Assembly: GCA_949130485.1 (NCBI GenBank)
Contig: OX422186.1
Location: 11,430,771 to 11,494,770, forward strand
From: Agelas oroides
Taxonomy: Eukaryota; Porifera; Demospongiae; Agelasida; Agelasidae
Direction: 5' to 3'
Length of the DNA: 64,000 bases
Shown here: positions 1-64,000 of the stretch, one piece after another
How positions within the stretch are numbered: position 1 is the stretch's first letter
Layout of the letters: each line of letters starts with the position of its first letter
The notes under the pieces: model-generated
Seen by the model: the letters and a program-made list of their open reading frames with translations, nothing else
The model's database searches: none
What the model was told of the DNA's origin: nothing
Position numbers and translations under genes: made by a program

Positions 1-449
1 ACCTTGTTCACAGCCCTTCCCCAGTTTCCAGTCCTCCCTGAACATGACTGCATGTACATAATATGTAATTCAATACAAAAATTAATGGTTTAGACATGTT
101 AACTAATAATTTACTGCAAAAACCTTTCACCAAACCCTTCAGAGGGGGAATGACAAAGTGTGGTGTGGCTAATAAACCATATGCCATGTACTCATGTAGA
201 TTATGTGTTGATATGAGCAAAATTTCTGTACACTAGGTAAGGGCTCCTGTTGACTTTTCATGTACATGTACATGTAGTACTTGACAACTTGTTAATTAGA
301 TTAGGCTGTTATAAGCTGATTAAATTAACAAGACTGTGACATTAAATTTACAAGCCCCCCTGTAGTTTATGACATGATATCCACACTATCATGGAGTACA
401 ACAGTCACTCTAGTGTGCATAGCCTTCTTGCTGCCAGCCAGCTGCACCC
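1..449. other. Intergenic, no gene recognised
   Basis: No convincing coding exon was found. The stretch is AT-rich and short-ORF only. It ends in the 9 bp target duplication (441-449) of the next foldback element. Confidence 0.5.
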
Positions 450-869
450 TAGCCTCATTCCCAGGCCGTTCCCAGGCCGTTCCCGCCTCCAGTTTTTTAT
501 TGCTTGCAGTATGCAAAAAACAGAGGGGGAAGGCCTGGGAGAAAGAGTCATGTGTGTGACGTCAGGTAGACGTGAGGGTAGATGTGAGGGGGGGTGGTGC
601 CCGATGAAGAATCTCGAGGTCCTTCTTGTATTATCTTGTCCAAGAACTTGAGACTGTAACGTTCGAAAGACAGCGCCAATACAGCTCATTGTTCAGTAGA
701 CTCGAGGCTGATCAATGCCAACTTTGTGAGTTACAACGATCGGGCACCGCCCCCCTCACGTCTACCTGACATCACGCATGTGACTCTTTCTCCCAGGCCT
801 TCCCCCTCCGTTTTTGCATACTGCAAGCGATCGCAAACTGGAGGCGGGAACGGCCTGGGAACGAGGCTA
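450..869. mobile_element. Foldback MITE, TAGCCTCG family
   Basis: A 420 bp non-coding element with inverted ends (TAGCCTC at 450, GAGGCTA ending at 869). The inverted arms continue inward through the AGGCCGTTCCC and GACGTCAGGTAGACGTGAG segments. It is flanked by a perfect 9 bp direct repeat, gctgcaccc, at 441-449 and 870-878, the mark of a transposition event. No ORF of its own. The 9 bp duplication length is typical of Mutator-like (MULE) elements, so a non-autonomous MULE derivative is my inference. Confidence 0.85.
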
Positions 870-2570
870 GCTGCACCCAGTAAAAAAAAAACTGTTAGTC
901 TCATTCCCAGGCTCCTCCCCAACTTGTATACTAGCCTGGGAACGAGACTAAGAAATTATTGGTGAACGATGTGTAGCAAGTGGACTGAGGTTGAAATGCA
1001 AGACTGAACTTGTAAAGATCTCATTATTCATGAGCTAATGTAGGCTGCGTCATGTTGCCATGGAGCAGGATCTCTCCCACACACAGAAGGTGTCCTAGAT
1101 TGCATCTTATCACACTCACTTAACTCACCTTCTTTCAAAACAGTTGCGTGAAGCCATAATATAGGTAAGGCTGCCTCAGGCCTCCACCCCATTGCAAGCA
1201 GCCTCTGTCTGCAGTGATAAAGTCAGGTGGGCAGCATCTGGAAGAGTACCTAGCACATTCTCACAATGGTGTCTTTCGTAATTAAAGTCAGTAGCTGAAT
1301 GTTGAGAACGCTAAATTCAGTAAGTGTATAAATTTGCCGAAATCAGGTAGCTTCTCCAGGTGTCCAACTACCTATAAAATTTTGATAGATCATTTGTAAT
1401 AGTCCTACCAGGCTTTCTCCCACTGCAAGTAACAGAAACCAAGATGGAAGCAAAGAGCTTTGAGAATACTGACATGTAGTCTCGCAAGCCAGACCCACTT
1501 TGTAAGACTAACTGACATGGTAGCCTCGTCCCAAGCTACCAATCAATGTTCTGTCACTAGCAGTATGGGTGGTCACTCTCATAAGTGCAGTAATTATGCT
1601 TGCAACAAGAGTCACAATAACTAATTTGTAGAGATAATTCAGTGCACTGTCCAGCTACTTATCAATGTGAACTATCAACTAACCTTATTATAAATCGTAG
1701 ATTCCAGGCTTGTTACCAGGTTGCACTGACTTGAAACCCACATTGTTGAAGCCTAGCTTGTGTGTTCGGGCTATCTTCAGTAATGATACAGTACTGATCC
1801 TGACTAGGATAGTGGTTCATGTTTCAATAGTACTGTAAGAAAAATAAAACAAAAACAGACGGAGCATTTTCTTGTAATTCTCACAGCAGTCAGTTGGTAC
1901 TGAGGAACCACTTGATGGAGACCAGCACTACGAACACTAAATGTCTGCCCAAAAGGTGCAGCACGTACAGTGGATGCTTCATCATTAACACTTCCTCCAG
2001 GGACATGAGGCCAGTAACCAATGAACTCAGTATTTGGACACAGAGTCCTTGAACTGGCTTCTATTAGTGAAGTGTTAATAACCTGACTCATAACTATGCA
2101 ACTATTAAACCATGTCCTGGCTAGGCTAGAGAACACAGACAGTATTTATACATACAAAAATGCACACAGTTGCTCACAAAAGCAGAGTATTCATTATGGT
2201 GATTCTTTTGCTTGTATCAGTTGTAATAGGACTGTGTTCCCAGAGGCTCAATTGGCCAACAGTATATAGAATTAAAAAGTCATCATTGCTGCACCATATC
2301 TGGTTTGTTTGTTTGTTTTTTTGTTTGTTTGTTTGTTTGTTTGTGTGCTTTTTTTTCTCTTGAAGTAGGCATGTGTTACACTACATCAGCAAAAGGTGGG
2401 GCTAATTACTATCTGCAAGAAGTTCACTACACAGAATCACAGATGAAAAGACACTCAACTTAGCGGAATGCTAAGAGTCATGTGATCATTGTTATGAATA
2501 TTGGCAGCATGACAAATAGCCTATCAGCATCACACAATTGTCATGCATACATACATGACAGATACATGCT
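870..2570. other. Intergenic; repeat remnants and one unrecognised ORF
   Basis: Contains further MITE ends (896-950 and 1479-1500, the latter matching the TAGTCTCGCAAGCCAGACCC terminus seen at 2571). A minus-strand open stretch at 1804-2136 of about 110 codons has mixed composition and could be an exon, but I do not recognise it and it lacks a clear gene context. A (TTTG)n run lies at 2299-2345. Confidence 0.4.
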
Positions 2571-4496
2571 TAGTCTCGCAAGCCAGACCCAACCAACCCC
2601 AGTGCGGATCGCTTCCAGTATCACGCATGATACTGAAAGCGATCCGCGCTGGGGTTGGTCGGGTCGGGATACGCTAAATTCACCCGGTTTGAAACCTTAT
2701 GAATAATTTAATCAGTACGTTTAACCCCTTTGATACAAGTAAGCAAATGTCATGAAGAAAGCTATATCAGTCACAGAACGAGATTCACTTGCCATGTGTT
2801 GGTCTTCTCCATCTGCTACAATACTGGCACTGAGATAGCAGGTAAGGCTGTTCAGGCAGGTGCTTTGAAATGGCCATTTTGAAGCCTCTGGGCATGGAAT
2901 GGATCAGCTGGCTATACATATACTGTCTATACATATTACTTTGCACGCCCTGCACTATGGGAATTTGTAAAAACGATGGTGCACACTACAGAAACACAAC
3001 GTAAGTACCAGGCAAAGTTCAATTTGAGCTTGTGAATAGCAAGCCTGCCCCAAGTTGTAATGAGAGATCTTGTGACATTGTCGTAGTCTTGCCGGACTTT
3101 GTTGTGGACAGCAATAAAATTATGTGAATGTGTCAGTGCACAGACAATTACTGTTTGCTCACACTTGCTCTTTGCACAACAATGTTTCTATTGTTTGGGT
3201 CCAGCAAAATTTTGACTTGTCAGCACAAAAGAGACAGTCCTCTTCCACTAAACAGCCTTCACACCCCTTGCCTTATTCCCAGGCTCTCCCTTCTTGCCTA
3301 TAAAAAGTAGCGACTTTTCTTAGTGAATGCATGTGCCTGTCATTAAACTGTAAAAGCATGTTGACTTCTGTATATATATATGTCAACCATTGATGCTGCT
3401 GGCGCTATTTCAGTAGGAGGTGATGACAGTGGCAGTATTTGCCTTCTTAGCAGCCTCTTTAGGAGTGTGAAGTGGCTTATAAGTGCTAGCAGAAGTACAA
3501 CTCATCAAAGTGTTATTTCACTGGAAGTCCTATTTACTAACACTTGGCATTTTGCCGCCTGTGCCTCTAATGAGAGCGGAAGTGTATTACAATATGATTA
3601 CATTACCTTACAAAGGCAGTCTACTTGAATATAAGCCCTGTTCCGATGGGCAGGGACTTTGTGCCTTTGTCTGTTGGTCTCATTAAGAGTACTACATTGT
3701 ATGCTCATATCAAGCTAAGGGTGAGGCGGAATAGAGGCAGCAGCATCAACAGCTGATATACGGAAGCCAGTGAAACCAACACGCTTTACAGCTTATTAGG
3801 AAAGTCACATGCACGCACTGGAGACAGTTGTTACTGCTAATAGGCGAGAAGATATCAAAATGTAGGGGGTGTGAAGGGTGTTTAGTGGAAGGTTGTGGTG
3901 ACGTCTGTTTTGTGTTAACAAGCCAAAATTTGGTGGACACGGACGAAAGCAACTATGCTGTGTAAAGTTAAAGTGTGAGTCAACTATAATTGTCTGTGCA
4001 CTGAGATCATAATGTAGTAACAATAATGCCATTCGAAGTTGTACTTTTGTTTCTGGTCTGGACTTCCTTCTACTGTGCACGTGGGCAGTACATCAATTGA
4101 TGTCAACGGTTGTACCGTGATTGAGTGAAGTCTAATAGCCCAAGGATATGAAATCTGTAGGCCATAGGAAAAGCTATCTTCTAAGCTACATGTATCAATT
4201 AAAGCAATGGAAGCTGAAAGTGAGGGGAAATTCACTTATCAACAGATCTACAGCTACATCAATATGGAAAGTACCCCGAAACAGTCCAGAAAGACGACAA
4301 ACTCGCTCTTTGGAAACAATCTAAGTTTTTCCAGGCACAGGAGTTGCATCTCTACTACATTGGAGGTATATTTTATGTCGTTGTTGGGCTAGTCATCGAC
4401 CAATCACTTCCAAAATTAGCAAAGGATCGATGACTTTTGGCGATCGGCTAGCAATTAACTATGATATAAACCTGCATCCTTTTCTCTTGACTAGGA

Positions 4497-4978
4497 AAGA
4501 CAATTTTTGCAACACCGAGGCTTGTGATTGAAGACCGAGAGCAGCAGAAGAAAATCATTTCGTCCATCCATGACAAGTGTCATGGTGAAAGGTTCAACCC
4601 TCACCTGGTGGTGAATGTGCCAAACATCAAGCAACAGCATGGCACAAAAGATCGTGGTGTATTTGCAATTGCTTATGAGTACCATGCTGCTCTGGGAGAT
4701 GATGTAAGTATAATTGTGTTTGACCAGAAGATGAGACAACACCTGGAGAGGTGCTTTCGCCAGAGGAAACTATCTTCTTTCCCGCACTCCATCGGCTATA
4801 AGCCTAAACAGATGCACTTCCCATTTCATGAAATGGAAGTGTTTTGTACCTGTCAAACGCCTGAGACATAGGACAACATGGTATGCTGTGACTCTTGCGG
4901 AGAGTGGTATCACCTTAGGTGCATCAATCTTAGATCTATGCTCAATAATAGTGTAGAACAGTGGTTTTGTAGTGCATG
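4497..4978 (+). pseudogene. Transposon-derived Ulp1-like protease / PHD finger fragment
   Basis: The frame from about 4524 reads a C48 (Ulp1/SENP)-like C-terminal segment with the pattern NVPNIKQQHGTKDRGVFAIA followed by QKMRQHLERCF, like the Cys-Gly-Phe/Leu-Phe-Ala catalytic block of transposon-borne Ulp1 domains. The expected catalytic Cys position reads Arg (KDRGVFA). The upstream piece REQQKKIISSIHDKCHG could be a remnant of an integrase zinc-binding motif (inference). A stop at 4869-4871 precedes, in the same frame, a PHD finger (CCDSCGEWYHLRCINL then WFCSAC). Lost Cys and in-frame stop make this a pseudogene inside the 2571-6241 element. Confidence 0.65.
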
Positions 4979-5091
4979 TAACTTATTATACCTATTGCAG
5001 TTTCTTTTCCTTTTACTCTTTGATAGCATCAATGTTTATGATTGTGAGTGACATAAATGATGCAGCCAAAGCCATAGCACAACAAACAAAA

Positions 5092-5260
5092 TGGTATATA
5101 GGTAGGGGTCCCCATATCTACCATGGATATTGGGATGGGGAGTCCCCATATCTATCATAGATATGGGGACGGGGTCCCCATATCTATGTAGATTTGGGAA
5201 TGGGATCCCCAAATCTATATAGGTTTGGCGATGGGGGGTCCCCAAAATCGGAGGTCCCAA
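5092..5260. repeat. GGGGTCCCCATATC quasi-palindromic tandem repeat
   Basis: About five degenerate units built around ggggtccccatatctat, each self-complementary at GGGGTCCCC, with CATATCTA / TAGATATG spacers. It lies inside the foldback transposon. No coding potential. It could be a transposase-binding subterminal array or a decayed nested element. Confidence 0.6.
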
Positions 5261-5282
5261 TATCCACGACACAGTCTTTATA

Positions 5283-5587
5283 TAGAGCGTTTTCATGTGA
5301 CATCGTTACCTTCGAGATTACGAAGGAAAACAGAAAACAGCCACCATGTTCGTGTACAATGAGATAGGAGCTTCTATGGCGATCTTCACAAAATGAGTGT
5401 AATGCATGTGTTGAATCGGACAAAATACCATTACTACATAAGTTAAAAAACAGCTATATAAATGCTTACCTGTGGGTTTTTTAATCGATATTGCATATAC
5501 TGCTAATAACATACTGTACAAGTTGTACACCAAGATGGCGGTTTATTTCTAGTATACGGAATTTGTTCACGTGATGAAAATGCTCTA
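5283..5587. mobile_element. TA-flanked MITE nested in larger transposon
   Basis: Inverted ends tagagcgttttcat (5283) and atgaaaatgctcta (ending 5587) are flanked by TA on both sides (5281-5282, 5588-5589). About 305 bp, no ORF. TA target sites are typical of Tc1/mariner-type or related MITEs. Confidence 0.65.
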
Positions 5588-6241
5588 TAGGTGAACGCTT
5601 TAAAGCAGGTAGGCTGGAAATATAAGGTAAACACCTGCACAGAAGTCCCTTTAAATTACAGTGAGCACTGCTTCTGCACATGCTCATTATACAGGAATTC
5701 TGAAATGCTCCAGAATGGAGGAGCAGAAACAGAAGTACAGGTGGCCTTATGTAATTTTATGCAGGTTCACTGCTGTCTGCAACAAAGTCCGGCAAGACTA
5801 CGACAATGTCACAAGATCTCTCATTACAACTTGGGGCAGGCTTGCTATTCACAAGCTCAAATTGAACTTTGCCTGGTACTTACGTTGTGTTTCTGTAGTG
5901 TGCACCATCGTTTTACAAATTCCCATAGTGCAGGGCGTGCAAAGTAATATGTATAGACAGTATATGTATAGCCAGCTGATCCATTCCATGCCCAGAGGCT
6001 TCAAAATGGCCATTTCAAAGCACCTGCCTGAACAGCCTTACCTGCTATCTCAGTGCCAGTATTGTAGCAGATGGAGAAGACCAACACATGGCAAGTGAAT
6101 CTCGTTCTGTGACTGATATAGCTTTCTTCATGACATTTGCTTACTTGTATCAAAGGGGTTAAACGTACTGATTAATTATTCATAAGGTTTCAAACCGGGT
6201 GAATTTAGCGTATCCCTGGTCGGGTCTGGCTTGCGAGACTA

Positions 6242-6562
6242 ATACATGCTATTATTTCTGCTTGTACTGCTGTGGCTTCCTTGCTGGTGGGAACACGCCA
6301 ATATCTTCCCTGTAAAAGTCACACACACCAAGCAGACGTATTTCATAGTCTAAGTCCAACTGTTATATGCTCACCAAGAGCTGTTGCACTGAAGGCCAGC
6401 AGCGGGTCACAATCAGTTTGCCGCCGCCGCATTCACCGTGAGTCCACACGTGTCTGCGTTCGCATTAACCAAACGATCAGGATTCTCCTCTCCTCAGGCA
6501 ACGAGCCCCACCCACGCCTAGGTTACAGGTCATGAGACGCACACCAACTAGGCCTAGGAAGA
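6242..6562. other. Intergenic, probable RTK 5' region
   Basis: Holds the right target duplication of the large transposon (6242-6250) and then sequence just upstream of the receptor kinase start. I see no distinct promoter motif. Confidence 0.35.
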
Positions 6563-9176
6563 ATGGAGTATCTTCTACTGCTATTGTTGATGGCGGGGTT
6601 TTTCACAAACAGTTCGTCCGCAAGAAGTGCGTAAGCCTCTCACCAACTACCTTTTGTTGTTTGTGTTGCTAATATCATCTGTTACAAAATTACGAGTTGG
6701 AACTGTTCCATTGCTCGTTTATAGATAGCCTGACGAAATTTCAGTGCTGGAACTGTTATTTATTTTAGTGTATGTAGCTAATAGTGTTACTTGTTTTACA
6801 AAATACAACTTCATGTACATTTAACTGACGTACATTTGAAGTATATAAGACTGTCACTTGTTTCACAAGATAAGATGCACAGATGCACTTAGTCTCATGC
6901 CCAGACTATTTTTTGCCAAGCGGGTGCACAAAATGTGGTTTGGGAACGAGACTAGTACAGTAAACCAATTGACTGATCCATGTTAATTTCATAGACCTCA
7001 CAGAAATACGCTACCACTTCACAACGTGTGGAGCTTCTGGTCGCAATGGACCCACACCAGTTCAACGAACTTGTGCACAGCATTACAGGGAGATAAACTC
7101 ACCCATTCAAACATTATTTGGGTTTGGACCAAACACGTTTCAAGGAGCTCAGGGATTTAGACTTCCTCAGGCTGGTTTGTACAACATCACTGTTGCCGGG
7201 GCATCTGGGGGCAGAGGGCTGTGTAATACCGTATTTGGTTTTGGTGCTGTTCAGAAACTGCAAGTGGAATTGTCTTTAGAGCATGAATTGTTGATCCTTG
7301 TTGGTCAGCATGGAATCAGTCCCTGTGAGGTGGACGATGTAGATCCTGAGCTATGGCAGCTGCTGTGTGAGGATCCACCAAGCTCATTCAATGAAAGTGA
7401 AGATTGTCAGATCGTGTGGCGTGAATGGCTACTTGAAGCATATAATGGCACTGCGTCACTGTTCTTTGGTAATGTTACTGGCGGTGGTAGTGGTGGAGGA
7501 GCTAGCATGATAAGACTGATAGAAGCAGAAAGTGGGCAGTTTGCTGATCTTCCATTGGTAGTGGCTGCTGGAGGTGGAGGGAGCCCTGGAGTGCTAGTGT
7601 ATAGAACTGATTACTTTGCAAATCTTAATATCACTCTTAGCATAGAAGAACAGTATCTTCAATACTTGGATGGCAGACCATATGCTTTTGTACCTGATGG
7701 TGTACGGGGAAATAGAGATGAAAGGTTCACTGCTATCAGTTCTGGAGCTGGAGGGGGGTGGACCCGACATTTGAGTGTTATAGATGCGCCCATTGATGGA
7801 ATGCCACTAAGTGAGTCTCAAAACTTTGCCCAGGGAGGATCTGACTGTGCAGCAGTGCTTGGAACAGCTCCTTATCCATTTAAAGGAGTGTATGGTGGTT
7901 TTGGTGGAGGGGGGGGAGGGTGTGGGGGAGGTGGAGGAGGAGGTGGATTCATGGGTGGATCAGTTTTAGTTCGGGCTATTCCTGTTGAGGAGCTTGGTGG
8001 TGGTGGTTTGTCGGTGTACTTCAACAATTCACCACTGATTCTGTATGACAGGGGATCAGGTTATAATACTGCCACAATGGATGGCTACATTGACATTGTG
8101 TTGTCCAACTGTGGGTGTGTGCACGAGTGTGTCGTAGATGAAGAGGCTGACCAGTTCAAGTGTCTTTGTCCAGAAGATGCACAGCTTGCTCCTGATCAGA
8201 GCGACTGCTTCAAAGGTGAGCTATGTCACAAGTATTGTGAAGATGTACTGGGTTGTTGCAAGGTTATGGTGCCAAGTCATTTGTCATGTTATTCTCTCAA
8301 CTGTGTCTCTAACCGTCTGTCTGTGCATCTTCCCTTGTAGCTACTGAAATAGGATTGACAGAAGTAGATCTGATTGGAGTAAACCAGGACGACTTTTACT
8401 TCTCAAATCTATCTCTGAGCTCCCAGCACTTTATCTTCAGCTTGGAGATTAACCTCACAACTGTACCTAACCAGCAGAGAAGGAGGCAAGTCAGACAGAG
8501 TGGTGGTTCTTCAGGGGATGACGAGGAGCTGTGTGCAGTTATATTTGTTGGAGATGAATCTGTTGTCCTGGTATCCAATGTTGTGAGGTAAATTCATTGT
8601 TTCCTAGCAACATTAAAGCTTTAAAAATGCTCAGTCACCAGCTCTGGAAACCAGACTAGCAGCTTAGATAAGAAATTTTTCCACATTGCATTAATAAGTG
8701 CCTCCTACACTTCTTTGTTGTATAAACTGTTGCCATAGTTATGATGAGCAAATTTGAACACTGGTGCCTTTACTTCTTTAATCCTCCTTGTTTGTTTGTT
8801 TGTTTGTTTGTTTGTTTCTTGTTTGTTGCTTTGTTTGTTGCTTGTTTCTCTCACAGGGGAGCAGGAATGGCCAACCAGCTTGCACCAGTATCCCACAACA
8901 ATAGCACATTCATCATATCAAGCTACATCCCTTTCCTAAACTCCCCGGAATTAGTCAGGGGTGCACTCCTTGTCAGTACTGGTTCTTGCTCTGTGGTGGA
9001 CATGAAAATCAGAACTAATACCAGCATTAAGGAGGCCAGCGAGAGTATGTATATGTTAGTAATGGGAAACATACAGAAAATAAAATATACTAAATGATGT
9101 CTGTTTGTTTTTATGAGCATAGAAAAAAAAAAAGAAACTCACTAGCTTTAGCAACCAACTCGGCTCCTTTAACTGG

Positions 9177-9219
<43 letters not shown>

Positions 9220-12200
9220 CCTATTTCTTGTTGCATGCAGGCTCACCAGACTACAGCGTACTTGGAACGATTAATCCAGAGATTATCGCCTCAAGGGTAT
9301 TGCAGCTGCAAGCCTCTCCATCTCCAACAGCAACCACGCCTCCAACTAGGAATGTTGCTTCAAGCCATCATGTTATAACTGCCCTCGTGGTTGTTGTGGT
9401 TTTGCTAGGTATCATTTTATTGGTGGTTCTGGTTGCTGTACCAGTTGGCTATAGGACTTATCAAACCCAAAGGTAAGTTGTACTTGCTTTTTGCACAGAC
9501 CTTTTAACATGTGCTACGTACCAAATACATTCTCTCTTGCTATTTTATGCTGTGGCAAAAAGTATAGGGAATTTGTACATGCAGTGATTACTGCACTTCT
9601 TCAGTTAGTGAGGTGTAGCTATTGTCAGTCTTACTTTGGTGCATAGCACCATACACACATGCAACTATATATCCTATGTGCAACAACAAGGATATGCTGT
9701 ATTCTCATTCCCAGACCTGAGATTGAGAAAGAGAAAGAGGTATGGGAACATGTTCTAGCTTCATTCCTAGCCAGCCAAAAAAGGAGGAGGAGAAATGGCC
9801 TGGTTTCAGTCCTTCACACATGTGCTTGATTATACATGGCATACATTTTGTGTGATGGCATGATATAAGTTTCTACTCCAAACTATGCAGTGTATTAGCT
9901 AGTTTATTCCAAAAATGGTTGTAAAAGTCAGCATGACAGGAGGTGTGCAGGAGTAACAGATGAATTGATCAGCTGTATAAGGACTCTGCAAGCCTGATAC
10001 TGCAGTGATTACCTTGTACGTGCATTTTTGTACAGGAAGAGACAGCAGGTCGTTACCACAAATATTACCGTTGAAAACCTTGAAGTCACTCCAGTTGGCT
10101 ATGCATCTCTTGACCTCAACTATGTCCAATACAAGGATGGGAAGGTTAGGATTGACCTTGTGCTACAGTAATAATAAACACATTCATTGAGCCCCTCTCT
10201 CATTGTTTGCTAACTACGTAAATACAGGTGCTTCTATGCCATCAGTTTTTAGTCATTAATTTGTAGGTAACCATTTATCATGCATGTGTGTAGATGGGAA
10301 CTCCATTCTATGCTGCAAATACTGAGGACATACTAAATATGACCACTTAGACACATGTGATTTTGTTTATTTACCACATGCACAGGATGTACATCTGAGT
10401 GCATCATCACCATTGGAGATTACCAGTTCTGAACATGGCTATGAGGTGCTCAGCTACGAAACTGAGGTATATACCAACAATGTATAATGGTACCTCATAT
10501 GAATGTTTGAGGATAGCTACTGCCATCAGTTTTCTTTAGCTATAGTCTTGATCCCAGACCCAACCCACCTCAGTTTTCTTTAGCTAGTCTTGATCCCAGA
10601 CCCAACCCACCTCAGCCTTCTTTAGCTATAGTCTTGATCCCAGACCCAACCCACCTCAGCCTTCTTTAGCTATAGTCTTGATCCCAGACCCAACCCACCT
10701 CAGCCTTCTTTAGCTAGTCTTGATCCCAGACCCTACCCACCTCAATTTTCTTTAGCTAGTCTTGATCCCAGACCCAACCCACCTCAGCCTTCTTTAGCTA
10801 TAGTCTTGATCCCAGACCCAACCCACCTCAGCCTTCTTTAGCTATAGTCTTGATCCCAGACCCAACTCACCTCAGCCTTCTTTAGCTATAGTCTTGATCC
10901 CAGACCCTACCCACCTCAGCCTTCTTTAGCTATAGTCTTGATCCCAGACCCAACTCACCTCAGTACAGATCACTTCCAGTATCATGTGCAGGGAAGTGAT
11001 ATATCAGTCTGGGACAAGACATACTAGTCTTTTTAGCCAACTTGTAAACAGTCAATACCGAGAAAGCACATGGGTAGAATTTTAACTGTGTTGAGTTTTA
11101 GTGGCTAAATAATAATACACTGTCAATGTAATGGTATAGTAGGGCACTACTTGAGAAATTGCAAACATGAATTAATATGATTTCTTCCGTACAGGGTGTG
11201 CCAGAAGCAATAGCAATAGACTCTCTGGAGACGCACCTTTCTCCTCGCTTTGGCATCAGTGCTCCAGCACATGACTTTTCAGATTACAACCGGAAGCGTT
11301 CTTGTTCAGAGATTACCAGTAGCGTAAGTCAACATTGCTTCTTGCGCTACACCACTTATGAAGTACCACATGTTCAGAGTTTTAGTACAGTCATAGTTCT
11401 TTTAAACTTAGTCTCGTACCCAGACCCTCTTGGAGGGTTGAAGGGGGGTCTGGGTTCGAGACTAACACTTACTATGCATGCAGCTTCAGGCAGATCAGTC
11501 TGTCAAGCAAAGGAAGCAAAGGATGAAATGAAGAGAGAATTTATAGCAAAATGGCTCTAACTTGATGAAATTCAATGAGGTCAGTGATGAAACTCCTTCT
11601 GAACAGGATTGGGAGTACCCACGGGCTAATCTGATCTACCTGCGTGAATTGGGAGAAGGACAGTTTGGAAAAGTGCTGCTGATGAAAGCAAAGGTATAGG
11701 TGCACATTACTTGGCTTTCACTTTGTGATATGGTGCTAGCTATATCAGTATGATTCATTTGTAACCTTGCTCTCATGTCCTGTCCATCTTTTGACATGAC
11801 AGAAAGCTGGGCAGGAAACATATCATGTAAACTCAACTTAACCCAATAGACATAATTAGGTCCAGAAATTTCTGCACAGCGTGGAGCTCTTTCATGCTTG
11901 CCCTGGATCTAGACTTACTTTGCATGATTTCTCCTGATCTGCAGGCTATTGCTGGCTTCACTGACAGGATCCCTGTTGCGGTGAAGACTCTGTCTAGTTC
12001 TGATCGTGACGTGGTGAAGAAATTCATGGAGGAGGCCGAACTTATGAAGAAGTTTAGCCACCCCAACATTGTCAGTTTGCTTGGTAAGTAGCATGCAATC
12101 TAATAGCAAATTTAATGTATGCCTGTCCACCTTGCACTGTAGCAAGAAATATCACGAACAAATTCTCTGTATTTTTTTAGGAATTAGTTCTGCAGAGGCA

Positions 12201-13906
12201 GATGAGGACAGTGCTCCACTGATGATCCTGGAGTACATGCAATATGGAGACCTACAAAACTTCCTGGAATCATACAGGTCTCAGCCAGCAGCCCACTGTC
12301 TTGCTAGTCTGTGAAACAAGCTAGGGTAGAAATGTCTCTACTCACATGAACAGTCAACGTCAAAACATAGGCCGAAATGTTGCCCATAAATACTGTTCAG
12401 AACATGTATACCTCTGTAAATACTAGGCCACGTCAACTGTGTTGGAAGATGGAGACTACCATCTGATACAACTGCTATCAGCATCTCAGTACTAGCATAT
12501 ATAGTGGTCTGTACAGTAACCCATGGAATGGTCTTTGAGTCCTAAAATAGTCTCATTAATGCAGTGTCAGCTGTTTTCAGTAGTGCAGCACCAAGTTAAC
12601 CAGCAGCTCAAGTCTGTCAGTGTACATTTATGATCAGTGTTTCTTGGCTTCCAATCCACAGGCCAAAAGAAAACCAAAACTCACAAATAACAGAAACACA
12701 TTTCTACAGTTTTGCAGCTGATGTAAGCTCTACGTAACCTGAATATAGGCAACACGTGCAACACCACTAGCTACAATTTATTCCAGCTGTTTTATTTCTG
12801 TTTCAGGTTGCAACAGCCATGGAGTTCTTGGCAGCCAACAAATATGTGCACAGAGATTTAGCTGCCAGAAATTGTTTGGGTAATTCAGATCAGTACCAGA
12901 GGAAAATGTGTACTTTGAGCTTTTTTTTTTACCAATCTTAGCAAGCTTTTCTCTCCATCTCTACCTATCACATTATAATGGTTTGCTTGCTTGCAGTTGG
13001 TTCAGCTCTTCGGATCAAGATAGCAGACTTTGGACTGGCACGAGGGGTGTACAACAAGGATTATTATCGAGTGGCAGGAAAGGCAGTCCTACCTGTGAGG
13101 TGGATGGCTCCAGAGTGTCTGATTTATGGAATGTTCACCACTGCCTCTGATGTCTGGTGAGGTCACAGCAATCTGGGAATGATATTGCCAGCTATCTTGT
13201 CCTTTTGACTGGACTATCTACATAACCACACAGAAAAAAATTTTTTTTTCTCTCTCACACATACATACCTTGTATACAGGTCCTATGGAGTGTTGTTATG
13301 GGAGATTGTGACGTATGGACAGCTGCCACTGGAAGATCTGGATGTCCAAGACATTATTGACAGGGCTCAGAATGGATCTTTGGAGCACCAGAGGTAACAT
13401 GGTAACATTGGTGACCTCCCTGATTGCATGCTTGCTGACAGTTTCTCATTCCCACTGCAACTGCTGGCAGCTGTACTCACAGTCTGGGAATGAGACTGCT
13501 GCCAGCTGTACCCACAGTCTGGGAATGAGACTAAATAAATGCCCGAATTAGCACTAGTTATAGCGTTGTTTGTATATACAGTTCAATTCCACCATCAAAT
13601 TCAGTGGTATGATACTACAAGAGCCAGACTTCATACCCACATATCCCACTTTGAACTTCACTGATAGCTTGCAGTTATTTTCTCAGCTCACCATCCATTT
13701 TTGCTGCATAGAAAGCCAACTTTACATTTTAAAGTTGCCGTCTGTGTATCATTCTATCTTGCAGGCCCGAAAACTGTCCTGATGAGATATTTTCTGTAAT
13801 GAGTCAATGTCACAGTTGTGATGCAGACAGGCGGCCAACGTTCACAGACATTTATACAGTCTTTATCAAAAAGAGATCAGATACAGAGATGTCCAGAGCA
13901 GTATGA
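6563..13906 (+). CDS. Receptor tyrosine kinase, ALK/LTK-like glycine-rich ectodomain
   Basis: Spliced chain of 16 exons, about 1067 aa: 6563-6626 (inferred), 6995-8215, 8341-8587, 8857-9044, 9241-9472, 10036-10144, 10386-10466, 11195-11323, 11547-11693 (start inferred), 11945-12083, 12181-12277, 12662-12722, 12807-12879, 12997-13156, 13280-13393, 13765-13906. Phases agree throughout. Residues 1-22 form a signal peptide. About 30-380 is a Gly-rich domain ([14 protein letters not shown], poly-Gly runs) as in ALK/LTK. About 395-430 is a small EGF-like Cys cluster. One transmembrane helix lies near 617-641 (exon 9241-9472). The kinase occupies about 770-1060: GEGQFGKV loop, VAVK lysine, HRDLAARN catalytic loop, DFGLARG, and an activation loop with a YNKDYY tyrosine triad. 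All catalytic residues are present. MAM and LDLa domains of bilaterian ALK are not seen, so orthology to ALK is uncertain. Likely a plasma-membrane receptor. Confidence 0.88.
9178..9220. repeat. (ATCT)n microsatellite in RTK intron
   Basis: About ten ctat/atct tetranucleotides just upstream of the exon that starts at 9241. Confidence 0.9.
10534..10964. repeat. 44/40 bp minisatellite in RTK intron
   Basis: About ten tandem copies of a unit containing tagtcttgatcccagacccaa plus cccacctcagccttctttagc. Two lengths alternate, 44 bp with an extra ctat and 40 bp without. The core resembles the TAGTCTCG...CCCAGACCC terminus of the local MITE family. Confidence 0.9.
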
Positions 13907-14828
13907 GAACATAATTTTTTATGTGGATGAATCTTACGTTCTTATTTGTACAGCATTATTATTCTGTATATTGCATTGTGTTTTATTTGACTAAAACTAA
14001 AAATAGACTGCCTTTCTGTAATAATCTACACATCTTTACATTTGGGAACAAAACTAACTTCATCTTTTTAGTAGTTTTAGTCTATTTGTATGTTTAGTTT
14101 ATATAGAATTTGTAGTTGTAAAAATATATGCAGAAAATCCAAGTATAATAAATTTATGCAAGATGTTGTCATTTTTACTACTAAAGCTGATAAAAGCAAA
14201 ACTAGTTTTGTGGATGCAAAATAACTGAAACTAAAATAGAAAACAACTAATTGCACGAGTTAGTGAGGAGTTAGTTCTTATCAACCATGGGATCAGCACT
14301 GATTGCATGTCTGTGCCATTCCTAAATATTATAGAAAGTCTACCGACTCTGATACAATGGATAGCCTCATACCCAAACTCATTTCCTCTTTTCGTGCGTG
14401 GAAAACAGCCTGGTTACAAGTGCTCATAACATGTTAAGCTGAGACACCTAGCTCTAGTTTAGTCTCGCTTCCAGACTAATTTGAGGGTCAAAGCTCTGAA
14501 GTGTGTGTAGCAATCTACCACTGTTAGTGTAGTCTGTTTTTGACCAGAGGACTTAGGTTGATCATGTTGACCAGAGGACTTAGGTTGATCATGTTGATTA
14601 TCAGTGTAATTTGGTATTCTCGTGTTGCTGAAATCTTCCTATCGAAGGCCTGGTTACACATTACTGATTTGATGCCCCCTTACATACTACATACTTACAT
14701 GTACATCATGAGGTAAAGCTCGAGGGGGCGCGCGTTTGCAAATAAATTTGGGGGTGCGGCTTGTTCCGTTGCGCAACAAAAGTGGGTTGGGCGGCGTACT
14801 CTGTTCACTGTCGGTGTAGCTAGTTGTC
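13907..14828. other. RTK 3' region and NFX1 upstream region
   Basis: No gene. Contains the likely RTK polyadenylation signal and a short direct duplication at about 14543-14595 (gaccagaggacttaggttga repeated). The last 120 bp upstream of 14829 are GC-richer and may hold the NFX1 promoter. Confidence 0.45.
14147..14152 (+). promoter_or_regulatory. Probable polyadenylation signal of RTK
   Basis: aataaa hexamer about 240 bp after the RTK stop codon, in AT-rich sequence. Confidence 0.5.
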
Positions 14829-22768
<7,940 letters not shown>

Positions 22769-23532
22769 TTCAAGTTACATACCTGAGTTGAAATTTTACA
22801 ACAATAATTAATTCACTGTATTGATGGTGACAATCATCTATGCCTGTGTGCTGCGTATAGAACCTTGTTCCCAGGTTCTTATGTACATGTACATGACAGC
22901 CTGGCATGCATGTGCTATTGGATCAACTCCAATTTGCTGCTATCAGCTTCAGATGCCTCATACCTCATCACACACTGTCACATCCCTAGCCTCGTACCCA
23001 GGCCACATGGGAGGCCTGGGTACGAGGTTATCATACCCCATACCGGTTGGCAAGCCCCATGTTATTATCTTGTTGATTCAAGTGGATATTGCCACTTTGA
23101 TCATGTTTGTCTCAATCATGCCCATCTAGACCCTCCCCCCAGGCTTCAAACAGCTATATATGACAGTGTGGTAAAGCTACGTATCTAGCTAGTTAGCCAG
23201 TGTTGACAGTAGTCTCATTCCCAGACCGCATTTTTCGCGCCCGCCAGAAAAATAGCATTCCGGCGCACTTGAACAAAAATGGAATAGGCAGTTGACCAGA
23301 CCTATTTTCCCGCTAGGCGAAAAGTAGTCTGGGCACGAGACTATGTTGACAGTGCAGCAGTATTATATAAGTTTAACGATTCACAGCAACAGAACAACAT
23401 TCTAGTTGCTATCTGTACATCATGCTGCAAAGTGGAAGCATGATGCTAGCTACACAGGGTAGTGTCCATACAGGGTAATGGGTGGGTGTATATGGATCCA
23501 TGTACAACCAGGTACAACATTCTGGAATGATG
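22769..23532. other. Intergenic between convergent NFX1 and DTWD1
   Basis: No gene. Holds two small foldback elements (22989-23030 and 23210-23343) and otherwise unremarkable sequence. Confidence 0.5.
23210..23343. mobile_element. Foldback MITE, TAGTCTC family
   Basis: Ends TAGTCTCATTCCCAGAC and its inverse, flanked by the perfect 9 bp repeat tgttgacag (23201-23209, 23344-23352). 134 bp, non-coding. Confidence 0.88.
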
Positions 23533-26500
23533 CTATCTGCTAGGTGTCTTGGTCTCAGTATCATAGTCTTTTGTCTTGGTCCTGTCTCTCCGGGCCTGCT
23601 CCACCACTCCGTGCTGGTAGGCAAAGAAGTAGAGGAGATCATCGTATCGGCCATCGTAGGGGCTAAGACGAAAGAGTATAAGTACCATCATCACTCTCAT
23701 GTAGCAGTGTTCCCAGGTCTAGCCTCGTCCCCAGGCTCCTCCCAACGACCAGCTGAAGGGCCTGGGAACGAGGTTACCCAGCAGAAGTAAGGCCTAGGAA
23801 CAAGGCTAGCTTACGTGTGTGACCATGTAAGATGTACCCTATCCAAGGAAAATATCTCCACCTTGCACAACTGACTGGTCTAGAGTGGTCTTTCTTGGAT
23901 ATTTTTCTTGGATCTAAGTGGTGGAAGCTATCCCACCTACCTACCGTGAGATGGTTAAAGAGAGGGAGATGAGGGCTAGTATGAACCTGGCATATTGCAT
24001 AGACTCATTCTCAGCTCCCTAATTCAGCTTCCCGTCACCAAGGGTGCATTGAGCCTTCAGCGGCTTGATGTGTCACTTGCAGCATGCTGGGAACTAGGCT
24101 ACTGCTTACAGTTGTCCACCGTTGCAGCATGCTGTGAACTAGAACTAGGCTACTGCTTACAGTTGTCCACCGTTGCAGCATGCTGTGAACTAGAACTAGG
24201 CTACTGCTTACAGTTGTCCACCGTTGCAGCATGCTGTGAACTAGAACTAGGCTACTGCTTACAGTTGTCCACCGTTGCAGCATACTGTGAACTAGAACTA
24301 GGCTACTGCTTACAGTTGTCCACCGTGTAAGTTTCCCCATACCTTCCAGACAAGCAGGTCTCCATTTCCCTGAAGAAGTGGTAAACTGCCTCAACTGTTG
24401 CCAAGTGGATGGAGGTCTTCTTCTGGGGCCTGTAGAGTGCCAACAAAGTGATTGGTTGCCTAGCAACACAGGTTACTTAATTGGCTGCAGCTGTTAATTG
24501 AAAATTACAGGACTGTAGCTGTACATATGCTAGCTAGCTCAAGGGAAGGAAATATGGACCCTAGGTTACCACATCTCTCTCATCTGCTGATTGGGAGATG
24601 GGAATGCAAGAGGGGCAGTCAGGTGGCTGGCCTTATCCCTTTGGAAAAAATGAAGCCCATAATCTTATGCTTGGGTTCCTCCATGTCAGTAAAGCTTACA
24701 TTATCAAATTGTGTGCAGAAACTCAAAAAAGTTCAAACAGCCATTGAGGATATTTGTCTTTCTATTTCTATACAGCAAATTTGTTTCAAAAGTCCAAAGA
24801 AATGGTACAAATTCTACCATAGTAACAAACTTCAAACGTGCGCATTGTAGCTATACTGTCTATCAGTACCTCCAAAAACAGGTGCTCGCCTCTGATAATT
24901 TTACTTTGGGTAGGACATTTATTCTTTCGTCCTGCAAGTGAAGGAAATATATGAGTAAGAATATCATCAACCCCCCAAACTCCATACCTTCAGTACAGTA
25001 CCTCTACACCTAGGGAGAGGAAGGGGGGCACACGTTGGTTAACAAATCTAGAAGCTTAATTCTTGGGTGGTCAAGTGCCCCTGTTATCCCCCTGGCTCAT
25101 CAGTGCCAAACAAACTCCAGCTTTGAGCATGAAACAAACTTTTTGTAGAGCATGCAGGGAGAGTTATAGCTCACCTTAAGAATACCATGAGTCTGCTGCC
25201 ACGTTGAATCAATGAACACCACTCTGTCCATCAGTCTCCAGAGGTTCCCAACGTCAGTACTCGCTGCGTCCTGTCTCAATGTGCCAACCAACTGGTCCAC
25301 AGACACAGCATCCTGATGTAGAGGACATTGGTATGATTAGACTCATTTCCTCATACCACAAGATAGAGCTTAGGTGTGGGGATATACCACATGTACCTTA
25401 GTCTCAGTCCCAGACTCTCATACAGAGAGGGTCTGGTACCGAGACTATACCACGCTATGTTCTCTACACAAATACACATGTATTGTGCCTATATAGCATG
25501 ATCCAAAAACTAGTACCCAGAGAGGGTCTGGTACCGAGACTATGTCCTCTACACAGTAGTAGAGCTACAAGCTACAATGCTGTTGCTATGGATCATGCCA
25601 TGTCACTATGACACAGACAGAAGGTGTTCAAACCCATCTGTTAACCTAGCTAGCATGGTATGATGACCACTGCATTGTAGCTCTACCATAGTAAAAATTG
25701 AAGAAGCTCTCCGATTAAAACCACCATATGAGGTGCCCAATAGAGCACTTGCCCACTAGATCACATGTATGCAAGTGTGCATGTTATTTGACCACCTCTT
25801 TTGGGAAGATCAGCACCACTCTCGAGTGAGAACCGTAATCTGGGACGTCTGGGAGAATATGGATGGAGACATCGTCTGGTGCTAGTATCCGAGCATGTGT
25901 GGCTGTACTCTTGCCAGGAAGTTCCTTGGGGTGTTTGATTCTGTGTGTGTGCATGTGGTGTGCGCGGTGCATGTGGTGTGCGCGGTGCATGTGGTGTGCA
26001 TGGTGCATGTGGTGTGCGCGGTGCACGTGGTGTGCGCAGTACATGTGGTGTGTGTGGTGCATGTGGTGTGCGTGGTGCACGTGGTGTGCGCAGTGCATGT
26101 GGTGTGTGTGGTGCATGTGGTGTGCGTGGTGCATGTGGTGTGCGCAGTGCATGTGGTGTGTGTGGTGCATGTGGTGTGCGTGGTGCATGTGGTGTGCGCA
26201 GTGCATGTGGTGTGCGCGGTGCATGTGTGTACTTTGTGTGGAGGAAATTATGACCACTAGTTGACCACGCCCCCTCACACACAGCACACGTACATGTCTA
26301 CTTTGACGGGCAGTTGAACTTGGGGAACCAGTTTTGGGTCCATCCCCACCACCTCATAGCAAGTGTAGCAGTAGAACTTGCGAGAGCAGCGGCAGCGAGG
26401 GCAAGGCGCGCGAACAACACCCCTGCACCCAACAGAACACAGAACTGTCTAGCCTTGTACCTGGCCTCCACCGTGCAATACAGGGTGGAGGCCAGGTACA

Positions 26501-26646
26501 AAGGACCAGACATGCTGTAGTCTCTGAAGCCAGACGCGCGCTTGAGTCGGTTGGGTCTGGCTTGTGAGACTAGCTACTCACCTCAGCGGTTCCCAAGAAG
26601 ACAGCTTCAGGTTTTTGAATGGGTTTGCAGGTACATTCGCAGCCAT
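23533..26646 (-). CDS. DTWD1: DTWD1-like tRNA-uridine aminocarboxypropyltransferase
   Basis: Exons in transcription order: 26646-26582, 26422-26294, 25940-25796, 25312-25175, 24429-24343, 23662-23533. The start [15 protein letters not shown] fits the DTWD1 N-terminus. Then come a Cys cluster ([15 protein letters not shown]), [24 protein letters not shown] and the family signature IDSTW (exon 25312-25175). [12 protein letters not shown] and [12 protein letters not shown] follow, then the stop. DTW-domain enzymes transfer the 3-amino-3-carboxypropyl group from SAM to uridine, forming acp3U in tRNA. Phases agree except between 25175 (phase 0) and 24429 (phase 2). A short exon, aligned to about 20-25 residues between IDSTW and TVEA, is missing or was not found. 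Intron 2 ends in a CA-rich minisatellite. Confidence 0.85.
24078..24330. repeat. 51 bp tandem repeat in last DTWD1 intron
   Basis: Five head-to-tail copies (the first shorter) of a unit containing gcagcatgctgtgaacta and gcttacagttgtccaccg. Because 51 is a multiple of three, both strands stay open, which produces spurious long ORFs. Confidence 0.9.
25941..26255 (-). repeat. GT/CA-rich minisatellite at DTWD1 intron 2 acceptor
   Basis: Degenerate gcatgtggtgtgcg units on the plus strand. On the gene strand they read CACACCACATGCAC and end cacacacag directly before exon 3 (upper edge 25940). The donor side of this intron begins gtacgtgtgctgtgtgtg. Confidence 0.88.
26511..26610. repeat. 100 bp inverted duplicate, source copy at DTWD1 exon 1
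   Basis: Covers the 3' part of DTWD1 exon 1, its donor and a small TAGTCTC...GAGACTA palindrome. The inverse copy lies at 26905-27004 with no difference that I can see. Confidence 0.85.
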
Positions 26647-26836
26647 AATTTCAACACAGAACACCACAAGCTCGTGACCACCAGCAACGCAAACGGAAGA
26701 ACACATACAGAGCAGAGCAAAGGTGCAGCCACTAATCCTCGCGACTACGGCTACGCGAGACTAGCAGCCACTAGCAGCTACTAGCTACAATTCGTAAGAA
26801 GAGAACAGCAGCCAAGAAGACAGCAGCAGAGCATAG

Positions 26837-27055
26837 TAGCCTCGTTCCCAGGCCGTTCCCGGCTCCAGTTTTGATCGCTTGCAGTATACTGCAAGCGATC
26901 AAAACTGAAGCTGTCTTCTTGGGAACCGCTGAGGTGAGTAGCTAGTCTCACAAGCCAGACCCAACCGACTCAAGCGCGCGTCTGGCTTCAGAGACTACAG
27001 CATGTATACTGCAAGCGATCAAAACTGGAGCCGGGAACGGCCTGGGAACGAGGCT
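26837..27055. mobile_element. Foldback MITE carrying a captured DTWD1 exon-intron fragment
   Basis: TAGCCTCGTTCCCAGGCC...GGCCTGGGAACGAGGCT with 9 bp flanks agagcatag (26828-26836, 27056-27064). Between the arms lies an inverted copy of the neighbouring 100 bp that contains DTWD1 exon 1 codons and the donor (26905-27004). This resembles gene capture by Pack-MULEs. Confidence 0.8.
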
Positions 27056-27064
27056 AGAGCATAG

Positions 27065-27796
27065 CAGTCTTCAAAATCGCAGCCTCGTTCCAAGACTCCG
27101 ATCTGATCGGTTGCAATCTGGGAACGAGACCAGCAGGCATGTAAATGGTCTAAATAAAGCCCTTCATCCTAGTGTACCCACCTTGTACTTTTGTATCTCT
27201 GATCCAGCAGCGTATCTTATGTGTGTGTTCCAGAAAACCTTTAAACTGTAGCAAGGTAAGGTATAGGAAACATTTTATGGCCAGATAAATGAACTGGCAG
27301 ATAAATGGACTGGTGGGCATGTTAAAACGAATGGCATCATAATTTAATATTTATTTAAGTAAGCGGCAGATTTGTTGTATTATAATTTGTAGCAAGCTCC
27401 CTGGACTACCCTTGAAGTTCTATCATATATTTAACAATCTGCAAGTAGCTATTGCTTGCTAGTCTCGTGCCCAGACCACCCTTGAAATTCTATCATATAT
27501 TTAACAATCTGCAAGTAGCTATTACTTGCTAGTCTTGTGCCCAGACCCCTTTTGAAAAAATCAAGAGGTCGATGGGCACGCTAGACTATAATCGCTTGCA
27601 TGATCAGAAGGGTCTGGGGTTCTGACTGTTGCAGGGCCAGCCACTCACAATGTAGGTAGTTGGAAGTACATGTCAACCATGTAGTGTTTCAGATGGTTAA
27701 AAATCGCACACCACTCTTAAGTGCTGTTGTGTTAATTGTAAGAGGATATATGATGTCAGGCTGATTGTGATACAGGTCCGTTTACACTTGGCGGCC
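27065..27796. other. Intergenic, upstream of OSR1 kinase
   Basis: No gene. Contains a direct duplication of about 70 bp (27410-27475 against 27480-27545, sharing gaaattctatcatatattta) and MITE ends. Probably includes the divergent promoters of DTWD1 and the kinase. Confidence 0.4.
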
Positions 27797-34747
<6,951 letters not shown>

Positions 34748-34907
34748 TGTGTTTTTGCTTGTTTGTCATTCAAATTTTATATACAAAATTATTCAGTTAT
34801 CACATATTGGTAGCACACTGATGTTCAATAGTTTCACAGAGGCTAAAACAGCCCACTGACAAGTATGATCTTTGCTAGGTGTTCTGGTTAAACTTCAGAA
34901 GTGATAT
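34748..34907. other. Short gap between convergent genes
   Basis: Only about 160 bp separate the OSR1 stop and the stop of the minus-strand membrane protein. The 3' UTRs probably overlap or abut. Confidence 0.5.
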
Positions 34908-37900
34908 TCAGTTGTCAGTCACAAGCATGAGTTCTCCATCCTCATCGTAAGTTAAACGTTGGGTACGAACTTGCCGAACTGGAGGTTTAATTGGTCGTTG
35001 CTCTAATTCAATAAACTCAATATCGTGATTTCCATTTTCATCAGATTCTGTTGTATGTATGTGGAGTCCATGTTCATCTCTGCAACGTCTGATATTAGTG
35101 AGGAATTCGAATGCAAGTACAGTGTGCCAGATAGTGTAGATGCATGTGTACTTGTAAATGTGGTAGAGCATAATCAATATAAAGGTTGTGAATGCAATTG
35201 CGATTGACACGAACACAGGTATAGCTGTGTTTCCACTGATGAGGCGAAGGTAGAGGGTTGTAGTAGACAAAACCCCCAAGTTTAATATAAATGATACATC
35301 AAGGCTGTCCAGAGTTCTGGATTTGTACACTCCTGAGAAAAAGGCAATCTGTGCGCTGAGGAGAACCATTACTGCAATGATTATAATAATGAGATCAAGA
35401 GCTTTGTTTCCAGAAGAGTTAGTGGCAAATCCTAAGAAGAGAATGGCACGTACAACTAGTAGCAATCCAGCCCAAAACTGGCACTTGTCTTTGTACGGAC
35501 CCCCGTAGGGATCAAACACTGGTTTTAGCCTCCTTACCCAAACGAGCATTCTGTGCCTCGACTTTCTGCGTAGCCACTGCATGGAAAAAACCACAAAAGT
35601 GTAGGGAAGTAGGAAGGTTATTGAGATCAACAATGCTGCAATGAACAGTGGAATATGCTTTCCTTTGAGGTAGTCTACATCCCCATCATAAAGCCACACA
35701 GCTTTCCAGTGTCCATCTGGGTAAGTAAGGTAGGTGAAGGAAAGGATTATAAGAACTGCCCTCAGAAGTTTTGCATAGGATAGCAGAAACAGTGTTGCCA
35801 GAACTTTTGGTGCATTTTGACCTACGAGCCTTGCAACAGTTGTATAGTAGTGACTCAGGACTATCATAAGAGCCACTAAGATCCAGATGTATGCTGGAAA
35901 TGCAAACTGTAACCATGCTTTTGCATACATGTCCATGCTGTTGAAAAAGCAGGTCTCAATGCCAAGGTCAAGATTGAGCCATGCCACAAATACTGTTAGT
36001 ATGTTGATTTTGTCTCCTGGAAGGAATGTAGGCCGACTCGCTTGGATAATGTTGGCATACAGGATGAGAGCATTGAGTGTTCCTTCAGAAACTGTGAGAT
36101 TACACCACGACAGCAATGCCACTAGTACCAGGCCAGCTGCCACAAAAGCTAAAAGCAACGCCAGATATGCATTTGAACATTTGAGACATCGGGAGGTTCC
36201 AAAAGCAAGGCTGAGTCCTGGCCGACACTTTCCACATAGAATGCCTGAATGATTGAGTGCACACTGTGCATCTGGGTGTTCTAAGTTCAGCACAGTGTCT
36301 TGCTGCTTACAGTAGTCCAGTGGGCAGTGGGTATGTACCATAACTCCACATGTATTATTAGGGCAGTTTGCCATGAAATGGTAATTACAGCCAACCCACA
36401 CTTGGCTGGGACGGTGAATACTTTGAGTGTGAATGTCACATTGGTATCCATGTTTTGCAAGTGCTGAGGCACAACTGCATCTACCTGGTATTCCAGAAAG
36501 ACTGAAACCAGGTGGGCATGGGAGAAGATGAATGTTTATCAGTGGGAAAGCGAAAGGTACTCTTTGCGGGTCTGGACTTTCTGCAGTAAGCTCAAGCCAT
36601 TCATAGTCTTGATTTGAGAAAACAGAATAATTCAAGGTAGTGCAACTTTGGTTGACGTTTTGCGAATATTCCAAGTGGTCAAGAGACTGCAGCTGCTCTG
36701 TGTTGTTTATGAACCTTGCGTGGACGACACCTGGAACAATACCATTGCTTTGCCCAACCACAGCTACAGATGTCTCCAATGTACCACCTGGGAGCACTTC
36801 CTTGACAACCACCTTCCTTTCACAGTCAAGTTTGCCATTCGCACAGAAGCACACACCAATTGGATCAGATGCTATTACAGATAGATCATTTTGGATTGTG
36901 TGGTTAAAAAACAGCTCTTTCAAAATCATTCTTGAATTTTGCAATGCAGTGGTAATCACACTGTAAGGCAAGAGGTAGCACTGATCTATATAACCGCCAT
37001 AGAGTACACTACCAGCTACTCCAGCTGTGTTGTTTGAAAAATAAGCAGCAATACCTGTTTCTGAAAAGGGCTTATTATTGAGCAAGGTTGGCTGAAGAAA
37101 GCAGGGATGCAGTGTACTAAATACCATGTAGTTCTCTACATAAAAAGCCCCTCCTCTCTTTTCAGCATGATTATTGTGAAAGTACATCTTTGTATTGGGC
37201 TTTGGTATTAGAAAAGAGCCAAAAAGTGCTAGCGCTCCTCCATTCCAGCCTCTGTTATCCGAGAAAGTCATGCTTCCATTGAAGTATATGTTGCTTTCAT
37301 AAGCAAGCAGTGCTGTAACACGGTTGTTGTGGAAAGTACAGCTAACAAACGTCACATTTTGAATGCCATACAGCAACACAGCAGCTGCAGCAGTATTCTG
37401 ATACACGGATCCTATATTGTGCCAATGCATGTCAGCAGATGGCAAATGACTGTTGTAAAATGACACATTTTCAACCTTGAAATGTGAGGGAGAAATGCCT
37501 AAGTGTGCTGCATCAACAATCATGATGGCCATAGAGTGGTAGCCACTGTTGTCCAGAAATGTACAGTCTCGTATTCTAATAGTATCTTCAATGCTTGGAG
37601 AACCTGTACACGGTAAAATACTGTCACGAGCAAAATGTATGTCCAAACCAGTATACCACAGTCCAACATTGTTAATAAAGTGACTGTTCACTATGATCAC
37701 CTGTGGATGTGTGTTGCATTTTCTGTGGGTATATCCACTATAAGCACTGGTGTGGAGGAAAACTATGCCTAAACCGCCTGCCTTTGCAGCCACACCAGAA
37801 TGGAAAATACAGTTTTTGACAACGATGGAGTGTGATTTAAAAGTTTTGCTTACCACAACAAGGCCCATACTGCCATAGTTGACTTCACCAACATACCTGG

Positions 37901-39773
37901 TCGATGTTCCTGTAACTCGGTTATTCCTGAACGTTACATTGCCCAGCTTTATTCTGTATAGTTGGCATACAGCTTTTAGAGCAATACTGATGCCACCAGA
38001 AGCTGCAGAAGCTGTGTTTCCAGTAATTGAAGTGTTTAAAATCATCAAAGTGCTAAATGTAGAATGTGTTTCATTCTCACACGGATACTTTACACTTGCA
38101 AAGAAAAAAATCCCACCACCCCTCTCAGCATATCCGTTTTCAAAGTGACTATTAGTGATGCTAATATGACAGCTAGCTCCAGTAGTGTTCTTAGGCTCAT
38201 TCACAAGAACGCCTAGATTGCCTCCCTCATAACTAGGATCGTCATGCATTCTACCGTTTTCAGACATGATCACGTCATCAATTTGTATGAAAATGTCAAC
38301 ACACAGCTCCTCAATTTCCACATTACATCCAGGAGAAACACGTGATGCCGGAAAGAGGTTGTTCCCTCTTCTGAACTCTGATGACTGAATAGTGAAATGC
38401 ACAGGATCTTTGCAGTCATCTCCAGTGCAGTAGAAGCTAAGAAACAAGTTTCCTCCAACATGTTTATCATCTCCTCTGTTGGCAATAAATCTAGAGTAAG
38501 CGATTTGTGAGTTTCCAAGAACATTCAGCATGAAAATACCGAAACCTGTACTGTTTTGGACAGATACACCAATGATATTCACATCCGTGGATAACACAAA
38601 CATTATAGCTGCAGTGTATCCAATAATTGAGTCCTCAGCACCACAGGAAATCAAAGTGAGGTTTGCAATTAAAATGGACCGTGCAAAATAGAAGGAAAAC
38701 GCAAATCTAGTAGCACACTTAAGGTTACGGGTACAAGTTCATGAATAAAATTAGTATGTCAAAAACTTGCCTATATAACTTTTCCTACATAAAAGCTACT
38801 GGATATTTACAACAGCCAGTCACTACAGAGGGCATTCAGCTATAGTTCAGCATAATACTAACTTCGCTACAGTACACAGTCGAGTGACAGCAGGCGGCTG
38901 CTCGGTGGAGTACGAGTACAAATTTCTACGTCAGTTCGCTCGCGTTGTTGCACACAGAATGCCGTATACCAGCGTTTTATCTATTTGTACGACATCGCTG
39001 CAGGGCCACACGAAGCGTTTTTGAAAGAAAAATTTTCCAGTTCGCCGTAGTTTGTTTTCGAAGTCTCTCGGTACCGGTTTTTCGAGTATTCAGTAGCCTT
39101 TCAGCCACTGCCGCTCAGTTCTGTTCCGAGATATGAGAAAAAACGCTTCGTGTGGCCCTGCAGTGAGTTGCTCTGGCTCTGTTTAAGCCATAAATAGCAG
39201 CTAGTTCCTCCTACTGTCGTAGTAAACTGACGTAGAAGTTTGTACTCGTAATCCACCGAGCAGCCGCCTAGTGTCACTTGACTGCGTACTGTGGCAAAGT
39301 TAGTATTATGCTGAACTGTGGCCGAATGCACTCTGTAGCGACTGGTTGTTGTAAAAATCCGGTAGCTTTTTTGTAGGAAAAGTTATACAGGCAAGTTTTT
39401 GACATACTAATTTTATTCATGAACATGTACCCGTAACCTTAATAACTGGTTGCATATTGCTCAAGGACTTATTTGAAGTTAAATTGTTGGAGTAAGGTGA
39501 CTGGCCAACTAGTGCCAAGTGACTCATTTTTAAAGTTTTTGCGAGAATGGGCCTATCAATAGTGTGTATTCCTTGCAGAAAGTAAAATGTGGTATTGGAC
39601 TTGAAGCAAATAGCTGGGTATTGCAGATAATGGTCAACAGTGTAGCAAGGGTTGCCGGGGCATTGTCCATCATCATTCGGTTTGATGTAGCACACATGTG
39701 TACCATAGCAGTCCAAGACACGGACAAACAGCAACTGGACCAAGAACAGTACTTCCATTTTGCCAATCTCCAT
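34908..39773 (-). CDS. Polytopic membrane protein with beta-helix-like ectodomain, split by a TTAA element
   Basis: Two blocks, 39773-39439 and 38718-34908, join in phase across a 716 bp element to give 1381 codons plus a stop with no other interruption. The N-terminus has a signal peptide (LFLVQLLFVRVLDCYG) and a Cys motif (GQCPGNPC). Residues to about 650 repeat N-glycosylated, Asn-rich strands (FRNNRV, FHNNRV, FSNNTAG) typical of right-handed parallel beta-helix (pectin-lyase-like) folds. A Cys-rich stalk follows (CPPGFSLSGIPGRCSC, GILCGKCRPGLSLAFG), then about eight to nine hydrophobic helices including AWLNLDLGIETCFF. The tail is short, acidic and cytosolic. I recognise the architecture from sponge and cnidarian proteins of unknown function, probably surface receptors or transport-like proteins. 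Whether the element is spliced or disrupts the gene is undecided. Confidence 0.8.
38723..39438. mobile_element. TTAA-flanked foldback element inside coding exon
   Basis: Ends GGTTACGGGTACA and its inverse, flanked on both sides by TTAA (38719-38722, 39439-39442), as for piggyBac-type insertions. The arms are about 270-300 bp each, so the element is nearly a complete foldback. No ORF of note. On the gene strand the borders read AAG|GTTACG and CCTTAAG|TGT, and a TACTAAT box lies about 33 nt before the AG. It could be removed as an intron. Confidence 0.88.
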
Positions 39774-41858
39774 CTTGCATGATATACTCCTGCAAAAAGC
39801 AATTTTACCAGGTCATGTAATTAAACTACCTACTATAGCTACCCACGTAAATTAACTTACACTTTCTTAGATGACCAATCTTCCAATGCCAGGCAAGTTG
39901 TGTCAATGCCTTATAAAGCTCCATACAGCTAAATAGCTAGACCAGTCCTGTTGACAATCACTCTTTTTGTTATATATCTGAGTTAAAAGATTGTTGTTTC
40001 AATTTCAATTCATGAGTAGATGGGATTACTAAATCACAGGCAAACTCACAAAGTGTGTGACAAAAAACAATCTTTTGTAGGGAGGTTGCAGTTTCACAAT
40101 AATGAAAAAAACAAAAAAAAAAACAAGGCTTAAGGCTCTACTACATTCTACCATGGGTCTACTTGACTCTACATGACTCTACTACACTCTACCATGGCTC
40201 TACTTGAGTCTACATGACTCTACTACACTCTACCATGGCTCTACTTGAGTCTACTTCACTCTATACTAACAAAAGAAACTGTTCATCTGATAGTCAACTA
40301 GCTGTAGCAATGTGCTTGAGATCATTTCAAAGTACCAGTATGGTATGGCAAGCCGTTTGTTTCAAAATTGTGGATTCAACATTGTAGGTACACATAAATA
40401 GGAATGTTCAACACCTACACATTGTTGATAAATGTATATATTGATGGTATGAGGCAAAATAGAAAGAGAGAGACAACCCAGGGTCAGGCTCAGAGCTGCC
40501 AGCGCCCTGACTACTCAGCTGCAACTGCTCGGGAATCACCATGCACTTCTCTGTATGTAGGTGGTACTGAATGTACCACCTATATAGTATATATATGTGC
40601 TGTCAAATTATCGTATAGTGGGAAACTTTCGAGGGAGAAAACGCTCATGAATTTTGAGGCTCGCAAAAGTTTCCCACTATATGGTATGATGTTCACCCGA
40701 AAAAAAGCCATACTGAGTTGTTTCTCTGACCTAAAAGGTTTAGCATCTTGTCTCCACAAATACCCACTTTCTCCCCCTCATGTCATCAAATGTGTTGATT
40801 TACAGCTGAAGCAAGTATGCATGTAGCTGTATAATGCGGTGATCTTACTAAACTAGGAATACGTAGTCTCGTTCCCAGGCCTCCCCCGTTTTTACCTTCC
40901 GTTTGCGTTCACAATAATACACGGGAGCGGAAGACCGGCGAAAAACGGGGAAGGCCTCCAATAATACACGGGAGCGGAAGACCGGCGAAAAACGGGGAAG
41001 GCCTCAATACACGGGAGCGGAAGACCGGCGAAAAACGGGGAAGGCCTCCAGGCCTTCCCCGTTTTTCGCCGGTCTTCCGCTCCCGTGTATTATTGTGAAC
41101 GCAAACGGAAGGTAAAAACGGGGGAGGCCTGGGAACGAGGCTAAGGAATACGCATGCGCAGAGTATGCCTCGCGCAGAAGAATATCCGGAAATATGCAAG
41201 TAGATATCCGTTGTAACCACGTGTAGCGTGCATGTAGGTGCTAGGTGCTGCAGACGAGATAGAGCGATGAAGATGGCAAAGCGGTCGTCTGAAGAGTTTC
41301 AGGAAGTGAGCGTAGTGTCATGCGAGTATCTGTCAGACTCTTTCTCCTTTGCCTTACTCTCTTCTGATGCAGTGTCCCTTTGTTTCCGTTTTCGCTCTCT
41401 AGCACTAGTCTCGCGGAGCCTGACTCTCACTCTAGCACGATCACGCTTTGACTGCTTCTGCTCCATTTCGGCTCTCGCACGATCTTTTTCACACGTCGAT
41501 CGCCTCCTGGTCGGACCAGTACCATGTGGCCCCTGCTCCGTTTCGGCTCTCGCACGCGCACGATCTTTCGATTGCCTCCTGGTCGGACCAGTACCACGTG
41601 GCTAGTAGTCTGGGGACGAGACCACAGAAACCGCGCCCACGCAATTAAAGTGTGACGGATATATATATATATACATACATACATACAAACGCGAGCTGAC
41701 TACACTGCACGATTAGTAGCCTCGCGCTAAGGCGCTCGGCAATCAAGAAAACTCTACAACATGACATACACTGAAATATTCCAACAAACATGCAAATACT
41801 GGTATTTACAGAAAACATCTTACATTACACTATGTAATAGGTATCCTAACAGTGTACT
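39774..41858. other. Intergenic, repeats only
   Basis: No gene recognised. Holds a 41 bp triplicate (40135-40262, ctctaccatggctctacttg), a small palindromic element with ends atagtgggaaacttt (about 40612-40681), a MITE at 40864-41143 and a duplicated block of about 80 bp at 41455-41602. Confidence 0.5.
40864..41143. mobile_element. Foldback MITE with internal triplication
   Basis: TAGTCTCGTTCCCAGGCC...GAGGCTA flanked by the 9 bp repeat aggaatacg (40855-40863, 41144-41152). One arm contains three tandem copies of a segment around gggagcggaagaccggcg, and the other arm has one. Confidence 0.88.
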
Positions 41859-43187
41859 CTACGCTGTTGTTGTTTCATCACGGAGTTCTTTGATATTGCA
41901 GTTGCCCAGAATGGGCAAACTCCGATGCTCACCCGGCGACATGCCAAGAAAGGTTGTGGCGAGAATCTGCAAGGGATCCATGTGGGAGACAAGAATAATA
42001 ATTTTGTCTTTGTAGTCCTCATCGAGTATCTTTACGAGTCTTGACGTCCGTAGTACAACTGCCATTACACTCTCGTTGCCATATTTGGTATGTGTTGGAT
42101 CATCCCTGTCCAGTTCAGCAACTTGACATTCGTTTTCAATTGGTTTCATATCAAGTGGACCGTAATACCTCTCCCTCAGGGCTTCTTCAAAGCGGAGGGG
42201 TATTTTCACCTGGAGCTGGCTGTGCAGAATCTCGGCTGTCTCCCTTGTACGCTTGAAGTCAGAGCTCACAATCACAAGCCTCTCTGGAAGACTGTGTTCA
42301 GAGTGGAGAAGAGACTTCAGCTTCTCACTAGCCTAAATGAAAGGGCATATCAACTTTACCCACCCCATCATTTGTTGCTTAGTACAAATGATGTGCTGGG
42401 GTGAGAAGGCCTAGATAGGCAAACTAGCAAAAAATGCACTAGAGTTGTCTAGTACCCTTTCTGAATATTCTACACGCTGGCAATTCCCATGGTAATATGT
42501 CACACTGTAGTTCAAGCATATCATTGTTAGTATGTTCGACATGAGTGACATGAATGCATGTAGCCTCGTGCCCAGACCCCTTTTGGAAAAGTCGAGAATC
42601 GCTGTCCAACATGCATTCTAGTCTCGTGGCCAGACTCCTTCTTGATTTTCCCAAAAGGGGTCTGGGCACGAGACTAGAATGCATGTTGGACAGTGATTCT
42701 TCCCTATTTGCATAGCATTGTGCACACTAAGTCAGAGGCATTCCTCACTAACTTCTCATGATAGTGACATTCCAATTGACCTCCAATGTGACATGACACC
42801 CTGGAAACTGTAGACATGCAGATCTAGAAATGGGGTCTACAGGCAGGCCCCCGTTACATCAGTCAACACAATTTTGTATAATCTAAAGACTAAAGTGTAT
42901 TTACCTCTCTTGCTTGTGTCTTTCCTTTTTCTGTGAGTCCAAAGGATGGTACCCCAACTTCAGGTCTACTGACAAGAATCCCCTGAACGTTTGACTCACT
43001 CTGTAGAACACAGTGTGAGTGAGGTGTGTACGAGGAAAGTCCGAACTCACAGCCGAGTCACAGTGGCATCACTTCCAGTAATATAAAGTGTGTTCCTCAC
43101 CTCTCCATGCCTGATGATAAACAGCCTATTTCTGAGCGCAGAACCTGCTGAAATAGCGGTATTATGACCTTCTGCCATTTTTAACAT
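41859..43187 (-). CDS. Histidine phosphatase (phosphoglycerate mutase-like) family protein
   Basis: Three exons: 43187-43101, 43000-42905, 42332-41859; about 218 aa with agreeing phases. The N-terminal catalytic block is FIIRHGE followed across the intron by SESNVQG, the RHG motif with the phosphohistidine nucleophile. The middle has SSDFKRTRETAEIL and the acid region EALRERYYGPLD. The second catalytic histidine is in LVSHMDPLQIL, with Met where Gly is usual. Specific substrate unknown; members act on phosphosugars, phosphoproteins or other phosphoesters. First in-frame ATG is 43187, a second at 43178. The sequence around the exon 2 acceptor is duplicated upstream of the start (43221-43254). 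Confidence 0.85.
42561..42676. mobile_element. Foldback MITE in phosphatase intron 2
   Basis: TAGCCTCGTGCCCAGACCCC...GGGCACGAGACTA flanked by 9 bp gaatgcatg (42552-42560, 42677-42685). A second TAGTCTCGTGG end inside suggests nesting. Confidence 0.85.
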
Positions 43188-43786
43188 CGAGCTCCGGGTC
43201 AGCGCTGCCAACAAAGCCTTACTGAATGTTTGACTCACTCTGTAGAGTACAGTAAAAAAAAAAATCAGCCATGCACATTCGCAAGACAGAACTATCAGTA
43301 CGTCCTGAAACTCACAGCTTCACTTTTAGCATAATTTGCCTGGAGTACACATGCATGCAGAGTGGGTGTATCCCGTGCGCACGTTCGGTCCGGGAACGGG
43401 TTCATGATCGAAAGCAGCCCGCGCGCGCCTCCCGGTGAGAGGGTAGGTCTGGGGACGAGACTACCTATGCTCTGGTTCAACCCCAAAACAAATATTTGTT
43501 GTTCCAGTTGAGTGCTGTGGTTGTTGTTTTGTAGGTTCGTCCCCAGGCTCATTTCCTCTACGAGAAAGAGCCTGGGTACGAGGCTAGTTGTTTTGGCGGA
43601 GAGTCTAACAACAAGAGTGACAGACATATGTAGCTCACACTAAGTCAGCAAGTAAAATACAGGTTAAAAAACACTATATATAATATATATCACTATTCAT
43701 AACCACATCCATAATCACTAAATCATAATCACACTGTCTTCAATTTCAGCTTGACACACAGAAACAACAAATAAAATAATATTCGC
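43188..43786. other. Intergenic between phosphatase and chitin synthase
   Basis: No gene. Contains MITE ends (43370-43466) and the 54 bp element at 43532-43585. Confidence 0.5.
43532..43585. mobile_element. Minimal 54 bp foldback MITE
   Basis: TAGGTTCGTCCCCAGGCTC...GAGCCTGGGTACGAGGCTA with flanking 9 bp gttgttttg (43523-43531, 43586-43594). Essentially just two inverted ends and a loop of about 16 bp. Confidence 0.88.
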
Positions 43787-44275
43787 TCAAAGATGATTGT
43801 GATGAGTGACAGCCATAGATACAACCAACGGTTCTTCTGTCTCTGGCCCGACAATTTCACTGGGTTGGGTGCGTCCCAAGTAGTGTACCAAGGTGACCGC
43901 TCGGTGGCATAGTATCGTCACAAATTGAACAATGATGATAATGCCATATACAGCAAGGAAAACTGTCTGGAAGGCTCGTGGCTCCAACCCATACTGAACC
44001 AGCTGGGGGATCGTAAGTGTGTACAGTAGGATGATCCACACAAGGTTGACTAGTAGCAAAATGGCCAACACCGTGTTACGGAGGCCCTTCAGCGTAGCCT
44101 TGAGATCATCTATCTGCGTGAAGCGAACTGTCACCGGTTTCAGCTTGCGATGGATTAGAGTCTCCCAGAAATCTGTTTCAGTATAATATCGTTCTTGTAA
44201 GCGGGCTCCTCCCAGCTGCGTTATGGGGACATTTTCGATGACTCCTTTGGTGTGGCGAATCTGCAGTTCAACTGC

Positions 44276-44314
<39 letters not shown>

Positions 44315-47300
44315 TATGTGTGAGTGAATGTGTGTGTGTGTGAGTGTGTGAGCGAGTGTGTGTGAGTGTGTGAGTGAGTGAGTGTGTGTGTGTGTGTGAG
44401 TGTGTGTGTGTGCGTGCATGTGTGTAGATCATGATTACTATTAGACACTATTCCTGCTTTTCTTTGTATAATTTCTTATCGGGTATGTACCGTAAGCAGT
44501 TTAATTAAGGTGCCACTACAACTTGTACGGGCACTTTGCTTGGATAGGTATATCAGGGGTACATTGTTTAGAGATGTAATTTCTTAATGGAGTGGCACAG
44601 TCAGGCAAAGTTGTTATCAGGGTGCTGGCTAATAAGGAACACTTTGCTGCAACATGGGTATGTGGCCAGAAGGCACCCTTTTTGGAGTGGAGAAAAATGT
44701 TTTCAGAACCAATATGTATGTGATATAATGGTAGCCTCGTTCCCAGCCCTTCCCACCGTCCAGTTTTTAATCGCTTGCAGTATGCAAAAATGGAGGGGGA
44801 AGGCCTGGTCCATTTTATCACGTGAATGATGTTTTGTCTACCTAGGTAGACAGAGGGGGAGAGGGGTCCCTGAACACATTTCGCACATGTGTTCTTCGTT
44901 TTGAAACAGGAGCGGTATGTTTTTCGCTTCACGAATGTTCGAAACTTCAGCACTTGGGGCAGAAACTACAAGATAAGGCCTCAAGCTCGTTTTTTTTTTT
45001 TTTCAATCGGGGACCCCTCCCCCTTCTGTCTACCTAGGTAGACAAAACGTCATTCACGTGATAAAATGGACCAGGCCTTCCCCCTCCGTTTTTGCATACT
45101 GCAAGCAATTAAAAACTGGACGGTGGGAAGGCCTGGGAACGAGGCTAATATAACGGTACACCTTCTCTCAAAATGCCTACCTGAAGACGGATAGAACAAA
45201 CTCTTCAGAGCATTTTCCAACCTCTGGAGGTGAGCTGAACGAAACAAAGTCAACATTCTCTTCAGTGCTAATTAGACACGTTCTTATGCATGCAGCAAAA
45301 ACACCTAAATACCAGAAATAATAGAGTCATTTTATTCTTAGTCTACAGACAATGTGAGATTCCCCCAGAGAACTTGCTATAGTCAATTTCCAATGTGAGG
45401 CTGTACCTCTCTTGTGGATACCCATTGCCTTCAGCTCCTTTGATTTGAGGTCCTTCAGGTTCTCTACATCCTCCTCGGTCTTGTATCCCTCAGCGTGGAA
45501 GAGCTCGGTATACTCCTCCAGCTCCAATCCAACTAGCCACGCCTCCACGCTTTGCTGTGGGAGGAGAACCGGACGTGTCAGACCGAACAGTGTGCAAAAA
45601 CTGTTCCACCTGTCACATTCAAGAGCTCAATTTGATCGACTAGAGTATGCATGGAACACTGCAACTGAATGAGGGTGACAGGAAATGAGGCGTGTAATCA
45701 TGTTTTATTCTGTAGATTTTCAAAGTCACCGATACTCAGTCTGCAATACATTAATATTGGGCTGACTAGTCAAGTACCAATATAACCGGCCGAGTACAAA
45801 ACAAATCCAGCAAGTTTCTGCAAGTAAAAGATTGGCTATACCTTGCATCGTTGAGCATGTAAGCAACCACTAATCCTGGGCGTAGCAGCATTGAGGTATA
45901 GGAGGCAGCTACCTCATTTTTACCACACACGCTTTGTCCATATAAATAACTCGCATGTTATTGGCAAGTTACATCATTGATCTGATGGCTATGAAAAAGC
46001 GACGGATACCACAGCAACTGCAAAAAGGGTTTTGCCTTGACGCCTGAGTTATAATGTACAAATTAGTGTGGAAAAAATATGTGAGTACATTCATAGTAAA
46101 AATTTCGCCACATGCAAAGTGCGCAGATATTATTATTACCTCCTTGTTCTCAAAAATCCTAGCTACGCCAATGACTAGAGGTCTCAAGTTGAAATTTCAA
46201 TCAAAGTCTTCAGGTGATAACTCACCGGAATGGCAGTTTCAATGGGTAGGGAAGGGAGTTTCTTGGCTGCCTTCTCCAATCGAAGCTTGAATCCCCTTTT
46301 GTCTATACCAATAGCCTCGAAATCCTGGTGGAAGTATGACCACAATCGTTTATAACTGACAGGTGCAATCAAGACCGAGAAACGGTTCATCAATACAAAT
46401 AACTTTCTTGCAATTCAGAGAAAGTCTGCCATGGACTCATACCTTAGGCTTCATAGAAGAGACAAAGTGTTTGTTGACGTAGCCATGCTCTTCAAACTTC
46501 TCAATGTAACACTGCAGTAGATAAAGTGAGCAATAAACTACATATACAGTACCCCGGCTTCAGTGTTGTCATCTTAGGCTAACTAAAATCAGCAGCACGA
46601 TGCTCACTGATAGCCTCGTTCCCAGGCCCTCGCCCAGCTTCCTGTCGCTTGCAGTGCCCCGCCCAGCTTTCCGTTGCTTGCAGTACTGCAAGCGACAGGA
46701 AGCTGGGCGAGGGCCTGGGAACGAGGCTAGCTCACTGAGGCTCGCCCCATTATGCTGAAGCATCTGCCTAGTTCATTATAGTGATCACAGAGATTATGGT
46801 ACAACATTGCAGCAATGAATCCTCACAACATAGACAATACTGGTGAGTATGTTTCCATAGTAATTGTTGTTACAGGTAATGGAGCTGCATAAACAAGGCT
46901 AGCTCAAACAACCCACATCCTGAGGTGGTCAAGATGCTAGTTAGCTGACCTCACACTCCAGGTCAGTCAACCACTGCCGTGTCTCTTCGTCCATTGGCTT
47001 GTGTTTTACGGGCACAATCGGAACTGATGGAGCTGTGAACAGACAAACAGTTAAACTGTATATAACTTCCACATGGCAGCTCCATGCAAGGGCCCTACAA
47101 CTAGAGTAGAATCAAAAATGTGCTTTAGTTTTAATATGAGCCACTTGCATTCATCTGCCTCCCCACCCCCCACACTTTTTGAATCCTACTTACGAGATGA
47201 AGAGGTTTCTTTGCTTTCAGGAGGTTGTTCATCTTCCTTCTCTTTCTCCTCCTTCTCTTTCTCCTCCTTCCCCTTCTCCTCCTTCCCCTTCTCATCTTCT

Positions 47301-50300
47301 TTTTTCCTACCACAGCAGCGTGCACAACAAAGTGATGTCTTCACCCATGCTTTCTTAAGATAGTCTTTCAGTACGTCTGTGGCCCCTCCGTCTCCACCTT
47401 TTCCTTCTCGTGTGCCCCAGCTCTGACTGTTGAGGTTGGCGGCTGAGTAGATCAAAAGGAGAAGGTAGCCGGATGGAAGGGCGAGAAGGTACCATATGCA
47501 GTGCGCTAGGCAGCTCCACTCTGGAAGATGAAGAACAGCAGCGGTGGTGAATGTGACAGCAAAGAGACCCAGGTAGATGGTGCTTGCGCTGACTGGCAGC
47601 CTGAAGCCAGGATTACCCACTGTGTTTGGAAGGGACCCTAAATAGTTGGCTGCTTTCATACAGTCCACGAAACCAGTTGTATCAGATACAGAGAGATTGG
47701 CACCAGGCTGTATAGGTTTTAAAAAGCTGGAACAGTTTGGTGGATTCAAGAATGTCAAGCTTGGACCTGGGAATATGCTGTCGATGGTGTCTTTGAAGAT
47801 TCCGGTGACTACTACTGCCATAACGATTGCAAATACAAAGGTTAGCAGTTTAGCAATGTCGAGTTGGGTTTTCTGGGAGGTATAGATGCATATGATCCCG
47901 AATATCACACTCACTAGGATGAGAATGACGATAAGTGCTAGTGTGAATCCATCTGAAAGTTTGTAAGCTGACTGTAGACCAGAAGCAATCAGGAGAACCA
48001 CAGTGGCAGGAGAGATTGCTGTCGAGAAAACCATGACAGCTTGGAAGATGATGAAGATAATCGAGACAGTGTCGTTTCCACGAGTGATACTACGTGACTC
48101 TGAGATCAACAGAGCCAAGTTGGCTACAGTAGAGGGAACCCAACGACGACGCTGCTTGAAAAATTCATCAAAAGCCTCAGGACAGTAGGTGTAATCTTCA
48201 GAAATAGCACAATACTCAAGCCTCCAGCCCTTCTGGATGAGGAGAGTACAGAGCCAGCGATCCTCACCCATATCCTTTATAAGAAACTCGAAGCCACCCG
48301 TCACATCTGATGAGTATTCTTCAAGGACATCCTTCAGGGCGCTGCAGCGAAAGACACTGAAACAGCCTGGACAGCACAGGACACATCCTAGAATATGCTC
48401 AGCGGGCTTTTGAAACCAGTGGCCAATAGCGTAGTCAAAGATCTGATACCAATACACCGGTCCAGCACCTTTGGGGTGTGTCCTGGCGCAAACTGCACCT
48501 ACCTTTGGATTTGAAGCAAGATTATCCAGTAGAACAACGGCTGATTCTGATGTGAAGTCAATGTCAGCATCAGTGGTGAGGATGAATGTGTTCTCAGGCT
48601 CGAGGTTATCTTGTTGAATTCGGTAGTTGATAACGTAGTTCATGTACATGACCTGGCTCCAACGCTTCTTGTTCTTCACCTTCAGGTTGTCTTTCATGTG
48701 GACAGTAAAACGCATTCCATCGTTGAACAAAAACCACGTCAACCGGTACCCATACGGCGTTTTTTCCCTTCTACAACCCTTTAACTTCACTTTGAGGGTA
48801 TCTTCCAGAAGGGAGACGAGCTGGAGAGCATAGTGTGTCAGCTGGGTGCCGTTGATGGCACCGTCGAAGAAAACGTGGGACTCAAACCTGTCATATCCAC
48901 CATTTGGATTGTTTTCACGCTGTTTTTCATAGTAGTGTGCGACACGGTAGATGGAGGTCAGCATCTGACTCATTTCAACGTCATTCTCGTGGTACATGGT
49001 GGAACAGATGAAGATAGTCCTGGGAGGCCTCTGGATTGGGCCACCTTGTGATCGATAAGCCACTTGACCCTTTTTACGTTTTTTTGTCTGCCTGTTGAGC
49101 ATTATCTGCTGCTCGAGGAAAACTCCATCATAGTAGGGAATGAGAAACATTTCTGTGTCCTTGGAAAGAATGATGTTTGAGTGAGTCCATAGGTAATAAC
49201 CCATTGCAAGTATCTCACCAAACCAAAGGACAGATGCGATGAGTGGTGCAGCGGGGTAAGCTGCGTCAAAAAGATCTCTTGGATTGTAATGTGGAAAGTA
49301 GCCCTCGTGATTCACCGTGGTCTGGAACCCGATATAGTACCAGGCCACCGAGAAAGGAGTTGACAGGATAAGAGGGAGTGCTAGGCCGGACCAGTGAAGA
49401 GTCATCGTACAGGATATCCAGACAAAGAGGTAGGCAAAGAAGGTTGTTAGGATTTGGACAAGAAAGTTGGCAAGATCGTCGCCCCTCCAGTTCAAGTCAA
49501 GGTTGCAGCTATCCGGGTTATCTTTGTCATGTTCCAGGCACCAAGGGTCAACACCATGGAAGGTGAAGTACCTGAAAACGAGGTATGAGATGAAGGGGTA
49601 GAGGAGCACCTTGCAACCCGAGTTGATAAAACCTAGGTGCACGAGAAAAATAAAGAGTGACGTCATCATTCATCATTTTACTTAGTTACATGTACTACAG
49701 TGGAACCTCTATAATGCAGACACCATTGGTGCCATCTAAAGTGTTCTGAGTAAAGAGGTGTCCCTACTTCGGAGGCTTCCGGTATATTTCCAGTAGGCAT
49801 GGCAATGCGTACTCGTGCCGTTGAGCACTACAAAGGCGCGTTCCAGAGCTCTCCCTTGCTGTACGATGGCAAGAAAGGATAACCAGAGGCTAGAACTATG
49901 CGTACCAGTGTTAGTATAATGTCCAGTTGGTGAATCAATCAGCGGTGCCGGACAATCTTGTGCGAGAGGCCTGCCAGCGTCCGCATTATCGAGTGAATTT
50001 TGTACAGTCCAGGTACTAGCGGGACCGCAAAATCTGTCCGCTTTACGGAATAGCGAGGTGTCCGCATTTCGGAGAGCTGTAAAATATTACGTGTAATGCA
50101 AATTCAATCCGGACCGCAACATTTTGTCCTGTATAATGAGGTGTCCGCTATAGAGAATGTCCGTTAAGGGAGGTTCCACTGTATAACGATAAACTTGATT
50201 CCAGTCATAGGATACAGACTCAATGTGGACCTTGACCTTTCAGGAAATCAACATCAGAACAGAAACACACTTCAACTTATTGCAGTGCTGTTTATTGTGT

Positions 50301-52811
50301 GCAGCCATGGAATATCCACCTTGTGAGCTCAAGATATCAATATTTAGCAGACATGCATGGACAGTTAGAAGCTTGGATAATTTCCCATACTCAGCAAATA
50401 TGGCAGCCACATGCATAGGCACATAGTTGCAGTCGCTATATTATAATATTAGTGAGTTACAGCTGCCCACACTGTTGAAACAACATACTACACTGGGTCA
50501 CACAAGAAGACAATCAATGTACATACAACAATTGTAGACTTAGAAATAAATAACAGAGCAGCATGAGTCGGAAGGGCGAATGCTGTTCCGTCTGGGGAAT
50601 GTAACTTATTTGTTGGATGTTACCCCTAGCAACCCACTGCCACACCCATTACCACCTCCACCTTGTATTATTTAACTTCAATGGTGTGGTTGCTAAGCAA
50701 CATCCAACAATGTCTTGAGGCCCATTGCTACGGTGGATTGTTTTGTACTTCAGAGTTTTAACATAGCTAACATAGCGAGTTGGTTCGTCTGGGCTGAAAG
50801 AAGGGAGAAGCTGACCATGCCCATTTCCGTATCCCGTAACTTTAACATAGCTAACATAGCGAGTTGGTTCGTCTGGGCTGCTGACCATGCCCATTTCCGT
50901 ATCCCGTAACTTTAACATAGCTAACATTGTTTTATGCTAAAAAGTAGCCTCGTACCCAGGCTCATCCCTAGAAAAACTTTTTTCTGGGGAGGAGCCTGGG
51001 TATGAACTCGGAAGTACTAAAACATCCAACAAGTAGACTTACTTGACTTGTATCTTGCCGTGCGAAACCCTCCAACTCTGTTCTTGGTAGTGGCTATCAG
51101 CTTCTGAACCCAATTGCTCCAGATAAATGACATCACAAGAAGAACCAGCGGGAATGCAATCACAACTCTGAGAATCTTACTGTCTGCTCCAGCATTCATT
51201 GAGAGGCCGATATAGATAGCCAGTCCAACAATCCCACCAAACTGCAGGCCAAGCGCAATAAGCTTGATGATTCTGTTCTCAAATATCATTCTCACTATTT
51301 CTGAGATTCGCTTCAGCCTCTCAGACCTCAAGCTTTCAGGGAGTTCAATTTCATCGTATCCATGTCGGTGGGTACTAGAAGGGATGCAACGGGTGTGATA
51401 GATGTCGATGCTAATTTGTACAACAAAAAGTCCATTCAGGAGGAGGATGGAGACATCGGGTGGAAGATAACACAGCACAAGGAAAACAAAGACGCTGATA
51501 GCTAGCACCTCCATAGCAGAGAAAATCAGCCCCTGCAGAATTAACATTAAATAGAAAAAGCTCTGCATATCAGAAATGTAAGTTAAGTCTGCAGGGTTAA
51601 CTCAACACATATAAGTACTTCTACAAGTTGTAGGGTTAAACAAAACCACTGGATAAAATTTCTTTTAGACTAGAGTATAGCCAAATCATTACAACAGTTG
51701 AAAGTACAAACTTGTGCATGGTTAATAATAAATAAACTAAAGGACATTGTGGGGGCGAGCCGGGTGAGCACATGCACTTGCCTACTCACCTCACCAGCAG
51801 ATGGTGGTAGCCAGAGTACATTGAGGGGGCGAGCCTGAGCAAGTGAAGCTGCTTGCTTACTCACCTCATCAGATAAATAGTTGGATAGCTACAGTGGTTT
51901 TAGTGATCTTTGCAACAGCAGAGTGAAAAGCCTAAAGCCATAATTGAATCAGCTGATTGTAAAACCTTTGATCTTAAGTGGTTGGAAGATCCCACCAAGA
52001 TAGACTTCCTGCCTTTTTGTATTCAGCTGATTCAATTATGGCTTTAGGCTTTTCACTCTGCTGTTGCAAAGATCACTAAAACCACTGTAACTAAGAAGAT
52101 AACACAAAACCATCTCCCTTCTTTCAGCCGCACATAATTGGTAGAACAAAGTATGTTACTCTCACTAGCTATCTCTGGTGCAGTCCATATTGGATGCACA
52201 ATTGCTAAATCGGTGGAAGGCGCAAAAAGAATTGTACTTTGCTCTTCTATCGGAGTACGAACTGACTTCTGTAGCTCAGATAACAACACGCACGAATAAA
52301 TCCTCATTCTTACCAACAGTATAGCGCTGGGCGTTGGCCAGGGGAAGGTCTTGCGCGTCTTTCCGAACACACCGAACACGAAAGATCGGCAGAAAGTCAG
52401 CACGTTCGGGAGAATCATGACGAAGAATAGCTGCCAGTAGAGGGTCGCCGCTTCGTCGGTGAGCTCGGCAATTTCGGCAGAACTTTTTCCTGATTCTTGA
52501 CTTCTGTTCCAAGTGACGGTGCGTAGCTTGTCAGTGATACTGACAAGAGAGAGTTTGCTGAACATACTGCAGCCGAGAACGAGTATAAACAGCAATACTC
52601 CGATGAAGAACTTGAGTGCGTAGAGGATGCGCCTGGTGCCCTTTGAGACCTGTACATCGGCTTCTCTCTCGTGTGCAACGTACGGGGGACTGAAGCCCCT
52701 CGAACTGTGGCTGTCCTGCAGCTCTGGTTGATCTGCAAAAGTGACTTTGGAGGTTGAAGCCGCCATTTCGTGCCACTCGACTCCGTCGTCTATCAACCTC
52801 CTTGTGGCCAT
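43787..52811 (-). CDS. CHS: Chitin synthase (GT2, metazoan type with SAM domains)
   Basis: Nine exons, 1454 aa, all phases consistent: 52811-52314, 51532-51043, 49632-47194, 47032-46950, 46511-46443, 46324-46226, 45554-45407, 45234-45181, 44271-43787. The N-terminal part has multiple membrane helices. The central GT2 catalytic region holds TTDADIDF (about residue 682), GEDRWLCTLL (about 787) and QRRRW (about 825), all chitin-synthase hallmarks. SWGTRE (about 1069) follows a further membrane bundle. Then comes a Lys/Glu-rich linker and two SAM-type segments, one at exons 46443-47032 plus 46226-46324 and a clearer one at 45181-45554 (VGLELEEYTELFH, LKAMGIHKRG). The C-terminus has a final membrane pair (VLAILLLVNLVWIILL and following). 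The enzyme polymerises UDP-GlcNAc at the plasma membrane; SAM domains may drive clustering. The last intron ends in a CA microsatellite. Confidence 0.95.
44272..44420 (-). repeat. CA microsatellite at chitin synthase last acceptor
   Basis: Plus strand reads (GT)n with GAGT interruptions. On the gene strand it reads (CA)n and ends cgcacgcag immediately before the last exon (upper edge 44271). Confidence 0.92.
44732..45147. mobile_element. Foldback MITE in chitin synthase intron 8
   Basis: TAGCCTCGTTCCCAGCCC...GAACGAGGCTA with 8 of 9 matching flanks (atataatgg 44723-44731, atataacgg 45148-45156). The inverted arms include GTCTACCTAGGTAGAC palindromes and a T-run. Confidence 0.85.
46611..46729. 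mobile_element. Foldback MITE in chitin synthase intron 4
   Basis: TAGCCTCGTTCCCAGGCCC...GAACGAGGCTA flanked by perfect 9 bp gctcactga (46602-46610, 46730-46738). Confidence 0.88.
49698..50181. mobile_element. TA-flanked Tigger/pogo-like MITE in chitin synthase intron 2
   Basis: Ends CAGTGGAACCTC (49698) and GAGGTTCCACTG (ending 50181), flanked by TA. These termini are typical of pogo/Tigger-group Tc1/mariner elements. 484 bp, with inner subterminal copies of gaggtgtcc. No transposase. Confidence 0.8.
50756..50929. repeat. Direct duplication of about 90 bp in chitin synthase intron 2
   Basis: The block tttaacatagctaacatagc ... cccatttccgtatcccgtaac occurs twice in tandem, the first copy with an 18 bp insertion (aaagaagggagaagctga). 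Confidence 0.8.
51892..52087. mobile_element. TA-flanked foldback MITE in chitin synthase intron 1
   Basis: Inverted arms of about 65-70 bp beginning CAGTGGTTTTAGTGATCTTT, flanked by TA (51890-51891, 52088-52089). 196 bp. Confidence 0.85.
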
Positions 52812-53048
52812 ACGCAAAGTACTCTATAGCCTACCATAGACAATTACCTAGCTACAGATAAATACAAAGAAATACTACACAGCTCAGTCCAATATATATG
52901 GCTTGCAACGGGAGACTCCCTGCTCTACACTCTACTCCAGGCGCCGGTTTGTTGCGATCATGTGCTCTTGGCATGGCACGTGTACCGTGCACCGTGCACT
53001 TCTCAGCCCCACCCCCTAGCTTTGGCTCAAAATGTAGTACAGTATGGG
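52812..53048. other. Short intergenic between chitin synthase and TTC19
   Basis: About 240 bp with the chitin synthase start on one side and the TTC19 stop on the other. Probably holds the chitin synthase promoter. No further feature seen. Confidence 0.45.
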
Positions 53049-54244
53049 CTACAGTCCCTGCATTGTCTTTTTAATCTGATTGTGCAGTGTTCTGTCTTTA
53101 AGTCTTGCTGCATGCTGCCGTGCTTTGCTGTATGCGTCCAAAGCTGCTGATGTTTTTCCTGAAGTAGACACAAAAATGAAAGTTTATTATCCCATCTCCA
53201 GTTTTGTTTATTTATTCTGCAAGTAATAAACAAACACACAGGGAAATAGGCTGCACATCACGACACAGAGCTTATCTGTTGGGTTAGTCTCATTCCCAGA
53301 CTGCATTTTTATAGCCTGGGTATGAGACTGGGTATAACATACTCAGATAGCAGTACTACCTGTGGCTGAGACAACAGTACCTTGGCAAGATAGGATTGTT
53401 CCCAAGTTGTAATAAAATATTGCCAGGTGCTCTGCAATGTTTCCACCACCAACAGAGCCAGCTGTCTCCAGACTCTTGGTGACATGTCTTTCTGCCTCCA
53501 CATACTCCCCTGCCATCTCCAAAGCCGTAGCTAGGTCATTGTGAAGGACCGCCACCTAAACATACATAGCACACATTCATTAAACCAAGCGGCCAGATAC
53601 ACGATAATAATTGATTTGTGGAAGTAGCGATGATGTAATACATTAACAAGTTTGCACTTTGAAAACGCAGGGCGGAAAAATGTCACAATTATTATGTGTA
53701 ATGCTATGGCAGATTGAGGTTGCCGAGTTCAAAACAAGTTGTGAATAATGTTTCTAGTCACATGGTCATCCATACACGGGGACAGGGTGTATCATTCATT
53801 GGTTCTTCATTGTCCTGCTACTATGAATTATAGAGGAAGGGATATTCATGTTTGTAGGTAACCATTTGAAAGGGGGAAGTAAGCACACATGATCGGACCG
53901 TCTCATCATTCATAGACACAACGCCTGGGGGAAGGCCTGGGTAAATGTCTCCCCAGTTAAGTCACTGCAGAGTAGGCCAGTGATGGAGGCTACTGTCTCT
54001 CTCCCCTAACGGGAGCCATGGTGAGATGGTAGTTGTAGTCGGTAGCAGACCACTGCATTGGTATTGAAAGTTCACCACTCCAGGACAGTATGGCACTTCA
54101 CAATAGTAACTACTTCACCACTACTTCGTAAGGTATCATAATTTCCTTTTTCACCACCACATTAGGAAGGTCAAAGTCACTAAGCAAGCTGTCACTTTCA
54201 GTGTGTACTCATGACACAATAGTAAAGTGTATGTGCACCTGATA

Positions 54245-54275
<31 letters not shown>

Positions 54276-57200
54276 CATACACACTCACACACCTGTAGAT
54301 GAGCAGGCCCGTAGACCTTCTTTGCAATCCTCAGTGCCTCACGAAACACCACCACGGCTTCCGAGCTCTCCCTGACTGTCAGGTGGTACTGACCCTTGCC
54401 ATGCAGACACATCCCCCACAGAGCAAGGCTGCAGAAACCAAGTTACCTCAATGGACGTGAGGACCACTTTCACAACATATTCCATGCACCTTCCAAGCTG
54501 TTAGGAACCTTAATATCCCCCTACACATGCTAATAGCATGAGGCAAAATAGAGAAAAATGATACTTGCAGACATCTTGGCTCCTGGACTGTGTTATGGAG
54601 ATCAATAGAGCTGGTCTTATTCCCAGTCCATATTGCAAGACTAGAGGTTGGAAAAGGGGCCCAGAAAAACACTGCACTAGACACTATCAGGCTCGTCCCC
54701 CAAACAACTGGACAGTGGCAAAGGCCTGGGAATGAGACTAAGACGCTACATCATTTGTGAGTAATGTCATTGTTAAAGTAGAATGTTTGGGTGACCATAA
54801 TCTGAGCAAGAACACAAGACAAAGGTTTGTGGTTTACACAGCAGTCTCCTTGAAGTTAGTATCCCATGGTACACCTTTTGTAGAACGTCTGTTAACCTGT
54901 TGATCCAAAACGACTGTACTGTGGCTCTACGAGTGGGACCTCTCAGACTAAATCAATATGTACATGACCTTGTTCCCAGACCCTCGGAGTCAGTACATAC
55001 AACCGTACTGTGTGCATCATACCAAGGGTCTGGGGATGAGACTAAGTTGTACACACCCAGCCAACTCTGTTCCATGCAATCCAGTCAAAGGTAGACCAAC
55101 CAAACCTACTCATACCTCACCTTACACTCTACATAGCCATAACAATCCTGTTTACTGAATCAACTTGTCAGTGGAACCGTCCATAAAAGACACTCTTCTA
55201 CTAGTGGACACTTGGCAAGTTTCCTTCCCTACTATTATTCGATCGATCTCTAAAATAAGGACGGTACTCAAGACAGTAATGAAGGTCCCAGTGTGTCTGC
55301 TATAGGGAGGTTCCACTCTGACACGGTTCTTGCCTTTCAGTGGATTCAGATGTGGCCCAGAACTTCTCTGCCGCCTCTGTACACCACTCAAATCCGGCAG
55401 CAGCCAAATCATACCTGGCGAGACGAGAGAGGAGATGAGCAGTGGGTGACACATAATTCATCTAATCAAAATCAAGAATGCCGACTCAGAATCCTTTGAA
55501 GGGGCTTGATGACTATTGACTGTAGCCTTGTTCCCAGGCTCTCCCTGCTAAGGAGGGGGAGAGTGGGGGAGACTGGGAATGAGGCTATATTGACTGCTGA
55601 AGCTATTCTACACCTGGTTAACTTTATCCCCCTCCTTCCCCGCCTCCTTCCCCAGCTGCCCTTTAGGATAACAGTTGCTATGGTGACTGGAGACAATATT
55701 CCCCTTGAAAAGGTCATATTTGGATGTTTTAGCAGTTACGATTTGATTAGCTGGCATGGGATAAACATATCAGGGACATAATTACCTTCCTTGGTTTGTG
55801 TAAATCTTTGCCAGTTTGAGCGAGATCTCAATCACAGCATCACTCTCCTGTGGTAAACATGTACAGAAAATTCACCCCTTCAAGTCTCAGTAGTTGTAAT
55901 TTATTATCAAGTTAGTTGGCATTAGGCCATGGCCACGGGATTGTACGTGTACCAACAGAATCCAACAGCTGCCGGTTGCATGAGTCATACCATTCAGATC
56001 ACATGGTAGTGTATCAAAGTATCCATGTGACTGCCTTGTTTGTGTACTATATGGTTCTAAATGAAGGAGTGTTTCCTCCTCCTTGTGTAAATTCAAAGGC
56101 ATTCGAACAAGGCTAACCAAAACTGGTCCTCACAATGTTGTTGCATGACAATACTCAACTAGAGTGCGAAGTATACCATACTCAGCGTCACACTCGACTT
56201 GGGCCCTACTACAATGTGGTACATCTTTCAACTTCCATATGTAGCATGTGGCATTTACCGTGATTACTCTCAAGGGCTAGTTTATGGAGCTAGCCAGACA
56301 ATACACAAGAGGTCACACTCCTCAACTTGTAGACTTATATCGTACTCAACTTGAGCCGTACGCACTACATTATGGTATATCTACCAACTTCCATATGTAT
56401 ACATGTGGTATTTACTCTAGCTAGACCATATCTGAGAGAGTCACCTTGGTCACTCCAGCTGCCATCATTGTCCTGAGTGTTTCCTTGAAATTTGCTTCAG
56501 CCTTTTACAGAAAAGAAAAACACAAACAGCATGTTACCAACCTTGTATCCAGGGTCTTTCTCGTGGAAAGAAGACTTGAGCCTGGGTATGAGGTTAATAT
56601 GGTACAGAGTAATGCACTCGTTCCCAGGCCACTCCCAGATTTTATCTCGCAGCTGTTTTTTCTCCACGGTTCCAATATAAAATCTGGGAGTGGCCTGGGA
56701 ACGAGGCTAGTGCAAATCTATCTCTACACCTACCTCCTCTAGTTGGTTTCGCTCAAGATACATGTTTGCCATTTTATCCAGTGTGACGGCTCTGGCCTCC
56801 AAGTAAGGCTGAGCACTGGCATACTTTGAGCTAGCAAGAAGCTCCAGAGCATCATGATACGCTCTCTCGGCTTCTCTATAGTCCTCATTTCTAAGGGCTC
56901 TCTGGGCCTTCAAAAGCTTTCTCTTAATGGAGGGAGGGACTTGCTCCCCATCCTCTTCATGTTTGAAGAGTCCCAGAAATCCTGTGGTAAAAGGTTTAGA
57001 CTATACTGGGAGTCAGCTTAGTACAAATGTCCCACCTTCTTGACTAGTCTCGTGCCCAGACTACTTTTCGTGTGTGAAAAATGCAGTCTGGGAATGAGAC
57101 TACTTCTTGACTAGCAATCGTAGCAACTCACCTAGTAAAAAAAGATACAAGTAACGTTGGGGGCCGTGTTGCTGCCGATTGTTGCATGTGGGTCTTTTAG

Positions 57201-57995
57201 GAACATGATAGTGGCAAGAACGCACTTGGAAAGGACATAGATTAGGTGTAAAGTTGTGCATCAGGAGACGGGGTGGTCTGTAATGTAACCACTGTAAGTT
57301 TCTCCATGTAAGATGTCGCAGTGCAGCTGTAAACCTCATAGGCATACCTAAAGTAGTAGTGTAGAATGTGGGTACTGGAGCATCTCTAAATTTTGGAACC
57401 AGAATATACCCTAAACACAATTTGTTGCCATAACCTCGTTCCCAGGCCTTCCCTGGTTCCATTGCCTTCCCTCCACACGCAGACAGCTGGCTGTTATCGC
57501 AGCCATGCAGCTAGGGAAGAGTCTAAACTACTGACCTGAAGACTGTCTTGGCTTGTCTTCACTGTCAAAAGTCGAAAAGACACTCGTGCATAGCCTCGTT
57601 CCCAGGCTCCTCCGCTCCGGAACGCGATATTGAAGTTGTACACGCGGAGAGAGCCTGGTATTTATTCTCACGTGAGAACCCTCAAAGGTAGAGAGGGGGT
57701 AGAGAGACCTTAATTGCGCGTGGGCGTACCCGAGACTCAGAACAGGAAAAAGAGCGAAGGTAGCGGCCAGCTTACTACATGTATCTAGTTATCGGGGGTT
57801 GAATATCATACACACCGAGCGTTGAACGCACAGTTGGTTGAAAAACGCGCAAAACGTTGCCTTTCTGTTTTAGTCCTATTTCGATTACGTCATGCCTACG
57901 TAGAATAGATACCAGGCTCTCCACGCGTGTACAACTCGCGTTCCGGGAGAGCCTGGGAACGAGGCTAAACTCGTGCACGGTGCAAACACTTCCAT
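53049..57995 (-). CDS. TTC19: TTC19-like tetratricopeptide protein
   Basis: Exons: 57536 upward (5' part interrupted, see below), 56981-56734, 56501-56445, 55847-55786, 55414-55334, 54428-54293, 53555-53381, 53158-53049. About 313 aa if the start is 57995. TPR-type helices match TTC19 along its length: IKRKLLKAQRALRNEDYREA, AVIEISLKLAKIYTNQG, YDLAAAGFEWC, WGMCLHGKGQYHL, AVLHNDLATALEMAGEYVEA, YYNLGTILSCQG. TTC19 is a mitochondrial inner-membrane protein that clears Rieske fragments during complex III assembly. The intron after 55334 appears to start with GC (AAAG|GCAAGA). Exon 1 is split by a MITE at 57591-57967. Reading ATG 57995-57969 directly into 57581-57536 keeps the frame, but this start is not proven and no clear targeting peptide is seen. 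Confidence 0.85.
54243..54292 (-). repeat. GT microsatellite at TTC19 intron donor
   Basis: Plus strand reads (AC)n. On the gene strand GT repeats begin exactly after the exon ending CATCTACAG (lower edge 54293). Confidence 0.9.
55523..55587. mobile_element. 65 bp foldback MITE in TTC19 intron
   Basis: TAGCCTTGTTCCCAGGCTC...GGGAATGAGGCTA flanked by perfect 9 bp tattgactg (55514-55522, 55588-55596). Confidence 0.87.
57045..57102. mobile_element. 58 bp foldback MITE in TTC19 intron 1
   Basis: TAGTCTCGTGCCCAGACT...AGTCTGGGAATGAGACTA flanked by perfect 9 bp cttcttgac (57036-57044, 57103-57111). Confidence 0.88.
57591..57967. mobile_element. Foldback MITE at TTC19 5' end
   Basis: TAGCCTCGTTCCCAGGCTC...GAACGAGGCTA with 9 bp flanks actcgtgca (57582-57590 and 57969-57977, with one extra A at 57968). 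It lies between the candidate TTC19 ATG and the rest of exon 1. Confidence 0.82.
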
Positions 57996-58065
57996 TTACG
58001 TACCACAGTCCACAGAACCGAAACTGGGAACGAGACCCCTCGCAGTAGCTGTAAGCCCTACAGAG

Positions 58066-58308
58066 ATGGTAAGGTTATGTGGCCTTGTGGTCATAGAATG
58101 TTGTTGTGTTCCCCCCTCCCCTCTACACACACATGCACACACATGCACACACATGCACACACATGCACACACATGCACACACACACACACACACATGCAC
58201 ACACACACATGCACCCCCCCCCCCCCCACACACACACACACTAGCATTGTTGCAACCCGATCTGGCAATGTAGTGATGTTCCACCCAGAGAATTTCATGA
58301 TAGCATTG

Positions 58309-58342
<34 letters not shown>

Positions 58343-61181
58343 AGGACCTTGCTAATGCTCAGGAGGCCTTTGTGCACATGTTAGGCCAACTGAACCCAGA
58401 ATGCAAGATTGAGTTTCTGGAATGGGTCTGTAGAGAGTACAATCCTAATGTGGAACCAGGGAATGGGATGACAGAGGAACCAGAATCAGGTCAGAAGGAC
58501 AGCACAGCTTTCTGCAGCCACATGCATTTTCTAGGCTGCTGAAGTCTCACGGTTCATTGAACAAGTGAGTCTATGATTAGAGAAATCCAAAACACAATTA
58601 TCAACTCCCTCACAATCCATCAAGCTTGAGCTAGCAGAGACACCTAGCCAGCAGATAGATTCATATGAACTGATGTATGTTGGCTAGCAGACAAGTGTCT
58701 GTGCTAGCTCTTTGAAGCTTGATGGATTGTGAGGCTGGGTTGATGGATGATAATTGTTTTGGAATTCCTTTGATTACACTATCCACCTGATGTGTTCAAT
58801 GAACCCCGAAACTGCAGTAGTGGTCAAGAAGTTTTTGTAGTGTATTATGAAAGGTCTTATAAATGAGGCAAAGCCTGTATAAAAATGGGGCACAGATTTA
58901 TTACATCACAACATTGCAATTTTCTATTTTTCAAGCTCAACTTGCACTCAGTGATTTACTATACTCCATTGCTGCTACAGACCTGCTGGACAGTATAGCT
59001 GCCTACTTGAAGAGTTCCGTACCTCCCAATGCACTAGCACCTGGAGAGCCACAGTTTTTCCCTTCAAATGGACCAGTAAGAGACTGTCCTATTTTTCTCT
59101 CTTGTGTAATCATTTTTTCCTCCACCTTCTCTGTAGAACTCAGATCTTGTGCCTGCCAACACGCTGCATGTTGACTCTTTCCTCTATGAATCAGAGGAGG
59201 AGGTGGACAGCCTGTGTGGACAGCTGCAGATCGGGAGAAACTACTGCCTCAACTGTGGTTCCTGGAAAACTGCCCCACTCAGTCAGCAACAAGTAGACTT
59301 GTCCAAACCCTAGTTAGCCTGTAATCATTCATGAAGTCTGCCAGTATGTTTAAAAACTGCAGACTTTTTCAACAAACAGAGGACTTTTCTGTCACTCAAG
59401 AAATCTGCCAGTGTAGCCAATCCCTCTTAGTGTTTCCACTCAGTGAGCAAAGGACTTCTTGAGTTAAGTAGCAATGTCACAAAATATTTAGACCCTGGAT
59501 CATATACACTAGTATATCAAAAGAACCCCCACTTCACTCCTTATAGCTACTACTACAAGCACTTCATTGCTTTACAACATCTTGCCTCAGCTGGAAAATG
59601 AACACAGGTTTGTTGTTTCTCCTCAAAACAACAAACCTGCGTTCAGGCCTTCTATCGTTGTACCTGTTCTTCATTACTGCACTCACTTTGCTGTTACTGT
59701 ATGTGAGTCTACTGACCTTGAAGAAATGTGCTCAAGTGACAGGATTTTGACCAGTGCTAATCATCAGTGCTGTGCAAACACTTTCCAGATTTCATATCCC
59801 ACTCTGTGTCCCGAGAGCAGTTGAAGTTCATCTTCACCGATCTCCTCCCTGACCTCAGTGGAAAGATGGTGCTGGATGTTGGGTCAAGGCTGGGTCCTGT
59901 ACTATATGGGGTAAATACCATCATATGTACCATTACCTAACTGTGGAATGGCTTGTCAGCCATAGGCACTACTCAGCCATACACAACTGACATTCTAACT
60001 GGATTTGGCAGCTAATAGGTGCATATTATCAACTCCTTGGGTTGTAGTCTATCCATCTGATTCAAAACCTGATTCCTTAGTCTTGTTACTATTTGTACGC
60101 TTGCACACAGCAGTTAGCTAACAGACTTAATGGACAACACATTACACCAGCAAGAAGACTAATATCAAGCTGCATGCCTAGCAACTCAGTTATACGTAAA
60201 CTCAGGACATGTGACATTTTTGGTTACTCACATTGGTTTATTTTACCACAGTTGCACTTCAATCTAGACGCCAAATGTAGCCTTCTGATTGGCTAAAACA
60301 TATTTATATCCACCTTCCACAGGGATATGTGTATTCACGTGCTTCAGGGCTGGTTGGTGTGGAGATAAACAGCTTTTTCTGTGAACTGCAGTGTCAAGTA
60401 GTGAGCAAGTACAACATGGCCGACAGAGTTCGGGTGATCTGTTCCGACATTTGCAACCAGGCAAGCCTGTTGCAAGAAGCTGATGTCATTGTCTTGAACA
60501 ACGTCTTTGAGTTTTTCTGTTCTCCTGAGGACCAGGCCAGGTTAGAGAAGAAAACCATTAGGTGTAGCTGTGTTTCCAGGCCTCCCCACCATCCTGTTTG
60601 TAATTGCATGCAATGTGTATATTGCCAGTGATCAAAACCGGTTAAAAAATGGACAGTGGGAAGACTTGGGACTGTGGCTATGTGAACTGAGGTTGCTGAA
60701 ATTCTAGCTTTGTGCACTAAACTTTTTGTCTTCTGACAGGATATGGGAGTTTTTGTACACAACTGTACGAAAGCATGGCACCCTAATTGTGGCTATCCCC
60801 AGCATCCAAGAGCCATGGCAACACATTCCATTTAAGGTAAAATGTATGATCCACAATGATGTCATATGATGTCACATGACAGCCATTTTGTCACTATAAT
60901 AACTCTGAAAGGAGCTGTGCATTGATCAGGTGTTCCTGGCAAAAGGTACTGGATAATAAGTGCCAGTAACACTGAAATACCACTTGGAGAATTTATGCTA
61001 GCTGCTTGTAAGCATCTTTGGATATGTATACACTACATTTTTTGTTATTTATCAATGAGAAGTGGTTTACTTCCCTATATAGTCAACACTCCAATTGGAT
61101 CAGTGGGTAAGGGAACTCACAACTGCAGTTTGTCATGAGGACGAAGAACTCAACAGAATTCACCTCTATTGTGTTTTGTGA
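58066..61181 (+). CDS. Class I SAM-dependent methyltransferase, uncharacterised
   Basis: Eight exons, 322 aa, phases agree: 58066-58068 (ATG only), 58345-58489, 58936-59075, 59137-59281, 59789-59910, 60323-60540, 60740-60836, 61083-61181. The N-terminal half is helical and acidic, then a small motif NYCLNCGSWKTAPL and FISHSVSREQLKFIF. The Rossmann core begins with motif I, MVLDVGSRLGPVLY (about residue 171), then LVGVEIN (motif II), CSDICNQ, and motif IV-like ADVIVLNNVFEFF, followed by HGTLIVAIPS. The SAM-binding elements look intact. I recognise similar proteins of unknown substrate in other animals but cannot name the enzyme. The first intron ends in an AC microsatellite. The gene is head to head with TTC19. 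Confidence 0.82.
58122..58344 (+). repeat. CA-rich repeats ending at methyltransferase exon 2 acceptor
   Basis: (CACACATG)n at 58122-58210, a C-run, more CA, then (AC)n at 58303-58340 and the acceptor gtag at 58344. Confidence 0.9.
58551..58806. mobile_element. Foldback element in methyltransferase intron 2
   Basis: Imperfect inverted arms (ggttcattgaaca near 58551 and tgttcaatgaacc near 58793, with inner ccatcaagctt / aagcttgatgg). About 255 bp and non-coding. Target duplication not resolved. Confidence 0.6.
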
Positions 61182-61286
61182 GCAACACTCAAACCCGTGA
61201 AAAAATAGTGTGACAAAAGAAGACGGAGAAAGGAACTCTTCATGTCTGTAAGCATTCTTTCACAAATTATTTTTTACAAAGTATTA
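61182..61286. other. Gap of about 105 bp between convergent genes
   Basis: Separates the methyltransferase stop and the TKL kinase stop. No feature seen; the 3' UTRs probably overlap. Confidence 0.5.
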
Positions 61287-63601
61287 TTAATAGTTGTAAC
61301 TAAATTCAGGCATTTTATCAAGCTGTTCAAGAATGTCAGTCATAGGTGGTCGGTCTTCAGGTTTAGTCTTTGTGCAATGAATTATGAGGGCATGCATTGA
61401 CAGCCACTTTCTTCGAACTTGGCGCAACATGTTGGAAAAATTGTCCGGATCAGGAAACTTTTGTGTGATGACCTCACACAGCAGTACTCCAAAGCTATAG
61501 ACATCTATCTTTGGTGTTTGTGGTGGAGGATGTGAAGTATGAGGCTGAGGAAAACCCTCCGGAGCCGTGTAGACCAAGGCGCCCACCCCTGGTGTAGTCG
61601 CCAACCGCAATAAATTTGCAGATCCAAAATCAGAAAGTTTGGCTTTCCAGACATTATTAGCAATTGCTTCCAGGAGAACATTTGCTGAGCTGACATCTCT
61701 GTGGATTATAGGCTCTCTTTGCTGGTGCAAGTAGTTGAGAGCTGAAGCAATGTCTCGAAATATCCGGGTCCTAGTGGTATTCCTAGAGCCTAAGTGCCGA
61801 TTTTCATATGCCTTGCGAAGACTCATGTCTAGTATCTCAGTGATGATCATGGGACCCCCTTCATCATCTAGCACTGCAGCAATGAAGAGTAGAAGGTTAG
61901 GGTGACGAACTTGTGCCATTGTGTCTACCTCTCTGTGTATGCGCTCCATTGTGTACGGCTGCAAGATTTCCTTGTAGACTCGCTTCACTGCCACCTTCTG
62001 ACTTCTGAACCTCCCTTCAGCAACATACCCCCAGCCACCTCTCCCAAGGATCTTGTGCTCTTGAACCTGAATATCTTTGCGGGACACTTTCCAGAACTCA
62101 ACTGTTTGGGACCCAGTGCAAGGCTGAGAACGTATTTCACTGAGCCTTTGCTGGAGAAGGACGACTTCAGAGGTCTTTGTCTCAAGTTGCTTCTGAAGAT
62201 CAGATAGCTGTTCATCTAGGTCTGAGCATCTGTGCCAGAGTTGTTCTTTCTCTTCCTCCAGTCTGGCATTCTCTTCTTGCAGCTTTTTGTTTTCCTCTGC
62301 TAAATCACTAGGTGTTGCAGGTTCACTTTGTGAAGATGATGATGAATGTCGATGATCCCTTATAACCCTTTTGTTTGTTGGTTTTGATCTAGAGAGGGTA
62401 AGTTTGAGAGGTTTTGGAGGTGGTGGAGGTTTCTGCGGTTTGGAAGATTTCGTGAGAGGTGCGGGTACTGTAGAAAAAGAGTTAATAACACCTCGAGGAG
62501 GGAGGCGTGAAAATGAGGCAGGGGTATTTGCAGTTTCAGACTCGGGAAGTTTGGGAGATTTCTTAAAATGGAAGAGAGGTTCGGGTACTGTGGAAGAAGA
62601 GTGGGTAACACCTCGAGGGGGGAGACGTGGTGATGAAGTAGGGCTATCAGACTCAGGAGGAGGGGGAGTTAGAATGTTGATGTTTCTGTATGAATGGGGA
62701 AGATCTTTGGCTGACTCTTGATGACTTGGGTATGACAGTGACTCGTTCTTCACTGGATCCAGAGACGGCTGTCGAAGGTTTAAATCTGCACCTTGTTTAG
62801 CTTCCTGGATGACAAGAAAGAGGGCGGGACTCTTGATCATAAGTTTGCATTAATGATTTGGCAATTTCAACTAGGTTCATTGGTGCAGTTTCCTGAGAAA
62901 TCTCACAGTGTTATTGAATGGTGAAGACTGATGCTTCTTAAACACAACAGTTTTATTTTACAACAAAACCAGACAACAAATCACAACATAGTTATATTGT
63001 CATGTTTGGTAAATTGGTAGTAACCCCCCACACAGGTAAATGTGTCTTTTAGAGCATAACTAGATTATTTACTAACTATTTCCCATAGAATAGATGACAT
63101 TACCTCTGATATAGGAAGCCAAGAATTCACATAGTCACAATCATCTGTATCTTCATGATATGCAGGCACAGAGTAGCTCTTCTGTGGGAGTGAAGGTTTG
63201 GGTAGAATACCGTGGGAGGGATCTTTCAAATTGTAGTAGTCCTCATCGTCCTGTGGTGACATTTCTCTTTCTAGAGTGGGAGGATCGTTCTTTGTGTTAT
63301 AGGGGCGAGGGTCTAGAATATTCTTTGATTGTTGAGCTCCCATGGTCAAAGGCTTTCCCAGATTGTAGTACACATGCTGAGTCGTAGTGGCAATTACTTC
63401 TTGTGGACAACTTTTTCTTCTGAGAGCTACATCTGATTCTAGAAAATCCTTCCTTTTGGGAGGGACAGGTGGTTCTGGTTCACAACTCTTATTTCTTCTG
63501 ACATTGGTATGGCAGACATCGGGTATGTAGTCATACTCATCCTCCTTGAACCCATGATGCTGGTCAGGTATTTCCTCGTAGTGCGCTCCCTGTTTTGATC
63601 T
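61287..63601 (-). CDS. TKL-type protein kinase with N-terminal tyrosine motifs (5' end outside window)
   Basis: Two exons are visible: 63601-63104 (166 codons, phase 0) and 62804-61287 (505 aa plus stop). The acceptor at 63602 shows that more exons lie upstream, beyond the window. Exon one holds tyrosine motifs HYEEIPD, DYDYIPD, VYYNLG, DYYNL and CDYVNSW, three of them of the YxN type bound by Grb2-like SH2 domains. The next exon has Pro/Ser-rich stretches, two copies of a SRLPPRGV motif, a coiled coil (about 190-240 of the exon) and a C-terminal kinase: ILGRGGWGYVAEG, VAVKRVY, IIHRDVSSANVLL, LSDFGSAN, APEGF, DVYSFGVLLCE. The active-site residues are present. Its catalytic-loop style is common in TKL kinases of sponges and cnidarians. 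Substrate unknown. Confidence 0.85.
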
Positions 63602-63671
63602 CTACATAATTGAGATCAATGTTATAATATAGTATACCGGACAAATAGTGGTAGTGGGCTAACCCAAAATA

Positions 63672-63980
63672 TAGTCTCGCGGGCCAGACTCTCACGTGCG
63701 GAGAGAGTCTGGTCAAATTCCCTTCATCGACTCGTGTCTAACACGCCAAGAATTTCTTGGCGTGTTAATTGACTTAGTGACGAATGGGGTGCGCGGTTGC
63801 CTTTTTTGGCATGTTGCTTATAGAGCATGGCACTTCAACGGAAGTCCTGCCTTTCAGAACACGTCCAATTTATGTTCACACCTGCTTCATTAGGCGCACT
63901 GCTGCTGAGTATGCAACACAAAAGCCTTATGGGAATTTGACCGGACTCTCCTTCGCGTGAGAGTCTGGCCTGCGAGACTA
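63672..63980. mobile_element. Foldback MITE, TAGTCTCGCGGGCC type
   Basis: Ends TAGTCTCGCGGGCCAGACTC and GAGTCTGGCCTGCGAGACTA, flanked by perfect 9 bp cccaaaata (63663-63671, 63981-63989). It lies in an intron or the 5' region of the TKL kinase gene. Confidence 0.88.
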
Positions 63981-64000
63981 CCCAAAATATATATGCATGA

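Follow-up and report, generated by a model that had tools for sequence, protein, structure and literature searches.

A very young TTAA-flanked foldback MITE with an intron-like layout in a coding exon of the sponge Agelas oroides

The stretch of Agelas oroides DNA analysed here, 64,000 nucleotides long (hereafter the window), carries a foldback element in a coding exon on its minus strand. Our best explanation, to which we give a probability of about 0.6, is that this element is a Kolobok-type MITE and that the assembled sequence represents a young, disruptive and probably segregating allele of the host gene. A non-autonomous element of about 0.7 kb with 218-bp arms would have been inserted by a transposase acting in trans, at a TTAA inside the host coding exon that was duplicated on insertion. 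The assembled allele would then encode a protein cut after 118 residues, and in the host RNA the element would form a single long hairpin. The foldback structure, the duplicated TTAA and the location in an exon can be read directly, the site is empty at the protein level in relatives, and the insertion is young. A knockout or segregating allele is the most likely state of the locus, but the element may be removed from the RNA.

It is rare to catch a new intron, or the mending of a transposon insertion in RNA, as it first arises. At this locus the insert, its sister copies, the protein-level empty site in relatives and the exact predicted join are known together. For now we see in this locus an ordinary exonic insertion of a very young MITE, whose splice layout is coincidental.

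The element and the gene it interrupts

The features of the element and of its host gene are the following (positions in the window; here and below, a slash marks a would-be junction).

34908..38717, minus strand: host coding sequence downstream of the element, with the stop at 34910-34908
38718..38719, minus strand: would-be acceptor AG, made of the A of TTAA and the first flanking base
38719..38722, minus strand: TTAA target-site copy, downstream side in the host gene
38719..38936, minus strand: inverted arm 2, 218 nt, 91% complementary to arm 1
38719..39442, minus strand: foldback MITE including both TTAA copies, 724 bp
38750..38756, minus strand: branch-like box TACTAAT, AG-free from there to the element end
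38995..39022, minus strand: inner inverted pair, second half, 28 nt
39139..39166, minus strand: inner inverted pair, first half, 28 nt
39225..39442, minus strand: inverted arm 1, 218 nt
39412..39417, minus strand: AATAAA, polyadenylation-like signal on the host sense strand
39417..39419, minus strand: first in-frame stop within the element, where the protein ends after 118 residues
39436..39437, minus strand: would-be donor GT in AAG/GTTACG, weak by a generic matrix
39438..39773, minus strand: host coding sequence upstream of the element, 112 codons, with the ATG at 39773
39439..39442, minus strand: TTAA target-site copy, upstream side in the host gene
39790..39860, minus strand: candidate ordinary 71-nt intron just before the ATG, GTAAGT ... 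TTTTTGCAG, read from the sequence only

On the minus strand the element ends read TTAAG/GTTACG ... TACTAAT ... CCTTAAG/TGT, and the longer reading across both junctions is CAGTTATTAA/GGTTACGGGTAC ... GTACCCGTAACC/TTAAGTGTGCTAC. The original prediction had described a foldback with TTAA at both ends in a minus-strand coding exon, whose removal with one TTAA would mend a broken frame. Both points held: the 218-nt arms are 91% complementary, and leaving out 720 bp (the element and one TTAA, or a cut 39438/38717) gives a single frame of 1381 codons. Since 720 is a multiple of 3, there is no frameshift; the damage comes from in-frame stops, of which there are 13, and the assembled DNA encodes a truncated protein of 118 residues that ends at the first of them, at 39419. 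These stops, together with the AATAAA just inside the element, favour a disruptive allele. The intact flanking frame and the exact placement of GT, branch-like box and AG speak against a pure knockout, which needs none of them.

Judging from a Beta_helix Pfam match just under the cut-off (25.3 against 25.9 bits) and from hydrophobic stretches, the host gene may encode a large protein that has membrane spans and a part resembling a beta-helix. The gene belongs to a large family, with 89 matched stretches in its own genome that are mostly long single frames and partly clustered, e.g. at C13:4610957-4790343, on C17 and at C5:9470759-9615008. Other long frames in the window are chitin-synthase-like (47189-49669, minus strand), protein-kinase (61290-62849, minus strand) and ALK/LTK glycine-rich (6973-8337, plus strand); the last two are in keeping with an animal genome.

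The closest proteins among public contigs, P0001 and P0002, are respectively 95% and 89% identical to the host protein over 99-100% of the length. At the protein level both are uninterrupted at the junction, reading QPIIK-CATRF (P0001) and QPVIK-CATRF (P0002). With residues 1-478 as the query, the high-identity matches in the sponge's own genome are the host gene's own two pieces and no others; the next-best identities are 36-39% or lower, and the best long match has 36%. Own-genome matches at or below 39% imply that P0001 and P0002 are not paralogues from the same assembly, and the empty site in these relatives, with a best other own-genome match of 36%, indicates that the insertion is new. 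No confirmed relative of P0001 was found in genome_contigs, where the window's own-genome records may be absent.

MITEs often lie in introns, and the element might have jumped into an older intron at this site, the gene being spliced as before. We regard this as very improbable. No intron remnant is left once the element is removed, and seven of the eight aligned homologues, which were hand-picked from 54, have unbroken residues on both sides of the junction, the eighth starting further on. On this continuity across the junction we reject an old intron position at the insertion site. Within the own-genome family, open frames of 1000 codons or more contain 61 of the 89 matched stretches, which also stands against an older intron.

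The MITE family and its superfamily

The genome that we searched comprises 259 Mb in 141 contigs. It was suggested beforehand that further copies with the same ends should be sought, and the search returned many: at least 40 near-complete ones (40 scored out of 301 candidates of a full-length search, all near-complete), of which 19 fall at 98-100% and 21 at 91-94%. The 16-base end with its TTAA occurs at 229 sites with at most one mismatch, against nine for the reversed control. With these numbers and the homologues continuous at the site, the element is no product of chance. Thirty copies were fetched, and TTAA is present at both ends in all 27 with both ends readable, the bases further out being unrelated. 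The three set aside are two copies lacking one or both TTAA ends (L012 and L017) and one that runs into N (L019). The start is GG on both strands in 26 of the 27 copies, the other one having GT at one end. Shared flanks were seen at different places for two groups of loci (L025 with L028, and L091-L093), from insertion into another repeat or from segmental duplication. The element has no Rfam family match at E up to 1, and its 27-base end pattern has no exact match in viral_contigs, where the window's own-genome records may be absent.

Compared with the consensus of the 19 young copies, the window copy shows two differences in 724 positions, both of them common to other copies. Its nearest relative (L014) differs by one substitution and a 10-bp gap. 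Against the 29 other copies it has no private substitution, and a copy without private change among 30 is very young. The proposal of a very recent insertion is therefore borne out, both by this and by the empty site in the two closest homologues. Even if all of the 0.28% divergence reflected age, the 4.1 kb of gene would have gathered about a dozen changes, so that the intact frame probably says little on function after the insertion. The empty site, the lack of a close paralogue in the own genome, the TTAA in 27 of 27 copies, the GG...CC ends and the absence of private substitutions favour our best explanation.

We also compared 11 older copies. Next to the 12 terminal positions, the following 38 show 4 changes in 417 at one end and 12 in 417 at the other, and the inner arm shows 61 in 1846. 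One end only is better conserved than the inner arm, and transposition alone could be a sufficient cause of the conserved ends.

The ends also bear on the superfamily. The element had been labelled as of piggyBac type, which we revise. Kolobok elements are described as producing TTAA duplications like piggyBac but with 5'-RR and YY-3' termini, and as having sponges among their hosts (PMC9587614); Xenopus T2-MITEs, as described, carry TTAA plus AGGRR (PMC6004289). The window copy, with GG...CC, carries the Kolobok signature. The genome has 125 matches to piggyBac transposase, and two piggyBac elements were read. One begins with CTC (CTCTTTAGGG) and has TTAA at both ends; the other begins with CCC (CCCATTRCACCC) and has TTAA at one of its two ends. 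The MITE start, GGTTACGGG, is unlike either (n=2). The end sequence thus points to a non-autonomous Kolobok-type MITE. We found no element with GGTTACGGG ends that encodes a transposase, so this putative transposase type is read from the ends alone.

None of the four long-spaced end pairs that we read is an autonomous partner with the same ends. Three of them (L065-L067, 1.1-1.9 kb) are MITE copies with extra sequence. The fourth, a 7.07-kb pair (L068, C19:5648319-5656192), consists of a MITE copy interrupted by a nested insert with gag-pol-like frames, which we take to be a retroelement. A further long-spaced pair on C12 (3477020/3478060) lies outside these four. Two loci on C6, about 4.9 kb from piggyBac fragments (L061 and L062), were considered as partner ends and turned out to be MITE copies shortened by deletion to about 0.3 kb.

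Splice layout and the fate of the element in RNA

It had been proposed that GT and AG are placed such that splicing equals clean excision, that a TACTAAT box lies about 33 nt before the AG, and that the long arms bring the ends together. The first is confirmed by the cut 39438/38717, which restores the frame; the box is present, without another AG between; and the predicted fold pairs the element ends with each other. The layout is not peculiar to this copy. Among the 54 copy-strands (27 copies, both strands), GT is in place in 53, TACTAA occurs within the last 60 bases in 53, and the run from TACTAA to the end is AG-free in 49. The arrangement GT...TACTAA...AG is a trait of the family, in both orientations. 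We also tallied the base that follows TTAA on the outer side at the 51 exact ends on C1-C3: it is G in 16 cases, A in 13, T in 11 and C in 11, so that G after the target is near what chance would give, if slightly in excess. Three things together produce the GT...AG fit: the GG/CC ends of the element, a TTAA duplication whose last bases are AA, and a G just after the target. The ready-made intron layout is real, but it is a common by-product of the element ends, and the splice layout is coincidental.

Could this layout work as a new spliceosomal intron? U1 would bind AAG/GTTACG, U2 would bind TACTAAT, and splicing would end at AAG/TGT and leave the protein unchanged. The correct GT and AG, the AG-free stretch after the box and the exactly restored frame all fit such an intron, and so do published introners with sites drawn from the duplication and the neighbouring exon (PMC9860276, section 7). 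The quality of the signals points the other way. By a generic donor matrix, not specific to the species, AAG/GTTACG scores -0.84 for a maximum of 8.63, and 1234 of the 8368 GT sites in the window match or beat it. On the same scale four RTCB donors, all CAG/GTGTGT, score 5.53 and the host gene's candidate donor 2.61, both above the element donor. This native comparison covers one gene, with four GT donors and two acceptors whose exon ends were placed by eye against RTCB sequence. The pyrimidine share before the AG is a mixed point: it is 0.61 here against 0.97 and 0.91 at the two RTCB acceptors, but the acceptor of the host's candidate 5'UTR intron has 0.58, so that the element acceptor is not clearly bad. 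Of the 14 TACTAAC or TACTAAT sites on both strands of the window, 4 have their first AG 18-45 nt later.

The RTCB locus (L104, C21:1634400-1638400, minus strand) has peculiarities of its own. All four GT introns that we read start CAG/GTGTGT and lead into long GT microsatellites, and two acceptors are preceded by long CT-rich tracts. One further intron might be of the AT-AC (U12) type, exon/ATATCCT ... CCTTGAC ... CAC/exon (sense ~2656 and 3513). A 24-residue stretch occurs at least twice between GT microsatellites (sense ~1684-2300), as a duplicated exon or an assembly effect.

As RNA, the element is predicted to fold into a single hairpin (-455 kcal/mol, 781 nt), with both TTAA copies, the donor and the branch box all in paired positions. 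This pairing also stands against use of the signals by the spliceosome, as does the distribution of the copies. A long joined frame was found at one of 29 readable loci, the window copy itself (624 codons within the fetched flanks), followed by frames of 192 and 185 codons (L030 and L022) and then of 145. The four recognised coding stretches of the window hold 19 of its 166 TTAA sites; at this rate about 3 of 28 copies (one fewer than the readable loci) would be expected in coding sequence, and the probability of finding at most one is 0.15, which indicates neither enrichment nor significant depletion. Open frames of at least 100 codons lie within 400 bp outward of 2 of 55 TTAAG-flanked ends, against 3 of 47 TTAAG sites in the window as a control. 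These 55 ends are 52 of the 55 exact ones (leaving out C1:25697822 and C1:25697895, which are back to back, and C6:3607370) and three inexact ones (L016, L020 and L029). The two ends with frames belong to the host gene and to a transposase-like fragment. The latter adjoins an older copy with TTAAG on both sides (C1:3618749-3619472, L069/L070), whose flanks join into a 140-codon frame with weak helix-turn-helix matches, e.g. HTH_Tnp_Tc3_2 at E 0.04, all under the cut-offs.

Of de novo intron gain, initially proposed as the alternative to a very recent knockout, the GT/AG layout is upheld; the gain itself is weakened by the poor donor, by signals lying in the hairpin stem and by copies without a tendency towards coding exons. 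We consider a working spliceosomal intron distinctly unlikely. The weak donor, the stem-buried signals and the counts of 1/29 loci and 2/55 ends favour a disruptive MITE insertion.

The same hairpin might suit a route that is independent of the spliceosome. Zhao et al. are said to have reported, in Nature in 2026, that the trigger of SOS splicing is paired inverted ends and that its factors are AKAP17A and CAAP1. Here, the paired arms would be recognised, the element cut out and the ends joined by RTCB. The element is exonic, its 218-nt arms have ends that pair together in the predicted hairpin, and the genome has four RTCB exon matches as well as a CAAP1 match above the cut-off (43.6 bits). 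In metazoans, SOS splicing is described as excision of the transposon by an unknown nuclease, after which RTCB joins the pieces (PMC13247085). The presence of CAAP1 and RTCB is permissive evidence only, since having the factor genes does not show activity on the host transcript. Such excision is in our view unlikely, and if the RNA is mended at all it would be at least as likely as normal splicing.

A wider reading takes the whole Kolobok-type family as a removable insert at any coding-exon TTAAG. Since GG start, TACTAAT box and AG-free run are found in either arm, removal might occur in both orientations, and the locus would then show intron gain, or hairpin-directed removal from RNA, at birth in an animal, while close relatives keep the empty site. 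We hold this reading as tentative and give it less weight than a disruptive, probably segregating MITE allele.

Comparison with known systems

The closest likeness is to non-autonomous Kolobok elements such as the Xenopus T2-MITEs, which, as described, share the TTAA duplication and the RR...YY ends, as well as long inverted repeats, a lack of coding sequence and membership in a young, high-copy family (PMC6004289, PMC9587614). The start differs, being GGTTAC here and AGGRR in T2-MITEs. MITEs of piggyBac type use the same TTAA target duplication, and piggyBac transposases are common in this genome, but the start here is GGTTACGGG and no piggyBac element with such ends was found.

Introners derived from DNA transposons resemble our element in being non-autonomous, with inverted ends, a donor in the element and an acceptor made from the duplication and the exon, a recruitment described in section 7 of a survey that found introners in 175 of 3,325 genomes (PMC9860276). 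This survey gives, among animals and land plants, only two groups with introners, both animals, and the word 'sponge' is absent from its main text. Here, splice signals are likewise carried or made at insertion, weak and stem-paired as they are. Introners occur as introns in many coding genes, whereas one of 29 readable loci here lies in a long joined frame, and its splicing is a prediction. The hairpin introners of Amoebophrya have non-canonical ends, and their repeats are of 8-20 nt, against arms of 218 nt in this element (PMC7789003).

The remaining comparison is with exonic transposons removed from RNA. In C. elegans, a Tc1 in exon 7 of dpy-19 is described as removed from the pre-mRNA, likely through a cryptic splice site and with a loss of 49 bp (PMC12405876). 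Tc1 belongs to another superfamily, and its join loses sequence where the one predicted here would restore the frame exactly. What our element shares with Tc1 and with the substrates of SOS splicing is that it is a DNA transposon in an exon, with inverted ends that pair.
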